This document shows, piece by piece, positions 1 to 64,000 of a DNA stretch of 64,000 nt (positions are counted from its first letter, which is position 1; the number at the start of each line of letters is the position of its first letter). The stretch comes from Sphaerochaeta pleomorpha str. Grapes (GTDB taxonomy: Bacteria; Spirochaetota; Spirochaetia; Sphaerochaetales; Sphaerochaetaceae). Under the pieces are notes generated by a model, which was given only the letters and a program-made list of their open reading frames with translations, searched no databases and was not told the origin of the DNA. The stretch lies in assembly GCF_000236685.1 (NCBI RefSeq), contig NC_016633.1, positions 2,666,001-2,730,000 on the forward strand, in the 5' to 3' direction. The position numbers and the translations under genes were made by a program.

Positions 1-942
1 AATACCCTAACACAGTTTATTAGAAATAATATGGGTATCTTGATAGGATTGTTTGTTTTATCAGTTATCTTAACAATCTTTACGGAAACCTTTCTGAACA
101 GTAAAAACCTCCTAACCGTCTTGAGACAGATATGCACGAATTCATTGTTGGCATTCGGTATGACATTCGTTCTCATTATAGGTGAGATTGATCTTACCGT
201 AGGGTCTGTAGTTGGGGCGAGCGGCGTTGCTGTGGTTATGCTGATAGAGTCAGGGGTTCCCCTTGTTCTCGCATTTCTTATAGCACTTTTGCTAGGGGCT
301 CTTGTTGGACTCATAAATGGCTTAATAATTGCATTTATAGGGATGCCTTCCTTTATCGTCACTCTGTCAATGATGGGAACGATTCGAGGTGTAGCTTATT
401 ACATCACTGATGGAAGATCAGTCGCCTGCACAAATTCAGTATTTAATTCAATTGGAAACGGCTATATTTTGGGTGTCCCTATTCCTATTTACGTAGTTGC
501 CCTCGTAATGATTATTATATCAGTCATACTGTATAGAACTAAATTTGGAAGAAGGATGTATGCGGTAGGAGGTAATGTTACAGCTGCTAAGTATACAGGT
601 ATTAGGATTAAGAGCATGAAGATTAAAGTATATATGATATCTTCGACACTAGCTGCTCTAGCTGGAATTATGCTGGCTTCGCGTATGTATTCAGGGCAAC
701 CGACAGCTGGTCAAAACTATGAAGCAGATGCAATTGCGGCAGCGGTTTTGGGAGGTACTAGTTTTACGGGTGGTATTGGCACAATAGGAGGAACCCTTAT
801 TGGTGCTTTGGTCATAGGCATCCTGAGCAATGGACTTAATCTACTGCATATATCATCCTATATTCAAATGGTTATTAAGGGGATCGTAATCATACTTGCT
901 GTGGCTTTTGACTTCTTAAAAAACCGCAAAGGAAATGTGTAA
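1..942 (+). CDS. Sugar ABC transporter permease, RbsC type (5' partial)
   Basis: This is the membrane permease of a ribose/xylose-type ABC importer (BPD_transp_2 family), which moves a sugar delivered by a periplasmic binding protein. The frame is open to the left edge (NTLTQFIRNN precedes the first ATG at 31), so the true start probably lies outside the window; RbsC proteins are about 320 residues. About eight to ten hydrophobic helices are visible. The family signature GEIDLTVGSVVG lies near residues 50-61 counted from the ATG at 31, and an AAAVLGGTSFTGGIGTIGGT loop comes near residue 240. The ATPase and binding-protein genes must be upstream. Downstream come a dehydrogenase, transketolase and ribulokinase, so the substrate is probably a pentose or pentitol. 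The exact sugar cannot be read from the sequence. Confidence 0.9.
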   Translation, partial: NTLTQFIRNNMGILIGLFVLSVILTIFTETFLNSKNLLTVLRQICTNSLLAFGMTFVLIIGEIDLTVGSVVGASGVAVVMLIESGVPLVLAFLIALLLGALVGLINGLIIAFIGMPSFIVTLSMMGTIRGVAYYITDGRSVACTNSVFNSIGNGYILGVPIPIYVVALVMIIISVILYRTKFGRRMYAVGGNVTAAKYTGIRIKSMKIKVYMISSTLAALAGIMLASRMYSGQPTAGQNYEADAIAAAVLGGTSFTGGIGTIGGTLIGALVIGILSNGLNLLHISSYIQMVIKGIVIILAVAFDFLKNRKGNV

Positions 943-1087
943 TCATCGGGAAATTGTACTGAAAAAATAAAGAGGGATCTATTATTTTAACTACGTTAGT
1001 GATTCACATATTTTGGTTCATTAAAAAAATGCAATTCCACACTTATGTGATTCACTTAATTGAAATTGGATAATCAAGGAGAAATTA

Positions 1088-1855
1088 ATGAGTATTTTTG
1101 ACAAATTTTCACTGAAAGGAAAGGTTGCAGTTATCACAGGTGGCAACAGAGGTATTGGGCGTGCCATTGCCAATGGTTTTGCTGATGCTGGAGCTACAGT
1201 TGTTATTGCAGCGAGGAATGAGGCAAAAAGTGCTGAAGCTGTTGCTGAAATCAATGCAACCGGAGGACATGCAATCGCGATGAAGATCAATGTTTCGGAT
1301 CGTGCGCAGATAGAGGAAATGGTACAGACTGTTGAAACTGAGATAGGTCCTATTGATGTGCTTGTCAATAACGCCGGTATTGGGTTTCATGCTGATGCTC
1401 TCAAGTTGGAGGATTCAGAATGGAAACGCTTGTTTGATATTAATCTTGAAGGTGTGTGGAAGATGTGCCAGATTGTGGGCCGGGGAATGACAGAAAGGAA
1501 AAGTGGTTCGATAATAAACATTGGGTCTATGTCCGGTTTGATTGTTAATCGACCACAATGGCATTCTCCATATGGTATTTCGAAGGCAGCTGTACATCAT
1601 TTAACTCGGTCTCTTGCTGCGGAGTGGTCACAGTATGGAGTACGAGTAAACGCAATAGCCCCTGGTTATATCAAGACTGAAATTGCCTCCACAGAATATG
1701 AAGATTATCGGCATTATTGGAAGGATGAAGTTCCGATGAAACGATATGGGTCTACTGATGAGATCGCCCCTGCGGCACTATATCTCGCAAGTGATGCTTC
1801 TTCGTTTATGACCGGCGAAGTTATGGTTATTGATGGTGGATATACGTTGTACTAA
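1088..1855 (+). CDS. Short-chain dehydrogenase/reductase (probable sugar or polyol dehydrogenase)
   Basis: A 255-residue classical SDR. It carries the cofactor motif TGGNRGIG (residues 17-24), the NNAG motif near 94, a catalytic serine in the GSMSG stretch near 147 and the YGISK catalytic Tyr/Lys pair near 161. The C-terminal IDGGYTLY is typical of FabG-like polyol and sugar dehydrogenases. A good ribosome site (AAGGAG) precedes the ATG. It lies between a sugar permease and transketolase/ribulokinase genes, so oxidation of a pentitol or other sugar alcohol to a ketopentose with NAD(P) is the likely role. That substrate is inferred from neighbours only. Fatty-acid FabG activity is less likely because of the context. 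Confidence 0.88.
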   Translation: MSIFDKFSLKGKVAVITGGNRGIGRAIANGFADAGATVVIAARNEAKSAEAVAEINATGGHAIAMKINVSDRAQIEEMVQTVETEIGPIDVLVNNAGIGFHADALKLEDSEWKRLFDINLEGVWKMCQIVGRGMTERKSGSIINIGSMSGLIVNRPQWHSPYGISKAAVHHLTRSLAAEWSQYGVRVNAIAPGYIKTEIASTEYEDYRHYWKDEVPMKRYGSTDEIAPAALYLASDASSFMTGEVMVIDGGYTLY

Positions 1856-2047
1856 ATCGTACTGTCTCGTAGTTAGGAAGTCAGGTTACCTGCCAGTATC
1901 AATAATTGCAATTGGTAAAGTTGTGGATTGGATATCAACGTTTACGCCTGATGAGATTTTCATTAAATATAGGTAAATTAACCTTTGAGCTTGTAGTTAA
2001 AATTATAGTTAAATTACAAGCCAGCTTTGAATTAAAAGGAGTTATCC

Positions 2048-4036
2048 ATGGATAAGCGAAACCTCCAGAAAGCAGCCCTTGCTTCAAGACTATTATCTAT
2101 AGATGCAATACAAAAAGCTAATTCTGGGCATCCTGGACTGCCACTTGGCGCAGCAGAATTAGGTGCGTATTTATATGGACACGCGATGAATTATTATCCT
2201 GATGATCCTAAATGGATTAATCGTGATAGATTCGTTCTTTCTGCCGGGCATGGCTCAATGTTCTTATATTCTTATTTGCACCTTGCTGGGTATGATATCA
2301 GTTTGGATGATATTAAGCACTTTCGTAAGTATGGTAGTAAGTGCCCTGGCCACCCAGAATATGGAGTAACTCCAGGGGTTGAAGCAACAACCGGCCCACT
2401 TGGGCAAGGGGTAGCAATGGCTGTCGGGATGGCGATTGCGGAGACTATGGCTGGAGAAAAGTATAACACCCGAGAACATAGTATTATTGATCATTATACT
2501 TATGTTTTAGCTGGGGATGGAGATCTTTCTGAAGGCGTGTCAGCAGAAGCTTCCTCTCTTGCCGGACATTTAAAGCTCGGTAAGTTGATATTATTCTATG
2601 ATTCAAACAACATCACCATTGATGGAAACACTGATCTTAGTTTTACTGAGGATGTCGAGGCACGATATGTTTCGTATGGCTGGCAGGTTCTGAAAGGCTC
2701 TATGTATGATTTGGACGAACTTGATAACCTGACCAGGCAGGCTAAGAACAACACCGATAAGCCAACAATGATTATTCTGAAAAGTATAATAGGAAAAGGA
2801 TCTCCTAATAAACAAGGGACTTCTGGAGTTCATGGAGCAGCTCTCGGTGAGGAGGAGGTAGCAGAGACGAAGTTGTTTCTTAATGCCAATCCTTTAGAAA
2901 AGTTTGTCGTAGATTCTGATGTGTATACGTTCTTTGAAGGACGAAAATCTGACCTTTATTCAGGTTACTCTAAATGGCAGAAGACTTATCTGAAATTGAA
3001 AGAGGAGAATCCCAATCTTGCTGTAGATTTCTCTGCAGAAAATAATTCTGAAGATTTGAATACTGTTCTTACTTCAATCGGATATAAAATTGGAGATGCT
3101 CCGGCAACAAGAGAGGCTTCTTCAAAAGCAATTAACTATTATGCAGAAAAATACGGAAATCTAGTCGGTGGGTCTGCTGATCTTAGTGGTCCAAACCGGA
3201 CGGGAATGGCCCATGCTAGTATTTATTCCTCTATGAATAGAAATGGTCGATATATCCATTACGGAGTGCGAGAATTCGCCATGGCTGCTATAGCAAATGG
3301 AATGGCTCTGTATGGTGGTTTCAAACCTTTTGTTGGTACATTCTTGGTCTTTTCCGATTATTTAAGGCCTGCATTACGTCTATCAGCACTTATGAAACTT
3401 GGGGTTATTTATGTTTTATCCCATGATTCAATTTACGTTGGTGAAGACGGTCCTACACATCAACCGATAGAACAGCTTGCAGCGTTGCGTGCAATTCCAA
3501 ATGTATCGGTTCAGAGGCCTGCTGATGCTGAGGAGACCATAGCTGTATGGGATATTGCTTTAAAAAATTCCGAGACTCCTACTGTAATTGCGCTTACAAG
3601 ACAAGGCTTACCTGTCTTTGAAAAGGACGATAAAGACTGGATGAATAATATAAGGAAAGGTGCTTATATTGCTCGAGAAGCTAAAGGAGAGATAAAACGA
3701 GTTGTTGTAGCGACTGGATCTGAAGTAACATTGGTATTGCGTGCAATTTCGGAGTGTGAAGACAACGCGTTGTCTTTCGATGACGTACGTGTTATCTCCA
3801 TGCCAGATAGAGAAAAGTTCTATACACAGCCATTGGAATATATATCGCATTTAATCCCTGATGATGCCTCTGTAATGGTTGTTGAGGCAGGCATTGCAAT
3901 GGGATGGGACCGTATAGCAGCTCGGAAGAATATCCTATCTATTGAAGACTTTGGGGAGTCAGCTCCGGCAGAAGATGTTGCGAGTGCTTTTGGCTTCACA
4001 GAAGCAAAAATTATTCAGATGTTGGGTCGTCTCTGA
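2048..4036 (+). CDS. tkt: Transketolase
   Basis: Full-length transketolase of 662 residues (usual length 650-670). It moves two-carbon ketol units between sugar phosphates in the non-oxidative pentose phosphate pathway, using thiamine diphosphate and Mg2+. The N-terminal domain shows the SGHPGLPLG region, the TPP motif starting GDGDLSEGVSAEA near 155 and ending in the Asp-Asn pair of YDSNN. The central pyrimidine domain carries GGSADLSG near 376 and HDSIYVGEDGPTHQP near 460. AAGGAG precedes the start. It stands in a sugar-catabolic cluster with an SDR upstream and ribulokinase downstream, so it may be a pathway-dedicated copy rather than the only transketolase of the cell. Confidence 0.97.
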   Translation: MDKRNLQKAALASRLLSIDAIQKANSGHPGLPLGAAELGAYLYGHAMNYYPDDPKWINRDRFVLSAGHGSMFLYSYLHLAGYDISLDDIKHFRKYGSKCPGHPEYGVTPGVEATTGPLGQGVAMAVGMAIAETMAGEKYNTREHSIIDHYTYVLAGDGDLSEGVSAEASSLAGHLKLGKLILFYDSNNITIDGNTDLSFTEDVEARYVSYGWQVLKGSMYDLDELDNLTRQAKNNTDKPTMIILKSIIGKGSPNKQGTSGVHGAALGEEEVAETKLFLNANPLEKFVVDSDVYTFFEGRKSDLYSGYSKWQKTYLKLKEENPNLAVDFSAENNSEDLNTVLTSIGYKIGDAPATREASSKAINYYAEKYGNLVGGSADLSGPNRTGMAHASIYSSMNRNGRYIHYGVREFAMAAIANGMALYGGFKPFVGTFLVFSDYLRPALRLSALMKLGVIYVLSHDSIYVGEDGPTHQPIEQLAALRAIPNVSVQRPADAEETIAVWDIALKNSETPTVIALTRQGLPVFEKDDKDWMNNIRKGAYIAREAKGEIKRVVVATGSEVTLVLRAISECEDNALSFDDVRVISMPDREKFYTQPLEYISHLIPDDASVMVVEAGIAMGWDRIAARKNILSIEDFGESAPAEDVASAFGFTEAKIIQMLGRL

Positions 4037-4285
4037 TTTTGTAGGAATTGTCAATTTTTTATAGATTGAGGCAATCTCTGGTTGCTAAAACGTTAGTCGA
4101 ATTTGTATTGAACCTTCGCCATTTTAGAAAAAAAATCAGGTGATTACTGAGACCATGTAAGGGGTTTGTCTAATGCATACGTGAAGCAATGGATCAATGC
4201 TATGTAGGGGATGTCAAGAAACATCATGTGTTATGCAAATTCAAGTGCGGCTGGATAATGGGATATTATTAAATGAGAGTAAATT

Positions 4286-5959
4286 ATGATTGAGAAAATA
4301 TTAGCTGGTATTGACTTTGGCACTGACTCTGTTCGTGTACTTTTGTGTGATGCTGTGAGTGGTAAAGAACTGTCTCACGGTGTTGCTGAATATGCGCGAT
4401 GGAAAATAAAAGAGTTCTGCAATCTAAATGAAAACCAATACAGACAGCATGCTTTGGATTACTTGGAAGGTATCGTGGAGGCATTTCAGAAGGCATTGTC
4501 CAAATTACCAGGTAATACAGGGAAAAAAATTGTTGCTTTATCTGTAGATACTACTGGCTCTACTCCATGTCCAGTTGATATGCATGGAAGGCCGCTGTGC
4601 CTTTTACCTGGGTTTGAGAACAATCCTGATGCAATGTTCCATTTATGGAAGGATCATACTGCTGCTAAAGAAGCCATTGAGATAAATGACATACTATGTA
4701 ATGGTGATATAGATTATACTAAGTTTCAGGGGGTTTATTCTTCAGAATGGTTCTGGGCAAAAATTTTACATACTGTTCGAAAATCGCAAGAAGTGAAAAA
4801 GAATGCATATACTTGGATTGAACATTCGGATTGGATGTTAGGAATTTTAACTGGGATCCCCTTGGTGGATGATTTTCCTCGTGGATCTTGTGCTGCTGGC
4901 CACAAAGCCCTCTGGAATAGTGAATTCCATGGTCTTCCTTCCAGGGCTGTTTTTTCATCTCTTGATCCTTACTTGGGGTTGATTTACGATAGATATCCTT
5001 TAAAAACATATCCAGCAGGAACACCCATTGGTAGAATTTCCGCCTATTGGGCGGATACCTTAGGAATTAATCCTATGGCCATGATTGTTGTAGGCTCGTT
5101 AGATGCTCATGCAGGAGGAGTAGGGGCTGGAATTGCAAAGAAGACAATGGTGAAGGTTATTGGTACCTCAACAGTCGATTTGGTAATTGAAAATGCTGAC
5201 GTCTTGAAGAATAAGGATTTACGAGAAATATGTGGTCAAGCAGAGGACTCAATAGTTCCTGGGTATACGGGCATAGAAATGGGTCAACCTTCATTTGGAG
5301 ACTCTTATTTATGGGTTAAGAATTTATCATTATGGCCTTTGTTGAATTTGAAAGCCTTTCCTGAATTTATGTCAGAAGAATATATGCAAAAACTTATAGA
5401 CCATATAGATAAGAATTTTTTAAGAGAACTCGAGATGAAAGCCGGGGAGCATATCTATGATCAGGAAGTGAGTCTCGATTGGTTTAATGGTCGCAGGTAT
5501 CCATCGTTAAATGAACATGTGAAATCGATGATTTCACAGATATCGCTTGGTACAGATTTACCGGCTCTTTTCTGTGCAGTGGCAAAAGGAACAGTTTTTG
5601 GAAGCAGAAGAATATTTGATTCGTTAAAGGAGAAGGGTATTCTGATTGATAAGGTTGTTGCTGTGGGCGGAATAGCTGAGAAATCTGAGTTCATCATGCA
5701 AATGCTTGCTGATGTTATGAATATACCGATTGCCATATGTAGCGATTTCCAAGTATGTGCAAAAGGTTCTGTTATTTACGCAAGCGTAGGAGCTGGGATA
5801 TTTTCTTCTATTCCAGAAGCTCAAAAAAGATATTGTACGTTTGACTCTAAATTATATAAACCTAATGCATCACTAAAAGATTTGTATGAATCACAATATA
5901 GGCAGTATCTCGAGATGGGAAAATTGAGTGAGACTTTTGCAAATATCAATATCGGTTAG
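4286..5959 (+). CDS. araB: Ribulokinase-like FGGY carbohydrate kinase
   Basis: A 557-residue FGGY-family kinase whose N-terminal motif IDFGTDSVRVLLCD (residues 9-22) is the ribulokinase form of the ATP-binding phosphate-1 motif. VDTTGSTPCPVD near 88-99, GSLDAHAGGVGAGI near 268 and GTSTVDLV near 291 also fit AraB. Length matches AraB (about 560) rather than xylulokinase (about 490-500). It phosphorylates a ketopentose, probably L-ribulose, with ATP. Following transketolase and an SDR it completes a pentose route. No araA or araD is in view, so the substrate could also be D-ribulose formed from a pentitol by the SDR. The ribosome site (GAGAG) is weak. Confidence 0.9.
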   Translation: MIEKILAGIDFGTDSVRVLLCDAVSGKELSHGVAEYARWKIKEFCNLNENQYRQHALDYLEGIVEAFQKALSKLPGNTGKKIVALSVDTTGSTPCPVDMHGRPLCLLPGFENNPDAMFHLWKDHTAAKEAIEINDILCNGDIDYTKFQGVYSSEWFWAKILHTVRKSQEVKKNAYTWIEHSDWMLGILTGIPLVDDFPRGSCAAGHKALWNSEFHGLPSRAVFSSLDPYLGLIYDRYPLKTYPAGTPIGRISAYWADTLGINPMAMIVVGSLDAHAGGVGAGIAKKTMVKVIGTSTVDLVIENADVLKNKDLREICGQAEDSIVPGYTGIEMGQPSFGDSYLWVKNLSLWPLLNLKAFPEFMSEEYMQKLIDHIDKNFLRELEMKAGEHIYDQEVSLDWFNGRRYPSLNEHVKSMISQISLGTDLPALFCAVAKGTVFGSRRIFDSLKEKGILIDKVVAVGGIAEKSEFIMQMLADVMNIPIAICSDFQVCAKGSVIYASVGAGIFSSIPEAQKRYCTFDSKLYKPNASLKDLYESQYRQYLEMGKLSETFANINIG

Positions 5960-6178
5960 TCTTAATTAGTTGATTAGAATTTTAAAATTTCTATTTTTAA
6001 AAACCAGGCGTTAGCGTTCTGGTCTTGGAGACGAGTACATGAGACTAGTGTTAAGGTTAGCTATAAAATTAATATTTCCTTAGAAGAGACACAGATATGA
6101 TGTGACCAGTGTCAATAAAAAAACAAAAAACTGATGGGAGGAAAGACTAGCAGTTATTCGGCATTTGACCACTCATAA

Positions 6179-6358
6179 AGTAGCAGTTTCAAATCAATAT
6201 ACTATTCTATGGTAGGTGGATCGCAAGCAACCATCTCCATACATTCTGATATCACTGAGGCTTTGTTAAATCGGGATGAAGTAGCAGTGAAAAAGGCAAT
6301 AGCCGATTATTTATACCATGTTCTTAATAGAGTCATTTCATCAGTTATTCTCGTGTGA
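6179..6358 (+). pseudogene. Remnant of a GntR-family regulator (FCD domain C-terminus)
   Basis: The frame opened by the stop at 6176 and closed at 6356-6358 encodes about 59 residues. HSDITEALLNRDEVAVKKAI followed by ADYLYHVLNRV is the usual final helix pair of an FCD effector domain (H-x-I-x-A-L-x-x-R-D-x-x-x-A). No DNA-binding winged helix is found upstream, so only the tail survives. It probably once regulated the sugar operon to the left, as FCD-type GntR proteins often do. Recognition is by motif memory; no alignment could be run. Confidence 0.6.
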
Positions 6359-6376
6359 ATAGGGATGGTCAATAGC

Positions 6377-6715
6377 ACTGTATTTTGGGTTGGTATATAT
6401 ATGATATACGTTGCTGACCCCAGTTCGGTAATAGTTTTATTGATTGGGGTAGCTTTGCATGCAAGGATACTGACAGTGTTGTAGTAGGTGGTTAATTTGC
6501 TGAATACGGTATTAAGTTCAGGTTATTATGTATTCGCACTTATTATTGCCGTCTTGTGGTTTTCCTGTCTCAGTATGAGTGCCATCCCCTTTTAGGGATT
6601 GCAAAATATACTCATTTTGTGGATTGCCTCGTCAGAGAATGCTTCTGTAATAGAAATACTTGCTGAAATAAAAGGTCACTACAAACAAGTAAGCCTTCTC
6701 CCTTTCATTGGCTAG
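6377..6715 (+). pseudogene. Decayed membrane-protein reading frame with three in-frame TAG stops
   Basis: One frame of 112 codons runs through TAG at 6482, 6485 and 6593 before ending at 6713. It encodes hydrophobic stretches (for example VIVLLIGVAL and VFALIIAVLWF) and a soluble tail ending VSLLPFIG. The constant frame and membrane-like composition suggest the end of a lost transporter or membrane protein. The family was not recognised. Downstream lies an IS66 relic, so insertion damage is a plausible cause of decay. Confidence 0.4.
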
Positions 6716-6777
6716 AGGCTTGTACAGGAATAGGCTCTTGCTCCAGCGGTCCAGTTCAATGGCTTTCCTGGACCGAA

Positions 6778-6900
6778 AATGCCATAAGACCATTTTGCCA
6801 AGGAAAAATGAATTGGCTGTTTTCTGTCTCGATTAAAGGGAGGCTTCCTTCCTCTATTACAGTCTCATAGAGACGGCAAAGGCGAACGGCATCTCGGTTA
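6778..6900 (+). pseudogene. IS66-family transposase C-terminal relic
   Basis: Frame 1 reads NAIRPFCQGKMNWLFSVSIKG from 6778; after a shift near 6841 the next frame reads ASFLYYSLIETAKANG to 6890. Both halves line up with the conserved end of IS66 TnpC, which has RPFxxGRKNWLF followed by SLIETAKANGL. The glycine-arginine-lysine of the family is partly mutated (QGKMN). No other part of the transposase and no end repeats are seen, so this is a dead fragment. Confidence 0.75.
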
Positions 6901-6963
6901 TCAGGAATGGATGATCGATCTTTCTAATTACTCTCGTAAAGGGGGGCATTATAAAATATCAAA

Positions 6964-7036
6964 AGTATTCTGGATTCAACAGTAGAGCAAAGGACTGAAA
7001 ATCCTTATATACTCGGTTCAATTCCGAGAGATGTCA
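6964..7036 (+). pseudogene. Degenerate tRNA-Phe(GAA)-like sequence
   Basis: An intact anticodon arm (stem AAGGA/TCCTT, loop CTGAAAA, anticodon GAA at 6997-6999), a 5-nt variable loop and a perfect T arm (stem CTCGG/CCGAG, loop TTCAATT at 7017-7023) are present. The 5' part is poor: the acceptor half AGTATTC pairs badly with AGATGTC, the D stem is mostly unpaired and the D loop lacks the GG pair. A run of eight T follows at 7040. It looks like the 3' half of a tRNA gene joined to foreign sequence, either a dying tRNA or the mark of an old integration event. Confidence 0.5.
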
Positions 7037-7213
7037 GGCTTTTTTTTACAGCAGTGTAATAGGTTTTTTATTTTGGTTTGATGACCAAAATGGATATAAA
7101 AAAAGGAGTATCCCTTTTTGAAATACTCCCGTTATTTTTAGGAAATTTGTTATTTTAAATTTAATAAATTGGAATTTTACAGTTTTAATCTGTGCTGATA
7201 ATATCCCGATGCA

Positions 7214-7846
7214 TTAAGCTTTTCTAATCGGGTGACGTATGACCGTTTTCCATTTTGAAGGCTCGATCCTTCGGGGATCAGAAAGATAGATTTCGTGGTG
7301 CAGACGGGTATCAGTTATATCATTCACATATCCTTTTTCTTTCAAATATTTATCCATGATGGCAACGGTGGCAGGCTCATCATCAAACGGACCTGTATGC
7401 ATGATTTGTACACATAAGCCCTCAACGACTGTTAGAAACTCAGCTGAAGAACAATCCAGCTTTTTCTTTCTAGTCGCTTCAATTACTGCCCAATCAAAAT
7501 CACTTTTTACCACAAAGTCCGGCAGGCGGATAACTGAAATCCAGTTAAACAAGTCCTTATTCCCATAGTCTACACCCTCAACGCCATGCTGCCACCAGAA
7601 GCCTTCCAGCGGAGGTACTACATAGTCAAAAAAGTCTTCGATCTTATGCGAACCTTTATAGCTCATTTTGATTGTATACGCAATCGCATAAAGAATTCCG
7701 ACAGCTTGCTGATATGTACCGCCTTCCTTGTTTGGGTTTCCTTTTCCCCTTACAGCGATATAATTTACAGCCGGAATTTGTACTATCTCTGGTATATTCT
7801 TAGGCATATAAAACTCTTTGTATTCTTTTTTAAAATCAAAAGCCAT
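7214..7846 (-). CDS. GyrI-like small-molecule-binding domain protein
   Basis: A 210-residue soluble protein. It opens MAFDFKKEYKEFYMPKNIP and carries IPAVNYIAVRGKGNPN, followed by QAVGILYAIAYTIKMSYKG; this is the stand-alone GyrI-like family whose members bind hydrophobic small molecules. It ends LHHEIYLSDPRRIEPSKWKT, a typical GyrI C-terminal strand. The start is set at the ATG preceded by GGAGGT with a 6-nt spacer; an in-frame upstream ATG has no ribosome site. It is the last gene of a three-gene minus-strand unit led by a MerR regulator that has its own GyrI-like domain, so both probably recognise related ligands. Enzyme activity, if any, is unknown. Confidence 0.8.
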   Translation of the reverse strand: MAFDFKKEYKEFYMPKNIPEIVQIPAVNYIAVRGKGNPNKEGGTYQQAVGILYAIAYTIKMSYKGSHKIEDFFDYVVPPLEGFWWQHGVEGVDYGNKDLFNWISVIRLPDFVVKSDFDWAVIEATRKKKLDCSSAEFLTVVEGLCVQIMHTGPFDDEPATVAIMDKYLKEKGYVNDITDTRLHHEIYLSDPRRIEPSKWKTVIRHPIRKA

Positions 7847-7897
7847 AGGTTTACCTCCATGGTACATGTATCATCAGTGAGATTTTTTAAGGAAATG

Positions 7898-8953
7898 TTA
7901 TCTTCCCAAAAGAACAAACCCATCCGTCAAGATGTCCATTACTTCTGTGAACATACCAGGCAGTTCGTCCGTCTTGTCGTTTTCCCCAGTGAGATAGGTC
8001 ACAATGATATTCGTGATTTTAGATATGATAATGGCTCCTTCTTCAAAGCGACAGGAGGCTTCAAGCCACGCCTCATTCTCATATTCTCTCCCGGTATCAT
8101 TTAGAATACGGCTCATTTTATCAAAGCCACCGCAAAAACTCACTTCGTCCAGTTCTTTGCTTCCCTTCAAAGCGTTCGGGACAGTTGGCACTGTACCGAA
8201 AAACGTCACCATGTTGGCAAGTATCTTATCGTAATCATCTTTAGTGAGTTCGCTTTTTAGTTTGGGCAACTCATGTATAAATTTCTGAAATCCCTTTCTG
8301 CCCAAAAAGCTTACCGGTGAATTCAGAAACAGCTCACTTTTTTTCGCCAGTGCTTCCTTTGCAATCTGGTATTTATTCTTTGTTGCCTTCATTCTGACTG
8401 CGCAGATAGTGTTTGGCTTTGACAAGCCCGGATAGCTGCAATTCCATGCGTGATGCAGTTCCTCGTAGGTAAGTGTTTGCACTTCTTTGCGTCCGCAGTC
8501 AAGAATATAGATACACTGTACATTGTCGTCGTAGCCAACCATCAAAACATAGTGAAACGGGATATGTTCGCGATGATATAACTTTGAAAAGTACGGCAGA
8601 TAGTACATATCCAGAGCGCCTAAAACAGGCGGATACCCGGCATCAATTTCCGCCTTAGCCTTTTTGATTGCCTGTTCAAATGTTTTATACTCGTAATGCT
8701 TATACTCAAATCCTGCAATGGGAGAAAGAAATTCATACATCTGTTTTGTTCGCCCGTCCCCTATTGCAACCGTTCGTTTCAAGTCTGACTTCGGTGTTTT
8801 CATGTAGCAAAACGAGCCGAATGAGGAAAGGCTGAAAAAGAAGCTCGGCGGAAGGTTCTCTCCGGTATCTTGTATATACAAATCTTCTATTCCGTTCCAC
8901 ATGCACTCGTAGTCATCTACATGGTGCTTTAACTTAATTATTTCCTTACACAT
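7898..8953 (-). CDS. BtrH-like (N-terminal) / DUF4872 family protein
   Basis: A 351-residue cytosolic protein. The N-terminal 200 residues resemble the butirosin BtrH N-terminal, C39-peptidase-like fold: HHVDDYECMW near 10-19, then PPVLGALDMYYLPYF near 108, HYVLMVGYDD near 134 and ILDCG near 149 supply the Cys, His and Asp of a possible catalytic triad. BtrH is an acyltransferase in antibiotic synthesis; relatives are found beside MerR regulators in Firmicutes. It lies downstream of the MerR gene after a short hairpin and 51 bases upstream of the GyrI-like gene. The substrate is unknown. The group of three looks acquired. Confidence 0.65.
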   Translation of the reverse strand: MCKEIIKLKHHVDDYECMWNGIEDLYIQDTGENLPPSFFFSLSSFGSFCYMKTPKSDLKRTVAIGDGRTKQMYEFLSPIAGFEYKHYEYKTFEQAIKKAKAEIDAGYPPVLGALDMYYLPYFSKLYHREHIPFHYVLMVGYDDNVQCIYILDCGRKEVQTLTYEELHHAWNCSYPGLSKPNTICAVRMKATKNKYQIAKEALAKKSELFLNSPVSFLGRKGFQKFIHELPKLKSELTKDDYDKILANMVTFFGTVPTVPNALKGSKELDEVSFCGGFDKMSRILNDTGREYENEAWLEASCRFEEGAIIISKITNIIVTYLTGENDKTDELPGMFTEVMDILTDGFVLLGR

Positions 8954-9002
8954 AAATTAAGATCTCCTGTCAAATAATACATTTCTTATAGCAGGAGCAT
9001 AA

Positions 9003-9023
9003 ACCCTCGCATTGTGCGAGGGT
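9003..9023 (-). terminator. Perfect 9-bp hairpin between the MerR and BtrH-like genes
   Basis: ACCCTCGCA (9003-9011) and TGCGAGGGT (9015-9023) pair completely around a 3-nt loop. The right arm touches the MerR stop codon. On the minus strand only a short T run (TTTA) follows, so it is a weak terminator or an mRNA-processing hairpin that would reduce expression of the two downstream genes. Confidence 0.55.
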
Positions 9024-9841
9024 CAAGAATTGTTTTTAATTGGGTAACAGATTTCGGTGACAAAGTTCTCCGGGTTTTGTTCATTTTCAGGAGATATATA
9101 ATATATATTGAACGCCTTGCCTGATATCCTGTAACCATTTTCAATAATCCAATGATACATATATCTATTGATATCACCTAACCGGCTGTATTTACCCTGA
9201 AACGCAACGACGGCTGCTTCAGTTTCAGGCATTTTTGAAAATCTCAGTCCTACAATGTCAGGCCCTACTTGATCGACGACTCTGAAGACCTCAGTGTCAA
9301 TTGCTTTATTTTTATAATCCACACTGTGCGTCATTGCCATACAATATTGCACATCCGCAAGCCTGATTCCATTTGCCCTGCATGACATGTCAAGGCGTTC
9401 CCACAACAGTCCTTCTTCGGTAAACTCCCTTATGATGTCACGCAGGCTGACAACACTGTGTGAGGAAAGCTGCTTAACGCTGACAGACAAAGTGTATTCA
9501 TTCTGCATATCGAGTTCATTAAGCGCCTGATGCATTTGTGCAATTTGTCTTTCTGTTATGGAAAAGCTTTCTTCTTTTTCTTTTATTTTGGTTTCCAAAA
9601 AAGTTTTGATTCTGTCGTTCGTCGTGCCATCCTTCAGGATTTCGGATATTTCAGTTAGACCAAAGCCAAGGCTTTTTAATACCTGAATATGATTTGCACG
9701 GACAATCTGCTTTTCACCGTAAAACCGGTAATTATTCATACAGTCTATTTGTTCAGGCTTGAGCAGTCCTATCTTGTCATAATTTCGCAGCATATGGATG
9801 CTTATTCCAGTCAGAGTTGAGAACTCTCCGATTTTTAGCAT
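9023..9841 (-). CDS. MerR-family regulator with GyrI-like effector domain
   Basis: A 272-residue activator of the BmrR/BltR type. The N-terminal MerR winged helix starts MLKIGEFSTLTGISIHMLRNYDK with RFYGEKQI near 40-47. A dimerising coiled coil covers roughly 70-110 and a GyrI-like ligand domain roughly 120-270 (WIIENGYRISGKAFNIYY near 231). Such proteins twist a promoter with an over-long spacer when a drug or hydrophobic ligand binds. Its own promoter has an 18-bp spacer. It heads a unit with a BtrH-like and a second GyrI-like protein. The ligand cannot be predicted. Confidence 0.9.
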   Translation of the reverse strand: MLKIGEFSTLTGISIHMLRNYDKIGLLKPEQIDCMNNYRFYGEKQIVRANHIQVLKSLGFGLTEISEILKDGTTNDRIKTFLETKIKEKEESFSITERQIAQMHQALNELDMQNEYTLSVSVKQLSSHSVVSLRDIIREFTEEGLLWERLDMSCRANGIRLADVQYCMAMTHSVDYKNKAIDTEVFRVVDQVGPDIVGLRFSKMPETEAAVVAFQGKYSRLGDINRYMYHWIIENGYRISGKAFNIYYISPENEQNPENFVTEICYPIKNNS

Positions 9842-9866
9842 GGTTTACCTCTTACTCTTTTCCTGT

Positions 9867-9896
9867 ATTATATAAACCTACCAGAAATTCAATCAA
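9867..9896 (-). promoter_or_regulatory. Promoter of the MerR unit with 18-bp spacer
   Basis: On the minus strand TTGATT (9891-9896) is followed after 18 bases by TATAAT (9867-9872), 25 bases before the MerR start. The perfect -10 box with a slightly long spacer is in line with MerR-type control, whose promoters have 18-20 bp spacers. No clear dyad inside the spacer was found. Confidence 0.55.
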
Positions 9897-10030
9897 CTTA
9901 ATAGTTTATAAGATTCACAGGCTGTGCCTGTGGTTTGGCAGAGGGTCTGTCAAAGAATTGGCAGCGGATTATCGAACAGGAACTTGACCAACAGGATGAG
10001 GATTTGTAAGCGGTATGATGATTTTACTCA

Positions 10031-10112
10031 ATTTTCCTCAAATACAGTCAACAATGCCCTATTCCATCGGTTTCTGTGGAAAATTGGGAAGTCCTTATTG
10101 GAGTCGATAACA
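10031..10112 (+). repeat. Dispersed repeat, copy 1 (divergent)
   Basis: This copy matches the other four through the pattern AATGCCCTATTCCATCGG, then TGGAAAATTGGGAAG, then a diverged end GTCGATAACA. It shares about two thirds of positions with copies 2 and 4 by eye. The 5' part is more divergent than in other copies. Confidence 0.5.
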
Positions 10113-10222
10113 TGTCCGATGCATCATGGCAATCGAGGCAGGACTGAGCATCCACCGGACTTCCCTAAAGTTCCACTATCACTCAGCGGAGAAAATCCTA
10201 CCAGGTTGTGAATACTGTGTAT

Positions 10223-10322
10223 CTCCTACCTGATACCTCAAACCTTCAAATAAAGCTCTGAATGACCCCTTTTAGCGGTTTTCTTGGTAAATGTGGGAGT
10301 TCTTCCCGGAACCGATAATATG
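10223..10322 (+). repeat. Dispersed repeat, copy 2
   Basis: It starts with TCTCCTACCTGATACCTC and ends with TTCCCGGAACCGATAATA. It is close to copies 3 and 4 across CTTCAAATAAAGCTCTGAAT and the conserved 3' end. It ends seven bases before the tyrosine recombinase relic. Confidence 0.6.
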
Positions 10323-10328
10323 GAAAGG

Positions 10329-10530
10329 GAATCCCTTTGTCATACATCCGTGACTTTCTGGGTCATTCCAGCATAGACGACTTCCGTGTATGTAGATGCA
10401 AACTCGGAGATGATAACAAAAGCTCTGAAGATAAGCGCCAAGCCAATTGCAGCAATCTTAAAAGCGAAAGCAAGACGAGAATGGAAGGAGGATGATAAGA
10501 CCTTGGCAAAACTCTGTGGCCTGCGATGAA
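10329..10530 (+). pseudogene. Tyrosine recombinase/integrase C-terminal relic
   Basis: The first frame reads GIPLSYIRDFLGHSSID, the box II histidine region of tyrosine recombinases (LGHSS). After a shift around 10384 the next frame reads VYVDANSEMITKALKISAKP and ends LAKLCGLR at 10528. The tyrosine of VYVDA stands where the catalytic tyrosine is expected. The arginine boxes and the N-terminus are absent, so the fragment is inactive. The acidic-tryptophan tail (REWKEDDKTL) resembles recombinases that occur in threes, but that is a weak impression. Confidence 0.75.
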
Positions 10531-10580
10531 AGTATTATCCTCAAATTTATACCTGTAATTTTTTATCAGTCACAAATTAC

Positions 10581-11315
10581 TCATGTAGTTATGGATATGA
10601 ACAAATGAGGATAATCTTGAAGGAGCCTAACTACTTCATTTGCTTTATTCCTCCTTCGTGCGTAACGTAACATCGTAACCTGGTCGATCCGGTACTTGGA
10701 AAACATCAGTTCAATTGCAAAGGGATAATCAGCTTTGGAAAGCATCAGATTTTTGTTGGCAAACAGATCTACAATCAGCTTTTCCAAGGGAACCTGATAT
10801 TTCGCACTATCCGATCGGGGAGCCTCTGTCACCAAACGGGTGATGATGATTCCATCATCAGTACCATATAGCATCATCTCCTTGACGGTTGCTTTCAGCA
10901 GCACCTTGCCTGGGAATTTCTCTGTAAGAGCGGAGAATACAAAATCACAACCATCTTTCTCAACTTCCAGGAAGATGTGATTGTGTGCTATGAGGTGATT
11001 GAAGAATTCATTGAGCCATGAGAGTTCCCAAACCCTGTAGGAAAGCAAAGGAAAATGCTCTTTCATGTACCCAATCACATGGAGAGCTGTATCTGAATAT
11101 GCCCCGGTAAAAATGCTTTTATTTGGCTCCTTCTCTGCTTTCTTATATTGGTTTCGCCCAATCCTTACTATCAATTTTGAATTACGAAGGGTCCCAATCA
11201 AGTACCTGAGTTGGGTATCCTTGAAGGAGGGCTCGACAGACTGTGCCGCATGGAGGATCTGTTGCCTTGAAAAAATGCCATCAGGCAGTTTCTGGATGAT
11301 TTCCTGTTTTTTCAT
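10581..11315 (-). CDS. AbiEi-like / DUF6577-type winged-helix protein, orphan
   Basis: A protein of about 244 residues. The N-terminal winged helix (KQEIIQKLPDGIFSRQQILH then LRYLIGTLRNSKLIVRIGRNQY) is followed by an alpha/beta domain of the kind seen in AbiEi-type antitoxins and DUF6577. In AbiE systems the antitoxin represses its operon and a nucleotidyltransferase toxin (AbiEii) follows; here only relic DNA follows on the minus strand, so no toxin partner is visible. The ATG at 11315 is chosen because AAGG lies 8 bases before it; an upstream TTG at 11345 is possible. Two identical palindromes overlap the transcript start region and may be its operators. Confidence 0.6.
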   Translation of the reverse strand: MKKQEIIQKLPDGIFSRQQILHAAQSVEPSFKDTQLRYLIGTLRNSKLIVRIGRNQYKKAEKEPNKSIFTGAYSDTALHVIGYMKEHFPLLSYRVWELSWLNEFFNHLIAHNHIFLEVEKDGCDFVFSALTEKFPGKVLLKATVKEMMLYGTDDGIIITRLVTEAPRSDSAKYQVPLEKLIVDLFANKNLMLSKADYPFAIELMFSKYRIDQVTMLRYARRRNKANEVVRLLQDYPHLFISITT

Positions 11316-11332
11316 ATCTGCTACCTTATTCA

Positions 11333-11370
11333 GCCGTTTTGGCAATATTCTGATTATTTGCCGTTTTGGC
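11333..11370 (-). promoter_or_regulatory. Twin palindromic operators before the AbiEi-like gene
   Basis: GCCGTTTTGGC occurs twice, at 11333-11343 and 11360-11370, 27 bp apart centre to centre. Each has GCC/GGC arms. They lie just downstream of the -10 box and upstream of the start codon. AbiEi proteins repress by binding repeats at this position, so autoregulation is likely. Confidence 0.55.
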
Positions 11371-11377
11371 TGTTTTT

Positions 11378-11406
11378 AGTATAGCAACCATCACCTTCAA
11401 AGTCAT
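11378..11406 (-). promoter_or_regulatory. Promoter of the AbiEi-like gene
   Basis: On the minus strand ATGACT (11401-11406), a 17-bp spacer and TATACT (11378-11383) form a fair sigma-70 promoter immediately before the twin palindromes. Confidence 0.45.
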
Positions 11407-11409
11407 TAG

Positions 11410-11444
11410 CCACATCGACAAATTAAAATATTTTGTCGATATGG
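11410..11444. repeat. 13-bp inverted repeat upstream of the AbiEi-like gene
   Basis: CCACATCGACAAA (11410-11422) and TTTGTCGATATGG (11432-11444) form arms with one mismatch around a 9-bp AT-rich centre. It lies upstream of the AbiEi promoter and could be a regulator site for either direction or the end of a lost element. Confidence 0.45.
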
Positions 11445-11640
11445 CTTTTATGTGTAACTGAAATAGGGATTACCATGGCCATTTGGGAGATAGTACACAT
11501 TTCCTTATCTGATTTCATATCAGAGAAGATTTCTTTTAGATTCTTTCTTTCGCGATACCTTATTTATTTGCATTCGACCTGTTGGACTAGAATAGTCTGT
11601 GTTTTACAGCAAATGTCTGATATGATTTGTATTCAGGAAG

Positions 11641-11997
11641 GGTGGTAATTCCTGATGAAGAAACGTTGAGGCTTGAAAAATGCGGGTTTCGACTAAACCG
11701 CAACGGGGGTCACTCAGCTCGAACAATAATGGTTGAGGAGTTGGAGCTCCTTTTTACATATCGGTAATCCCAATGCTTCGAAACAATCATGCTTGGATGC
11801 AATTGTTACGGAGAATTGCTTGGGAATGTGACCGTTACGTGCGGGGAAAGAGGCCTTCTGATAATGAGTTGAGGGTTAAGAAACATAGGGATATCGCAAC
11901 TGCGTTATGCGGGCGCAACTATGAGGCACTCGTCAAGAGTCTTGTATTCCCTTTTACCTATACGTACAAACCCGATTCTCTTGATATGGAGCAGTAG
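11641..11997 (+). pseudogene. Decayed GntR-family (FCD) regulator upstream of nagA
   Basis: The final frame (ATG 11773 to 11997) encodes PMLRNNHAWMQLLRRIAWEC then KKHRDIATALCGRNYEALVK, matching an FCD effector domain (GNPxL...HRxIxxAL). The Ile-Gly-Asn-Pro that should precede it is in a different frame near 11761, and the region before (11641-11760) is in a third frame. No winged helix remains. It ends three bases before the nagA start, so the pair was probably one amino-sugar operon with its own regulator, now decayed together. Confidence 0.55.
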
Positions 11998-12000
11998 CAG

Positions 12001-13151
12001 ATGGTTCATTATGAGAGTAACTATGCAATAACCCATGCCTTGGCCTATACGGATGAGGTCCTGCTACCTGATGTCACCATAGCGGTGGAGCAGGGGATCA
12101 TCACGTATGTTGGCAAGCATGATCAAAAGAGGGTGCAGCATCTCGATCAGTATGATGCCAAGGGCAACCTTGTGGGCCCTGGTCTGGTCGATATGCACAT
12201 CCATGGCTGTGGTGGCTTTGATTCAACCAGAGGCAATGTACAGGAAAACCTTGAAGGTATGGCCCTGTTTCTTGCAGGGAAGGGTATCACTAGTTTCCAA
12301 CTTGCAGTTGTCATGGATTTGGATCTCTTGGGTCAGATCAAAAAAGCAATGGATACGAGTGCTTTTCTCTCATCCTATCTGCTTGGGGTCTATGTGGAAG
12401 GCCCCTTTATCGCACCTGAAAAAAGGGTGGCATTCTATCTTCAGGTATTAGGGCCTTTGATAGGGGGTATCTGGAAAGCATTCTTTCTATCAAGTGTGGA
12501 AAGAAGCCACTTGTCACCTCTATGACCATAGCTCCTGAACTGCAAGGCAGTGAAGAGCTCTCGAGTGTCTTGGAACAGAACAACATTGTTGTGGCCTATG
12601 GCCATAGTGATTGTCCCTTGGAGGCATTGAAACCTAGGGATAAGAATCATCTTACCCATCTTTTCAATGCGATGAGCGGCATAGATCACAAACGCCCAGG
12701 CTTGGCAGCCATGCCATTTGTCCGTGACTACAGTCATGCAACGTATGAACTCATTTGTGATGGAGTGCATGTGCATCCGTCAGTGATAGACTTGACGATC
12801 AATTCACTTGGTACTGAAAGGCTTTGTCTGATTTCTGATGCTATGAGTTTGGCGGGCATGGGTACCGGTGAAGGCCTCTATTTGGGCAAGCAAATCTATT
12901 CGAATGGAAAGGCCTGCTATTACAGTGATAGTGACATACTGATAGGTTCTGCTATGCTGATCAGCGAATCAGCAAAGAACCTTGTTCACAAAAGCTTATT
13001 GGACAAGCGATCCTTCTTTCAGGTTGCGTGCGAGAACCCCTTACGGGTGCTTTCGCAAACAGATCGAGGCAGGATCAAACCCGGATACAAGGCTGACTTG
13101 GTGATGCTTTCCTCTGACACGGAAATCCAAGAGGTTTTCAAGGCAGAATAA
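12001..13151 (+). pseudogene. nagA: N-acetylglucosamine-6-phosphate deacetylase, frameshifted
   Basis: NagA removes acetate from GlcNAc-6-phosphate. The N-terminal half (12001 to about 12427) has the metal motif DMHIHGCGG (residues 64-72) and the EGPFIAPEKR segment near 131-140. The frame is then lost in the run of six A and three G at 12419-12427: one extra G would restore GGILSSGIRAFDRGYLESIL followed by the C-terminal half (from 12522), which has YGHSD, HLFNAMSG, ICDGVHVHP and the catalytic Asp in LISDAMSLAG. Apart from this one missing base the sequence is complete (about 383 residues), so this is either a recent mutation or an assembly error in a homopolymer. Confidence 0.85.
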
Positions 13152-13709
13152 GAAAGCACTGCTATATCTAATTAATGGTTTGTATAGAATGATGTGAGAT
13201 AGGTGATGATTTATAGTCAAAGTAATTGAATGCAATGAAATATATTAGTGTATCTTTGGCGATGACTAGTAATTCTGTTGGTGTCCACTAGAATTGTCTA
13301 ATTGGCCAAATCGTTGGTTCAGCCCGAGTTTATCAAATTTTCCATGCAACATTTACCCTAACGGTTCTTGCAAACTTCACCTTAGGATAAAGTGCGGTTC
13401 AACAATCAACCAATTTAACAGACAGTTGCTGCTTTCATTAGAAGAGGGTAAGGCCTTTACTGTTCTGATTCACATCCCTTTGTAGAGGTGAATAAGTAGG
13501 TGGTATGGATAGGAAAAATGAATGGGAAAGCGAAAGACGATGTTGGTGTCGATGGTTGCAAACCACAACGAAGGCAGTCGAGGATAACGTGTTTCCAGAG
13601 TGCACGTTGTCACTGCAAAAAGAGTACCCTGATCAGTGAGTGATGGTTATCATAGGATTACAGATAACAACAATTGTTGGACTAGCTACCCCTTATGTAA
13701 TCACCACCC
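13152..13709. other. Gene-free stretch, nothing recognised
   Basis: No frame in this stretch resembles a known protein. A short plus-strand frame at 13520-13640 (with QTTTKAVEDN) faintly recalls zinc-ribbon transposases, but not enough to call. Confidence 0.4.
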
Positions 13710-14118
13710 CTATCTTGGTCGTTCTTTATCATTGAGATAGTGGTTGTAGATGGTGCCCTCAGTCTCATAGTCGTGTTCTGCATCCATTGTAAGATCTGAT
13801 TGAGTAGTACATCACTCTCCTTAAATGGGCCTTGGAAGAGAGCAGAGACTACTTTTTGAGTAGGTATCGAATGACAGGTTACCTGTGTATGCTCAAGCGA
13901 TATCTTCTTGGCAACTGGGAACCCCATCTCAACATCCCACTGCTCTATATCAGTATTGTAGTAACAGACAAAAGGATGAGAAGCGGGGGAGTACCTGCTT
14001 CTCTTTCATAACTCTCTTGAGTCATGGCGGGAAAATCCTCAAACCGTAACACCGTACGGATATTTGCCACCTGCTGTTCACGCACCTCATAAAACCCAAT
14101 CCCTGACACTACACTCAT
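13710..14118 (-). pseudogene. Decayed GyrI-like domain gene
   Basis: It starts with an ATG overlapping the stop of the AraC-type gene by four bases and SVVSGIGFYEVREQQVANIR, a GyrI-like first strand. A shift near 13975 moves to the frame with YYNTDIEQWDVEMGFPVAKK and IPTQKVVSALFQGPFKESD, the GyrI core. Another shift near 13785 is needed to reach the natural end, GTIYNHYLNDKERPR at 13710. With two breaks the protein is lost. It would have been a translationally coupled stand-alone sensor to the AraC-GyrI protein. Confidence 0.65.
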
Positions 14119-15404
14119 CGTACTCTTACCCGCTTGATCGGTCGTCTCAGGGCAACCAGCTGTTTCACATCCTCAAGCACCTCTGGGCTCCCAACTTCAA
14201 TCATCAACCACTTTTGCTGCAGCCCTGTCTTTGCATCGGCAAATACCTGCTGTACATACTCAGTAAGGAAAGATAGGAGTATCTCAGCCTCAGCCATCTC
14301 CCGATATCCAATGACAATAAGAGCGAGGAATGAACCCTCCTGAGGATAGAGCGTGCAGAGGCTTCTTCCCCCCTTCTTGTATTTTACATTCCAGCCATAC
14401 TGCATTGTGCATTTACTGAACTCAACCACCGGTTTAACCTGATAGGTCTCCTCCAGATAAGAGCACAAGCTGTCAAACAGCGGGTTCTGGACCTGCTTCG
14501 CAATAGCGTTGAAGGACATACCCACATCTTCTGTCCTGATCGGGAGCCAGAGTTCCATTGAGTTTGTGCTGTGGTACAACTCAGCTGAGAACGTCCCGCA
14601 TTTTACCTTATGCTGCTTCATCCATCTCCTCATGTAGGTCATTGCTTTGTGGATTGCGCTGCCGATAAGCAGGTCAAAACTCTCAGCTTCTATACTGCAT
14701 ACCGCATAGTCACCCTTGAGAAGGGTGAAGTGAGCAAGACCTTCTTGATCAACTCCCTCTGCTCCTACAAAGTAAGTGGCTAAAGCATCACCTTTCCGCT
14801 TTGTGTACAGTACCCCTATGCTTACAGTGTCTACTGGCTGTGTTTGATGAAACGTATCCCATAGGCTGGCTGCAGCAGACACTCCGGTTTCTCTCCCACC
14901 AGAGAGGTCAGTATCGGGGAGGAGCCTCTCAATACCTGAGAAGAAACGAGGGGCTTCCAGCTTCCTTCGGGTTACTTCAACTACCATATCATCGGTAATG
15001 AGTGGAACACCTTCTTCGATATCTGCATACAGAATGGAAACATCGGCTTTGAGACAATGGTTGAGATGCACAGGATGCTGGCGGTACTCATCCGGAGTGA
15101 GGCCGTAGGCATCACGGAAGGCCCGGGTGTAATTGGCATGGTCGGAGAAACCAAACTCCAAGGCAATATCAAGAATACGCTTCTGAGTATTGGTAAGTGC
15201 TTCACATGACCTTGCCAACCTTCTCAGTCTTACATACTCTCCCACAGGCATCCCTACCAAACGGTTAAAAAGCCGCTGAAAGTAGAACGGTGACAAGGAG
15301 GCTACTGTAGCCAGCTCTCCAATAGATAAATCTTTTGTCTCAATGACATCCACCACACGTTGGATCGATTCCCATGCTTGCATGTAAATACGATAGCACA
15401 ACAA
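14115..15404 (-). CDS. AraC-family regulator with GyrI-like and DUF3788 domains
   Basis: A 429-residue, three-part protein. Residues about 8-115 form two AraC helix-turn-helix motifs (LSIGELATVASLSPFYFQRL and ILDIALEFGFSDHANYTRAF), placed N-terminally as in the SoxS-Rob type. Residues about 125-285 are a GyrI-like effector domain. Residues about 300-429 match DUF3788 (WNVKYKKGGRSLCTLYPQEG then FLALIVIGYREMAEAE). DUF3788 is normally a stand-alone protein, so the triple fusion is unusual. AGGAG precedes the TTG codons at the start; an internal ATG at 15383 is the alternative. It probably senses a small molecule. Confidence 0.88.
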   Translation of the reverse strand: MLCYRIYMQAWESIQRVVDVIETKDLSIGELATVASLSPFYFQRLFNRLVGMPVGEYVRLRRLARSCEALTNTQKRILDIALEFGFSDHANYTRAFRDAYGLTPDEYRQHPVHLNHCLKADVSILYADIEEGVPLITDDMVVEVTRRKLEAPRFFSGIERLLPDTDLSGGRETGVSAAASLWDTFHQTQPVDTVSIGVLYTKRKGDALATYFVGAEGVDQEGLAHFTLLKGDYAVCSIEAESFDLLIGSAIHKAMTYMRRWMKQHKVKCGTFSAELYHSTNSMELWLPIRTEDVGMSFNAIAKQVQNPLFDSLCSYLEETYQVKPVVEFSKCTMQYGWNVKYKKGGRSLCTLYPQEGSFLALIVIGYREMAEAEILLSFLTEYVQQVFADAKTGLQQKWLMIEVGSPEVLEDVKQLVALRRPIKRVRVR

Positions 15405-15539
15405 CAGCTCCTGCGCTTGTCAGAGAATGCCCTCTTTGGGGAAAATAGTATCGGAACTAGGAAGAACAATCACAAAATCCACAGCATCGAGAGTCATCAC
15501 TGGATGGCATTCTAAGCAAATCTTGTCTCCCAACACAAC

Positions 15540-15568
15540 AAAACCTCCCTGTATTGCCAGGAGGTTTT
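15540..15568 (-). terminator. Bidirectional terminator-like hairpin
   Basis: AAAACCTCC (15540-15548) pairs with GGAGGTTTT (15560-15568), with T runs on both strands. It follows the IS110 remnant reading frame on the minus strand and would shield the AraC-type gene from it. Confidence 0.6.
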
Positions 15569-15595
15569 ATATTGTTTGCCAAGCATGGGCAATAA

Positions 15596-15907
15596 CTAAG
15601 TGCTAGCTTCCTGTTTCAACATACTGTTGAAAATGTTGTACAGTTTGGCAGGGTTGAGGACAGTCACCTCCGCCTCTGTGTTCTCGACTAGGAACCTTGC
15701 CAAGGAGAAGGAGGAAGTCCCCGCTTCCATAAGAACCAGATCCCCCTTGCAAAGCCTGCCTGCAAGCTTGGCCTTGCCCTTGGGGCCCATCTTCCCGGTA
15801 AAAAAATGACGGTTTCCCAGATCAGGCCCGTCTAGGATGCACCCGTGGAATGTCTTTTTTGACAAATCCAACCCATAGGCCCGTTCGTACTGCATGTTCA
15901 TTGCCAT
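15596..15907 (-). pseudogene. IS110-family transposase, N-terminal fragment
   Basis: About 103 residues. YGLDLSKKTFHGCILDGPDL is the start of the DEDD (RuvC-like) domain with its first Asp, LVLMEAGTSSF holds the catalytic Glu and VTVLNPAKLYNIFNSM the following helix. Full IS110 transposases are 300-400 residues; this frame stops at 15596 before the DRKDA motif and the C-terminal domain. The start at 15907 has a GGGGGTG ribosome site. A truncated, inactive copy. Confidence 0.78.
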
Positions 15908-16242
15908 GGCAGCACCCCCTAAGAAGAGTTTTGGAGCTGGAAGGCTGTATGGACACGGATTGTAATCCACCATTTTTATTTACAGGGTCATATCGGGAGG
16001 CAAAAGCCTCCACGACATGACCGACGATAGACTTCGATGACCGGCTTGAAGTATTTTTTTAAGCCAAGGTATCGGATTACTCCAATCCTTACAACCAGGG
16101 ACACTCGGCCACCGGCTTCCTAACTCCGTCAGTTAAGAATATCATCGAAACTCCAGCTGTAAAGACTAGATCTACTTTCTTGTCCTTACAGCAGTCATTC
16201 TATTTTTTAACACTCAGACCAGAAAATGGGGTTTCAAGCACA
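15908..16242. other. Gene-free stretch, nothing recognised
   Basis: This may hold the upstream end of the IS110 copy, but no repeat or end could be identified. Open frames on the plus strand here and up to 17170 are antisense to the IS1634-like relic and have no family features. Confidence 0.4.
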
Positions 16243-16455
16243 TCAAAGGTTGATCAGCCTCAGCACATCACCAAAGGATTTGCCTTTCCTGTCCATGGCC
16301 TCCAGGAGCTTCTGGGCTTGCAGAAGCCTTTGCTACTCGCGGAGGTTCTTCAATTCCGAAAGAGCCTCGTCATATTCTTCCTTCAGCCTTGCGACGCGGG
16401 TCTCGACGTCTATTACCTTCTTCTCGATTGTCTCGCTCTTCCTTGGCCTGCCCAT
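16243..16455 (-). pseudogene. Small coiled-coil accessory gene of an IS1634-like element, broken by TAG
   Basis: The 71-codon frame MGRPRKSETIEKKVIDVETR...MDRKGKSFGDVLRLINL has a basic start and a heptad-rich middle, and it begins just after the transposase stop (stop and ATG within the string TGACATG). Codon 41 is TAG (16333-16335). A second, more decayed relative stands at 21647-21951, which shows that the small gene is a regular part of this element type. Its function is unknown; a DNA-binding helper is likely. Confidence 0.55.
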
Positions 16456-16456
16456 G

Positions 16457-17293
16457 TCATGCCTCCTTGGTCTCGGCAGTGGAGTCATCCCGTACATCGG
16501 GATCCGGCTTGCCCCCGCCTTTCGCATTCCTGTTGTCTATCACCGACAGGATGTCCTTCTGCCTTGCCGTGATTGCATGGTCGAGATGGTAGGCACCGTC
16601 GCCGATCCGTATCGGCTCTATCTTCTCCAGCTCGCCCAGAGCGGATACGACATTCATGTAGTTGGGCCTTCTCCCCGTCGCCAGGATATGGCTGTTGATG
16701 GCGAAATACAGGCGGCTTCGCAGGATCAGGGCGATGAACTCGATGAATATCTTCGACCTCAGGGCCTCTACGCTCAGGATCCTCTCGGCGTTGCTTCCCG
16801 TGAATGTCTTGTCGGCGCTGAACAGCTTATCGGAGCAATCGCTAGACTTGTAGAGCAGGAGGGCTTCTCTTGCTGTCATCTTCTCGGAGCTGATCAGGCA
16901 GTAGTAACCGCAGTATCTTATGTATTCGTCGATCGCCCCGTAGTTCTTGGAATACATCAGCAGGACCATGTCCTTGTCGTCGGAAAGCGTGAGGTCGAAG
17001 AACCTGCTGTTAGCCTTGAGGTTGAGCCTGTCGCATTTCCTGCCCAGCATCCTGTCCAGCGTCCCCTCCATCTTCTTGCCGCAGGTCTCGAGGGAGCTCC
17101 TCTTGGCAACATATTTCCCCGCCGAATAGTAGATTTGGAAGTACCGCTTCTTCTTGTCCTCGCCGTATAGCTTCGCCTCGACCGTTGTGCCATTGGCGGC
17201 ATACTCCCAGATTGTGTTTGCGCTTTTGTCCTCGAAGGTGCCCTTGACACCCAGCACCAGTGACGAGACAAGGCTCTTGCGACCCTTGACCAT
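16457..17293 (-). pseudogene. IS1634/IS4-type DDE transposase, C-terminal half
   Basis: 278 residues. The stretch DEYIRYCGYYCLISSEKMTA, later KTFTGSNAERILSVEALRSK and the hydrophobic FIEFIALILRSRLY fit the C-terminal part of IS1634-family transposases, including the expected region of the last catalytic Glu. Members have about 550 residues, so the N-terminal half is missing. The cut coincides with a copy of the dispersed repeat at 17309. The DNA is noticeably richer in G+C than its surroundings, in line with a foreign origin. Confidence 0.7.
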
Positions 17294-17308
17294 GATCAGG
17301 AAACTATA

Positions 17309-17381
17309 TTTCCTACCTGGTATCTCAAACCTTCAAATAAAGCTTTGAATGCCTCATTTAAGCGATTTTCTTGGAAAATGA
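17309..17381 (+). repeat. Dispersed repeat, copy 3 (3' truncated)
   Basis: It starts TTTCCTACCTGGTATCTC and matches copy 2 closely (CTTCAAATAAAGCTTTGAAT) until TTGGAAAATG, after which the common 3' end is missing. It borders the truncated IS1634-like transposase. Confidence 0.6.
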
Positions 17382-18215
17382 TGTAATCTTGGTTTTCTCA
17401 ATCGAGTAGGCTTGGCAGCCAACTACATCCATACTGTGGGAAAAAAGCTGGATGAGTAAGATGCTCAGAATAACCAACACGCCATCCGGTAAAAAGGGAG
17501 GGGTGTGGGTTTTCTCTTCCTTAACCACAAAGCAAAGAAAGAATAAACGCTCAATTGAAATTGGTCCTATTGGATCTTGGTTGCGGGTTTTAGCTTATCT
17601 ACATTTAGCAAAATCTCTCCAGCTGGAATAACCTGACCTTTTAATTAGATTAGTGCACTACCGGTTTACACATCATGATGCGACAATGGACGGGAAAAGC
17701 AAATCCAAGGCATATGCATGTTTCGACAGTTCCCTGTTCAATACAATCGAATTGGGGACGCTAAAGGGATGCAGCTAATTCATGGGTATTAGTTCTGTGG
17801 CTTGTATGATTTTTCAGGACTCATCAGAACACATACTATTGAAATGATGGTTTTCAATTCGCAGTGGCAATGGTTTTGTCGGAAACATTGTATAGGATCG
17901 ACACAATGCCTGAACGTACTTTTAAAGAAATTGAACACGAACATGCGTAAATGAAAAGTGCCACAGCCTCCCAGCCCAAGTCCGGGGTGGCGGTGCTTCT
18001 CCCTTTATGATTGTGATCATCCTCGGGAATCTTCATTCCCGAGGTATGTGCTATTGCTTGGCATCCTTCCCGGAAAGAGCGAGCGCAATCACCGAGGTTC
18101 TTCCTCCGGCGTAGACAGGATGGCATCTACATGCTTCTCTCTACAGACATCCTGCATTGCATATCACGGATATATGCCCTGCCCGATGAGGGTAGCAGTT
18201 CGATTTGAATATCGA
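17382..18215. other. Gene-free stretch with one strong hairpin
   Basis: No protein family was recognised in any frame. A 90-codon minus-strand frame at 17854-18126 has no family features. The stretch includes the stem-loop described at 18021-18044. Confidence 0.45.
18021..18044. repeat. Perfect 10-bp stem-loop
   Basis: CCTCGGGAAT (18021-18030) and ATTCCCGAGG (18035-18044) pair without mismatch around CTTC. No T run follows on either strand, so it is not a typical terminator. It lies about 170 bases beyond the stop of the metallophosphoesterase gene. Confidence 0.55.
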
Positions 18216-19550
18216 CTATTTCTCATGGTCAGCGAGCAATTGGGTCTTGAGATCGCGCAAACTGCCGTCCACCTGGTATTGATAGATATCAACCGCAGTG
18301 GAAGAAGGCCCGGTGGTCACTACTGCGAACGTCCTGCTGAGGAGGCTGCCATCCTTCTCCTTGTAATTGGTGTTGTGGTCAATCCACGTACCGGTATTCA
18401 CATAATAGTGGCCATTGTCATAGTCGTAGAAAACTGGGACGTGGGTGTGTCCGAAGAGCACGACGCTGGTATCGCTTTGGGGGTTGTCAACATCAAACTG
18501 CGCTCGTGCCTGGCTTTCGAAATAGGTGCTGTCAAGTGCCCCCAAGGATGCAACCGCGAAGCTGGAATGCACGTTCACCCCATTGGCCTTCTGACGTTCT
18601 TTCCAAGTCCGTTGATAGTTCGGAAAGAGCACGGGAGCAGAAATTTCTCCCTGTTCGTTGCGTACCGGATACAAATCCTGGATCGAATAGGTATCGTTGT
18701 AACCATCGATGCGCATATCCAAAAGCTTGTTCCCAAATCCATCGGTCGGGGTAATGTTTTTGAACACTTTTTCCATGGTCCGATAGTAAGCATAGGCTCC
18801 GAATTGGTCAGGGTCGTTTACATGGTCTGGAACAGTCTTGATCACCGGGAGATCGGCCTTGTATTCAGGTTTTCCCTTAAGTACCCAGTCTGCCGCGAAA
18901 CGAGCATAGAAGTATCCTGGAGGAAACATGGTAGGGCTGTTGGTGAGATGTGCATTGGATATGGTGTCCGGAGCTGAAAATACATCATACCGGTGTCCAT
19001 GCTCGATAACAATCTCGTTGCAATCTCCGGTTCGGTACAATCCGACTCCGAGGTGTTGCGAACAGACTTTCATGCCAGGGATCGCCTCTTCGATGTATTG
19101 TACATTGACTGACATGTCATGGTTACCCACGACATATACCAGTTCGATGCCTGCATCCATAACTTCATTGAATGCGTCGACCAAATCCTTGTTGTTTTCG
19201 ATGTTCTTCCGGTAGAATTCGCCTCTGTCGGTTTCGACAAACGAGAGCGGTAGGAACCATTCATCAAAGATGTCACCGTTGAGTACAACTTCCCGGACAT
19301 CCGAAGTCATAGCGACGCGTTGCATGAATTCGATGAGATATGGTCGATTCTCCAGAATCTCAGCATAGGTATCTTCAAAGCCAGTGTGAAGGTCGCTGAG
19401 CACGATGATTTTGTCTCGAGTGTCTCCCGCAACCCAGAGCGGTTGTACACCATCCGATGCTACAGTCTCCTGTTTTGACAAGGACGTGCATCCAACGAAG
19501 GTCATGACCAATAAAGCTACGGCAAAGTAAGAAAGTATACGTTTTACCAT
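18216..19550 (-). CDS. Secreted metallophosphoesterase lipoprotein
   Basis: A 444-residue calcineurin-like phosphoesterase with a lipoprotein signal (MVKRILSYFAVALLVMTFVGC; lipobox cysteine at 21), so it is probably anchored on the periplasmic side or the surface. The dimetal motifs are complete: VLSDLHTG, LNGDIFDEW, VVGNHDM, EHGHRYD and LFGHTHVPV. The substrate (nucleotide, phospholipid head group or other phosphoester) is not evident. The start is the ATG after GGAGGAAATCC; an upstream extension to 19625 has no ribosome site. It is an intact gene within a stretch of relics and its codon use looks like the core genes. Confidence 0.87.
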   Translation of the reverse strand: MVKRILSYFAVALLVMTFVGCTSLSKQETVASDGVQPLWVAGDTRDKIIVLSDLHTGFEDTYAEILENRPYLIEFMQRVAMTSDVREVVLNGDIFDEWFLPLSFVETDRGEFYRKNIENNKDLVDAFNEVMDAGIELVYVVGNHDMSVNVQYIEEAIPGMKVCSQHLGVGLYRTGDCNEIVIEHGHRYDVFSAPDTISNAHLTNSPTMFPPGYFYARFAADWVLKGKPEYKADLPVIKTVPDHVNDPDQFGAYAYYRTMEKVFKNITPTDGFGNKLLDMRIDGYNDTYSIQDLYPVRNEQGEISAPVLFPNYQRTWKERQKANGVNVHSSFAVASLGALDSTYFESQARAQFDVDNPQSDTSVVLFGHTHVPVFYDYDNGHYYVNTGTWIDHNTNYKEKDGSLLSRTFAVVTTGPSSTAVDIYQYQVDGSLRDLKTQLLADHEK

Positions 19551-19827
19551 GGATTTCCTCCTACAGACTGATGGTGTGGTACCCATCAATCTTTTATGTG
19601 ACTCAGCCTCAGTGAGAAGTATCATGGATATCCTTGTACTCCTCTGTGAATCCCCGTAATTTTATTTGCATTATATCCTGTATTTCCCTGGGCATTGATT
19701 TTTTTCTTATTAGTGTCGTTTTTCTACTTTCTTGGGTGTGAAGTCCCTGTTCAGGGCCATCTGAACATCCTGTGGCAAATGTGATATTTGTACTTGATAC
19801 CGATGATTTGTTGATGCAAAAGAACAT

Positions 19828-20000
19828 AGGATAAAGAAAGACTGGGCCCGCAAGATCAAGAGGCTTGTTAATGAGTATTATCCCGACGAGGTTGTCCGTT
19901 TGGTAATGGGCTATCTCAACACGCATGAGATTGGACTACTGTACAATGCATTCCCTCCAGAGGAGGCTTTTCGTATTGCATCCAAATTACAAAGACAAAC
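19828..20000 (+). pseudogene. IS630-family transposase relic
   Basis: The frame reads KKDWARKIKRLVNEYYPDEV and then YLNTHEIGLLYNAFPPEEAF, matching the middle of IS630 transposases, where the conserved text is DNLNTH followed by AFPPEEA. The catalytic Asp-Asn pair is replaced (VMGYLNTH), so even this piece has lost its second metal ligand. Nothing of the N-terminal helix-turn-helix or the final Glu region is present. Confidence 0.72.
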
Positions 20001-20029
20001 AGGGCGAAAATGGTTATGGGTTCTATGGA

Positions 20030-20128
20030 TTTCCTACTCGGTACCTCACTCCTTCAGATAAGGCCCTGAATGCACTATTTCAGCAGTTTCTCTGGAAAAT
20101 GTGGAAGTCCTTCCCGGAACCGATAATA
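20030..20128 (+). repeat. Dispersed repeat, copy 4
   Basis: It runs from TTTCCTACTCGGTACCTC to TTCCCGGAACCGATAATA and is the best complete copy together with copy 2. It directly follows the IS630 relic. One frame of this copy is open through its whole length (FPTRYLTPSDKALNALFQQF then LWKMWKSFPEPII), but other copies have stops in that frame. Confidence 0.6.
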
Positions 20129-20199
20129 CATCTTTCACCTCCATGAATGAGGTTAGATGTTTTTGTTATGAAATCAAATGGCGATTTATAGTCCGCTTA

Positions 20200-20231
20200 C
20201 AAATGTGGAAGTTCTCCCAGAATCGATAACA
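20200..20231 (+). repeat. Dispersed repeat, copy 5 (3' end only)
   Basis: Only the last third is present: CAAATGTGGAAGTTCTCC followed by AGAATCGATAACA. It lies 72 bases after copy 4. Confidence 0.5.
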
Positions 20232-20687
20232 ATGGCAAGGAAAGATGAACTTGTTGCCAAGGATTTATTGGACGCTTTCTAAAAAAGTGTCCTATGATGC
20301 TGTCATAAGGTTCTTGAAAGAAGGCTCAATAAAGTGAAAAACTGCTCTCTTTTTAAATTGAGTGGGAAAACCTTGGGAAGTTAAGATACATAATTACCAC
20401 CTAATCTAATTGAATGGCCCTTCATTTCGAGGCAAGGAAACCCTCGTGAAGGTCATAGCTTGAACCTGATTTTCTTCATTCTAGCGACAGACAGATGTCT
20501 TCTGTTGTGATATAGTTTCTCATTGGATAAGTATTGTCCGTTTGTTTCAAGAACATTGTCCTCGATTTCCAGTATTCCCTGTCCTCATCAGCGAGAATAA
20601 GCATGAGTACAGGAAATTGATTATCTTAAATGAAATTGTAGATTGGGTTTATAGTCATACGCATTGAATTGAAGAGAGTAACATTAT

Positions 20688-21602
20688 ATGAGTAAGAAGT
20701 CTCTTTTGTTAGGTTTAATAACTTTTTGGTTTGCATCACCTATTTTGATAATTGCATTTATATTTCTAATATTACCACTTTTTATTATTACCGGCAGTCT
20801 AAAGCTTGCTATATTCATATATGTCGGATTAATAGCGATCATCCTAATCGGATACATATATAAAAGTGAAATAAAATTATGCTTTATAAGTTTGTGCCAA
20901 AGAGGAATCATTAACTTTTTTTCTTTCATCCTGATACCTTTAATTGCTATTGTTCTGATTATCTGCATTATAGGACAAAATAAAATGGATTATTATGGAT
21001 TGCATGGCCAGTTACACATCGTAAAAGAGATCAACTCTTATAAAGGTTTTAATTTGTTTAAAGATCCATATACTGAAAGCAAGATGGAAGTATCGCACTA
21101 CTTTGTTTATATTTATGATTCAGATTGGAATTTACTCAGAAGAATACAATATGATAGAAATAATAAAAAAGTTGCTTCAATAGAATTTAGCTTTAATGGA
21201 GATGAACCACAGCTAACTACAACAAAGTATGTTGATAATGTTCCCTTTAGATATAGCCCTCTGAGTTACAGAAGAAATCCTATCGAAAATGACATATTTG
21301 TTTTTGACAAAAGCCATATATCCTCTGCAGGAACAATTGAAAATCAATCATATCAGACTTACAATGAAGTCCCGTTCAGAGTTATGACAATTTCTAATAA
21401 TTCAGATGGAAGTCCAGACAAAATAACTATAAGTGATGCAAAGTCTATATACGCTGGCATAGCAAGAGTTGATGAGGAAATTTATTATAAATACAGTGGG
21501 GAGTCTTTCTCCATATCCTATTATGACAATCATCTTATGCAAAACAGATTTGAACTGATTGAAAAGACCAATATTGAAATATCCCATGTGACTGTAAAGT
21601 GA
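20688..21602 (+). CDS. Membrane protein of unknown function
   Basis: A 304-residue protein with three or four N-terminal membrane segments (about residues 7-35, 38-58 and 73-95) and then a roughly 200-residue soluble domain rich in Tyr, Asp and Ser (HYFVYIYDSDWNLLRRIQYD near 133). No family was recognised. The gene is very AT-rich compared with the core genes, has a weak ribosome site and stands alone between relics, so it was probably acquired. Confidence 0.6.
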   Translation: MSKKSLLLGLITFWFASPILIIAFIFLILPLFIITGSLKLAIFIYVGLIAIILIGYIYKSEIKLCFISLCQRGIINFFSFILIPLIAIVLIICIIGQNKMDYYGLHGQLHIVKEINSYKGFNLFKDPYTESKMEVSHYFVYIYDSDWNLLRRIQYDRNNKKVASIEFSFNGDEPQLTTTKYVDNVPFRYSPLSYRRNPIENDIFVFDKSHISSAGTIENQSYQTYNEVPFRVMTISNNSDGSPDKITISDAKSIYAGIARVDEEIYYKYSGESFSISYYDNHLMQNRFELIEKTNIEISHVTVK

Positions 21603-21646
21603 TTTCAAATTATCAACTTATTAGAAGGTTTTTTTGGTTGAATATA

Positions 21647-21951
21647 TTATCCTGAACTTCCTGAAAAAATATGACTCAAACTGGAAAATATCATGAAATC
21701 TCTCTTGCAGAGCTTGATCAAGTGCATGATTTTGTCAAATGATTTTCCGCTTTTATCTATATCCTGAAGCAATTGTTCCACATTGAGACTTTTCTTTTCT
21801 TCAAGTAGACCTCTTGAGGTTCTGGGTTCGGTTGCTTCCTCATACTCGGCTTTTACATCAAAAATACATTTTGTGAATATCAAGGGAATTTTTTAATTTC
21901 AGCCTTAGAAATCTTTGCATCCAGGCAACCCATCTTCTTCATTCTTGCCAT
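21647..21951 (-). pseudogene. Decayed small coiled-coil accessory gene of an IS1634-like element
   Basis: It begins MARMKKMGCLDAKISKAEIKKF from 21951, then needs a frame change near 21880 to continue DVKAEYEEATEPRTSRGLLE and LLQDIDKSGKSFDKIMHLIK. The last part corresponds to MDRKGKSFGDVLRLINL in the relative at 16243-16455. It lies on the opposite strand to the IS1634-like transposase tail that follows at 21961. Confidence 0.5.
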
Positions 21952-21960
21952 GGTTCACTC

Positions 21961-22073
21961 AGCTACCATTCCTACATAAAGAAGGCCATGGAAGACAACG
22001 ACCTGTTCAGGAATTACACGATGCAGGGGTTGCTGGACGAGCTCGATATCATCGAACGTTTCCAGTACCCTGG
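21961..22073 (+). pseudogene. IS1634-like transposase tail, left part, interrupted by IS21
   Basis: Reads SYHSYIKKAMEDNDLFRNYT then MQGLLDELDIIERFQYPG. The last helical region of IS1634 transposases has the same LLDELD-IER pattern. The frame is cut at 22073 by the IS21-family element and resumes at 27883 with the family-typical end GEMTTKQKKLYEAFGFPMPS. The 7-bp string ACCCTGG (22067-22073) is repeated at 27876-27882. Confidence 0.6.
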
Positions 22074-22098
22074 TGCTTTTAATCAAGTAGAATTCCCC
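22074..22098 (+). repeat. IS21 left terminal inverted repeat (outer 25 bp)
   Basis: It matches the reverse complement of 27851-27875 at the tip (TGCTTTT) and in the TAGAA and TCCCC blocks, with a diverged centre. Both arms are exactly 25 bp long up to the target site of the IS3 copies. Confidence 0.8.
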
Positions 22099-22101
22099 AC
22101 T

Positions 22102-23727
22102 TGGAGGTGAAGACATTTTCTTGGACTCTTTAAGGAGAAGGGAATGTATTCATATGAAGAGAGGAAGAAAGCCGTTGAACTTTACATAAAGTTTGATAAG
22201 AGTGCTTGTGCCGTTGTAAGGGAGCTAGGGTATCCAGATACCAAGATGCTCAAGGCATGGCACCGGGAGTATCTTGAGAAAGGAGATCTGCACAAAAAGA
22301 ATCGATTGGGATATACATCGGAGCAAAGAGCTGCAGCCGTGCAATACTATCTGGAACATGGTAGAAGCCTTGCTCGTACGGTTAGGGCTCTTGGGTATCC
22401 TTGCCGCCCGCTTCTTGGGGAATGGGTCCATGAGGACCTTCCCTCTGACTGCCATCCTTTGAAAAGGGGTAAGTCTGTTGTAGAATACACGGACAAGCAA
22501 AAGATGGACGCTGTCGTATCCGTGGCATCAGGAGAAAAAACTGCAAAACAGCTCCAAGAAGAGATTGGGGTAACCCGTAGCGCGGTCTATCAGTGGAAAC
22601 GTCAATTGCTTGGGGAGGTAAGCAACCCCGAGATGAGAAAAAAATCCCAGAAAGAATCCGAGAAGGCTTCATCAGAACAGGAGATTCAGCTGAGGGCTGA
22701 ATGCGACGAGCTGAAAGATGAACGGGACAGACTGCAGGAACAGGTACAGAAGCTCCAGATGGAGAAGGAAATACTTGAGAAGGCGGCGGAAATACTAAAA
22801 AAAGATGAGGGCATCGGTATCGATACACTCTCCAACAGGGAGAAAGCCATGATTATCGATGCCCTTACAGGCAGGTACACCATAAGTCAGCTGCTGCCCT
22901 CCCTGCATATGGCGAAAAGCAGTTACTTCTACCAAATCCAAGCCATGAAGAAAGATAAGTATGAGCTTGTCAGGAAAGACCTGAGGAATGTGTTCTCTGA
23001 GAATCGGCAGTGTTACGGCTATCGCCGGCTGCATGCAGTCATGACATCCAATGGAAGCACCATTTCAGAGAAGGTGATTCTTCGTCTCATGCATGAGGAA
23101 AACCTTGTCGTTCCTTCCGTGAAGAGGAAGAGGTACAGCTCATACAAGGGTGAGCTCAGCCCTGAGGTCGAGAACATCATCAAGCGTGACTTCCATGCCG
23201 AGAACCCCAATGAGAAATGGCTGAGCGACATCACGGAATTCAGCATTCCCGCCGGCAAAGTATATCTTTCTCCAATGGTTGATTGTTTTGATGGCTACGT
23301 CACCTCCTGGACCCGTGGCACGAGCCCCAATGCTGAGATGGTGAACTCGATGCTGGATGAGGCTGTGGGCACACTGAAAGCTGGAGAGCACCCATTGGTC
23401 CATACCGATCGGGGGAGTCATTACCGTTGGCCCGGCTGGATTGAGAGAATGAATCGTGCCGGGTTGGTTCGGTCGATGTCGAAGAAAGGCTGCTCACCCG
23501 ACAATTCGGCATGCGAGGGCTTTTTCGGCCGATTGAAGAATGAGATGTTCCATTCCCGCTCATGGTTTGGGGAATCAATCGAAGAGTTTTGTGCACTGCT
23601 TGATGATTACATCTATTGGTACAACGAGAAACGAATCAAAATGTCTTTGGGAGCGAGGAGCCCCCTTGAGTATCGCAGGAGTCTTGGATTAGCATCATAG
23701 AAAAGTCCAACTTTTTGTCCGCACCCC
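22102..23727 (+). mobile_element. IS3-family element, copy 1
   Basis: 1626 bp with imperfect inverted ends (left GGTGAAGACA...TTGGACT, right the complement of GGTGCGGACA...TTGGACT). It appears identical to copy 2 at 26222-27847. The flanks are ACT (22099-22101) and CCT (23728-23730), a 3-bp duplication with one mismatch. It is inserted 25 bp plus the target triplet from the IS21 tip. Confidence 0.85.
22144..23700 (+). CDS. IS3-family transposase, single fused reading frame (copy 1)
   Basis: 518 residues joining the usual OrfA and OrfB. The N-terminus has repeated helix-turn-helix units (EERKKAVELYIKFDKSACAV and the later KMDAVVSVASGEKTAKQLQE), followed by a coiled coil with leucine repeats (about 175-220). 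The C-terminal rve integrase domain carries the DDE residues in WLSDITEF, VHTDRGSHY and SACEGFFGRLKNE. In most IS3 elements OrfAB needs a -1 frameshift; here it is encoded directly and an A7 run at 22797-22803 sits at the OrfA/OrfB junction. A ribosome site AAGGAGAAGG precedes the ATG. Complete and likely active. Confidence 0.93.
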   Translation: MYSYEERKKAVELYIKFDKSACAVVRELGYPDTKMLKAWHREYLEKGDLHKKNRLGYTSEQRAAAVQYYLEHGRSLARTVRALGYPCRPLLGEWVHEDLPSDCHPLKRGKSVVEYTDKQKMDAVVSVASGEKTAKQLQEEIGVTRSAVYQWKRQLLGEVSNPEMRKKSQKESEKASSEQEIQLRAECDELKDERDRLQEQVQKLQMEKEILEKAAEILKKDEGIGIDTLSNREKAMIIDALTGRYTISQLLPSLHMAKSSYFYQIQAMKKDKYELVRKDLRNVFSENRQCYGYRRLHAVMTSNGSTISEKVILRLMHEENLVVPSVKRKRYSSYKGELSPEVENIIKRDFHAENPNEKWLSDITEFSIPAGKVYLSPMVDCFDGYVTSWTRGTSPNAEMVNSMLDEAVGTLKAGEHPLVHTDRGSHYRWPGWIERMNRAGLVRSMSKKGCSPDNSACEGFFGRLKNEMFHSRSWFGESIEEFCALLDDYIYWYNEKRIKMSLGARSPLEYRRSLGLAS

Positions 23728-23790
23728 CCTTTACGCTGAGGAATTCCCCAGTTTGATCAAATTCCCCAGAATCCGTATCCAGGGTATTCT

Positions 23791-24597
23791 CTAATTTGTC
23801 CTTCTTACCTCCGTTACCTGATCTTTCATCAAGGAATGCTCCAACCTCCAATCCTTCGTCCCTGTATCTATCAAGTGGCCATAATGAACCACCCGGTCAA
23901 TGATTGCTGCTGCAAGCTGTTCATCAGTGACTACCTGCCCCCAATCCTTGAAAGGCAGGTTTGTTGTGATGATGAGGCTTTTATGCTCATAGGAATCGGC
24001 AATCACCTGAAACAGCATCCTGGAGCCTTCCAGGTCGATGGGAACATAGCCCCATTCATCCAGGATGAGGCAGTCCAGTTTCTTCAAATCGTTCAGGTAC
24101 CGTTCCAGCCGGTCCTCCTGCTTGGCTTCAACCAGCCTCAGCACCATTTGGGAAACTGTTGTAAACTTCACCTTATAGCCTTGCATGCATGCATCAATGC
24201 CCAGGCAGGTTGCAAGCATAGTTTTGCCGGTTCCGCAGGCACCAAAGAAAACCAAGGTCTTCTTTTCTGGTATGAACCTCAGGGAGAGCAAATCCTCCCT
24301 AGGTAGTAATTTGGGGAACCTTACATGGGTGAAATCATAGTCTCGGATGTCTTTGGGGATGGGGAAACCCGCCTGTTTCACCAGCCTTGCCTTGCTTACA
24401 TCCTGCCTATGGTAAAGCTCCTCGGATAACGTCTCCTCCAACCATTTCAACTGTCCTTTTGTCCCGGTATCCAGAATACGGTTAACCCCCTCTTTGGATA
24501 CATAAAACTTACGGAGGTGAGAGCTCAGCAACAATTCAATCTGTGCTTTCCACGCTGCCTGGGAGGGTTTGGAGCTGTCTTTTGGAGGTCTGCTCAT
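23791..24597 (-). CDS. istB: IS21 transposition helper ATPase IstB
   Basis: 268 residues, AAA+ ATPase of the DnaC/IstB type that assembles on target DNA and stimulates IstA. Walker A is GACGTGKTML near 109-118, Walker B LDCLILDEWGY near 168, and sensor I IITTNLPFKDW near 207. It overlaps the end of istA by four bases, giving the normal IS21 order istA-istB. Complete, so the parental element could still be mobile if the IS3 insertions have not destroyed its ends. Confidence 0.95.
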   Translation of the reverse strand: MSRPPKDSSKPSQAAWKAQIELLLSSHLRKFYVSKEGVNRILDTGTKGQLKWLEETLSEELYHRQDVSKARLVKQAGFPIPKDIRDYDFTHVRFPKLLPREDLLSLRFIPEKKTLVFFGACGTGKTMLATCLGIDACMQGYKVKFTTVSQMVLRLVEAKQEDRLERYLNDLKKLDCLILDEWGYVPIDLEGSRMLFQVIADSYEHKSLIITTNLPFKDWGQVVTDEQLAAAIIDRVVHYGHLIDTGTKDWRLEHSLMKDQVTEVRRTN

Positions 24598-26099
24598 CTG
24601 TTGCCTCCTTGGGCCATCAATGCATTGAAGGGCTCAAGGCTTACACCGGTAGTATTGGAGGACATACCGATCGGGAACGAGACAAGCCTCCTTGCATAGG
24701 TTTTTACATCAGCCGCTGAGTTTTCCCTTTCACCATGCCAGGTGTTGTCCATTGCAAGGGCGGCGACATTGAAACCGAATTCCTGTGCCGTCTCGTTCAA
24801 AAGGTACAACCCGCGTTTCCTTGCATTTGCATCTGCATGGTCCATATAGTTCCTGAAGGCCCCAGGTTCCATTGCTTCCCGGACTTGACTGTTCATCCAG
24901 GCATTGGGCTTGTATTTCAATGCGTCAAGACTGATGAGCATGTCAACGCTTTCTGTGGTGGAACCGCCGAACTGCCTTGGGTATTCATGGATGAATCCAC
25001 CCTCGGGAGTGTAGAACTTGATGTCCCAGGCCCCAAAGCCACAAAGTATCGTGCGGTTTGCATATCTGGGTCCCAAGAGATAGCTGTGTGTCGCCGAATT
25101 GGTTTTCACCATTCCGTAGCTGTCGGTGGTAAAGGTGTCATACCTGACCACCACGAAGGGGGTGTGGGGCAATGGCAGCAAGGCCTTCCTGTCCGTCTCG
25201 AAAAGATTCTTGACCAGTTCCCCCTTCTGGTAGTGTTCCACCTCCATCCTCAGGTTTCCGCTCTTTTCCATCAATGGGTAGGCATTGAAACGGACAATTC
25301 CGCCAGCCGGGATGCATACAGTAGGGACGAACAGGTGGGAACGAACGTATTTCACGGCGGCTTCCACGTTTCCCTTCTCATTTCCGCTCTGTGGATTGCA
25401 AAACCTGACCTGGAAGCGATGATGGAGCTGGAACCTGGCAAACATTTGGCATTGCCGTACCTTATCCCCGATCCTCCGGCCTACGCCGGTGGCGTTATCG
25501 AAGATAATGAGAACAGGGATTCCCCCTATGTAATTGAAGATTGCCAGCAGACCCTCGCAGACACATTCTGCAGTTTCCCCTTTGAAAAGCTGGCAGAAGA
25601 CCCTGTTGCTGAAGGGGAAGGAGAGCACCAGGAAGTAGAGTTTTTCCAGCTTTCCCTCGATTAAGAAATGGGCTTCCCCGAAGTCACACTGGGCCTCCCC
25701 AGGATGCCAGACAAGCTTGAGCGCGCCTTTCTCATGGTTGCTTCGCAACTCTTGCTGGTGCTTGGCTTTCATGTATCTTCTGATGGTATGGTAGGCATGC
25801 TCCAATTCCACATGGCAGCAGTCCACGAAAAGGAATTCCCACATGCGCGTAGCCGTGAAACGCTGCTTGCGGTTGAGTTTCTTTTGTTCGTCAATCAACT
25901 CGTCAATCTGTTGGATGTAAGGCTCCAGCAAACCTCCAGGACATCCCTTCTTTGTTGGCATTTCCTGATTGAAATCCGTTTTGTCCAGGATTTTCCTGAC
26001 CGTCTTCCGATCGTGTCCTGTAGCTTCCGCTATGGCACTGATGGTATTCCCCTGACGGTCCATGTCCTGTATCATCTGTATCTGGGACATTTTTAACAT
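24594..26099 (-). CDS. istA: IS21 transposase IstA
   Basis: 501 residues. An N-terminal helix-turn-helix (NTISAIAEATGHDRKTVRKI near 17-36) is followed by the rve catalytic domain with Asp in AQCDFGEAHF, Asp in LIIFDNATGV and Glu in GNEKGNVEAAV, the full DDE triad. The C-terminal Mu-type beta barrel region completes the family pattern. It catalyses cutting and joining of IS21 ends together with IstB. GGAGTT lies directly before the ATG. Confidence 0.95.
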   Translation of the reverse strand: MLKMSQIQMIQDMDRQGNTISAIAEATGHDRKTVRKILDKTDFNQEMPTKKGCPGGLLEPYIQQIDELIDEQKKLNRKQRFTATRMWEFLFVDCCHVELEHAYHTIRRYMKAKHQQELRSNHEKGALKLVWHPGEAQCDFGEAHFLIEGKLEKLYFLVLSFPFSNRVFCQLFKGETAECVCEGLLAIFNYIGGIPVLIIFDNATGVGRRIGDKVRQCQMFARFQLHHRFQVRFCNPQSGNEKGNVEAAVKYVRSHLFVPTVCIPAGGIVRFNAYPLMEKSGNLRMEVEHYQKGELVKNLFETDRKALLPLPHTPFVVVRYDTFTTDSYGMVKTNSATHSYLLGPRYANRTILCGFGAWDIKFYTPEGGFIHEYPRQFGGSTTESVDMLISLDALKYKPNAWMNSQVREAMEPGAFRNYMDHADANARKRGLYLLNETAQEFGFNVAALAMDNTWHGERENSAADVKTYARRLVSFPIGMSSNTTGVSLEPFNALMAQGGNR

Positions 26100-26221
26100 A
26101 ACTCCTATGAATCCTCCCTAAGCCTTTTGGTCGAGACTTGGGAAGATTAGATTCTGGGACTTCTTGTTGCAAGTGTCCCTTTTTCCGTTTGATCAAACTG
26201 GGGAATTCCTATGATCAAACG

Positions 26222-27847
26222 GGGGTGCGGACAAAAAGTTGGACTTTTCTATGATGCTAATCCAAGACTCCTGCGATACTCAAGGGGGCTCCTCGCTCCC
26301 AAAGACATTTTGATTCGTTTCTCGTTGTACCAATAGATGTAATCATCAAGCAGTGCACAAAACTCTTCGATTGATTCCCCAAACCATGAGCGGGAATGGA
26401 ACATCTCATTCTTCAATCGGCCGAAAAAGCCCTCGCATGCCGAATTGTCGGGTGAGCAGCCTTTCTTCGACATCGACCGAACCAACCCGGCACGATTCAT
26501 TCTCTCAATCCAGCCGGGCCAACGGTAATGACTCCCCCGATCGGTATGGACCAATGGGTGCTCTCCAGCTTTCAGTGTGCCCACAGCCTCATCCAGCATC
26601 GAGTTCACCATCTCAGCATTGGGGCTCGTGCCACGGGTCCAGGAGGTGACGTAGCCATCAAAACAATCAACCATTGGAGAAAGATATACTTTGCCGGCGG
26701 GAATGCTGAATTCCGTGATGTCGCTCAGCCATTTCTCATTGGGGTTCTCGGCATGGAAGTCACGCTTGATGATGTTCTCGACCTCAGGGCTGAGCTCACC
26801 CTTGTATGAGCTGTACCTCTTCCTCTTCACGGAAGGAACGACAAGGTTTTCCTCATGCATGAGACGAAGAATCACCTTCTCTGAAATGGTGCTTCCATTG
26901 GATGTCATGACTGCATGCAGCCGGCGATAGCCGTAACACTGCCGATTCTCAGAGAACACATTCCTCAGGTCTTTCCTGACAAGCTCATACTTATCTTTCT
27001 TCATGGCTTGGATTTGGTAGAAGTAACTGCTTTTCGCCATATGCAGGGAGGGCAGCAGCTGACTTATGGTGTACCTGCCTGTAAGGGCATCGATAATCAT
27101 GGCTTTCTCCCTGTTGGAGAGTGTATCGATACCGATGCCCTCATCTTTTTTTAGTATTTCCGCCGCCTTCTCAAGTATTTCCTTCTCCATCTGGAGCTTC
27201 TGTACCTGTTCCTGCAGTCTGTCCCGTTCATCTTTCAGCTCGTCGCATTCAGCCCTCAGCTGAATCTCCTGTTCTGATGAAGCCTTCTCGGATTCTTTCT
27301 GGGATTTTTTTCTCATCTCGGGGTTGCTTACCTCCCCAAGCAATTGACGTTTCCACTGATAGACCGCGCTACGGGTTACCCCAATCTCTTCTTGGAGCTG
27401 TTTTGCAGTTTTTTCTCCTGATGCCACGGATACGACAGCGTCCATCTTTTGCTTGTCCGTGTATTCTACAACAGACTTACCCCTTTTCAAAGGATGGCAG
27501 TCAGAGGGAAGGTCCTCATGGACCCATTCCCCAAGAAGCGGGCGGCAAGGATACCCAAGAGCCCTAACCGTACGAGCAAGGCTTCTACCATGTTCCAGAT
27601 AGTATTGCACGGCTGCAGCTCTTTGCTCCGATGTATATCCCAATCGATTCTTTTTGTGCAGATCTCCTTTCTCAAGATACTCCCGGTGCCATGCCTTGAG
27701 CATCTTGGTATCTGGATACCCTAGCTCCCTTACAACGGCACAAGCACTCTTATCAAACTTTATGTAAAGTTCAACGGCTTTCTTCCTCTCTTCATATGAA
27801 TACATTCCCTTCTCCTTAAAGAGTCCAAGAAAATGTCTTCACCTCCA
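26222..27847 (-). mobile_element. IS3-family element, copy 2 (inverted)
   Basis: 1626 bp, same sequence as copy 1 in the opposite direction, flanked by a perfect 3-bp target duplication ACG (26219-26221 and 27848-27850). It sits in the right IS21 end at exactly the position that copy 1 occupies in the left end. Confidence 0.88.
26249..27805 (-). CDS. IS3-family transposase, single fused reading frame (copy 2)
   Basis: The encoded 518-residue protein is the same, residue for residue, as that at 22144-23700; the antisense frames also agree, so the DNA is identical or nearly so. DDE residues, coiled coil and the A7 run at the OrfA/OrfB junction are all present. The identity shows that one copy derives from the other very recently or that the two are kept alike by gene conversion. 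Confidence 0.93.
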   Translation of the reverse strand: MYSYEERKKAVELYIKFDKSACAVVRELGYPDTKMLKAWHREYLEKGDLHKKNRLGYTSEQRAAAVQYYLEHGRSLARTVRALGYPCRPLLGEWVHEDLPSDCHPLKRGKSVVEYTDKQKMDAVVSVASGEKTAKQLQEEIGVTRSAVYQWKRQLLGEVSNPEMRKKSQKESEKASSEQEIQLRAECDELKDERDRLQEQVQKLQMEKEILEKAAEILKKDEGIGIDTLSNREKAMIIDALTGRYTISQLLPSLHMAKSSYFYQIQAMKKDKYELVRKDLRNVFSENRQCYGYRRLHAVMTSNGSTISEKVILRLMHEENLVVPSVKRKRYSSYKGELSPEVENIIKRDFHAENPNEKWLSDITEFSIPAGKVYLSPMVDCFDGYVTSWTRGTSPNAEMVNSMLDEAVGTLKAGEHPLVHTDRGSHYRWPGWIERMNRAGLVRSMSKKGCSPDNSACEGFFGRLKNEMFHSRSWFGESIEEFCALLDDYIYWYNEKRIKMSLGARSPLEYRRSLGLAS

Positions 27848-27850
27848 ACG

Positions 27851-27875
27851 GGGGAGTTCTAGAATATCAAAAGCA
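27851..27875 (-). repeat. IS21 right terminal inverted repeat (outer 25 bp)
   Basis: Counterpart of 22074-22098. It ends with AAAAGCA, followed by the target duplicate ACCCTGG at 27876-27882. Confidence 0.8.
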
Positions 27876-27882
27876 ACCCTGG

Positions 27883-27961
27883 AAAGAGGGCGACGACAGG
27901 CGAGATGACAACCAAGCAGAAGAAGCTTTATGAAGCCTTCGGTTTCCCAATGCCTTCCTAG
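27883..27961 (+). pseudogene. IS1634-like transposase tail, right part
   Basis: After the second ACCCTGG the frame continues KRATTGEMTTKQKKLYEAFG and ends FPMPS at the TAG of 27959-27961. Joining it to 21961-22073 gives one continuous end of an IS1634-type protein. No N-terminal part is present in the window. Confidence 0.6.
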
Positions 27962-28241
27962 ATATAAAAAGGAGGGACTTCAGGCTATAAGACCTCAGTG
28001 AATGTCAGGGAAGTTTTTCATTTCGAGAAAATTATCATACTGCGCACATGCCTATGTTGGTCGGCGGATCTCTAGGTGAGGGAAATAATCGATGGATTCA
28101 AGGAAGGTCATGCTGTTTAATCATAATTCAAAGTCCCTCACCTCAAGGGTCTTCCCGAGACCGCATCAAATAACAATATTTTCGTATGCTTGGTCGGGAA
28201 TTATATCAACTATAAATAAAGGGTCAATTCGGCAGTGTATA
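27962..28241. other. Short gene-free stretch before the island
   Basis: No frame or repeat was recognised. The composition shifts from G+C-rich IS sequence to AT-rich island sequence near 28200. Confidence 0.4.
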
Positions 28242-28766
28242 TTATCTCAAAGATAATGACCGGTTTAGTTTAAGAGTACGACACATGGAATTAAAATGTA
28301 ATATTTGATGATTTATATTAGTTGCGGTATTAATAAACTCTCCAATACTAATATTATAAGCTTTGCAGTAGTTTTCAAGCGTTGAAAGAGTAGGAAGATT
28401 ACAATAACGATTGCTTTCTCGAAAACTTATTGAGCTAATTTGAAAACCAGTAATTTGTGCTAATTGATTCTCTGATAATTCTTTTTTAAATCTATAATAC
28501 CTTAGCGTATCAGAAATATCTTCAGGATAAATTGTATGATTTCCAATTGCCCCTTGAAAAGTGTCTCCAGCATATCTAAGGAATATTGCGGTATCGGTTG
28601 CTGTTAAATCTGAAATTTTGAGGATTGTTTTCAAACAAGGATTCCATTCGTCATTTTTTAGGATTATTTCTATCCACCTTTTGTTTACTTCAAGTTGTTT
28701 TGCAAGAACAGAAATAGAAATTTGCTTTTCATTGATAATAAAATCAAGTGCTTTTCGATAGTTCAT
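28242..28766 (-). CDS. XRE-like regulator with two helix-turn-helix domains
   Basis: 174 residues. A first HTH spans about 6-55 (ISISVLAKQLEVNKRWIEII) and a second, clearer Cro/CI-type HTH about 85-145 (ELSENQLAQITGFQISSISF then PTLSTLENYCKAYNISIGEF). The ATG at 28766 is chosen for the GGAG six bases upstream. It points away from the six-gene operon across a 576-bp AT-rich gap and is the natural candidate for its regulator. Composition is as AT-rich as the operon. Confidence 0.78.
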   Translation of the reverse strand: MNYRKALDFIINEKQISISVLAKQLEVNKRWIEIILKNDEWNPCLKTILKISDLTATDTAIFLRYAGDTFQGAIGNHTIYPEDISDTLRYYRFKKELSENQLAQITGFQISSISFRESNRYCNLPTLSTLENYCKAYNISIGEFINTATNINHQILHFNSMCRTLKLNRSLSLR

Positions 28767-29342
28767 AGACATCTCCAAAATTGTTTATTTTAAGAGATGC
28801 AAAAGTCATCAAGTTGCTTCAATTCTAAGATTTTGCAATTTATACGCGGAGTCGCGATACTATACAGAACTGATGCTTAATTGGAAGCCTTGCTTTTCTA
28901 CAAAAGCAACCTCAAAACTAAAAATAATCTGCAGTAGGCTTTTTTTATCAAGCCCGACAGGAGAAGATAACCCACCGATTTCATCGGTTCCACTGGACTG
29001 AGCCATCGGTCAATATTCCCTTGAGAGAAGTCCAAAGGGTCGGGTTTTAAACTCATTTCGACTCTTGGTCCAAAAGTAACGATAATCTTATTAATAATAT
29101 ATTATTCTTGAAAAACTGTATAATTAATAGCGTAAAAGCTTGTGGGAATATGATTTCATAGAGATAGGTAATAGCAAAATTTCACTTTTTCCAGAGATGA
29201 ATTTTAGAAGTTAGGTTTTGTTTATGATTTTATTTATCAATATTTTTATAGTTTGCTGCAATAATTCGCTAATGCAAATAAAATCCTAGCCATTGGTGAT
29301 AAAATTGTGATATATTACTTAAATAAGGGAATATATTGATTT
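28767..29342. promoter_or_regulatory. AT-rich divergent intergenic region of the island
   Basis: 576 bp between the XRE gene and the radical SAM gene. It contains a perfect 6-bp stem ACCGAT/ATCGGT (28975-28989, loop TTC), a further CATCGGT at 29005-29011 and many AT tracts. These could be operators for the XRE protein, but no promoter could be assigned with confidence and a small RNA is not excluded. No protein-coding frame is visible. Confidence 0.4.
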
Positions 29343-30494
29343 ATGCGAATTGGAATTGTTGACGCAGACCTTGTTGGAAGGAAAAAACACAGGTTTCCAA
29401 ACCTTGCCTGCGAGAAGATATCAGCTTATTGGAAAGAAAAGGGCGCTGAGGTTTCCTTATTATTGAACTATAACGATGTGAATGAATTTGAAGAAGTGTT
29501 TATATCAAAGGTTTTCACTGATACAATTGTTCCTGATAGTATATGTGATTCTCAGGTAGTGCATATTGGGGGGACAGGATTCTATTTTGATAGAGCACCG
29601 AACCTTCCTGAGGAGATTGAGCATCATATGCCTGATTATCATTTATATGATGATTGGATTAACAATGAAATTAACAATGTAAAGTTGGAATATGAGCAAC
29701 TTGGTAAAAGTCTAAGCATGTCATCGTACATGCAACAGTTTAAAGAATATCAAGGTTATGCAATAGGGTTTCTTACCAGAGGATGTTTTAGAAAATGCAA
29801 GTTTTGTGTTAATCAGAAGTATGACCATGTATTTGCTCATAGCCCTTTGTCTGAATTTTATTCAGGAGAGGAAAAGAAAATCTGTCTTCTTGACGACAAT
29901 TTTTTAGGATGTCCTAGTTGGCGGCCAATGCTTGAAGAACTAACGGACACTGGAAAACCTTTTAAGTTTAAGCAGGGTCTTGATGAAAGACTACTTACCG
30001 AAGAAAAATGTAAATTACTCTTTTCTGCAAACTACGACGGTGACTATACATTTGCTTTTGATAACATTGCAGACTATGAATTAATCCATTCAAAGTTACA
30101 ACTAATCAGAAAATACGCCAGAGAGAAAGAAAGTATAAAATTTTATGTTCTAGTTGGTTTTGAGAGTACCGATGGTCAAGATATAGAAAATGCGTTCAAA
30201 CGCATTTCTTTGTTAATGAAGTATAAATGTTTGCCTTACATAATGCGCTACCAAGATAAAAATTATTCTCCTTGGAAACAATCAAGGTTTAGAGGAATGT
30301 ATATTGCTATTGCTAGATGGGCAAACCAGCCAAGTATTATAAAAAAAATGAGTTTCCGGCAGTTTTGTGACGCAAATCAAGCTTTGTGTAAAACACCTGG
30401 AAAAGTTTGCGCTACCATGATGTCAATGATTGAGTTTGAGAAGGAATATCCAGCAATAGCAAAACAGTATTTCAATCAACGTTTTGAAGACTAG
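29343..30494 (+). CDS. Radical SAM protein, first gene of the six-gene island operon
   Basis: 383 residues. An N-terminal Rossmann-like domain (MRIGIVDADL, then VFISKVFT and HIGGTGFYFD) resembles the start of B12-binding radical SAM proteins, but no B12 histidine motif is seen. The radical SAM core has the cluster cysteines C148, C152 and C155 in TRGCFRKCKFCVNQ, followed by LLDDNFLG near 182, a common strand motif of this superfamily. It would bind [4Fe-4S] and S-adenosylmethionine. It is unlike viperin, QueE or methylthiotransferases in its cysteine context. Eleven bases separate it from the first ParB-like gene. Substrate unknown; nucleic acid is plausible from the neighbours. Confidence 0.82.
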   Translation: MRIGIVDADLVGRKKHRFPNLACEKISAYWKEKGAEVSLLLNYNDVNEFEEVFISKVFTDTIVPDSICDSQVVHIGGTGFYFDRAPNLPEEIEHHMPDYHLYDDWINNEINNVKLEYEQLGKSLSMSSYMQQFKEYQGYAIGFLTRGCFRKCKFCVNQKYDHVFAHSPLSEFYSGEEKKICLLDDNFLGCPSWRPMLEELTDTGKPFKFKQGLDERLLTEEKCKLLFSANYDGDYTFAFDNIADYELIHSKLQLIRKYAREKESIKFYVLVGFESTDGQDIENAFKRISLLMKYKCLPYIMRYQDKNYSPWKQSRFRGMYIAIARWANQPSIIKKMSFRQFCDANQALCKTPGKVCATMMSMIEFEKEYPAIAKQYFNQRFED

Positions 30495-30505
30495 AGGAAT
30501 AGAAA

Positions 30506-31501
30506 ATGGCTAAATCAAATTACATGGAACTTAGTATCAATGAAGTAGAGTTGGATATTACAAACCCACGTATCAAGATGTATTTGGAAAACTATTCTGA
30601 GATTACTTCAGAAGGGATTGCACTAGCTTTAAATGGTGCTGCGAGTGATGGGGCTTTTCTGGCTCTTCGCGAGTCAATTAGAGCAAACGGAGGAGTCATC
30701 AATCCCATCCTTGTGAATCATAACGAAGATGATAAATATATTGTTATAGAAGGAAACACAAGGCTTCAGATTTATAAGGATTTTCTTGTCACTAACCCAA
30801 GTGGGCCATGGAGAACTATTCGCGCTATTGTTTATGAAAACATGACCGAGGAAGAAATACACTCAATCCGATTACAAACTCATCTAGTGGGGCCGAGAGA
30901 TTGGGATCCATATTCAAAAGCTAAGTATTTGGATTATCTTATGAATGATAAGCGTTTGCCTCTCAATGCAATAATTTCCTATTGTGGGGGGAAAAAGACA
31001 GAAATTCTCAAGTTGGTTGCTGCATATCAAGATATGCAACGATATTATGTAACAAAAACAAAGGAGCTGGAATTTGACCTTGATTACAAAGACTTTTCAA
31101 AATTTTCTGAACTTCAAAACAAAGGAATAATAGATGCTTTAAGGCTAAATAACTTTACAAAGATAGATTTTTCAACCTGGGTCTTAAATAGAAATATTGA
31201 TACTGCTCAAAATGTAAGACTGCTCCCAACTATCCTTAAGGATAAAGATGCTAAAGCTGAGTTTTTACGAACAAATATCTCTGAGGCGTATAAAAGAGTA
31301 AATCTTCCGATTACAGCGATTGACCTTTCAAGTATTGATTATTTTAGTCTCTGTCAAGCTTTGACTGCAAAATTGGATAAGATTTGTTACAAGGAAGCAA
31401 AATATCTTCAATCAGATAAAGGAGAAGAAAAACGTGCTGCACTTTTGCTATTGAGTCAAAGTATTGAATTTATCCTTGATGAGGGATCAGAGGAAGAATA
31501 A
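30506..31501 (+). CDS. ParB/sulfiredoxin-fold protein A of the island operon
   Basis: 331 residues. The ParB N-terminal fold is shown by NPR (20-22), NGGVINPILV (61-70) and EGNTRL (82-87), which correspond to ParB boxes I and II. HLVGPRDWDPY follows at 126-136 and then a helical region. This is not a chromosome-partition ParB; it lacks the C-terminal dimer domain order and is longer in the middle. ParB-like folds can bind CTP/ATP or cut DNA, and related folds appear in defence systems that sense modified DNA. It is a clear paralogue of the protein at 33390-34397. Its stop overlaps the start of the nuclease gene by one base. Confidence 0.8.
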   Translation: MAKSNYMELSINEVELDITNPRIKMYLENYSEITSEGIALALNGAASDGAFLALRESIRANGGVINPILVNHNEDDKYIVIEGNTRLQIYKDFLVTNPSGPWRTIRAIVYENMTEEEIHSIRLQTHLVGPRDWDPYSKAKYLDYLMNDKRLPLNAIISYCGGKKTEILKLVAAYQDMQRYYVTKTKELEFDLDYKDFSKFSELQNKGIIDALRLNNFTKIDFSTWVLNRNIDTAQNVRLLPTILKDKDAKAEFLRTNISEAYKRVNLPITAIDLSSIDYFSLCQALTAKLDKICYKEAKYLQSDKGEEKRAALLLLSQSIEFILDEGSEEE

Positions 31502-31914
31502 TGGCTGAATCTTCAGAACATATGAAGTATGTTGATATATTATTTTCCTTTGTGGAAACCCTGATTCCAAAAGAAATGGGTTCGTTAATATTAGTGGATA
31601 AACCAAGTTGCAGAGAAAAGCCACCACGTACATCCGGAAATTTTACTCCAGACATAATCTATAAGAATCAAGAAGTACTGATTATTGGCGAAGCAAAAAC
31701 AGAAGATGATGTAGAGAGGCGACACAGTCTATCCCAATACGAGAATTACTATTTAGATGCCATAAATTTTGAAGGGAAATCGATTGTTATTCTTTCAGTT
31801 CCATGGTTTATGAAGAATACTATTAAAAATGTTATGCGTCGAATTAAGCAAAGGTATATAAGAAAAATTCCTGTTTTTGTTATTACCGAGCTTGGTGGAG
31901 CGGAAGAAATATGA
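31501..31914 (+). CDS. Small PD-(D/E)XK nuclease-like protein
   Basis: 137 residues. The active-site pattern of PD-(D/E)XK nucleases is visible: Pro-Asp at 50-51 (NFTPDIIY), then VLIIGEAKT with Glu64 and Lys66, followed by a helix with a Gln-Tyr pair at 79-80. The size fits the minimal catalytic core. It overlaps the SNF2 gene by four bases (ATGA), so the two are translationally coupled and probably work as a nuclease-translocase pair. The target cannot be told. Confidence 0.72.
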   Translation: MAESSEHMKYVDILFSFVETLIPKEMGSLILVDKPSCREKPPRTSGNFTPDIIYKNQEVLIIGEAKTEDDVERRHSLSQYENYYLDAINFEGKSIVILSVPWFMKNTIKNVMRRIKQRYIRKIPVFVITELGGAEEI

Positions 31915-33389
31915 GTAATATTAATTTTTCCCATTCGATCAACTTTGAAACCAAAAGAAAGGCTTTTCCTTACCAAAAAGAAGCATTTGATGCAATAAAA
32001 GACTTAGATTATTCTGCAATATTTCACGAGCAGGGACTAGGGAAAACCAAGATAGCAATTGATTTGATACTGTATTGGCTAGAAAAGCGTTCAATCGATA
32101 CAGTTCTTATTGTAACAAAAAAACAACTTGTGTCTAATTGGCAAAAAGAATTCCATAGTCATACTTTTATTTCTGCAAAAGTCTTGGATTCTGATAAAAG
32201 AAATAATTATTTTATTTTGAATAGTACTGCAAGGGTAGTTTTGACAAACTTCGAGACTATTTCTTCTGAAAAGGAACGGCTTCGTCTTTATCTAAAAACA
32301 AGGAGTGTCGCTTTGGTTATTGATGAATCTACAAAAATTAAGAATCCAGATTCAAAGCTAACTAAAGATTTTTTTGCGTTATCAAATCTTTTCACGATCA
32401 GAACTATTATGACAGGAACCCCTGTCGCAAATAGACCATACGATATATGGTCTCAGATTTTCTTTCTGGATTCAGGAAAAAGCTTAGGTAACAATTTTCC
32501 AGAATTTAAACAACATACTAATCTAAGAAACGATTTCATTGAGAATATTGAGAAACGAGAAGAATTTGAACAGTGTGTTTCTGAAATCTATTCGAAAATC
32601 TCATCGTTTACTGTTCGTGAAACAAAGAGTAGTGGAATAATTCAATTACCTAAAAAGATATATCATGATATCTACTGCAATTTTGAACCTACTCAATTGC
32701 ATATGTATAAGGAAATTCAGAATGAACTTTCTATTCTGGTTCAAAAAGAAAACGAGACGTTGCTAGATGACAATGAAGCGTCTCTTAAAAGACTAATACG
32801 ACTTCTTCAAGTATCATCAAATCCTAGGTTGATAGATGATTATTATGGTTATGATTCTGCTAAAGAAGTTGAACTTAAAAAGATTCTTGGAGAAATATTA
32901 AATCGGTCAGAAAAAGCAATAGTGTGGAGTTGTTATATAGAGAATATAAATTACTTTTGGCAATTTTTTAATGAATATCAACCTGCCAGGATTCATGGAA
33001 AATTGTCTATCGAAGACAGAAACAAGTCTGTAGAAAGATTTTTAGAAGACCCAAAATGTAAGATTTTATTTGCTACGCCACAATCAGCGAAAGAAGGACT
33101 AACATTAACTGTAGCTAACAATGTAATATTTTATGATCGAGGGTTTAATTTGGATGATTATCTTCAAGCTCAAGACCGTATTCATCGCATTTCACAAGTT
33201 AAAGACTGCAACATTTACAATCTAATGGTAAGAAACAGTATTGATGAATGGGTTTCTGTTTTATTACAGGCCAAACAGAATGCGGCGTTTTTGGCTCAAG
33301 GTGATTATCAATTAGTAAAATATTGTGAGGCTATGGATTATTCTTATGGGGATTTAATCAAAGAAATATTAAGCCAGGAGGTGGAGTAA
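31911..33389 (+). CDS. SNF2-family DNA translocase/helicase of the island operon
   Basis: 492 residues, the compact SNF2 form found in phages and defence loci. Motif I is EQGLGKTKIA (40-49), motif II VIDESTKIKN (136-145, DEST in place of DEAH), motif III TGTPVANRP (168-176) and motif VI QAQDRIHRISQ (about 418-428). It should move along double-stranded DNA using ATP. There is no fused nuclease or methyltransferase; the nuclease is the separate upstream protein. The next gene starts immediately after its stop with no gap. Confidence 0.92.
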   Translation: MSNINFSHSINFETKRKAFPYQKEAFDAIKDLDYSAIFHEQGLGKTKIAIDLILYWLEKRSIDTVLIVTKKQLVSNWQKEFHSHTFISAKVLDSDKRNNYFILNSTARVVLTNFETISSEKERLRLYLKTRSVALVIDESTKIKNPDSKLTKDFFALSNLFTIRTIMTGTPVANRPYDIWSQIFFLDSGKSLGNNFPEFKQHTNLRNDFIENIEKREEFEQCVSEIYSKISSFTVRETKSSGIIQLPKKIYHDIYCNFEPTQLHMYKEIQNELSILVQKENETLLDDNEASLKRLIRLLQVSSNPRLIDDYYGYDSAKEVELKKILGEILNRSEKAIVWSCYIENINYFWQFFNEYQPARIHGKLSIEDRNKSVERFLEDPKCKILFATPQSAKEGLTLTVANNVIFYDRGFNLDDYLQAQDRIHRISQVKDCNIYNLMVRNSIDEWVSVLLQAKQNAAFLAQGDYQLVKYCEAMDYSYGDLIKEILSQEVE

Positions 33390-34397
33390 ATGGATATTGA
33401 TGATTTTTTATTGGGGAAAATGATGATTGGGAAAAGAGAATATGAAGTAAAAAACTGTGACCTTAGGCAATCTGACCTAGCTTTCTATGTTGATAACCCA
33501 AGAGTATATAGTTCTCTCCGAAATATTGATGATTCTGTGCCTACTCAAGAAGAAATAGAAAAACATATGTGTGATATGGAGAGTGTGAAACAATTGCGTT
33601 TGTCGATTAAAGAAAACGGAGGACTAATTGACCCACTTATAGTACGGGAGAGAGACTTTGTCGTATTGGAAGGAAATAGTCGTCTAGCTGCTTATCGCCT
33701 TCTATGCAAGACAGACCCAGTGAAGTGGGGAAAAGTAAAATGTACAGTTCTTCCCGCTGATATTGATGAAGCTGCAATCTTTACTTTGCTTGGACAATAC
33801 CACATTGTTGGTAGAAAAGATTGGAGTCCCTATGAACAAGCAGGATATTTATATAGGAGAAAAAAAAATACAAAGATTCCTATCTCAGATATTGCGAGAG
33901 AATTGGGTATTGCAGAATCACAAGCAAAGAACTATATTCGAGTTTTTGAATATATGATTACTATAGATGACCTTGTGCAATCAAGATGGAGCTATTACGA
34001 AGAACTTTTAAAGAACAAAAGTATTCAAAAAGCAATAGATATTAATCCAACTTATGAAAAAGTTATTGTGGCTCAGATTAAGACTGGGCAAATTGAAGCT
34101 GCTGCTGATATAAGAAAAATAGGAAAGATAGCGTCATTAAAGACTAAAAAAGGAAAAAAAATTTTTCAGGAGGTAGCTAATGGTGATAAAGATGTATATT
34201 TAGCTTACTCTGAACTACAAAACGCTGGAAGTTTCGATAAAGTATTTGAAAAGGTCACATCTTTTAGGAATTATATCATTGAACCGTCGTTGAAGCAGAG
34301 TATTGTTTCTAGTGCAAAGAAGGATGACATTGTGTTTTGCATCAAAAAAATTATTAGTCGACTTAAAGATGTACAGAAAGAGATAGAAAATGAGTAA
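33390..34397 (+). CDS. ParB/sulfiredoxin-fold protein B of the island operon
   Basis: 335 residues. NPR (36-38), ENGGLIDPLIV (75-85), EGNSRL (94-99) and HIVGRKDWSPY (138-148) match the order and spacing in the protein at 30506-31501, so the two are paralogues kept in one operon. Here a helix-turn-helix follows (IPISDIARELGIAESQAKNY, about 164-183), as in true ParB, which suggests specific DNA binding. The start is flush with the SNF2 stop. The end overlaps the last gene by eight bases. Confidence 0.8.
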   Translation: MDIDDFLLGKMMIGKREYEVKNCDLRQSDLAFYVDNPRVYSSLRNIDDSVPTQEEIEKHMCDMESVKQLRLSIKENGGLIDPLIVRERDFVVLEGNSRLAAYRLLCKTDPVKWGKVKCTVLPADIDEAAIFTLLGQYHIVGRKDWSPYEQAGYLYRRKKNTKIPISDIARELGIAESQAKNYIRVFEYMITIDDLVQSRWSYYEELLKNKSIQKAIDINPTYEKVIVAQIKTGQIEAAADIRKIGKIASLKTKKGKKIFQEVANGDKDVYLAYSELQNAGSFDKVFEKVTSFRNYIIEPSLKQSIVSSAKKDDIVFCIKKIISRLKDVQKEIENE

Positions 34398-35070
34398 TTC
34401 TGAACTATTGCTTTTTTTTAGTGGTACATACGAGAAAAGTTTAAATGGTAAAATGTTATATAGAAACTACAAGTTACCAGAAGATGAAGTGATCTCTTAC
34501 ATAGACAGAATCTCGAATTATCCATTCTTAGACTTTCTTGATATCATTAATGGCTATAATGATGTTTCATATTTGACTTATGATGATGTTTTTCAGTTTA
34601 GTAGTTTTGAAGATGCTACTTGTAATATCTGTAAAGTAATTAAAAACGCTGGAGATGAAGGATATTCATGTATTGAGATCGGGAAGATGCTTGAAAATGA
34701 TGGCAAACAAAGAAAGGATGGTGCCTACACAAAATACGGTGAAAATCATGCAAAAACAGCATGTCAGTTAGGGCTTCTTCATTCTATGAGCAATGTATAT
34801 TTTTTGACTTGTATTGGTGCTTGTGTCAATGATTTACCCATAGATATAAGTGAAAAGTTCATCTCTAGAATTTGCCTTAGAAACAACCTAATAAAAAAAA
34901 TTATTCGAAGGATTCATACTGCCGGACAAGCAAGCTATTTTTCAGAAGTGGATTTTCTTTGTCAGTCGACGGCTGAAAGGAGATCTAGTAATGTAAAAAC
35001 TGTAATTAGATATATTGCAACTCATGCTGATACTGAAGGATTCTTTGAAGCATTATCATTCCAAAAATGA
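34390..35070 (+). CDS. Unknown protein, last gene of the island operon
   Basis: 226 residues with no recognised family. A segment from about 72 to 150 (EDATCNICKVIKNAGDEGYS then IEIGKMLENDG) has the look of a winged helix, with helices followed by an AKTACQLGLLHSMSNVYFLT strand-turn-strand. The C-terminus is helical and basic. The eight-base overlap with the preceding gene and the shared AT-rich composition make it part of the same unit. DNA recognition or a scaffold role is only a guess. Confidence 0.6.
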   Translation: MSNSELLLFFSGTYEKSLNGKMLYRNYKLPEDEVISYIDRISNYPFLDFLDIINGYNDVSYLTYDDVFQFSSFEDATCNICKVIKNAGDEGYSCIEIGKMLENDGKQRKDGAYTKYGENHAKTACQLGLLHSMSNVYFLTCIGACVNDLPIDISEKFISRICLRNNLIKKIIRRIHTAGQASYFSEVDFLCQSTAERRSSNVKTVIRYIATHADTEGFFEALSFQK

Positions 35071-35329
35071 TGATTTAAAAACTAACAGATTAGAAAACAA
35101 TCATTTGATGTGATGACGTTTTTGCTTAGGCTATTTAAAGAACAGGTAGTCATTTGGGGAATTTTTTAAAAATCATCCACATAGGATTGTTGGCAGAATT
35201 CACACTAAGACTTCACTTGGTTGAACAAGAGATTTGTTTACTAACCCGATTTGGCATACATTGACCAAAAGAACTTCCTATGTTCCATCTCGTGCCACAC
35301 TGAGAAAGAGGTGAGTCTATAAAACAAGA
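35071..35329. other. Island right border, no gene seen
   Basis: 259 bp between the last island gene and the tRNA terminator. AT-rich, no family in any frame, and no copy of the tRNA 3' end that would mark an attachment site. Confidence 0.4.
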
Positions 35330-35358
35330 AGAACTCCCCGCATCTAGCAAGGAGTTCT
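35330..35358 (-). terminator. Terminator after the tRNA gene
   Basis: AGAACTCC (35330-35337) pairs with GGAGTTCT (35351-35358). On the minus strand it is followed by CTTGTTTTAT, a moderate T tract. It lies seven bases beyond the tRNA 3' end. Confidence 0.6.
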
Positions 35359-35362
35359 GATT

Positions 35363-35438
<76 letters not shown>

Positions 35439-35533
35439 GAGAAAACCGTACTTAATCTAAAAGATTTTGCCAAGAATGTAAAGCGGATAGGGCCCTGTTG
35501 ATGAAAAAACCTCTTAGGTGTTTTCTGATTGCA

Positions 35534-35562
35534 TTGTCCTGCATGTTTTGGCATGGTATTAT
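35534..35562 (+). promoter_or_regulatory. Promoter of the outer-membrane protein gene
   Basis: TTGTCC (35534-35539), a 17-bp spacer and TATTAT (35557-35562), 26 bases before the ATG at 35589. Confidence 0.5.
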
Positions 35563-35588
35563 TCTATCCATACTGTAGGAGATTTTCC

Positions 35589-36773
35589 ATGCGAAAGAAA
35601 CTGACTATCTTTCTAGTCCTCTTGCTTGGCATCTCAAGCTTGTCCTTTGCTTCCGATTGGAGGTATGTCTTTGGCGATGTGTCCCAACACCCTGAAATTC
35701 TGGGAGGGTTACTGCCTACCTACACAATAATGGGAGCTGGCTATGATGGCATCTCGCTTATCGAGGGCAACCGGACAGAATTGCAATTGCTTGTAGGGGT
35801 AGGCTACAGCCAGCGGAAAATCTGGCAAAACCCTGTCGATGGCTCATTCATAACCGAAAACCCCTTGATTTACGATTTGTTCCATACCAATTCGCTTGTC
35901 CGATTTTCCCAAGGCTTCCTGCAATCTTCAGTACCAGATAAAGACCTTTGGACCGCCTATGCAGGATTTGAAGGGAGCTTTGAAATCTACAAAGACTCCA
36001 TGGTAGTCGGAAAAGACCGCCAGAATGGAACTACTACCTACACCGTTTCCTCGATTGCCGATTGGTTTACCTCCTACGGGGTTTCTCCTTCCGACAATGC
36101 CTATTATCCGGATTTTGGAGCCAACGGTGATGCAATGCTCAGCACAACCCTCTTTGCCGGTATCAAACTGGACATGATGGACGACCAGATGGTCGCCCAA
36201 GACGGCTTTGAAAGTGACTTCTCCTTAAGGATAGGTCCCTCCTTTTTGAATAGCCTCCTTGCAGGGACAGCTTCCTTTTATAGTTTTACATCCAATACAA
36301 TAGCGGCAATAACCCTTTATAGCCTTAAAGATGAGAAAGACATCAACATGTTCTCCCTTGTAGCCTTGGACCGATTCAATATCAACTGGACCAATGGGAA
36401 TGCAGTTCCCCTGTATGAGCAGGAAACCGTTTCCCTTGGCCGCAAAGTAAGAGGCTACTCCAATTGGACGTTCAACACCCAGTTTTCCGTCGTCAACAAT
36501 TTCGATCTTCGCATCAGCGGGCCTGAACCCATTTCCGATGGACTCTTTCCCCGGGTAACCCTATTTTTCGACGTTGGTTTTGGTGCAGGCAACTACTTCA
36601 ATACCTCCCTTTTTGAAACCAACTTCTTGGCTAGCACAGGGGTGCAAGGCACTGTCTCCCTCTTTGATTTTATGGACCTCGGGTACCAGGTTGCCTATCT
36701 TTTTACCAACAACAACTATATGTGGTATGGAAACCGCGTAGTCGGCTCTGTAACCTTCTTTTTGGATTTCTGA
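35589..36773 (+). CDS. Outer-membrane beta-barrel protein, spirochaete type
   Basis: 394 residues with a cleavable signal peptide (MRKKLTIFLVLLLGISSLSFA). The mature part is rich in aromatic and Gly residues in alternating amphipathic strands (for example NYMWYGNRVVGSVTFFLDF at the end), and finishes with Phe, as exported barrel proteins do. The start is set at the ATG preceded by GGAG eight bases upstream; an in-frame ATG 60 bases earlier lacks one. No specific family was recognised; a porin-like or surface role is inferred. It is a single-gene unit with its own promoter and terminator. Confidence 0.75.
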   Translation: MRKKLTIFLVLLLGISSLSFASDWRYVFGDVSQHPEILGGLLPTYTIMGAGYDGISLIEGNRTELQLLVGVGYSQRKIWQNPVDGSFITENPLIYDLFHTNSLVRFSQGFLQSSVPDKDLWTAYAGFEGSFEIYKDSMVVGKDRQNGTTTYTVSSIADWFTSYGVSPSDNAYYPDFGANGDAMLSTTLFAGIKLDMMDDQMVAQDGFESDFSLRIGPSFLNSLLAGTASFYSFTSNTIAAITLYSLKDEKDINMFSLVALDRFNINWTNGNAVPLYEQETVSLGRKVRGYSNWTFNTQFSVVNNFDLRISGPEPISDGLFPRVTLFFDVGFGAGNYFNTSLFETNFLASTGVQGTVSLFDFMDLGYQVAYLFTNNNYMWYGNRVVGSVTFFLDF

Positions 36774-36793
36774 TAAGTAGGTCTCTAAAAAAT

Positions 36794-36830
36794 GAGGAGG
36801 TAGCCGTTTGTTTAGGCAACCTCCTCTTTC
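36794..36830 (+). terminator. Strong terminator of the outer-membrane protein gene
   Basis: GAGGAGGT (36794-36801) pairs with ACCTCCTC (36819-36826), with an inner GCC/GGC pair, followed by TTTC. It separates the barrel gene from the convergent TPR gene. Confidence 0.75.
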
Positions 36831-36865
36831 TTGATATAGTTTTAGTTCTTTGCGCCGTTTCCTTT

Positions 36866-37612
36866 TTATCTGGCTTCTTCACGCCATTCTTTCTTTGCCT
36901 TGATCTCACCAAGCAGGAAACGAGCCCCCAGATTGTCCATCGGACAAACACTGAGTAGTTTTTCGCAGACCTTTTCGGCATCTTTGAAATTACCCATTTT
37001 CCAATAGACAAGGCATAATCCATGCAAAGCGCGCAGATACGGACGGTTATTCAGATAGAGCCAAGGGAAGACCATTTTGCTGTCTTTTGGTAGCGCCTGT
37101 TCGGCTATGAACACGGCTGCCTCATAGCAGTTTCGTGCATTCCAGAACATTTTTCGATTTCCCAGGTACAGGGAACCGATATGATTCAAGGCATCGATGC
37201 ACTGGGGGTAATCCTCCCACAGCTTCGTCAAAAGTGCATACCGTTCAGCAAAGGTATCCAACTCAGTTGACTCAAATACCGGGTCGGAATTTTCGCCATA
37301 GAAACCAAACCCCGTATAATCCTTGAACTCGCATTCGTTGCCGGGCAAAATCTCGAATTCCAAAGGAGGCACTGCCAGATTTTCCGTACGGAAAACATGG
37401 TTGACAATTTCCCCTGATACGTACTTGGTTATACCGAATTTCCATTCTTTGGCGACTTCCACCGTAATGGTGTCAAGTTCGACAACTGCCCAGGTCTCTC
37501 GTTCCAAATCCCAGCGTACCTTGGTTTTTATAGACACAACCTGTCCGCTATCAAGTTCCCTTGAGCGAAAGCCGGAGTCCAGCAACTTGATGACAAGATA
37601 GTCTTTTTGCAT
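36866..37612 (-). CDS. Tetratricopeptide-repeat protein
   Basis: 248 residues. The first 110 residues are mostly beta (IKTKVRWDLERETWAVVELD) and not recognised. The C-terminal half has about three TPR-like helix pairs (ALNHIGSLYLGNRKMFWNAR then LHGLCLVYWKMGNFKDAEKV and FLLGEIKAKKEW). It is cytosolic, with no signal peptide. A ribosome site AAGGG precedes the ATG. It is followed upstream by another helical protein on the same strand; the two may be co-transcribed. Protein binding is the likely activity. Confidence 0.7.
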   Translation of the reverse strand: MQKDYLVIKLLDSGFRSRELDSGQVVSIKTKVRWDLERETWAVVELDTITVEVAKEWKFGITKYVSGEIVNHVFRTENLAVPPLEFEILPGNECEFKDYTGFGFYGENSDPVFESTELDTFAERYALLTKLWEDYPQCIDALNHIGSLYLGNRKMFWNARNCYEAAVFIAEQALPKDSKMVFPWLYLNNRPYLRALHGLCLVYWKMGNFKDAEKVCEKLLSVCPMDNLGARFLLGEIKAKKEWREEAR

Positions 37613-37691
37613 GGTAAGCCCTTCATTCCTTTTCTTTTCGTGTTCCGATTACCTGGAATTCTCTTAAAAGCTCTTAATCCTTGCCTCTGGC

Positions 37692-38294
37692 TTAGAGCTT
37701 CACAGCTTTGAAACTGTCAGTCAGTTGATACGATTCCTTAACCAGCTTAGACCTTTCTTCCCCTACAGGGGTGGTCTTCAGTTGAGTCTCAATTTCAATA
37801 TATCTTTGCAACACTTTTTGAAATGGTTCTGATTTGTATTTCTCGCCAATCCACAGACGGTCTTCCTCGGTAATCGCAGCAATGACTTCCTCAGGGGCGG
37901 AATCGAGATATTCGCTTTCCTCAAAGGTAATCGCATGCCATTCATCACGGGCAGTGGACGTTGGTTGCCCTAAAAGCCGGGGGATCAGATGTATATTGGA
38001 AAGCATGGTCCTTGCTAAAAGCCTGTCCGGTTCCAATCCCATCCTATGGACTATCAATGTCCAGCAAAGCAACTGAAAGGGTTCCCCCATATCATTGGGA
38101 AATTTCTTTTCATACCATCGTATATATTCGGCGGAACTCTGGTTGTCATTCAGGATAAAATACAAATAGAAGAGATAATAGCGGTCGCCGCTGCTGTCAT
38201 CGATCGACCCATGTTCCATCTCAAAGTCACTGAGCTTGGCCCTGATCCTGTTAATCTGGTTTTTCAAACCTCTGGGAGTCTTTGGAATCTTCAT
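37692..38294 (-). CDS. Conserved-looking helical protein, function unknown
   Basis: 200 residues, rich in charged helices (YYLFYLYFILNDNQSSAEYI then WYEKKFPNDMGEPFQLLCW), resembling TPR or HEAT-like solenoids but with no clear repeat. AAGGAG precedes the ATG closely. It lies 79 bases upstream of the TPR gene on the same strand and may form an operon with it. No motif for catalysis was seen. Confidence 0.6.
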   Translation of the reverse strand: MKIPKTPRGLKNQINRIRAKLSDFEMEHGSIDDSSGDRYYLFYLYFILNDNQSSAEYIRWYEKKFPNDMGEPFQLLCWTLIVHRMGLEPDRLLARTMLSNIHLIPRLLGQPTSTARDEWHAITFEESEYLDSAPEEVIAAITEEDRLWIGEKYKSEPFQKVLQRYIEIETQLKTTPVGEERSKLVKESYQLTDSFKAVKL

Positions 38295-38389
38295 CGCATT
38301 GCTCTCCTTTTACGTGGTCCGTTGTACCTATATTGTCGTCCATGCTGTCGCTGTTTGCAAGTAACTGGCAGACCCCCTTTTTTTAGATT

Positions 38390-38681
38390 ATGCTACGGCA
38401 ACAAATGCTTTTTTCTCCTTGGATTTTCGGTTGCAGAATCCTCGGTAGTCACCTTTTTCATAACCTAGCCAAAGTGGAAGAAGGGGAGCTCGCTGACAAA
38501 GACTTTGATGCAGCATTGCTTGCTGCCTTCAAAACCAAATTCCCTACTTGCAAGATGCAATGCAAGACCTGCATCGGGCCCCCTAAACCTCTTTTCGCGG
38601 AAAACAGAACGCAAAAATCCAGATCCCTGTCCCTGTGGAAACGGAAAGAAATATAAGGAATGCTGTATGGGGAACGCATGA
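38390..38681 (+). pseudogene. Small SEC-C zinc-motif protein, frame disrupted
   Basis: The end of this stretch encodes NPDPCPCGNGKKYKECCMGN, a textbook SEC-C zinc-binding motif (CxCxnGxKYxxCC) like that at the SecA C-terminus. The only long upstream frame (from 38390, with LAKVEEGELADKDFDAALLA) is one base out of phase at the run of five A near 38615; one extra A would join them into a protein of about 96 residues. So this is either a recent frameshift, a sequencing error in a homopolymer, or the motif belongs to a shorter gene not resolved here. Confidence 0.45.
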
Positions 38682-38687
38682 TCTCTC

Positions 38688-39353
38688 TTATTTATAGGGG
38701 TTCGCTTCGCTCTTTTTAAGGATATCCTTTTCCTCGAAACCCAAAGCAGAGAGGGCCAACACCGTCTTGTTCAACTGGTAGGCAGGAATCCATCGCACGG
38801 TAAGCCGTACGGTATTGGTCTCCGTAATCTCGGCAAAGGGCCTGAGCCCAGCATTGAGCAATCTGTCATACTGGCTGTAGGCAGTGAGTACCGAGCTGTA
38901 GGAACCGACCTGTATCTGGTACCAGCCGGTGTCACCGGCACGGTTGTATTTCGATTCCGGGACCTCGGGTTCGAAGATCAGGGTAAGGGAAACCTTTGCA
39001 ATTCCACTTTTTACCATATCGATCTGTTTGGCAGCCTCAGGGGTAAGGTCAATGATCCTTCCGTCCACAAATGGGCCGCGGTCATTCACCCGTACATCGA
39101 CACTCTTGCCATTGTCCAGGTTCGTTACTCGCACAACCGTTCCGAATTTAAGGCTCTTGTGGGCAGCCGATAGCGAATCGGAATTGAAGATATCCCCGTT
39201 TGCCGTAAGGCTTTCTGACTTGTCGCTTGTGTACCAGGAAGCTATCCCTGTCTCGATGACGGTTCCCGGTTCTGTCTTGGCAACCTTGGCTTCCTCTGCA
39301 AAAAGGGGAAGCAGTAACAAAAGGCTAATGGCAAAGATGATGGCTCTTTTCAT
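38688..39353 (-). CDS. rlpA: RlpA-like septal ring lytic transglycosylase/lipoprotein-type protein with SPOR domain
   Basis: 221 residues. A signal peptide (MKRAIIFAISLLLLLPLFA) is followed by the double-psi beta-barrel domain with ETGIASWYTSDKSESLTANG, SLKFGTVVRVTNLDNGKSV and VNDRGPFVDGRIIDLTPEAA, including the RlpA catalytic-region Asp. The C-terminal 75 residues (WYQIQVGSYSSVLTAYSQYD) form a SPOR domain that binds stem-peptide-free glycan at division sites. No lipobox Cys is present, so it is secreted rather than lipidated. The start used removes an upstream extension lacking signal character. Confidence 0.9.
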   Translation of the reverse strand: MKRAIIFAISLLLLLPLFAEEAKVAKTEPGTVIETGIASWYTSDKSESLTANGDIFNSDSLSAAHKSLKFGTVVRVTNLDNGKSVDVRVNDRGPFVDGRIIDLTPEAAKQIDMVKSGIAKVSLTLIFEPEVPESKYNRAGDTGWYQIQVGSYSSVLTAYSQYDRLLNAGLRPFAEITETNTVRLTVRWIPAYQLNKTVLALSALGFEEKDILKKSEANPYK

Positions 39354-39406
39354 GCTATGAGTATACGCTCTCTCCTTTTGTTTTGGCAATATGGAGTTGT
39401 GGGCAG

Positions 39407-39435
39407 TTGAACTCATGGGTAAGTTTCACTATAAT
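39407..39435 (+). promoter_or_regulatory. Strong promoter giving a near-leaderless lysS transcript
   Basis: TTGAAC (39407-39412), a 17-bp spacer and TATAAT (39430-39435). The lysS ATG is at 39444, only eight bases after the -10 box, so transcription would begin at or one to two bases before the start codon. No Shine-Dalgarno sequence is present between them. Confidence 0.65.
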
Positions 39436-39443
39436 CTCGGGCT

Positions 39444-41018
39444 ATGAGCGAACAGAACGTATCTACACATTGGGCGGATATATACGCCGACAAGATCATT
39501 CGGGAGAAGGGCGAAAAGGAGTGCTACACATGCGCTTCCGGCATCACCCCTTCTGGCACTGTACATATCGGGAACTTCAGGGAAATCATCTCCGTCGACC
39601 TGGTGGTGAAAGCCTTGCGGGCCAAAGGCAAAAACGTACGGTTCATCTACAGCTGGGATGATTATGACGTTTTCAGGAAAGTACCCAAGAACATGCCCCA
39701 GCCTGAATTGCTGGCAACCTATCTGCGCAAGCCCATTACCTTGGTCCCTGACACCACCGGCCGTGCAGAGAATTACGCCCGGGCTAATGAACTTGATGTA
39801 GAGAAAATTCTCCCGACTGTCGGGGTCGAGCCAGAGTTCCTCTACCAAGCCGAGCGTTACCGCAGCAGCCTCTATGCAGAAGGTATGCGCACTGCCCTTG
39901 AGAAAAAGGACGAGATCAAGGCAATCCTTGACGAATACCGCACAGAGCCCCTTGGTTCTGACTGGTGGCCTATCTCCGTGTTCTCCTCGTTCACGGACAA
40001 AGACAACACCACGATCCTCGGCTGGGACGGAGAGTGGGGGGTAACCTACCGCGATGACGAGAACGGCAAGACCGAAACCCTCGATCTGAGGACAACCAGC
40101 TATGCAAAACTCCCTTGGAGAATTGACTGGCCGATGCGTTGGGCCCGTGAAGGCGTTGACTTCGAACCCGCTGGCAAAGACCACCACAGTGAAGGCGGTT
40201 CGTTTGACACCTCCAAGAAGATTGTCACCGTATTCGGTGCTGAACCACCGGTTTCCTTCCAGTATGACTTTATCAGCATCAAGGGAAGGGGAGGGAAGAT
40301 TTCCTCTTCCAGCGGAGAGGTTGTCTCTCTCTATGATGTACTGGAAGTCTATACCCCGGAAATTACACGGTACATGTTTGCAGGGACCAGACCCAATACT
40401 GAGTTCTCCATTTCCTTCGATCTCGATGTCTTGAAAATCTATGAGGACTATGACAACTGCGAACGAATCTATTTCGGTCTGCTTCCTGTAAACGAGAAGC
40501 GCAAGGCCAAGGAACAGAGAGTCTATGAACTGAGCCAGGTCGGGGAAATTCCCACTGAGGCCTGTTACCAGATTCCTTTCCGCCATCTGTGCAACCTGCT
40601 TCAGATTCATGGTGGCAATATCGACGAAGTACTGTCCACCCTCGATTCCATGACCAAGAGCCAGGAAGAGAGACTTCGTACCCGTTGTGCCTGTGCCTGG
40701 AACTGGATCACACAGTTCGCTCCCGAGGAATTCAAGTTCAAGCTGGCCTCTTTGGAAGATGAGAAAGTATCCCTTAGCGGTAATCTGCTGAAGGCTGTCC
40801 AGGCTCTGTCCACCGTGGTTTCCCAGATGGACACGCTCGACGAGAAGGCTTTTGTGACCATGCTTTACGCTGCTGCCACAGACAATGGGGTGGAAACCTC
40901 AGACTTCTTCACTGCTGTCTACCAGGTGCTTATCGGCAAAGAAAAAGGACCAAAGCTGGCTCCTTTTATCCAAGCTTGCGGGAAAGACAAGGTCTTGCCC
41001 ATTCTTGCAAGATACTAG
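39444..41018 (+). CDS. lysS: Lysyl-tRNA synthetase, class I
   Basis: 524 residues, charging tRNA-Lys by the class I (Rossmann) enzyme used by archaea, spirochaetes and a few other bacteria in place of the usual class II form. HIGN (41-44, in TPSGTVHIGNFRE) is the HIGH signature and KISSSSGE (near 285) the KMSKS signature in its typical degenerate form. SWDDYDVFRKVPKNMP near 71 and the C-terminal helical anticodon-binding domain are present. Transcribed from a strong promoter as a near-leaderless message and followed by a terminator. Confidence 0.97.
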   Translation: MSEQNVSTHWADIYADKIIREKGEKECYTCASGITPSGTVHIGNFREIISVDLVVKALRAKGKNVRFIYSWDDYDVFRKVPKNMPQPELLATYLRKPITLVPDTTGRAENYARANELDVEKILPTVGVEPEFLYQAERYRSSLYAEGMRTALEKKDEIKAILDEYRTEPLGSDWWPISVFSSFTDKDNTTILGWDGEWGVTYRDDENGKTETLDLRTTSYAKLPWRIDWPMRWAREGVDFEPAGKDHHSEGGSFDTSKKIVTVFGAEPPVSFQYDFISIKGRGGKISSSSGEVVSLYDVLEVYTPEITRYMFAGTRPNTEFSISFDLDVLKIYEDYDNCERIYFGLLPVNEKRKAKEQRVYELSQVGEIPTEACYQIPFRHLCNLLQIHGGNIDEVLSTLDSMTKSQEERLRTRCACAWNWITQFAPEEFKFKLASLEDEKVSLSGNLLKAVQALSTVVSQMDTLDEKAFVTMLYAAATDNGVETSDFFTAVYQVLIGKEKGPKLAPFIQACGKDKVLPILARY

Positions 41019-41041
41019 ACTATCGGGTTTCGTTGAAAAGG

Positions 41042-41069
41042 GGGAGGGCATTTGCCCTCCCTGATTTTT
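41042..41069 (+). terminator. Terminator of lysS
   Basis: GGGAGGGCA (41042-41050) pairs perfectly with TGCCCTCCC (41053-41061), followed by GATTTTT. Confidence 0.85.
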
Positions 41070-41101
41070 AGGTGTATCCTAAAGCCTGCAAGGAGAATTA
41101 C

Positions 41102-41722
41102 ATGAAAGTATTGATGATTAACGGAAGTCCCCATAAAAAAGGATGTACCTATACTGCCTTGAACGAAGTAGCCTTGGCCTTGGAGAAAGAAGGGGTGGAA
41201 TATGAAATCCTGCATATTGGCACCAGCACAACCCGTGGATGTATTGCCTGTGGAAAATGCAGGGAAACCGGGGAGTGTACCTTCAATGATGATTTGGTAA
41301 ATACCGCAATCGAAAAGGCAAAAGCCTGTGACGCCCTGGTCCTTGGGTCGCCTGTTCACTATGCTTCTGCTGCAGGGGCTTTCACGGCTTTCCTTGATAG
41401 GATGTTTTACGCCGGTAGCAGCAACTTTGCCCTCAAGCCGGGCTGTGCCGTAGTTTCCTGCAGAAGGGGCGGCTCAAGTGCTACCTTCGACCAGCTGAAT
41501 AAATATTTTACTATCAGCCAGATGCCGATTGTTTCCTCCACCTACTGGAACAGTGTGCACGGGCAGACCCCTGAGCAAGTCAAACAGGACCTGGAAGGCC
41601 TGCAGGTTATGAGAAACCTCGGTGCAAACCTAGCCTGGTTGCTGAAATGCATCGAGGCAGGCAAAGATACAGTTGCCAAACCGGTGGCTGAGAAACAGGC
41701 ACGGACTAATTTCATCCGCTGA
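41102..41722 (+). CDS. NAD(P)H-dependent FMN reductase / flavodoxin-like iron-sulfur flavoprotein
   Basis: 206 residues with a flavodoxin-like fold. MKVLMINGSPHKKGCTY is the phosphate-binding start, GCIACGKCRETGECTFNDD (from residue 50) is the cysteine cluster seen in iron-sulfur flavoproteins and azoreductase-like members, and LVLGSPVHYASAAG near 80 binds the flavin ring. It probably reduces FMN, quinones or oxygen species in an anaerobe. The ATG after AAGGAG is used as start. Single gene with its own terminator. Confidence 0.88.
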   Translation: MKVLMINGSPHKKGCTYTALNEVALALEKEGVEYEILHIGTSTTRGCIACGKCRETGECTFNDDLVNTAIEKAKACDALVLGSPVHYASAAGAFTAFLDRMFYAGSSNFALKPGCAVVSCRRGGSSATFDQLNKYFTISQMPIVSSTYWNSVHGQTPEQVKQDLEGLQVMRNLGANLAWLLKCIEAGKDTVAKPVAEKQARTNFIR

Positions 41723-41867
41723 TAGTGGCATGGGAATCTTGAGTCGCAAACATATTTTAGGATACCTTGCCAAAACGAAAGCAATTTACAGTCTTTGTAT
41801 ATTCCTCATACAAATTGATTGTTTGGTTGGAATCGAATTCGATTCGTGAAAGAACCTGCCAGCAATG

Positions 41868-41897
41868 AAAAACGGACAATCTTGGTTGTCCGTTTTT
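41868..41897. terminator. Bidirectional terminator between the flavoprotein and era genes
   Basis: AAAAACGGACAA (41868-41879) pairs completely with TTGTCCGTTTTT (41886-41897). T runs on both strands serve the two convergent genes. Confidence 0.88.
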
Positions 41898-41945
41898 AGT
41901 ATACGTATGAATTTGGAAATCCTTGCAAGCCTTCTTGGCTCAGAG

Positions 41946-42827
41946 TTATCTCAATATCTTGTCTAGTACAATGCCGTTGTTACGCCATTTGTCCTTGGCC
42001 TTTACCTGCAGGTCGAGACGGAGTTTCTTACCTGGGAAGATCAACCGAATTTCCTTTTCGGAGCCTTGGCGGATCTTCTTGATATTCTCTCCGCCCTTTC
42101 CCACGACAATGCCTTTTTGGCTGTCGCGCTCTACATTGATGAAGGCACGGATCCAGACAGTGTTTTCTGCTTCCTTGTATTCGATATCGGGGATTTCGAC
42201 GAAAATGGAATGGGGAAGCTCATCGGTAACCAGGTTGATGGCTTTTTCCCTGATGATTTCACTTACCCTGAATTCAACCGGCTGGTCGGTATAGGAATCG
42301 ACCGGGTAGAGCAATTCGCCCTCGGGGGCAAGCTTGAACAGCTCAATGAGAATCTCGTCCACGCCTTCGTCCTTTTTTGCAGAGGCGATGAGGACGGTCG
42401 AATCGGGAAGATGGTCGTGCAGGAACTGCTTCCCTTCTTCTATTTCGTTTTCTTTGAGAATATCACTCTTGTTCAGGCAACAAACCACCGGGGTCTTTGT
42501 TTTCGAAAGAATTGCTGCAATGGCAAGTTCTTCTTCCCCTGCGGGGCGTTTTGCATCGAGCATATAGAGGATGACATCGCATTCCTCCAAGCTTTTGACT
42601 GCCGTCTCCTGCAGGCGTTTGTTCATCTCCTTGTCACTGAGGTGGTAGCCCGGGGTGTCGGTAAAGATTAATTGGCCGCGCTCGTCGGTATAGATGCCCC
42701 TGATAGCGTTTCGCGTAGTCTGCGGGGTCCTTGCCGTAATCGAGACTTTCATTTCACAGATTGTATTGAGAAGGGTACTTTTGCCGGATGACGGCCTCCC
42801 TATAATTGCAACCGTAGCACATTTCAT
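41946..42827 (-). CDS. era: GTPase Era
   Basis: 293 residues. The GTPase domain has GRPSSGKSTL (G1, near 10-19), the switch I TPQTTRN, FTDTPGYHLSDKEM (G3) and CLNKSD (G4). The C-terminal KH domain shows GIVVGKGGENIKKIRQ. Era binds the 3' end of 16S rRNA and acts in small-subunit maturation. The start at 42827 is chosen for the GGAA ribosome site; an upstream extension to 42932 has no family match. It is divergent from clpP. Confidence 0.96.
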   Translation of the reverse strand: MKCATVAIIGRPSSGKSTLLNTICEMKVSITARTPQTTRNAIRGIYTDERGQLIFTDTPGYHLSDKEMNKRLQETAVKSLEECDVILYMLDAKRPAGEEELAIAAILSKTKTPVVCCLNKSDILKENEIEEGKQFLHDHLPDSTVLIASAKKDEGVDEILIELFKLAPEGELLYPVDSYTDQPVEFRVSEIIREKAINLVTDELPHSIFVEIPDIEYKEAENTVWIRAFINVERDSQKGIVVGKGGENIKKIRQGSEKEIRLIFPGKKLRLDLQVKAKDKWRNNGIVLDKILR

Positions 42828-43003
42828 GGATGATTCCTCCGTTTGTGAGTATAGCCTATCGGCAAGGCAATGCCTACAGTCCCGTAGTAGGCTGCCTTGA
42901 GGCTTTGTTTCTTTTGTTGAATCCCTTTTCAATTGAACAGTAATCCCGTATACTCAACAAGAGCATTTATTTGCTCAAATCCATTAGGTAAGTGAGGCTT
43001 TCC

Positions 43004-43579
43004 ATGCCACAGGAAGAAGAAAAGAAACCTGCAATCCAAGATCCGCAGATAACCGATAAATTGCTCAAAACCCGTTCCATTATGTTGAGCGGTGAAATTA
43101 ACAAAGAGAGTGCAGAACAGGTAATCAAGCAATTGTTGGTTCTGGAAGGCGAGAGCCATGACCCCGTACGCATTTTTATCAACAGCCCCGGCGGCGACGT
43201 CGATGCCGGCTATGCGATCTTTGATATGGTCAGGTTCGTGACCTGCCCTGTATTTATGATCGGTATGGGCCTGGTTGCAAGTGCCGCTGCTCTGGTTTTG
43301 CTTGCAGTCCCCAAGGAATGCAGGGTAGCCCTTCCCAATTCCACCTATCTCATCCACCAGCCCATGAGCGGGATGAAGGGTGTCGCCACCGATATCGAGA
43401 TCCATGCAAGGCAGATTGAAAAACTGAGAAGCAAGCTCGATGGCCTCATTGCCCAAGAGACCGGAAACACCCTCGAGAGGGTTAATGCAGATACCGAGCG
43501 CGACCACTGGCTTTCCAGTGAGGAAGCCATGGCCTATGGTTTGGTAAGCAAGATTGTAACTACTCGGAGTGAACTCTAG
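43004..43579 (+). CDS. clpP: ClpP-family serine protease (divergent paralogue)
   Basis: 191 residues. The catalytic triad can be placed: Ser93 in GLVASAAALVLL (usual form GxAASMGA), His118 in YLIHQPMSG and Asp167 in ERDHWLSSEEAMAYGLV. IFINSPGGDVDAGYAIFDM near 57 is the conserved oligomer strand. The serine context and the charged N-terminus (MPQEEEKKP) differ from standard ClpP, so this is probably the second ClpP of the organism, possibly forming a mixed ring. The start has GTGAGG upstream. The MFS-HEAT gene begins eight bases after it, so they are co-transcribed. Confidence 0.9.
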   Translation: MPQEEEKKPAIQDPQITDKLLKTRSIMLSGEINKESAEQVIKQLLVLEGESHDPVRIFINSPGGDVDAGYAIFDMVRFVTCPVFMIGMGLVASAAALVLLAVPKECRVALPNSTYLIHQPMSGMKGVATDIEIHARQIEKLRSKLDGLIAQETGNTLERVNADTERDHWLSSEEAMAYGLVSKIVTTRSEL

Positions 43580-43587
43580 GAAATCTG

Positions 43588-45816
43588 ATGCCTAAGACAA
43601 AATATTTGAGCGAAGCTGAGAAACAGTTTGGCAGACATTGTATGTACGTTGAAGAGATGTACAACGGGATGGGCTACAGCCTTCTTGCTGACACCATTGT
43701 CTACCTGCTGGCGCTCAGCTTCGGAGCAAACAACCTTGCCTTGGGTTACATAGCCTCTGCAAGCTATATCGCGGGGGTCGTCCTCCCGTTTGTCCCCCGC
43801 CTGTTCCAAGGGAAAAACCAGATAAAAGTACAGTCGACCGTCTGGTATCTGCGAGGCTTCGTATGCCTTGGATACCTTGGTCTTTTCTTTTTGGATGGCA
43901 GCGGGGCAGTTTTGCTTCTATTGGGCATCTATACCGTCTTTTGCATCTTCCGCATGATCGGGATTGCCCTCAATGATTTCACCATTAAAAGTATTAGCAG
44001 CGTAGCGAACCGGGGAAAAATCGTAGCTAACGTCAATGTTGCCTATCAGGGTTCCTCGATGGTTGTGCGGTGCCTTATGGCACTGGTGCTCGGGTTTCAA
44101 CAATTCTCTGGGCTTTTCGGTATGGTCTTGTTACAGATGCTAGGGGTTGTCGGCAACACTCTTGCTTCGGCAAAGATTCGTCAGATTCCCTGTCGAAGCG
44201 TAGTAACGTACAAAAAGGGCCGCAACGTCGTTGTTTTGTTCAAGGAAGCGATGGCCCAGCATTCCTTCCGTCGCCGTCTTTTCTTGCGGTGGCTGTCCAC
44301 GTGCGTAACCGTCATCTTTGGGATGACCGTGCCCTTTTTGCGTGTTGAGTTGCACCTGTCCGGCAGCGTAGTTGTCTTGTATTCGGTAATCCTTGGACTG
44401 GCTGTCGTCTTTGCCAGTTTTTTCAGCAAACAGTTTGCAGACCGGCTTGGGTCGAGGCCTTTGGTAGTGTTTTCCTCCCTGTTCTCCCTTTTCTTTCTGG
44501 TCGTTTGGACCCTGTTGCGGTCGACAACCTCCCCCTTATGGTTCTTTGTCCTGGGCTTCTTTACCAATTTCTTCATTTCCATGATTAACATCCTGGTAGT
44601 AAGGCTGGTTGCCCAGGTAATGCCTGATGACGAGGCAATCTCATTCAATTCCATGGTTAATTTTGTCATTGCAATCATTGCCTTGGCAGTTGGTCTTGTC
44701 AGTGGCTATCTTGCCGATAAAGGGGAGCTTGCCAGCACTCTCTTTACCTTGGAAGGGAGCGCTGCAGGCAATGGGTATAGCCTGGTTTTCCTCTTTGCCA
44801 TTGCCCTTACGGTGGTGGAGACCTTGGTGGCTACCCGTCTACTGGAGGTAGGTTCCTATTCTTCCCAGGCCGCGGCAGCGGTCATATTCTCCGTACACGG
44901 GCTGCAGGCGGTGTCGATGATCGAGAGACTTGAACATACCACCGACCCGAGTAAACGCCGTGCCTTGATGTTGGCTCTGGGGAACAACCTCAACAACGTG
45001 GCTACCAGCGAAATGCGCAGCATCCTGGCCTCCCCGTTTTCAACGGACAAACTTGAGGCTATCAGGGCATTGGGTGACCGGCCCCGGCCTTCTCTGCTTG
45101 ACGATCTGATACGGGTTGCCCAGGACAACGATTCCTACCTCCAGCTCGATGCCATTGCGGCGTTGGGCTCCTATAGCAAAGATGCCAGGGCAAAGGCCGC
45201 CTTGGCCGAACTTTTGCATGAAGGCCGTTGGTCTTCTGTACGGTCGATGGCCAGCAAATCACTTGCAAGGATAACCGAGAGTACCGAGTATCTTCCCATC
45301 GTCAATGACCTTTCGCTCAAGGCGAAGCATATAGATGAGGAAATAGACTTTCTCATTGCAAAGCGTTTCATGGACAAGCAAGGTTCGTTTTACCAGGATT
45401 TCTTCCTGTCCGTGGAACAAAGGCGGTCGGCTACTTATCGCCAGACTAGGTATGCGGTCCTTGCTTCCTTTTTGAAATTCGGTTCTCCCCGGCTTGCCCA
45501 TCTGTTTGAGCTTATGAACAACGGTGATGTCAAGGATTTCCTGTCAGGCTTCCTTACCGAAGCCAGGGACCTTCCGCAGATTGACGAACGCTACGATGAA
45601 ATCCTTCAGGCCTTCGAGAAACAGGACTGGGAATTTGTCAGTACCTTCTGCATGGGGGTTCTCGATACGTGTGATGTATCCCAGGATTCCTGTTTCGAAA
45701 ACCTGCGGCTGGGGATGCTCAAGGCAAAGGATATGGATATCAGGCAATTCGATATCCAGGACTTCCTTGCAGAACTGTATTTCAGCTATTCCTTGGGGAA
45801 AAACTCAAGGGTTTGA
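43588..45816 (+). CDS. MFS transporter fused to a C-terminal HEAT-like repeat domain
   Basis: 742 residues. About residues 15-425 form 11 or 12 membrane helices of the major facilitator type (LADTIVYLLALSFGANNLAL near 33; LVVFSSLFSLFFLVVWTLL near 292). Residues about 430-742 are soluble helical repeats (MLALGNNLNNVATSEMRSIL, then KLEAIRALGDRP and LQLDAIAALGSYSKDARAKA), which read as HEAT/PBS-type pairs. The combination of a carrier and an intracellular repeat domain is uncommon and suggests protein-controlled transport. Substrate unknown. It follows clpP by eight bases. Confidence 0.8.
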   Translation: MPKTKYLSEAEKQFGRHCMYVEEMYNGMGYSLLADTIVYLLALSFGANNLALGYIASASYIAGVVLPFVPRLFQGKNQIKVQSTVWYLRGFVCLGYLGLFFLDGSGAVLLLLGIYTVFCIFRMIGIALNDFTIKSISSVANRGKIVANVNVAYQGSSMVVRCLMALVLGFQQFSGLFGMVLLQMLGVVGNTLASAKIRQIPCRSVVTYKKGRNVVVLFKEAMAQHSFRRRLFLRWLSTCVTVIFGMTVPFLRVELHLSGSVVVLYSVILGLAVVFASFFSKQFADRLGSRPLVVFSSLFSLFFLVVWTLLRSTTSPLWFFVLGFFTNFFISMINILVVRLVAQVMPDDEAISFNSMVNFVIAIIALAVGLVSGYLADKGELASTLFTLEGSAAGNGYSLVFLFAIALTVVETLVATRLLEVGSYSSQAAAAVIFSVHGLQAVSMIERLEHTTDPSKRRALMLALGNNLNNVATSEMRSILASPFSTDKLEAIRALGDRPRPSLLDDLIRVAQDNDSYLQLDAIAALGSYSKDARAKAALAELLHEGRWSSVRSMASKSLARITESTEYLPIVNDLSLKAKHIDEEIDFLIAKRFMDKQGSFYQDFFLSVEQRRSATYRQTRYAVLASFLKFGSPRLAHLFELMNNGDVKDFLSGFLTEARDLPQIDERYDEILQAFEKQDWEFVSTFCMGVLDTCDVSQDSCFENLRLGMLKAKDMDIRQFDIQDFLAELYFSYSLGKNSRV

Positions 45817-45858
45817 AGCAGTATTACCGATTTTTTACCTCCCTTATAGGAGGTAGCC

Positions 45859-46872
45859 ATGAAAATCCCTGTCATCCTGCTTGTTATACTGACTTTCTGT
45901 GGTTGTTCGTTGGATGCAAACGCCAAGGAAGATACCACCTTCAAGATCCTGACCTACAATGTCCAGAATTTGATGGATGATAAGCTGGATGGCACCGAAT
46001 ATGAGGAATATAAACCTTCTGCAAGCTGGAATACCGATGCCTATTACCAACGTTTGAAAAAGGTAGCGCAGGTTTTGTCCTATAGGGATATCGGCCTTTG
46101 TGATGTTTTGGTATTGCAGGAAGTGGAGAATGCAACAGTTGTTGAAGATTTGTTGCGAAGGCACCTTGCCAGAAAAGGCTACATCTGGTTTGCCACGGCC
46201 AGGGAAAAGGGCGGTGCGATCAGCACTGCCCTGATAAGCAGGCAAAAGCCTGAGCGTGTCCTTGTCCATCAAGTTCCCTCTGCTCGTCCCGTTATCGAGG
46301 CAGTCTTTGCCACCGAGGAAGGATATGTTTCCGTGTTTGCAGTCCATGCAAAAAGCCAGATTGGGGATCCTGGGGAAACCGAGGCGTTACGCCTGGAAAT
46401 GGCCCGTACGGTTACCGGGGCAGCTGGCAAGGACAATGATCATCTTATTGTAGTCTGTGGGGATTTCAATGAAGACCCTGATGCCTTCACCCAGGGGTCG
46501 GGAAACCAGACGGCCCTTATCCAGACAACTTCCAGTGAGGCCCGCCCTTTTATGGCTACCGGTTCGTTTGGCATAACGGGAATGCAAGAAGAGGTGTTTG
46601 CCGATGCCTGGTACAGCCCTTTTTTGGATGAGGAAAATCATTTTACCCTAGCAGGAAGTTGTTATTTTTCCGGCCAGTGGCATAGGTATGACCAGTTTTT
46701 GGGAAATGGGATGCTATTTGACAGGAAGGGCTGGGAATATGGATCTTGCAAAGTCATTGCCCCCTCCTTCTGCTCGAACGCAGACCAGACGCCCCTTGGA
46801 TGGAGAGTGGAAAGTAAAAGTGGGGTCAGCGACCATTATCCTGTGTTGCTGACCCTTGTGAAAACATTATGA
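45859..46872 (+). CDS. Endonuclease/exonuclease/phosphatase-family lipoprotein
   Basis: 337 residues. A short lipoprotein-like signal (MKIPVILLVILTFCGCS) is followed by the EEP fold motifs: ILTYNVQNL near 30, VLQEVENA near 83, VCGDFNEDP near 196 and the final VSDHYPVLLTL (catalytic Asp-His). It would hydrolyse phosphodiesters outside the cytoplasm, either extracellular DNA or sugar/lipid phosphates. A GGAGGT ribosome site precedes the ATG. It converges with rex and overlaps its 3' end by six bases. Confidence 0.85.
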   Translation: MKIPVILLVILTFCGCSLDANAKEDTTFKILTYNVQNLMDDKLDGTEYEEYKPSASWNTDAYYQRLKKVAQVLSYRDIGLCDVLVLQEVENATVVEDLLRRHLARKGYIWFATAREKGGAISTALISRQKPERVLVHQVPSARPVIEAVFATEEGYVSVFAVHAKSQIGDPGETEALRLEMARTVTGAAGKDNDHLIVVCGDFNEDPDAFTQGSGNQTALIQTTSSEARPFMATGSFGITGMQEEVFADAWYSPFLDEENHFTLAGSCYFSGQWHRYDQFLGNGMLFDRKGWEYGSCKVIAPSFCSNADQTPLGWRVESKSGVSDHYPVLLTLVKTL

Positions 46873-47520
46873 CTTTGCGGTTTTTGAATCGGTCTTGGGG
46901 AATTTCAATTCATAGAAAATCTGCTCAAGTTCGAGTGCAATGTTGATGTTATGGATAACAGGCATGACGCCGTCGCTCTGGAGCTGTGGCTTGAGTGTTA
47001 TGGGGCTGAAGTTCAGAATGCCCATGACTCCTGCTTTTACAAGCCGTTCGTAGCTGTCAGCAGCTGCCTGTTCCGGAACCGTAATGATTCCTGCAGTAAC
47101 CTCGAGAGCCTCAACCACTTCATCGATTCTGCTGATAGGATAGATGGGGACCGGGTGGGATGCATCGCTGTATACCAAGGGGTCGCTGTCGAATCCTGCA
47201 ACAATTCTAATACCATCGGGTTCAAATCCGTTGTAATGCATCAACGCACGGCCAATTCTTCCGCAACCAATGATAATACAGTTCTGCGGATCGCCTTTGC
47301 CAAGGATGGTTCCGAGCGAAGAAAGCAGGTCATAGATCTCATATCCGCCTCTTTTTTGCCCGTGTATGCCCAATTGCGAAAAATCTTTCCGTACAATCGC
47401 AGCGGAAACACCAGCAGCGTCAGCTAAGTTATGTGCAAACACTTTCTCGAGTCCGATAGTCTTGAGACGATTAAGTGATCTGTAGTACCGTGTGATTCGT
47501 ATAAGTTGGTCGTTGTTCAT
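46867..47520 (-). CDS. rex: Redox-sensing transcriptional repressor Rex
   Basis: 217 residues. The N-terminal winged helix (RITRYYRSLNRLKTIGLEKV then AAIVRKDFSQLGIHGQKRGG) is the Rex DNA-binding domain, and IIIGCGRIGRALMHY (near 83) is the Rossmann NAD-binding loop. Rex releases DNA when the NADH/NAD+ ratio rises. It is transcribed divergently from the hydrogenase operon, which is a common Rex target in fermentative bacteria. No convincing Rex operator was found by eye in the 179-bp gap, so control of that operon is inferred from position. Confidence 0.96.
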   Translation of the reverse strand: MNNDQLIRITRYYRSLNRLKTIGLEKVFAHNLADAAGVSAAIVRKDFSQLGIHGQKRGGYEIYDLLSSLGTILGKGDPQNCIIIGCGRIGRALMHYNGFEPDGIRIVAGFDSDPLVYSDASHPVPIYPISRIDEVVEALEVTAGIITVPEQAAADSYERLVKAGVMGILNFSPITLKPQLQSDGVMPVIHNINIALELEQIFYELKFPKTDSKTAKS

Positions 47521-47546
47521 ATTCGGCTCTCCTGTTAATGTGATTT

Positions 47547-47575
47547 AGTGTAGATTAAAAACAAAAATTGGTCAA
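47547..47575 (-). promoter_or_regulatory. rex promoter
   Basis: On the minus strand TTGACC (47570-47575), a 17-bp spacer and TACACT (47547-47552), 26 bases before the rex start. Confidence 0.55.
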
Positions 47576-47699
47576 TATAAAAAAACGTAAAGCAATTCCG
47601 AGACACAAAATACAACATAAACTGTGCTCTAATAATATACATGTCCAGTATAAAAATGCTATTATACCCCAAAACATTATTCTGGGTATTGGAGGTTAC

Positions 47700-48173
47700 A
47701 TGTCGGTAAATAGCGAATTCAAGTTCTCTCCCGAATTGATAGCATTCATCAAGGAGTGGAAGGGCAAACCGGGGAACCTTATCATGGTTCTCCATAAAGT
47801 GCAGGAAGAACAGAGCTATATCTCACGTGAGGCAGCAGACCAGGTTTCCAACCTTCTCGACGTTCCCCTTGCAACAATTTGGGGTGTTGTTTCTTTCTAT
47901 CATTTTTTCAAGCTTACCAAACCTGGCAAGCATAACATCCAGGTCTGTCTGGGTACCGCCTGTTATCTGAAAGGTGGCCAGATACTGGTCGATGAATTGG
48001 GGAAACAACTCAACCTTGAGCTCGGCGGAGTTTCAACGGATGGCGAATTCTCCCTTGAGGCTGTCCGTTGTGTCGGTTGCTGTGGGCTTGCCCCGGTCAT
48101 GACCGTTGGCGGTGAGGTTTTCGGAAAAGTCACAAAAGACCAGATTTCCGGAATTATCGAGAAATTCAAATAA
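47700..48173 (+). CDS. hydC: HydC/NuoE-like [2Fe-2S] subunit of the hydrogenase
   Basis: 157 residues. Thioredoxin-like ferredoxin of the NuoE family: the ligands are in VCLGTACYLKGG near 82-93 and VRCVGCCGLAPVM near 121-133. SREAADQVSNLLDVPLATIW near 42 is the N-terminal helical part. It is the small electron-transfer subunit of the trimeric, NADH- and ferredoxin-using HydABC complex. The ATG is chosen for GGAGG six bases upstream; the longer frame from 47568 lacks a ribosome site. First gene of a five-gene operon. Confidence 0.92.
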   Translation: MSVNSEFKFSPELIAFIKEWKGKPGNLIMVLHKVQEEQSYISREAADQVSNLLDVPLATIWGVVSFYHFFKLTKPGKHNIQVCLGTACYLKGGQILVDELGKQLNLELGGVSTDGEFSLEAVRCVGCCGLAPVMTVGGEVFGKVTKDQISGIIEKFK

Positions 48174-48191
48174 GGAAAGCGATACAGGGCA

Positions 48192-48776
48192 ATGCATATC
48201 TTTATCTGTGATTTTTTGCTGGATATTGTCCAGAACTCGTATGAAGCAGGAAGTACCCAGGTAATTCTTGACATACAGGAGACCGGTACCAGAATGCAGT
48301 TTCTGGTTCACGATAACGGCAAGGGAATGGATAAGGCTTTGCAGGAAAAGGTGTTGGACCCTTTTTATACGAATGGGGTCAAACATATAAAACGGAAGGT
48401 CGGATTGGGATTGCCGTTTCTTGTCCAGGCGGTTGAAGCCGGTGGTGGAAACTTTTCCCTTAGTTCCGAACCAGGTGTAGGGACGGATGTTGGTTTTGGT
48501 TTCGACCTTGGCAATATCGACACCCCGCCATTGGGCGATCTCCCTTCAACACTGATGCTTCTGATGAGTCATCCGCTTGCGGTTGAATTTATTGTCAGAC
48601 GATCGCTCTCGACCGAGAAAGGCCGAGGAGACTATGCGGTTTCAAAATCGGAGTTGGAGGATGTTCTGGGACCCTTGACACAGTGCGGTGCAATGACCTT
48701 GCTGTTGGAGTTTCTCCAGTCCCAGGAAGATGACCTGAAGCAGTTTTATGTGGAGCACACACCTTCTGTAGTGTAG
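48192..48776 (+). CDS. HATPase-fold ATP-binding protein in the hydrogenase operon
   Basis: 194 residues. DIVQNSYEAGSTQVIL (N box), VHDNGKGMDKALQEKVLDPF (G1 box) and VGLGLPFLVQAVEAGGG (G2 box) show a GHKL ATP-binding fold without a histidine-kinase dimerisation helix. Such stand-alone proteins are regularly found inside HydABC operons of Thermotogae, Clostridia and spirochaetes, but their job is not established. It could act as an anti-sigma-like or signalling subunit. It is 18 bases from hydC and 34 from the next gene. Confidence 0.82.
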   Translation: MHIFICDFLLDIVQNSYEAGSTQVILDIQETGTRMQFLVHDNGKGMDKALQEKVLDPFYTNGVKHIKRKVGLGLPFLVQAVEAGGGNFSLSSEPGVGTDVGFGFDLGNIDTPPLGDLPSTLMLLMSHPLAVEFIVRRSLSTEKGRGDYAVSKSELEDVLGPLTQCGAMTLLLEFLQSQEDDLKQFYVEHTPSVV

Positions 48777-48810
48777 CTCTGTTTCGCAGAATATTGAGGA
48801 GACGTGAACA

Positions 48811-49215
48811 ATGGGTAAAATGACTCTTGAGGAATTGAGAAAACTGAGGGAAACCAAGCAGAGTGCCTTGCAGAAGCGCGATATCGAAGGCAAGGATTGT
48901 CAGGTTGTCGTCGGAATGGGTACTTGTGGTATCGCCGCAGGGGCCAAGGTCGTGCTGGATGCTTTCCTGCAGATTCTTGATGAACACAAAATCACTAACG
49001 TATCCGTCACCCAGACCGGATGCATGGGCCTTTGCTATGTGGAACCGACCATTGAGGTTTTGGTCCCCGGTATGCCCGATGTTATTTATGGTAAGGTAGA
49101 TGCCGCAACGGTCAAAAAGATTGTTGAGCAGCACATCATCGCTAAGCAACTGGTTACTGATCATCTCTTTGATCGTCCGGCTGCCGATATCATGAAGAAG
49201 GACGGGGGTAGATAA
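48811..49215 (+). CDS. Thioredoxin-like [2Fe-2S] ferredoxin subunit in the hydrogenase operon
   Basis: 134 residues. After a helical start (TLEELRKLRETKQSALQKRD) comes a thioredoxin-like ferredoxin with the ligands in VGMGTCGIAAGAK (Cys near 39) and QTGCMGLCYVEPTIEV (Cys near 70 and 74). It resembles the N-terminal domain of HydB/NuoF and is a separate electron-transfer unit. Its stop overlaps the start of hydB by one base, so synthesis is coupled. Confidence 0.85.
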   Translation: MGKMTLEELRKLRETKQSALQKRDIEGKDCQVVVGMGTCGIAAGAKVVLDAFLQILDEHKITNVSVTQTGCMGLCYVEPTIEVLVPGMPDVIYGKVDAATVKKIVEQHIIAKQLVTDHLFDRPAADIMKKDGGR

Positions 49216-51002
49216 TGGCTTTCAGAAACTACATCTTGGTCTGTGGAGGTACGGCCTGTGAATCAAGCCGTTCAGACCAGATTTACCAGAACCTTGTGGA
49301 AGAATGTAAGGCACAGGGCTTGGCAGAAGAGGTTCAGGTTGTAAAAACCGGATGTTTCGGTTTTTGTGAACAGGGACCAATCGTAAAGATCCTTCCCGAG
49401 GATTCCTTTTATGTAAAGGTAAAACCCGAGGATGCCAAGGAAATTGTCGCAGAACATATCGTAAAGGGCCGTGTAGTTACCCGTCTTCTCTATAATAAGG
49501 AAGCGAGCCAGAAACATGCGAAGGTCGAGGATATCCAGTTCTACCAGAAACAGTTCCGTATCGTTTTGAGAAACTGTGGTTTTATCGATCCCGAGAACAT
49601 TGACGAATATATTGCCCGTGAAGGGTATGCAGCCCTCGAGAAGGCTCTTTTCGAAATGACCAGCGATGATATCATTGACGAATTGAAGACATCTGGTTTG
49701 CGTGGTCGCGGTGGTGCCGGATTCCCTACCTGGATGAAGTGGAACTTCTCCAAGCAGGCCGAGAACGAAGTAAAGTATGTTGTCTGTAATGCCGATGAAG
49801 GCGACCCGGGTGCATACATGGACCGTTCTACCCTTGAAGGGGACCCGCATTCAGTCCTTGAGGCAATGACCATCTGTGGTAAGGCAATCGGGGCTAAACA
49901 GGGCTTTATCTACATCCGCGCAGAATATCCCTTGGCTATCCATCGTCTGGAAGTAGCCATGAAGCAGTCACGTGAATATGGCTTGCTCGGAGAGAATATC
50001 CTTGGCAGCGGTTTTGATTTCGATATTGAGATCAGGCTCGGTGCAGGCGCATTCGTCTGTGGTGAGGAAACCGCTTTGTTGCAGTCGATCGAAGGACACC
50101 GTGGTATGCCACAGCCTCGTCCACCGTTCCCTGCCGTCAAGGGCCTCTGGGGAAAACCGACTGTAATCAACAACGTTGAGACCTGGGCAAATATTCCTGT
50201 CATCATTACCAAGGGTGGAAACTGGTTCAATAAAATCGGTACTGCCGACAGTAAGGGAACCAAAGTCTTTGCCTTGACCGGTAAGATCAGCAACTCAGGC
50301 CTTGTCGAGGTTCCGATGGGCACTACCTTGAGGGAAATCGTATTTGATATCGGCGGCGGTATTGCCCATGGAAAGAAATTCAAGGCAGTACAGACCGGTG
50401 GTCCCAGCGGTGGCGTTATTACCGAGGCAAACCTCGATACCCCGATTGACTTCGGTTCTTTGGTACGCATCGGTTCCATGATGGGAAGCGGTGGAATGAT
50501 TGTAATGGATGAAGACGATTGTATCGTCGACGTTGCAAAATTCTATCTGAACTTCACCGTTGATGAATCCTGTGGAAAATGTGCTCCCTGCCGTATCGGT
50601 GGAAGATCTCTTTGCAATATCCTTGAAAAGATAACCGCGGGGAACGGGACGCTCCAGGACCTGGAGACCTTGAAGACCATCGGCGCAGCTATGAAGAAAG
50701 GTTCACTCTGTGCCCTTGGACAGACGGCTCCAAACCCGGTTCTTTCTTCCATGAAATTCTTCCCAGAGGAATACATGGCGCATATCATCGATAAGAAATG
50801 TCCAAGCGGTACTTGTAAGAAGTTGGTTACCTATTCCATTAATCCGGAAAAGTGTATTGGCTGTACGGCTTGCGCCCGCAAGTGCCCAGTCGGTGCCATT
50901 ACCGGGGAAAGGAAGCAGGTCCACTCCATCAACTCCAGCATTTGTATCAAGTGCGGTGTGTGTAAGGAGACTTGCAAATTTGGAGCAGTCGAGGTCCATT
51001 AG
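49215..51002 (+). CDS. hydB: HydB/NuoF-like flavoprotein subunit of the hydrogenase
   Basis: 595 residues. Domain order: [2Fe-2S] thioredoxin-like domain (1-95; VCGGTACESSRS and KTGCFGFCEQG), FMN site (GLRGRGGAGFPTWMKW near 161), NADH site (GAGAFVCGEETALLQS near 275), a [4Fe-4S] site (DESCGKCAPCRIGGRS near 452) and C-terminal two-[4Fe-4S] ferredoxin (CIGCTACARKCP and CIKCGVCKETCK). This is the NAD(H)-reacting and probable bifurcating flavin subunit of HydABC. Full length. Confidence 0.95.
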   Translation: MAFRNYILVCGGTACESSRSDQIYQNLVEECKAQGLAEEVQVVKTGCFGFCEQGPIVKILPEDSFYVKVKPEDAKEIVAEHIVKGRVVTRLLYNKEASQKHAKVEDIQFYQKQFRIVLRNCGFIDPENIDEYIAREGYAALEKALFEMTSDDIIDELKTSGLRGRGGAGFPTWMKWNFSKQAENEVKYVVCNADEGDPGAYMDRSTLEGDPHSVLEAMTICGKAIGAKQGFIYIRAEYPLAIHRLEVAMKQSREYGLLGENILGSGFDFDIEIRLGAGAFVCGEETALLQSIEGHRGMPQPRPPFPAVKGLWGKPTVINNVETWANIPVIITKGGNWFNKIGTADSKGTKVFALTGKISNSGLVEVPMGTTLREIVFDIGGGIAHGKKFKAVQTGGPSGGVITEANLDTPIDFGSLVRIGSMMGSGGMIVMDEDDCIVDVAKFYLNFTVDESCGKCAPCRIGGRSLCNILEKITAGNGTLQDLETLKTIGAAMKKGSLCALGQTAPNPVLSSMKFFPEEYMAHIIDKKCPSGTCKKLVTYSINPEKCIGCTACARKCPVGAITGERKQVHSINSSICIKCGVCKETCKFGAVEVH

Positions 51003-51024
51003 GACCCCCAAGAGGAGGAATCAA

Positions 51025-52773
51025 TTGAGTATCGTACATGTAAAGATAAATGGTATCCCCGTTGAAGTCGCAGAGGGTACCAGCGTATTGAATGCAGCAA
51101 AGGCTGCCGGGGTCCGTATTCCGACCCTTTGTTATCACGAAGACCTTAAGCCCTTCGGTTCCTGTGGCCTGTGCATTGTAAAGCAGGAAGGAAACGCAAA
51201 GATCCTTCGTGCCTGTGCTTCCCCCGTCAACGAGGGTTTGAGTGTCATTACCAACGACCCGGAGTTGTTCTCCGTTCGTAAGACCATCCTTGAATTGATG
51301 CTGAGCACTCATCCGTCTTCCTGTTTGACCTGTATTCGCAATGGCGAATGCGAGTTGCAGGACCTTGCCGCCGAGTTCGGTATCAGGGAACAGCCGTTTG
51401 AAGTCAGGCTCAATGAAAAACCGATCGACAAGTCCACCGCTTCCATCGTCCTTGATCCTGTTAAGTGTATCAAGTGCGGTCGTTGCGTACAGGTCTGCCA
51501 GGACCTCCAGGGTGTATTCGCCCTTGAGTTCATCGGCCGTGGTGATGGTACCTGCATGGCTCCTGCTGCAATGCTCTCCCTTGATGACAGCCCGTGTGTA
51601 AAGTGTGGCCAGTGTGCTGCCCATTGCCCCGTCGGTGCCATCTACGAAAGGGATGAGACTGATATTTTCCGTTCTGCAGTCGCGGATCCGGAAAAGAAGG
51701 TTGTCGTACAGATTGCCCCGTCGATTCGTGTCGGCCTGAGCGAATCCTTCGGGCTTCCCTCCGGTACCGTTACGACCAAGAAAATTTACACTGCCCTGCG
51801 CAAAATCGGTGCAGATGTAATCCACGATACCAACTTCAGTGCTGACTTGACCATCATGGAAGAAGGTAGTGAGCTGGTGAACCGTTTGACCACCGGAGGC
51901 GTCTTGCCTCAGCTGACAAGCTGTTGCCCGGCTTGGATCGACTATGTCGAGAAGTATTATCCAGACTTGTTGGATAATGTTTCCAGTGCCAAAAGCCCTA
52001 TGATGATGCAGGGAGCCATTACCAAGACCTACTATGCCCAGAAGGCTGGCATAGATCCTGCAAAGATTTTCTCTGTCGCCATCATGCCCTGTACTGCCAA
52101 AAAGTACGAGATTATCCGTGATGACAACATGCAGGCCTCAGGGTATCCTGATGTTGATTTGGTACTGACAACACGTGAACTTGCCCGCCTTATCAAGAGC
52201 TCTGGCATGGACTTCCTCAAGCTTGAGGAAGAGGAAGCTGATAGCCCGATCGGTGAGTATTCCGGTGCAGGTACCATCTTCGGTGCCACCGGTGGTGTCA
52301 TGGAAGCAGCAGTAAGGACCGCTTACCATCTCGTTACCAAGAAGGAAATGGAGAAGGTAGAGGTTGAAGCTGTCCGTGGTCTGGACAATATCAAGAAGGG
52401 AACCGTTGATTTTGATGGTACCCCTGTAAGGGTAGCTGTTGTCCATGGTCTTTCAAACGTCAAAGTCTTGATGGATGAGATTCGAGCGGCCAAAGCCGAA
52501 GGCAGAACTGCCCCGTACGAGTTCATCGAAATCATGGCTTGCCGTGGCGGTTGTATTGCAGGCGGTGGCCAGCCTTACGGTGCCGACGACGAGTTGCGCA
52601 AGGAAAGAAGTGAAGGTCTGTACCAGGATGACAAGGACAGCAAGGTCAGGTGCTCGCACCAGAACCCGTCCATCCTCAAGATCTACGAGGATTTCCTTAC
52701 CGAGCCAATGAGCCATGAGGCCCATCACTTGTTGCACACCAAGTATCACGAGATTCCTGTCTACAAGGCGTAA
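51025..52773 (+). CDS. hydA: [FeFe] hydrogenase catalytic subunit HydA (HydABC type)
   Basis: 582 residues, producing or oxidising H2. N-terminal [2Fe-2S] domain (LCYHEDLKPFGSCGLCIVKQ), His-ligated [4Fe-4S] (HPSSCLTCIRNGECELQ), two-[4Fe-4S] ferredoxin (CIKCGRCVQVC and CVKCGQCAAHCPVGA), then the H-cluster motifs TSCCPAWID (near 298), MPCTAKKYE (near 354) and MACRGGCIAGGGQP (near 503). All H-cluster cysteines are present. The start is TTG at 51025 after AGGAGG; an upstream frame from 50857 overlaps hydB and is not used. The maturases HydE, HydF and HydG are not in this window. Confidence 0.96.
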   Translation: MSIVHVKINGIPVEVAEGTSVLNAAKAAGVRIPTLCYHEDLKPFGSCGLCIVKQEGNAKILRACASPVNEGLSVITNDPELFSVRKTILELMLSTHPSSCLTCIRNGECELQDLAAEFGIREQPFEVRLNEKPIDKSTASIVLDPVKCIKCGRCVQVCQDLQGVFALEFIGRGDGTCMAPAAMLSLDDSPCVKCGQCAAHCPVGAIYERDETDIFRSAVADPEKKVVVQIAPSIRVGLSESFGLPSGTVTTKKIYTALRKIGADVIHDTNFSADLTIMEEGSELVNRLTTGGVLPQLTSCCPAWIDYVEKYYPDLLDNVSSAKSPMMMQGAITKTYYAQKAGIDPAKIFSVAIMPCTAKKYEIIRDDNMQASGYPDVDLVLTTRELARLIKSSGMDFLKLEEEEADSPIGEYSGAGTIFGATGGVMEAAVRTAYHLVTKKEMEKVEVEAVRGLDNIKKGTVDFDGTPVRVAVVHGLSNVKVLMDEIRAAKAEGRTAPYEFIEIMACRGGCIAGGGQPYGADDELRKERSEGLYQDDKDSKVRCSHQNPSILKIYEDFLTEPMSHEAHHLLHTKYHEIPVYKA

Positions 52774-52799
52774 TCTTGCATACAGTTAGTTGATTTGCT

Positions 52800-52830
52800 G
52801 CCCGGCTTCGAAAAGAGGTCGGGCTTACTT
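52800..52830 (+). terminator. Terminator of the hydrogenase operon
   Basis: GCCCGGC (52800-52806) pairs with GTCGGGC (52818-52824), one wobble pair, followed by TTACTTTT. Confidence 0.6.
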
Positions 52831-53263
52831 TTGCCGGTATGCAAGGGCCTTTTTGCATGGAGGTACTCTACAATCTCCTGTCAGTTACAAAGGAAAAGTG
52901 GTTCGGTTAAACTGCAAACCCTAGGGTTTTCGTTTGAGCTCCCGGTTTTTCGAGAAATGTATCTGGATTGAATTGGAAAAATGTGGTATATTCATTTGGC
53001 TTAATGATATAAAAGGGAATGGTTGTGAACTCATCAAAAAGGATTGAGCCTTACATCCTTCAATGGTTCTTTGTAAACCCTTTGTTATGGGAGAAGCGGG
53101 TCCTGCATGATTTTATCTCAAACTCCGCCTGGTTTGTTACACCTCCTGCCTGGTTTTCTCATAACCGGGAGATGTTTTATCGTATATTTTCTAGCCTGGA
53201 CCTACGGTGCAATTGTGTTAATTGTAAATTTGGGTTATTTACGAAAGAGGAAAGGACGTATGT
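52831..53263. other. Intergenic region upstream of the GGDEF gene
   Basis: No gene recognised. A 95-codon frame at 53019-53306 overlaps the next gene out of frame and has no family features. A -10-like ATGATATAA near 53005 could start a long leader. Confidence 0.4.
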
Positions 53264-54409
53264 ATGTATTTTATTGATAAAAAAATACCTAGGGAAAAGA
53301 ATATAACCAAGAGACAGGAATGGCTTTGTCACCTGATCGTACTTTCAGGTTATTTTTGCATACTGATAAATTTTGTTACACTGGTGGGGGTCTGGATTTG
53401 GATAGTCCGTCCTGCACATCTGCCCTATTCGACGTATTACTATTGGGTCCACTATATACTATCCCCCTCCCTCATATTACTGGCTGTGGTGGGTGCGGTC
53501 GATCTGTTTGTGAAAAACAAAAAGGTGACTCTTACGGTAAAACAATACAGTGTCATTTTGCTTTTGGTGTTCTGCCTTGCATTCACGATTGTGGTGCACA
53601 AGATTGCTTTGGTGCTGTTAGCTTCTTTTGCCATTCCTGTTTTTGTTTCATCTATTTTTTCAAAACCCAAAATGACAAGGAATATATATCTCATCTGTTT
53701 TGTAATGACCATCGCGTGTACCTTATGCATTATTCCTGATATTCCCCAGCGTATCGAGGCTGGATATATCTGGGTCGAACTGGTTTCGGCGTTGGCAATT
53801 CTGAGCATCTCCTTTGTATTCTCGAAAATACTGATACGCAATACCATGGAAAATCTGGCAGAATTGAAAATTTCCTATGAAACACAGTCAAAAATGCATT
53901 CTCTCATGCAGTTCGATCGCTTCACTGGACTGAACAATCGCTCTACTTTTGATGAAGTCTTTGTCACTTGTATCAATGAGAGTTCCCGGACCAAAGAACC
54001 GTTATCGCTTGTACTCATCGATCTGGATCACTTCAAATCTGTAAACGATTCATTCGGGCATGCAAAAGGTGACGAGGTCTTGCTGTATTTCTCGCAACTT
54101 TTAAAGGGTCTGGAAGGCCAGGACGTATATGCTTTCCGTTTTGGAGGAGATGAGTTTGCCTTGCTTTGCAAGTATAGGGACTCTTTTTCATTACTGACAG
54201 AATGTGAAAAACTGCGCCTGAAATATTTTCAGGAATCTCCTAAGGCCTTGGGGCTTTCCATTACCTTCAGTTGCGGCATAGCTTCTTTCAATGAACGTTT
54301 CAAAGATGCAAGCTCTCTCTTTAATGCAGCAGACCAGGCCCTTTATATGGCCAAACAACAGGGTAGAAACCAGACTGTGCTTGCAGAAAATGTCTTGCAT
54401 GGCAACTAA
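53264..54409 (+). CDS. Membrane diguanylate cyclase (GGDEF)
   Basis: 381 residues. Six hydrophobic segments (between about 20 and 205) form a membrane sensor region of no known family, then a short coiled linker and a GGDEF domain (from about 215): FDRFTGLNNRSTFDE, LIDLDHFKSVNDSFGHAKGD and FRFGGDEFALL. The GGDEF signature is intact, so c-di-GMP synthesis from two GTP is expected. The inhibitory-site Arg-x-x-Asp is replaced (EGQD), so product inhibition there is unlikely. AAGGA precedes the ATG. Single-gene unit. Confidence 0.93.
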   Translation: MYFIDKKIPREKNITKRQEWLCHLIVLSGYFCILINFVTLVGVWIWIVRPAHLPYSTYYYWVHYILSPSLILLAVVGAVDLFVKNKKVTLTVKQYSVILLLVFCLAFTIVVHKIALVLLASFAIPVFVSSIFSKPKMTRNIYLICFVMTIACTLCIIPDIPQRIEAGYIWVELVSALAILSISFVFSKILIRNTMENLAELKISYETQSKMHSLMQFDRFTGLNNRSTFDEVFVTCINESSRTKEPLSLVLIDLDHFKSVNDSFGHAKGDEVLLYFSQLLKGLEGQDVYAFRFGGDEFALLCKYRDSFSLLTECEKLRLKYFQESPKALGLSITFSCGIASFNERFKDASSLFNAADQALYMAKQQGRNQTVLAENVLHGN

Positions 54410-54575
54410 ATGAGATAGCTGATTGTTATAAGGCCTTCTGAGCAGATTCTTTTGCTTCAGGCAAATCGCCTGAGTTGATACGCTTGTTTCTCTGGTTTCT
54501 ATTCCTCTTTCTGTTTATTGCAAGGCGTGAGTCTTTGCACTGTCCCCCTGTCTTGAATTGTTGTATATTTTTTCT

Positions 54576-55247
54576 ATGGAAACATTATACTTGGAGCGGC
54601 TTGAGGATCTTTCCCTTCTCGTACATGACGACCTGATTGAGTATGCACTGATAAGTGATGGTTTGCTACATGTTGGGATTCCCGGAGGCAGGAGTGCAAA
54701 GCCCTTGGTTCAGGGAATACTTTCCTGTCCACCAGAAATCCTTTCACGATTGTGCATCTATCTGGTTGATGAACGTCTCAGCGGCGAGACCAATTTTAGT
54801 ACTTTGCTCGATGTCGGCCTAAAAGAGGCCTTTGCAAGCGGGCTTCTCAAACCTGAACAACTGGTAGTCCCCCAAAGGGAAAAGCCTCTTATGGGGAATG
54901 ACGGCAAATTGTCTTTGCTTTATCTGGGCGTCGGGGAAGATGGCCATATAGCCTCGTTGTTTCCCTCTTCATATCCTCTTTTGGATGAGCAGGGCAAAGA
55001 GGGGATTGCCCTTGTGGACAATAGCCCCAAACCCCCTGCCCAGCGGATTACCGTAACCTATCGTGGTTTTCGAACCTGGGCAAAGCAAGCAAAAATCCGG
55101 TTGTTGTTTCTTGGTGAGAGCAAAAGGGAAGCCTTGCTCCGTTTTCTTTTGGGCAAGGAAGGGGCATCTTCACTCCCTTGCAGGTTTTTCGTTCTTGAGG
55201 GTTTTACCGTGACCGTTGTTACCGATTTGAAAGGAATACCGAAATGA
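54576..55247 (+). CDS. pgl: 6-phosphogluconolactonase
   Basis: 223 residues of the DevB/SOL family. LLHVGIPGGRSAKPLVQGIL near 30 is the substrate-binding loop, YLVDERLSGETNFSTL near 62 and YLGVGEDGHIASLFPSS near 116 are family signatures. It opens the lactone made by Zwf to 6-phosphogluconate. Its stop overlaps the zwf start (ATGA), the common pgl-zwf pairing. No ribosome site precedes the ATG at 54576; a TATATT six bases upstream suggests a short or leaderless message. An earlier start at 54558 is possible. Confidence 0.92.
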   Translation: METLYLERLEDLSLLVHDDLIEYALISDGLLHVGIPGGRSAKPLVQGILSCPPEILSRLCIYLVDERLSGETNFSTLLDVGLKEAFASGLLKPEQLVVPQREKPLMGNDGKLSLLYLGVGEDGHIASLFPSSYPLLDEQGKEGIALVDNSPKPPAQRITVTYRGFRTWAKQAKIRLLFLGESKREALLRFLLGKEGASSLPCRFFVLEGFTVTVVTDLKGIPK

Positions 55248-56596
55248 AAAGAATAATTATCCAATTTGGGGGAACAGGCGATCTGGTACGTACTAAATTA
55301 TACCCGGCATATGACAACCTCATTCGCAAAGGGTTCGATTTTACTACGCTTGCCTTGGGAAGAAGGTTTTCTGACCGTGGCGATTTTTTGGCCTCCATGG
55401 TAGATTCCAGCGTATCAGATGCTTTTCTCGAACGACTCGATTACCTTTCCTATGATATGGCCGATCCGAATGCAACGGATTTATTGCATGACCGCCTGCA
55501 ACAGATAATCGCTGATAATACGGAGATTGAGCTCATCTATTACCTTGCCTTGCAGCCTTCCTTGTATGAAGAGGTAATCAACCAGATACAGAAAGTAGAT
55601 TCCCAGGTTTCCTGCGCCTGCCGGATTTCAAAGAAAATCGTGGTGGAAAAACCTTTCGGGTTCGATTTGGAGAGTGCCGAACGATATAATGAAATCCTGC
55701 TGAAGGGCTTTTCCGACAAAGAGATATACCGGGTAGACCACTATCTTGGCAAGGAATTCATGCAGAATCTTTTGATCCTTCGGTTCCATAATGATATTAT
55801 CCGGAAAATCTGGGATAACAATTCTATTGAGAACATCCAGATTATCTTTGACGAAACCCATGGGGTTGACCAGAGGTTGGGTTTCTATGAGAAAATCGGG
55901 GTGGTAAGGGATACCATCCAGAATCATATCATGCAGATTGTCACCTACCTTACCATGAATGAACCTGTAGCACTTACCCCTGAAGATATCTCGATGGAAA
56001 AAGTGAAAGTCCTGCGGTCGATTGCCCCTATCACAGACTTTCATATGGGGAAATACGATACCTTGGGCGCGAGTAGCAACCATGAGGTCAACACCCCCAC
56101 CTATGCAGCCTTCAAACTCTCTGTGAATACCTATGATTTTACAGGCATCCCCATCTATGTACGAACAGGTAAAATGCAGAAAGAGCCTAAATCACTCATC
56201 TATATAAAGTTCAGGAACACCACGAAAAAAGCGATGCACGATGAGACAATTGCAGAGAACGGTGTAATCATAACCATTCACCCGGAACTATCCATCGATA
56301 TCTGCATGAATCTCAAGCAACCGAACACTTCCTGGAAATCGAAACCGGTGAGGTTTCGGTTCAATCAAGCAGAGACCTTCGGTGCAAATACCCCAGAGGC
56401 CTATGAACAGATTGTACGGAAGATACTTGAAGGCGATAAGAGCCTTTTTCCCACAATGCAGGAAATCAAGGAGTCCTGGAGGATCGTCGTCCCTATGCTG
56501 GAGGAAGACATTCCCTTGGAGGTATATCCTTCCAGAGCGCTTCCCTCCTTTGTTGCCGGGCTTTCCGAGCATGATGGTTTTACCTGGTTTGCCTAG
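55244..56596 (+). CDS. zwf: Glucose-6-phosphate 1-dehydrogenase
   Basis: 450 residues. The nucleotide motif is IQFGGTGDLVRTKLYPA (6-22; the usual form is GASGDL), the KPFG motif follows near 134 and the active-site peptide is YRVDHYLGKEF (161-171). It oxidises glucose-6-phosphate with NAD(P)+ and feeds the oxidative pentose phosphate pathway. At 450 residues it is somewhat shorter than the typical 480-510, with loss mainly in the C-terminal part. Coupled to pgl by a four-base overlap. Confidence 0.95.
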   Translation: MKRIIIQFGGTGDLVRTKLYPAYDNLIRKGFDFTTLALGRRFSDRGDFLASMVDSSVSDAFLERLDYLSYDMADPNATDLLHDRLQQIIADNTEIELIYYLALQPSLYEEVINQIQKVDSQVSCACRISKKIVVEKPFGFDLESAERYNEILLKGFSDKEIYRVDHYLGKEFMQNLLILRFHNDIIRKIWDNNSIENIQIIFDETHGVDQRLGFYEKIGVVRDTIQNHIMQIVTYLTMNEPVALTPEDISMEKVKVLRSIAPITDFHMGKYDTLGASSNHEVNTPTYAAFKLSVNTYDFTGIPIYVRTGKMQKEPKSLIYIKFRNTTKKAMHDETIAENGVIITIHPELSIDICMNLKQPNTSWKSKPVRFRFNQAETFGANTPEAYEQIVRKILEGDKSLFPTMQEIKESWRIVVPMLEEDIPLEVYPSRALPSFVAGLSEHDGFTWFA

Positions 56597-56615
56597 GCAA
56601 GGTGAAGCCAAAGGC

Positions 56616-56648
56616 AAAAAAAAGGACGCAGGTTGTGAGCCTGTGTCC
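56616..56648 (-). terminator. Terminator of the beta-propeller lipoprotein gene
   Basis: GGACGCAGG (56624-56632) pairs with CCTGTGTCC (56640-56648); on the minus strand eight T follow (56616-56623). It also lies just beyond zwf on the plus strand but without a T run in that direction. Confidence 0.75.
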
Positions 56649-56694
56649 AGATAGGGGTTATTTGCATAACGCTGTCTTTTTGACCTCAGTCCTC

Positions 56695-58761
56695 CTACTG
56701 GGGAATCCTGAAAAGTAGGATTTTATTTGCGGTTTTTGAAAACACAATCAGAAATTCCCTGTCAGGGGAAAGTGCTGCCCCCGAGGGCTGGAAGATTCCC
56801 AGGCTTGCCGCCCCAAGATAGGAGAGCTCACTTGTGGAGCTATCTACTGCGAAACAGTGTATGTTTTTACTGTCTTGGCAGATGGCATAGAGCACAGTCC
56901 TGGATGGATTGACTATGAGTTGCTCTATTCCCAGCATACTGTCTATCCCGTTCTGTCCGGAAAGCCAGATATCGGCTTGTTCCCAGTTCAGTGCCGATGT
57001 GTTTGTAAACCTGTTCAATGCATTCCCAGTCCCGCAGACTACGTTCGAATCATTGAGGAATGCAACTGAACGAATCCCGCTCAGATAGGGAGTTCCATTT
57101 GTTTCTGAACTGAAATTCTTGTCATTCGCGATCAGTTTGTTTGAGTTGTCCCTTGTACAAAGCTTAAGTAACCCATCAGGTTCGCTGAACAGTGCAGCCT
57201 TGTTGTTTCCCGGCGCAATTGCCATGCCTGAGAATTCCTGTAATGAGGAGAATAGGAAATAGGTATAGGAATTCGTCTGGAAATCTTCGGCATTCGACGC
57301 ATACATATTGCTCATAGGTAGGTCGGTAGAGCCTGGAACCGTACAGTAGAGCGTTCCGTTTGACCCATCAAGAGAAAGCATATCGATATCAGAAAAAGTC
57401 AGGGTAGAACCATCGGATTTTGTATATTTGACGTTGTTCCGGTAAAAAAGCTTTGTCAATGTTGCATCTGAGGCATCGTACTGGTAAAGCGCAATCCCAG
57501 GCGTTGTTGCATCGGCAATGGCAACCCGGTAGGAATTCGGGTCGACAAGCATATCGGTAATGCCAACGGTGTTGAAATCGTCAGAGGTCGAATAGGACCG
57601 GATGACTTCCATAGTATCTCGGACGATCCTGCATACTTGCAGGGAATTGTGGGTTGCACTAGCCAGTAATACTTTTCCGTCGGGAAGGAATGCTACTTTC
57701 GTATCCCCAGCGACATACAGGCCCTCGGTACCGTCCGCTACCTCGGTCATGAGAACTGGAATATCCGGTGTCCCCCCGACCGTTGCCTGAAAAGTAAAAC
57801 TGGCTGACCCGGAACTGGCCAGTAAGGCTCCCGTTGCTATGACATCAAGGCGATGGGTCCCGCTGGAAGGAACAAACGTACAATCAAGCCCAGTTGCAAT
57901 CTGTTGTCCATCAAGGAACCAGGAAATCTCCAAACTCCCATTGTCAGAGATATTCATAGTTGCTATCTCAGCAGTTACGTTTTGCATTGCAATCATAGTT
58001 GAAGACAACCCGCTGATTGAACATTCAATCGGGGTTCCGGCCTTGTTTATCAAGGTTAGCGAGCTGGGGATTTCTGCAAATTTATCCAGATCCAGGGTAA
58101 TGGTTCCCTCTGTAATCTTGTTTCCTACAACCCGGACAGCCTCTGCGCAACCGGCAACGGCGATGCTGCCGCTATACAGTCGTGCTTGGACCGTATAGGA
58201 ACCGGCAGGGTAAAACGCGCTATAGGTCACTGAACCGTTGGCATAATTGTTAATCGTCGGTGCTACCGCAGTCTTTACCCCCTCTTGATTGGTTACCGAT
58301 AGTTCGATGGACGCATTGGAAATCTTTTCCATATCCCATTGGAAATTGATGGTCATGGTTCCCGTTCCCTTGAGGGTGTTTAGCTGCACGGTTACATTCT
58401 TGGGTTCCGTGGTCAAAAGGAAAGAATTGGAGCCCTCGACAAGGTCGACGTCGGAACTGTTTTGCCCGATTGCATATAAATCCCAGTTTCCGATGAGCAA
58501 ACCCTCGATTTCCAGGCTGGAGTTCGAAGATTCCATGGAGAACGTGTTTCCCTGGGGGCCCGTGCCCTGGACCACATATTTTGTTACTTCAAGTGGAATC
58601 CCTGTAGGGACCAAGGATCTTTCCGTGGGATTCTGTACATTTTGCAAAGTCAGGCGCAAGGTAGACCTTGCAGGGTCTTCTTTGCAGCCTGCCAGATTGA
58701 GTGATGCCATGACCAGAAGGAGAATTGCAAACCAACTGGGGATGGATACGTGTTTTTTCAT
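56695..58761 (-). CDS. Large lipoprotein with Ig-like region and beta-propeller
   Basis: 688 residues. Lipoprotein signal MKKHVSIPSWFAILLLVMAS ending in LNLAGC (lipobox). The first half has two or three beta-sandwich domains (SVTYSAFYPAGSYTVQARLY near 184; TFVPSSGTHRLDVIATG near 302). From about 340 to the end, repeated four-strand units (DTKVAFLPDGKVLLASATHN, NPSRTVLYAICQDSKNIHCF and PDREFLIVFSKTANKILLF) look like lactonase/YVTN-type propeller blades. Likely a surface or periplasmic binding protein. GGAGGC precedes the ATG. Family not recognised. Confidence 0.7.
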   Translation of the reverse strand: MKKHVSIPSWFAILLLVMASLNLAGCKEDPARSTLRLTLQNVQNPTERSLVPTGIPLEVTKYVVQGTGPQGNTFSMESSNSSLEIEGLLIGNWDLYAIGQNSSDVDLVEGSNSFLLTTEPKNVTVQLNTLKGTGTMTINFQWDMEKISNASIELSVTNQEGVKTAVAPTINNYANGSVTYSAFYPAGSYTVQARLYSGSIAVAGCAEAVRVVGNKITEGTITLDLDKFAEIPSSLTLINKAGTPIECSISGLSSTMIAMQNVTAEIATMNISDNGSLEISWFLDGQQIATGLDCTFVPSSGTHRLDVIATGALLASSGSASFTFQATVGGTPDIPVLMTEVADGTEGLYVAGDTKVAFLPDGKVLLASATHNSLQVCRIVRDTMEVIRSYSTSDDFNTVGITDMLVDPNSYRVAIADATTPGIALYQYDASDATLTKLFYRNNVKYTKSDGSTLTFSDIDMLSLDGSNGTLYCTVPGSTDLPMSNMYASNAEDFQTNSYTYFLFSSLQEFSGMAIAPGNNKAALFSEPDGLLKLCTRDNSNKLIANDKNFSSETNGTPYLSGIRSVAFLNDSNVVCGTGNALNRFTNTSALNWEQADIWLSGQNGIDSMLGIEQLIVNPSRTVLYAICQDSKNIHCFAVDSSTSELSYLGAASLGIFQPSGAALSPDREFLIVFSKTANKILLFRIPQ

Positions 58762-58849
58762 AAGTGCCTCCAAACGGAAAGGAGGTTTTCTTAGGGTATT
58801 GCTTCACGAATATTGCTTTTTCTCTGGAAAACATAATACTGGAGGCATC

Positions 58850-59296
58850 ATGAAACTGAAAAACATTTTATCAGAGAAACTTGTACGGTACCCTCTCAAA
58901 GCCAACTCAAAACGAGAGGTGATTTCTGAACTGTTAGGAATCCTTGTAGCTGAGGGAAAAGTCATTGACCCTGCTCAGGCTCTCTCTGATATCCTGGAAA
59001 GGGAGAAAAAAATGACGACGGGGATACAGAATGGCGTTGCCATTCCCCATGCCAAGACCAGGGCTGTTGAAAAACTCACTGCTTGCATTGGCATTAAACC
59101 TGAAGGCCTGGATTTCCAATCCTTGGACGGAAAGCCCTCCCAGATTTTCATCCTTACCCTGTCACCTTACGATGAAATGAGCGTGCATGTGCAGTTTATG
59201 GCGGAAATAAGCATGGTTATTAAATCAGAAGCAATCCGCAATACGATGATCAAGGCCACGAGCAAAGGTGAAATTCTCTCTGTCTTTGGACTATAG
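58850..59296 (+). CDS. PTS EIIA domain protein, PtsN/fructose type
   Basis: 148 residues forming a single PTS_EIIA_2 domain. The phospho-acceptor is His67 in GVAIPHAKT; LSPYDEMSVHVQFMAEIS near 106 is the second conserved histidine region. No EIIB or EIIC is fused or adjacent, as in nitrogen-type PtsN proteins that regulate rather than transport. GGAGG precedes the ATG at 58850; the long frame from 58289 that contains it is antisense to the lipoprotein gene. It is divergent from that gene with 88 bp between starts. Confidence 0.9.
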   Translation: MKLKNILSEKLVRYPLKANSKREVISELLGILVAEGKVIDPAQALSDILEREKKMTTGIQNGVAIPHAKTRAVEKLTACIGIKPEGLDFQSLDGKPSQIFILTLSPYDEMSVHVQFMAEISMVIKSEAIRNTMIKATSKGEILSVFGL

Positions 59297-59334
59297 TACT
59301 TTATTTTTGTCTTGTATGAGATTACATTCAGAGT

Positions 59335-59934
59335 ATGAAAACAATCATCAAAGCCTGCTTGTTGGCATTAACTCTTGTTATTGTCTTTTTTTCACCGGCA
59401 AAGATCGGTGTCGTCCTGTATTATTCCCTGTTTCCCCTCTTATTTGTACTGGTTTACCTTTTTTACCTCATCTCCTATGGGGTATCGGAAAAAGACGTAC
59501 AAAAGGTTAGGAACGAACCCTATACCCTTTCTTTCTTCTGTGGAATGGTACCGCCTTTAGGTGAAGGGGATTTGATCAGGGGGAGACTGGTCATAGATCA
59601 CAAGCAATTGGTGCTTTACAAACGCTCTGACACTGCCTGGTCAAAAGATGTTCCTTGCAAGCCTGTATGGAATCTGGATGTCTCTGAATTGAGTAGTATA
59701 GGGGTAGGTCCCGTTTTGTCTGTGCGTAAGGGGCTTGTTTTCTATGTAGGGGAAAATTCTTTCCGCTTTGTCTATGCCAAAGCCAAGAAACAGAAGAGTA
59801 AGATTGTAGAGGCTCTGGGATGGAGTGAAAATCCGCAGGTCCCCCAAGGGGTTGAGGTTTTCTCAGAGGCGGCCAATGCCCCCTCTTTTCCAAAGGCTGT
59901 CGAGACCAAGGAACCGGAAAAGGAAAAAGACTAG
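59335..59934 (+). CDS. Membrane protein with PH-like domain, function unknown
   Basis: 199 residues. Two N-terminal membrane helices (about 5-25 and 28-48) precede a roughly 110-residue beta domain (GDLIRGRLVIDHKQLVLYKR, later VGPVLSVRKGLVFYVGENSF and RFVYAKAKKQKSKIVEALGW), which has the strand order and final helix of bacterial PH-like domains. The C-terminus is acidic and disordered. It ends in a four-base tail-to-tail overlap with the next gene. No specific role is suggested. Confidence 0.65.
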   Translation: MKTIIKACLLALTLVIVFFSPAKIGVVLYYSLFPLLFVLVYLFYLISYGVSEKDVQKVRNEPYTLSFFCGMVPPLGEGDLIRGRLVIDHKQLVLYKRSDTAWSKDVPCKPVWNLDVSELSSIGVGPVLSVRKGLVFYVGENSFRFVYAKAKKQKSKIVEALGWSENPQVPQGVEVFSEAANAPSFPKAVETKEPEKEKD

Positions 59935-61001
59935 AATCTGAACCCGACTCCCAGTTGCAAAGGCTGTATGACCCAATGATTTTCAAAGGAAGGAATTTCC
60001 AATTGGTAGGTAATCCCTGTCGAGGCAAAAAGACTGAAAGAATCAGTAAGCATGTAACGGATCCCTGCCATTGCCTCTGCTGTAATTCCCCAGGTAAACG
60101 AGCTGTTTTGGTCGTAGAAAAGCGTCGGCCCTAGGGCAATGGAGAGAGGGAAGGTCACATTTCCCTTTCCTAGTGTCCAAATTGCCTTGCCGAGCAAGCT
60201 TGCATATATCCTGTTCGGAGTCTCATAGATCATTCCCAATTCGAGGGATCCTCCCCATACGAAGGAATCGACAGTCCCTGTCAAATCAAGGCTTGCCTTT
60301 ATCCCATTGGAAAAGGGGTCAAGCTGTTTATCGAAGAAAGAAATCGAAAGCACCATCTCAGGACTGTTTTCTTTTGCTATCTCTGGGATATCAGCATCAG
60401 GAGCAGGTTGGACAGCTTCTGTTACCGCTACCTTTGGGTTCTGTGGGTTTCCCGCAACTAGGGGTTCTACGGTAACCTCGGCAACCATGGGGGTTTCTGA
60501 ATTCTTATTTTGCAGTACTTCCTCGCTCGTTTCAGGGAGTATTGTTTTTTCCGGGATATCTGCCGTTATCAATTGTCCACGGATTCCCAGGGCACTTGAA
60601 GGCATGGTCAAGGGAGCTGCAGTTGCCAGGGTTTTTCCATCCCTGACTTTTAAAAGATTTGCCAGTATCGGGTCTTCCGGCCTCGGCATTTCTTCAATCT
60701 CTGGCACAGAGGCTAGGGGTACAGGCTCTTCTAACATGGTAGAAATAGCAATGGGCTCCTGTAAGGAAACCACTGGTTCAGCCTCTGTTACTTCTTGTTT
60801 GGTTTCTGGTATTTCTTTGATTGCTACAGGTTGGGTTATCGCTTTTTCTTTTGCAACCTGAGGTTCCTGCCTAAGGGGCTCTGCACTTTGTACTGTCGCG
60901 GTCTCTACTTCTGCCTTCCCTGGTCTGAAAAGCCAGTATGTAACACCAAGGACTGAGAGACTGGAGATTATGAGTAACAGTATTACAAGGTTTCTTCTCA
61001 C
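59931..61001 (-). CDS. Envelope protein: membrane anchor, Pro/Glu-rich linker and C-terminal barrel-like domain
   Basis: 356 residues. One N-terminal membrane helix (MRRNLVILLLIISSLSVLGV) is followed by about 200 residues rich in Glu, Pro, Ala and Val (repeats such as QEPQVAKEKAITQPVAIKE), then about 130 residues of amphipathic strands ending QPLQLGVGFRF, like a half or small outer-membrane barrel with terminal Phe. The linker is long enough to cross the periplasm, so an inner-to-outer membrane tether is conceivable. It is unlike any family I can name. Confidence 0.6.
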   Translation of the reverse strand: MRRNLVILLLIISSLSVLGVTYWLFRPGKAEVETATVQSAEPLRQEPQVAKEKAITQPVAIKEIPETKQEVTEAEPVVSLQEPIAISTMLEEPVPLASVPEIEEMPRPEDPILANLLKVRDGKTLATAAPLTMPSSALGIRGQLITADIPEKTILPETSEEVLQNKNSETPMVAEVTVEPLVAGNPQNPKVAVTEAVQPAPDADIPEIAKENSPEMVLSISFFDKQLDPFSNGIKASLDLTGTVDSFVWGGSLELGMIYETPNRIYASLLGKAIWTLGKGNVTFPLSIALGPTLFYDQNSSFTWGITAEAMAGIRYMLTDSFSLFASTGITYQLEIPSFENHWVIQPLQLGVGFRF

Positions 61002-61262
61002 GACAGGGCTCCTTATGCATAAGTATACTGAATATTTTAAGACTTTCCCTGGGTTTCTGCTACTATTTTTTATGAAACTCTATGTTTCTCCCAAATAGTT
61101 CCTTGCTAACTGCTAAAAAATACACATAACAGCGCATGCACAATTGAAAAGAAGCCCTATTGGTTCTTTTTATAGTTTTGAATACTAAATCCTATGTAGT
61201 TAATATGAAGGATATTTTCCTTTTGTTCCCCATGCTAGGGTGATTCACGCAGGGGAAATACA

Positions 61263-61850
61263 ATGAAAAAAGCAATTGTTACGGTACTGTTGGTGCTCAT
61301 CCTTTCTTGTCTGTATGCTGAAAAGAGTGCTGTACCGTATGTCTCTCTGGATGGTTCCTCCATCGATTTCCTCTGGAATGATTGTCTGCAAACCAGAATT
61401 GATCTGGGAGTCAATTTCTCTTCAGGTTTTGGGATCAGCTTTCCATTGACGCTTCTATCAGATACTACCTATAGCGACGTAACGTTGCTTGACTTTGGTC
61501 TCTTCTTGAATTATCGCCCCTTCTCTGATGGTTTCTTTGTTTCTGTTTCCCTTTTCCAGATGGGAATGTATTTCGGATTGGATAAACCTGCACAGGGAAA
61601 CCCCTATCTCAATGAGGTTGCCTTTGGATACACCTGGCATGTCTCGTCGCACCTTTTCTTGGAGCCCAAATTACTAATCAGGGACCCCAGTGGTGTATTC
61701 CAAAACGAATATGACATCATTTCGGGAGTATTTCCCGATTATGCCCCGGTTCGTTTCTCTGTCTCTCTGGGTTGGGATTTTCTTGCCGCTCCTGTGCCCG
61801 AGACAGGAGGCGAAGAATCTATGCGGCAGGAAGGAGAGACTGTACAGTGA
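61263..61850 (+). CDS. Small secreted beta-barrel-like protein
   Basis: 195 residues with signal peptide (MKKAIVTVLLVLILSCLYA). The mature part alternates hydrophobic and polar residues with many Phe, Tyr, Gly (GFGISFPLTLLSDTTYSDVT, then FVSVSLFQMGMYFGLDKPAQ), as expected for an eight-stranded outer-membrane barrel. A short acidic tail follows. The stop overlaps the next gene's GTG start. No family recognised. Confidence 0.65.
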   Translation: MKKAIVTVLLVLILSCLYAEKSAVPYVSLDGSSIDFLWNDCLQTRIDLGVNFSSGFGISFPLTLLSDTTYSDVTLLDFGLFLNYRPFSDGFFVSVSLFQMGMYFGLDKPAQGNPYLNEVAFGYTWHVSSHLFLEPKLLIRDPSGVFQNEYDIISGVFPDYAPVRFSVSLGWDFLAAPVPETGGEESMRQEGETVQ

Positions 61851-62704
61851 ACAAATCTTTGCAGAAGATTGTAACGTGGGTTGTCGTGGGGGTGCTGGTC
61901 CTTCAGTTTTCAGGGTGCTCCCTCGGTTGGGAGGCCAGTTCGAGGGCTAAAGTGACCGACGAGCAATTGTTTCCTACGGTAGCAAGGTTGATCGAGGAAC
62001 AAAAGGATGTGGTTTGGGCTTATCTGGATGAAGATGTGGCCAAGACCCTCAAGGGGGAACTTCCCCAAGGGCTTGAGATTGTCGAGAATACCCTAGCTGA
62101 AGACCATGGCCGTGACTACCTTGAGTTTTGCTATGCTGTGAGCCAAGGCAATGATGAGAATCAGGTTGAAACCGTCGTAGAATTTGCCAAAGACCTTATC
62201 AGTGCCGAGGAAATGGTAAACCTGGAGAGTAAACTGCAGGAAACCAGATCCATCATGATGCAAAACGGAGAGAACCTTGCCAAAGGTCTGGCTCCCTCCC
62301 AGCGGGCGGCTTTCTGGAAAGACATGCAGAAAATGGTCACAAGGACCCTGGTCCTGTTTGCTGCCGGTATTGTCTATGCCTTTATCCCGAATGTTGTATT
62401 CTGGGGAAAGGTTACCGCAGCCTCTGCCGTTGCCCTCGCAGCAGGTGTAGTTGCAAGCTCAATCATGTCGCTCTGGCGATATTACCAGTTCGGGGGAAAC
62501 CTTGACGAGTCATTCAATGAATGGCTCATGACCGTTACAACCGAACCCGAGGTTTCGTTCGCAATGGCTTCAAGTATGCTTGCGGTGGGAAAAACACTCA
62601 AGAGAGGCCCTGTGGTAACCGGAATAGTCATTTGCGTGTTTGCCCTTTACAATATTATAGACATGGTGAAGCCTATGCTGAAGGAGTATAATTTCACCGT
62701 TTAG
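61847..62704 (+). CDS. Lipoprotein with C-terminal membrane segments, function unknown
   Basis: 285 residues. Start GTG overlapping the previous stop (GTGA), with AAGGAGA nine bases upstream. The N-terminus is a lipoprotein signal with lipobox QFSGC. A helical region (EEQKDVVWAYLDEDVAKTLK and SKLQETRSIMMQNGENLAKG) precedes two or three hydrophobic helices (about 165-205 and 258-275). Coupled translation with the upstream barrel protein suggests the two act together in the envelope. Confidence 0.65.
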   Translation: MNKSLQKIVTWVVVGVLVLQFSGCSLGWEASSRAKVTDEQLFPTVARLIEEQKDVVWAYLDEDVAKTLKGELPQGLEIVENTLAEDHGRDYLEFCYAVSQGNDENQVETVVEFAKDLISAEEMVNLESKLQETRSIMMQNGENLAKGLAPSQRAAFWKDMQKMVTRTLVLFAAGIVYAFIPNVVFWGKVTAASAVALAAGVVASSIMSLWRYYQFGGNLDESFNEWLMTVTTEPEVSFAMASSMLAVGKTLKRGPVVTGIVICVFALYNIIDMVKPMLKEYNFTV

Positions 62705-62819
62705 AAATGTTTTTGCCGGAGTACTTCATCGGTACCCGGCATATTTGCAGGTTGCTCTCCCCCTTGGTTTGTGAAATAATGATTCCATTGGAAATAAAGG
62801 TTTCTAAGGAGATACTTCA

Positions 62820-64000
62820 ATGGAAAACATGTTATCTAAAGACATTCTTGAAAGGTTTTTGCGATACGCAGTAATTGATACAATGAGCAATGAGAGTCTT
62901 GCATCCGAGAGACATCCTTCTACCGATATTCAGTGGGATCTTCTGCATTTGATCGAATCGGAATTGGCGGGGTTTGGCATCAAGGACATTGTGGAGGATG
63001 AGAACGGGGTGGTTGTCGCCCATATACCTTCAAATCTCGACCATGTTGTCCCCACCATAGGATTTATGGCCCATGTAGATACTGCCGACGATGTCATGGG
63101 AAATGGGGTTAAGCCCCGGGTCATCGAATCGTATGCGGGTGGTGACATCAAACTCAATGATGAATTCTCAATCCTTGCCGAAGAGAATAAGGAATTGGCA
63201 AACTATGTCGGGGAAAAGCTTATCGTAACCGATGGCACCACGTTGCTTGGTAGTGATGACAAAGCTGGAGTCGCCGAGATAATGGCAGTTGCCAACATTC
63301 TCTGTTCCGATCCGACAATCAAGCATGGTGAAATCGAGTTGATTTTTACCAGTGACGAGGAAACCGGTGCTGGCATGGATCATTTTCCCTATGACAAGAT
63401 CCGCTGTGAATATTGCTATACCATCGATGGGGGCAAGCGCTACGAGATTGAGGCAGAATGTTTCAATGCCGCCACAGTCAAGGTGCATTTCTCGGGGGTC
63501 AGCTATCATCTTGGAGCTGCAAGGGGTCGGTTGGTAAACGCCCTTACCATGGCTTCTTTTTTTGTGAATGCCCTTCCCCAGGCAGAAAGTCCTGAAGCCA
63601 CCGATGGTCGATATGGCTATTACTGTGCCCAGACAATAAACGGCAATGCCACCGAGATTGACCTCACCCTCTATCTCAGGGATTTTGAACTTCCTGTCCT
63701 GGACCGGAGAATCGATGCTTTAAAAGATTTGGCAAAAGCTACCGAGGCCCTGTATCCGAACGGGAAAGTAACCGTAAACGCAAAGCATATCTATTACAAT
63801 ATGATTTTCGCTGCCAAGGAAAAGCCCTTTGCCATGGAAGCACTCTATAAGGCCGGGGAACGACTGGGGATGAAGCTTGACGAACAGTTGATCCGCGGAG
63901 GCACGGATGGGGCAAGAATGGCAAACGAGAGGAAAATACCTTGCCCGAATATTTTCACCGGTGGCCATAACCTGCACTCAAGGTTTGAGTGGGCAGCTCT
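62820..64000 (+). CDS. pepT: Peptidase T (tripeptidase), 3' partial
   Basis: 393 residues to the right edge, with no stop; PepT is about 410. It is an M20-family zinc tripeptidase. Metal ligands are in FMAHVDTAD (near 81-89), LLGSDDKAGVA (near 143), FTSDEETGAG (near 177) and NIFTGGHNLHSRFEW near the end. AAGGAG precedes the ATG. It releases the N-terminal residue of tripeptides in peptide catabolism. Confidence 0.95.
   Translation, partial: MENMLSKDILERFLRYAVIDTMSNESLASERHPSTDIQWDLLHLIESELAGFGIKDIVEDENGVVVAHIPSNLDHVVPTIGFMAHVDTADDVMGNGVKPRVIESYAGGDIKLNDEFSILAEENKELANYVGEKLIVTDGTTLLGSDDKAGVAEIMAVANILCSDPTIKHGEIELIFTSDEETGAGMDHFPYDKIRCEYCYTIDGGKRYEIEAECFNAATVKVHFSGVSYHLGAARGRLVNALTMASFFVNALPQAESPEATDGRYGYYCAQTINGNATEIDLTLYLRDFELPVLDRRIDALKDLAKATEALYPNGKVTVNAKHIYYNMIFAAKEKPFAMEALYKAGERLGMKLDEQLIRGGTDGARMANERKIPCPNIFTGGHNLHSRFEWAA

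What the first reader, a model, noticed from the sequence alone, without database searches (positions are those of the whole stretch)
29343..35070. Six-gene operon: radical SAM, two ParB-like proteins, PD-(D/E)XK nuclease, SNF2 translocase and an unknown
Six AT-rich genes are packed with gaps of 11, -1, -4, 0 and -8 bases, downstream of a divergent XRE regulator, between IS debris and a tRNA gene. The sequence shows a radical SAM CxxxCxxC, two paralogous ParB boxes, a GEAK nuclease site and full SNF2 motifs. From known families: SNF2 translocases with nucleases and ParB folds recur in anti-phage systems (for example DISARM-like and phosphorothioate-linked ones). I know of no named system with this set. 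Inference: a defence or DNA-modification system in which the radical SAM enzyme makes or senses a modification and the nuclease-SNF2 pair acts on DNA.
Basis: partly seen in the sequence, partly recalled or inferred. Interest (0 to 1): 0.88.

Follow-up and report, generated by a model that had tools for sequence, protein, structure and literature searches.

The report
Radical-SAM restriction-like island with ParB pair
Bacteria of many phyla share an undescribed four-gene DNA-attack module (two ParB-fold proteins, a small nuclease and a DNA motor) that travels with a radical-SAM enzyme or, in its place, an ordinary DNA methylase, which suggests an unusual restriction-modification-like defence in which a radical enzyme writes the 'self' mark on DNA.

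Summary
The operon is real, intact and at the stated coordinates. ParB1-nuclease-SNF2-ParB2 is a conserved, collinear core: a ParB2 search brought 74 loci from over a dozen phyla, plasmids and a few viral contigs, and almost all with complete contigs keep it. Next to the core is a radical-SAM (rSAM) gene in 65 of 74 loci, often with a GHKL ATPase (44) and a DGQHR/DndB-family protein (28). Neither partner occurs without rSAM. The nine loci without rSAM are four truncated contigs and five loci that carry a D12-class DNA adenine methylase. Three of those five also carry a type II restriction enzyme, twice a DpnII system with the core inserted in it, and none of the five genomes has the rSAM family anywhere. 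Core genes co-vary tightly (r about 0.87), as do rSAM and GHKL (0.88), core and rSAM less (0.59). So a constant core is combined with an exchangeable module. The window operon lies in a tRNA-Met hotspot where relatives carry type I R-M, DndH-like and type II R-M genes. Best explanation, inferred and not shown biochemically: a restriction-modification-like defence with rSAM as DNA-modifying enzyme. No described system with this set was found in the HMM libraries or open papers searched.

The parts
29343..30494 (+). rSAM: radical-SAM enzyme, 383 aa, N-terminal Rossmann domain + TIM barrel; CxxxCxxC at nt 29784-29807; proposed DNA-modifying enzyme
   Evidence: phrog_9298 3.6e-53; model pLDDT 93.1; full-length match to MgmA, AprD4, MiaB and RimO, Z 16-18; rSAM family beside the core in 65 of 74 loci
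30506..31501 (+). ParB1: ParB/Srx-fold protein, 331 aa; EGNTR box at nt 30749-30763
   Evidence: ParB_N 5e-4; profile closest to Noc; present in every locus with a complete left side
31501..31914 (+). Small PD-(D/E)XK-type nuclease, 137 aa; PD at nt 31648-31653, GEAK at nt 31687-31698
   Evidence: PD...GEAK conserved across 72 homologues; weak profile match to Holliday-junction resolvase Hjc over the motif
31911..33389 (+). SNF2-family DNA translocase, 492 aa; Walker A at nt 32034-32048, DE box at nt 32322-32327, motif VI at nt 33165-33197
   Evidence: PF00176 3.1e-31, Helicase_C 5.7e-17; phage phrog_62 6e-92; ZorD model 6e-54 over the helicase part only
33390..34397 (+). ParB2: second ParB/Srx-fold protein, 335 aa, with HTH; EGNSR box at nt 33669-33683
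   Evidence: phrog_3694 8e-17; 38-41% identity to rhizobial and Roseomonas orthologues
34390..35070 (+). ORF6: winged-helix-containing protein, 226 aa, accessory gene of the window's clade only
   Evidence: Found in 5 other loci; model pLDDT 88.7; MarR/MntR-like winged helix at residues 72-150, Z about 9
28242..28778 (-). XRE regulator (two HTHs), 178 aa; landmark, probably not part of the system
   Evidence: HTH_26 6e-8; 32% homologue beside the same tRNA in relatives without the operon
35365..35438 (-). tRNA-Met; landmark, its 3' side is the integration hotspot

Best explanation
A horizontally moved, restriction-modification-like defence made of two modules. Module 1, the modifier, is the rSAM enzyme, in many relatives with a GHKL ATPase and a DGQHR/DndB-family protein. 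It is proposed to put a methyl or other small group on host DNA. Module 2, the core, is ParB1 + nuclease + SNF2 + ParB2. It is proposed that the ParB-fold pair loads on or scans DNA in a nucleotide-dependent way and senses whether the mark is present, the SNF2 motor translocates, and the small PD-(D/E)XK nuclease cuts incoming unmarked DNA. In the window's clade ORF6 (winged helix) probably adds DNA contact. Shown by computation: the genes, their conserved linkage, intact catalytic motifs, exchange of the rSAM module for a DNA adenine methylase, and the defence-hotspot location. Inferred: that rSAM acts on DNA, which atom or base it modifies, that the mark protects, that the ParB proteins read it, and that the system stops phages or plasmids.
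For: Core collinear across 74 loci in many phyla (tree). rSAM family adjacent in 65 of 74; GHKL (44) and DGQHR (28) never without rSAM. All five rSAM-less loci whose core is not cut by a contig end carry a D12 adenine methylase: two within DpnII systems (in L031 MTase 6e-63, second MTase 3e-66, DpnII 2e-109), one with a type II REase model hit of 2e-82. Those five genomes hold no rSAM family member. Fisher p = 1.3e-5 before correcting for kinship. Distance-matrix correlations: core genes 0.87-0.88 with each other, rSAM-GHKL 0.88, core-rSAM 0.59. DGQHR partner passes TIGR03187 and resembles DpdB. rSAM fold is that of enzymes that methylate or methylthiolate. Phage homologues of the rSAM lie near DNA methyltransferases in several gut phages. 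The tRNA hotspot holds R-M and DndH-like genes in relatives. Patchy and rare: 2 of 296 spirochaetes, 2 of 288, 1 of 287.
Against: No biochemical or phage data. The methylase loci form one clade, so the swap may be one to three events. The rSAM fold is shared with enzymes acting on proteins, tRNA and small molecules, so DNA as substrate is not shown by structure. In DpnII-type loci the R-M system could work alone and the core could have another job. The SNF2 is closest to a phage helicase family.
Confidence: 0.6

Rival explanations
1. Phage-derived replication or recombination module: SNF2 helicase, small nuclease and ParB-like proteins handle element DNA, and rSAM modifies phage DNA against host restriction; the operon is prophage debris.
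For: SNF2 matches phage phrog_62 at 6e-92 and rSAM phrog_9298 at 4e-53. Phage vir335 has phrog_62 helicase, rSAM and a ParB-like gene side by side. BKO1-TP3 has helicase, rSAM, VRR-NUC and MTase genes near each other.
Against: The ParB2 alignment found only 3 loci in 2.9 million viral contigs against 65 in the species-genome set. Flanking genes are mixed: recombinases, R-M, defence candidates and housekeeping. No phage structural genes in the window island. The methylase/REase exchange is not expected.
Confidence: 0.13
2. The rSAM acts on nucleotides or on RNA/protein (viperin-like or tRNA-modifying) as a separate effector, and the core is an independent nuclease system.
For: Same superfamily and TIM barrel as viperin (Z 9) and MiaB (Z 16.6). 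Operons can hold unrelated effectors.
Against: The match to viperin covers the barrel only, and the rSAM has an extra N-terminal Rossmann domain; no PADLOC model hit for rSAM; no N-domain cysteines as in MiaB/RimO; exchange with DNA methylases and link to a DGQHR/DpdB-like protein.
Confidence: 0.1
3. Modification-dependent (type IV-like) attack: the core cuts DNA that carries a foreign mark, and rSAM or methylase removes, masks or competes with that mark.
For: ParB-fold proteins with nucleases, such as GmrSD, are type IV enzymes (PMC12839542). Phages carry relatives of this rSAM.
Against: The constant pairing with a modifying enzyme, including DpnM/DpnA in a classical R-M system, fits self-marking better.
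Confidence: 0.1
4. Plasmid or island maintenance or partition system using ParB clamps.
For: ParB fold; several loci on plasmids.
Against: No ParA in the conserved set; the nuclease and translocase are invariant members; many loci are on long chromosomal contigs.
Confidence: 0.05

Closest known systems
Type II R-M (DpnII: DpnM, DpnA, DpnII)
   Same: In two relatives the core sits between dpnA-like and dpnII-like genes, so it works beside a classical self-mark system.
   Different: The window has no DNA methylase or type II REase in the operon; the modifier candidate is a radical-SAM enzyme and the nuclease comes with SNF2 and two ParB-fold proteins.
Dpd (7-deazaguanine DNA) system
   Same: SNF2 protein similar in its helicase part to DpdE; the DGQHR partner in relatives resembles DpdB; modification plus restriction logic.
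   Different: No DpdA (TGT), DpdC or other Dpd proteins in the operon; the rSAM has no NCBIfam match such as QueE.
PD-Lambda-5
   Same: PADLOC part A resembles the N-terminal part of ParB1 (2.6e-7), and part B is similar to D12 methylases.
   Different: Part A models are mostly 430-500 aa against 331; the window operon has no D12 methylase; no nuclease-SNF2 core is listed for it.
MORC/paraMORC GHKL R-M-like operons (Iyer, Abhiman and Aravind 2008, PMC2292703)
   Same: GHKL ATPase + SNF2-type helicase + nuclease + DNA methylase theme, as in many relatives here.
   Different: That paper does not mention ParB or radical SAM; the window itself lacks the GHKL gene.
Phage rSAM family phrog_9298
   Same: Same family; 51% identity to the rSAM of Oscillospiraceae phage NatCom_21982, which overlaps a DNA methyltransferase gene.
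   Different: The phage loci examined lack the ParB-nuclease-SNF2-ParB set.
Zorya / DISARM SNF2 proteins (ZorD, DrmD)
   Same: SNF2 translocase core.
   Different: None of the other Zorya or DISARM proteins is present; ZorD and DrmD are much larger.

Membership tests
DISARM | drmA, drmB and drmC together with a DNA methylase | tested here: not met
   PADLOC scan of all six proteins: only DrmD-like helicase similarity
Zorya | ZorA/ZorB MotAB-like membrane pair | tested here: not met
   No ZorA/ZorB match among the six proteins; ZorD match covers the helicase region only
Dpd system | DpdA (TGT family) that inserts a deazapurine in DNA | tested here: not met
   No DpdA match among operon proteins in PADLOC or NCBIfam; nucleoside content of DNA not testable here
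Dnd/Ssp phosphorothioation | DndC/SspD-type PP-loop enzyme and DndD/DndE or SspB/C | tested here: not met
   No such match among the six proteins; only the DGQHR/DndB family occurs, and only in relatives
Prokaryotic viperin (pVip) | rSAM that turns an NTP into a ddh-NTP; sequence similarity to viperins | tested here: inconclusive
   No PADLOC match for the rSAM; viperin structures match the barrel only, Z about 9
MiaB/RimO methylthiotransferases | N-terminal domain with three cysteines for a second Fe-S cluster | tested here: not met
   Fold alike (Z about 16) but no conserved N-domain cysteine; only C148/C152/C155 are invariant
B12-dependent rSAM methyltransferases (class B) | Rossmann cobalamin-binding domain + rSAM barrel | tested here: inconclusive
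   Full-length fold match to MgmA, CysS, TsrM and OxsB; DxHxxG absent in 32 of 32, though that motif is not required in all; cobalamin binding not testable
Restriction-modification (as a kind) | A DNA-modifying enzyme paired with a nuclease that spares modified DNA | tested here: inconclusive
   Gene pairing and methylase exchange support it; activity not shown
Restriction-modification (as a kind) | Protection by the mark, i.e. rSAM loss is toxic or restriction follows mark status | not testable with these tools
   Needs genetics and nucleoside analysis
PD-Lambda-5 | ParB-like protein next to a D12-type methylase as a two-part system | tested here: not met
   Window has no D12 methylase in the operon; ParB1 matches only the N-terminal ~90-110 residues of part A
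Prophage replication module | Lies within a phage genome or prophage | tested here: not met
   Island between a nagA-like gene and tRNA-Met with IS elements; no phage genes recognised; 3 viral-contig loci against 65 genome loci

The most novel reading that the evidence does not exclude
A radical-SAM enzyme writes a previously unknown DNA mark, for example a methyl group on a carbon that ordinary SAM methylases cannot reach, and a widespread four-protein machine with two ParB-fold (possibly CTP-switching) clamps uses that mark to tell self from foreign DNA. The mark writer is interchangeable with Dam-type methylases.
Probability: 0.4. Interest if true: 0.95.

Novelty: new variant of a known kind. 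Interest (0 to 1): 0.85.

Why it matters
If right, it adds a defence family spread over more than a dozen phyla that the annotation libraries searched do not name. It would be, to my knowledge, the first restriction-like system whose self-mark is written by a radical-SAM enzyme, and a new place for ParB-fold nucleotide switches. The swap of rSAM for Dam-type methylases makes the idea directly testable: the same core with two different modifiers, and a clear prediction that losing either modifier exposes the host to its own core. Phages carry relatives of the same rSAM next to DNA methylases, which suggests they may use the same chemistry to hide.

Tried and rejected
Single-protein scans of viral contigs with rSAM, ParB2 and SNF2 found nothing; the alignment-based scan found three. 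ORF6 and the nuclease have no match in phage records. The idea that ORF6 is a split-off C-terminal domain of longer rSAMs, or the DUF7226-type domain of a type II REase, was tested by hhalign and not supported. Foldseek gave no significant match for ORF6. A weak match to FokI (Z 6.4, 153 residues) is within the range of chance and was not used. Attachment-site repeats flanking the operon were sought and not found. XRE as the dedicated regulator was set aside. Promoter and terminator scans were no richer than shuffles, apart from the tRNA terminator. Papers: no match for the set in open full texts. Iyer et al. 2013 (NAR, base-modification systems) was not found under the id tried, so a mention there cannot be excluded. 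A recent survey of the ParB-CTPase fold does not mention radical-SAM in its main text.
Full report
Observation. All six ORFs lie at the stated places with the stated gaps. The block is AT-rich (about 33% GC against 45-50% on the right), ends near a tRNA-Met gene, and has no internal stop. Catalytic motifs are intact and match family-wide conserved columns. HMM libraries name only parts: SNF2/Helicase_C, ParB_N below cut-off, phage families phrog_9298 (rSAM) and phrog_62 (SNF2); the nuclease and ORF6 get nothing convincing. The nuclease assignment rests on the conserved PD...GEAK pattern and a weak profile match to Hjc resolvases.

The core is a conserved unit. tblastn of ParB2 against plasmids gave rhizobial and Roseomonas records in which the same order ParB1-nuclease-SNF2-ParB2 recurs, with DGQHR, radical-SAM and ATP-binding genes beside it. 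A scan of 84,980 species genomes with the ParB2 alignment gave 65 loci in Bacteroidota, Bacillota, Elusimicrobiota, Saccharimonadota, Pseudomonadota, Chloroflexota, Planctomycetota, Acidobacteriota, Thermotogota, Verrucomicrobiota, Nitrospirota and others; viral contigs gave only three. Loci were picked by ParB2, so its presence is by construction; the other genes are not. ParB1, the nuclease and SNF2 stand in the same order and strand wherever the contig is complete, apart from an odd Bradyrhizobium locus (L024) and two loci with a broken core gene (L047, L083). The nuclease of L024 was not caught by the first search but is present.

What travels with the core. An rSAM family gene is beside it in 65 of 74 loci, upstream or downstream, on the same or the opposite strand. 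The rhizobial rSAM (543 aa) and the window's (383 aa) are homologous (E 6e-8 in a direct comparison) and cluster together with all the others. A GHKL ATPase is present in 44 and a DGQHR/DndB-family protein in 28, never without rSAM. The DGQHR protein passes its NCBIfam cut-off and resembles DpdB. ORF6 occurs only in five relatives of the window's clade.

The swap. Nine loci lack rSAM. Four are cut by contig ends (L027, L066, L080, L084). The other five (Bacilli L031, L032, L034; Saccharibacteria L037, L038) carry a D12-class DNA adenine methylase next to the core. L031 (and, by clustering, L032) is a DpnII system: DpnM-like and DpnA-like methylases on one side, DpnII endonuclease on the other, the core between them; L034 has the methylase plus a protein matching a type II REase model. 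A search of these five whole genomes with the rSAM profile finds no member, so this is replacement, not relocation; these are metagenome bins, so a missing contig cannot be fully excluded. Fisher's test on loci with at least 3.5 kb on both sides gives p = 1.3e-5, but the five form one clade nested among rSAM clades, so the events are few. Gene arrangement differs between the Bacilli and Saccharibacteria loci. One rSAM locus (L033) also has a D12 methylase downstream, beyond two other genes.

Two modules. Pairwise distances correlate at 0.87-0.88 among core genes, 0.88 between rSAM and GHKL, and only 0.55-0.59 between core and rSAM, all above 999 permutations. In the window, rSAM is closest to L029/L043 (67-68%) while SNF2 is closest to L041/L035/L030 (64-65%). 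So core and modifier each evolve as units and are re-paired now and then.

The rSAM enzyme. The AlphaFold model is confident (pLDDT 93.1) and aligns over nearly its whole length to MgmA (Z 18.4), AprD4 (17.8), MiaB (16.6), RimO (15.9), CysS (14.8) and TsrM (13.7): a Rossmann domain followed by the radical-SAM barrel. It lacks the extra cysteines of methylthiotransferases and the DxHxxG motif. So methyl transfer is a reasonable guess, but substrate and cobalamin use are open. In phages, relatives lie beside or near DNA methylases (NatCom_21982, LoVEphage, PV4-TP1, Dulem virus 39, BKO1-TP3) and in vir335 beside a phrog_62 helicase and a ParB-like gene. In vir215 and Marinitoga virus 1 no methylase is annotated nearby.

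Where the operon sits. Same-genus genomes align from about window 35324 rightwards through tRNA-Met and beyond, while the left side differs. Contents there: type I specificity and restriction subunits (L127), a DndH-like protein (L128), a tyrosine integrase with a type II R-M set and a DpdB-like protein (L130), and an integrase with phage-like genes (L131). This is a tRNA 3'-side hotspot used for defence cargo. The XRE gene next to the operon has 32-34% homologues directly beside the tRNA in L127 and L130, so the operon lies between two features that neighbour each other elsewhere. The system is rare and patchy: 2 of 296 spirochaete-side genomes (the window's phylum), 2 of 288 in the order of L031, 1 of 287 in the phylum of L037; each sample includes its own centre genome.

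Mechanism. By analogy with R-M, the rSAM module marks host DNA; the core senses lack of the mark and destroys the DNA. The ParB-fold proteins keep an EGNxR box where ParB has GERR (reading of the alignments). Proteins of this fold bind CTP, ATP or GTP (PMC12704722), so a nucleotide-gated clamp is plausible. The SNF2 and nuclease genes overlap by 4 bases in the window and adjoin throughout, suggesting a complex. All of this paragraph is inference.

Novelty. No family library and no open paper found names this gene set. Related ideas exist: GHKL + SF2 helicase + methylase operons (PMC2292703), Dnd/Dpd systems with DndB-like proteins (PMC10853773, PMC12839542) and PD-Lambda-5. As a kind it is R-M-like, hence 'new variant of a known kind'; the radical-SAM self-mark, if confirmed, would be a new step in chemistry. 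Caveats: many loci are from metagenome bins, so some taxon labels may be wrong (near-identical copies such as L027/L029 and L039/L040 sit in bins of different phyla); that the window is a spirochaete is my own reading of the genome size and relatives and was not named by a tool; subscription literature and preprints could not be searched.

Noticed in passing
window 22074-23761 and 26188-27875: A 1688-nt, 99% inverted repeat: two copies of the same IS (518-aa rve transposase) bracket an intact IS21-type istA/istB pair (23791-26099), like a composite or nested IS island.
   Followed up: partly
window 35324-35483 and left of it: tRNA-Met 3' side is a variable defence/integration hotspot in the genus: type I R-M, DndH-like, type II R-M with integrase, and integrase with phage-like genes in four relatives.
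   Followed up: yes
window 12001-13151: nagA-like gene appears split in two overlapping ORFs (12001-12525, 12522-13151), while a relative (L129 13762-14913) has one 383-aa ORF, suggesting a frameshifted copy.
   Followed up: no
L007, L010, L093, L094, L095: Gut phages carry the same rSAM family near DNA methyltransferases and, in several, PAPS-reductase-like genes; possible phage DNA modification set.
   Followed up: partly
L031, L032: DpnII restriction-modification systems with the four-gene core inserted between the second methylase and the endonuclease gene.
   Followed up: yes
L019, L020, L021, L057, L061, L072, L073, L075, L086: A second pair, PIN_8-domain protein plus another GHKL ATPase, often sits beside the rSAM-GHKL genes; unnamed in PADLOC.
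   Followed up: no
L025 10993-12360: Gene directly after ParB2 matches the defence family PD-T7-3 at 5e-104.
   Followed up: no
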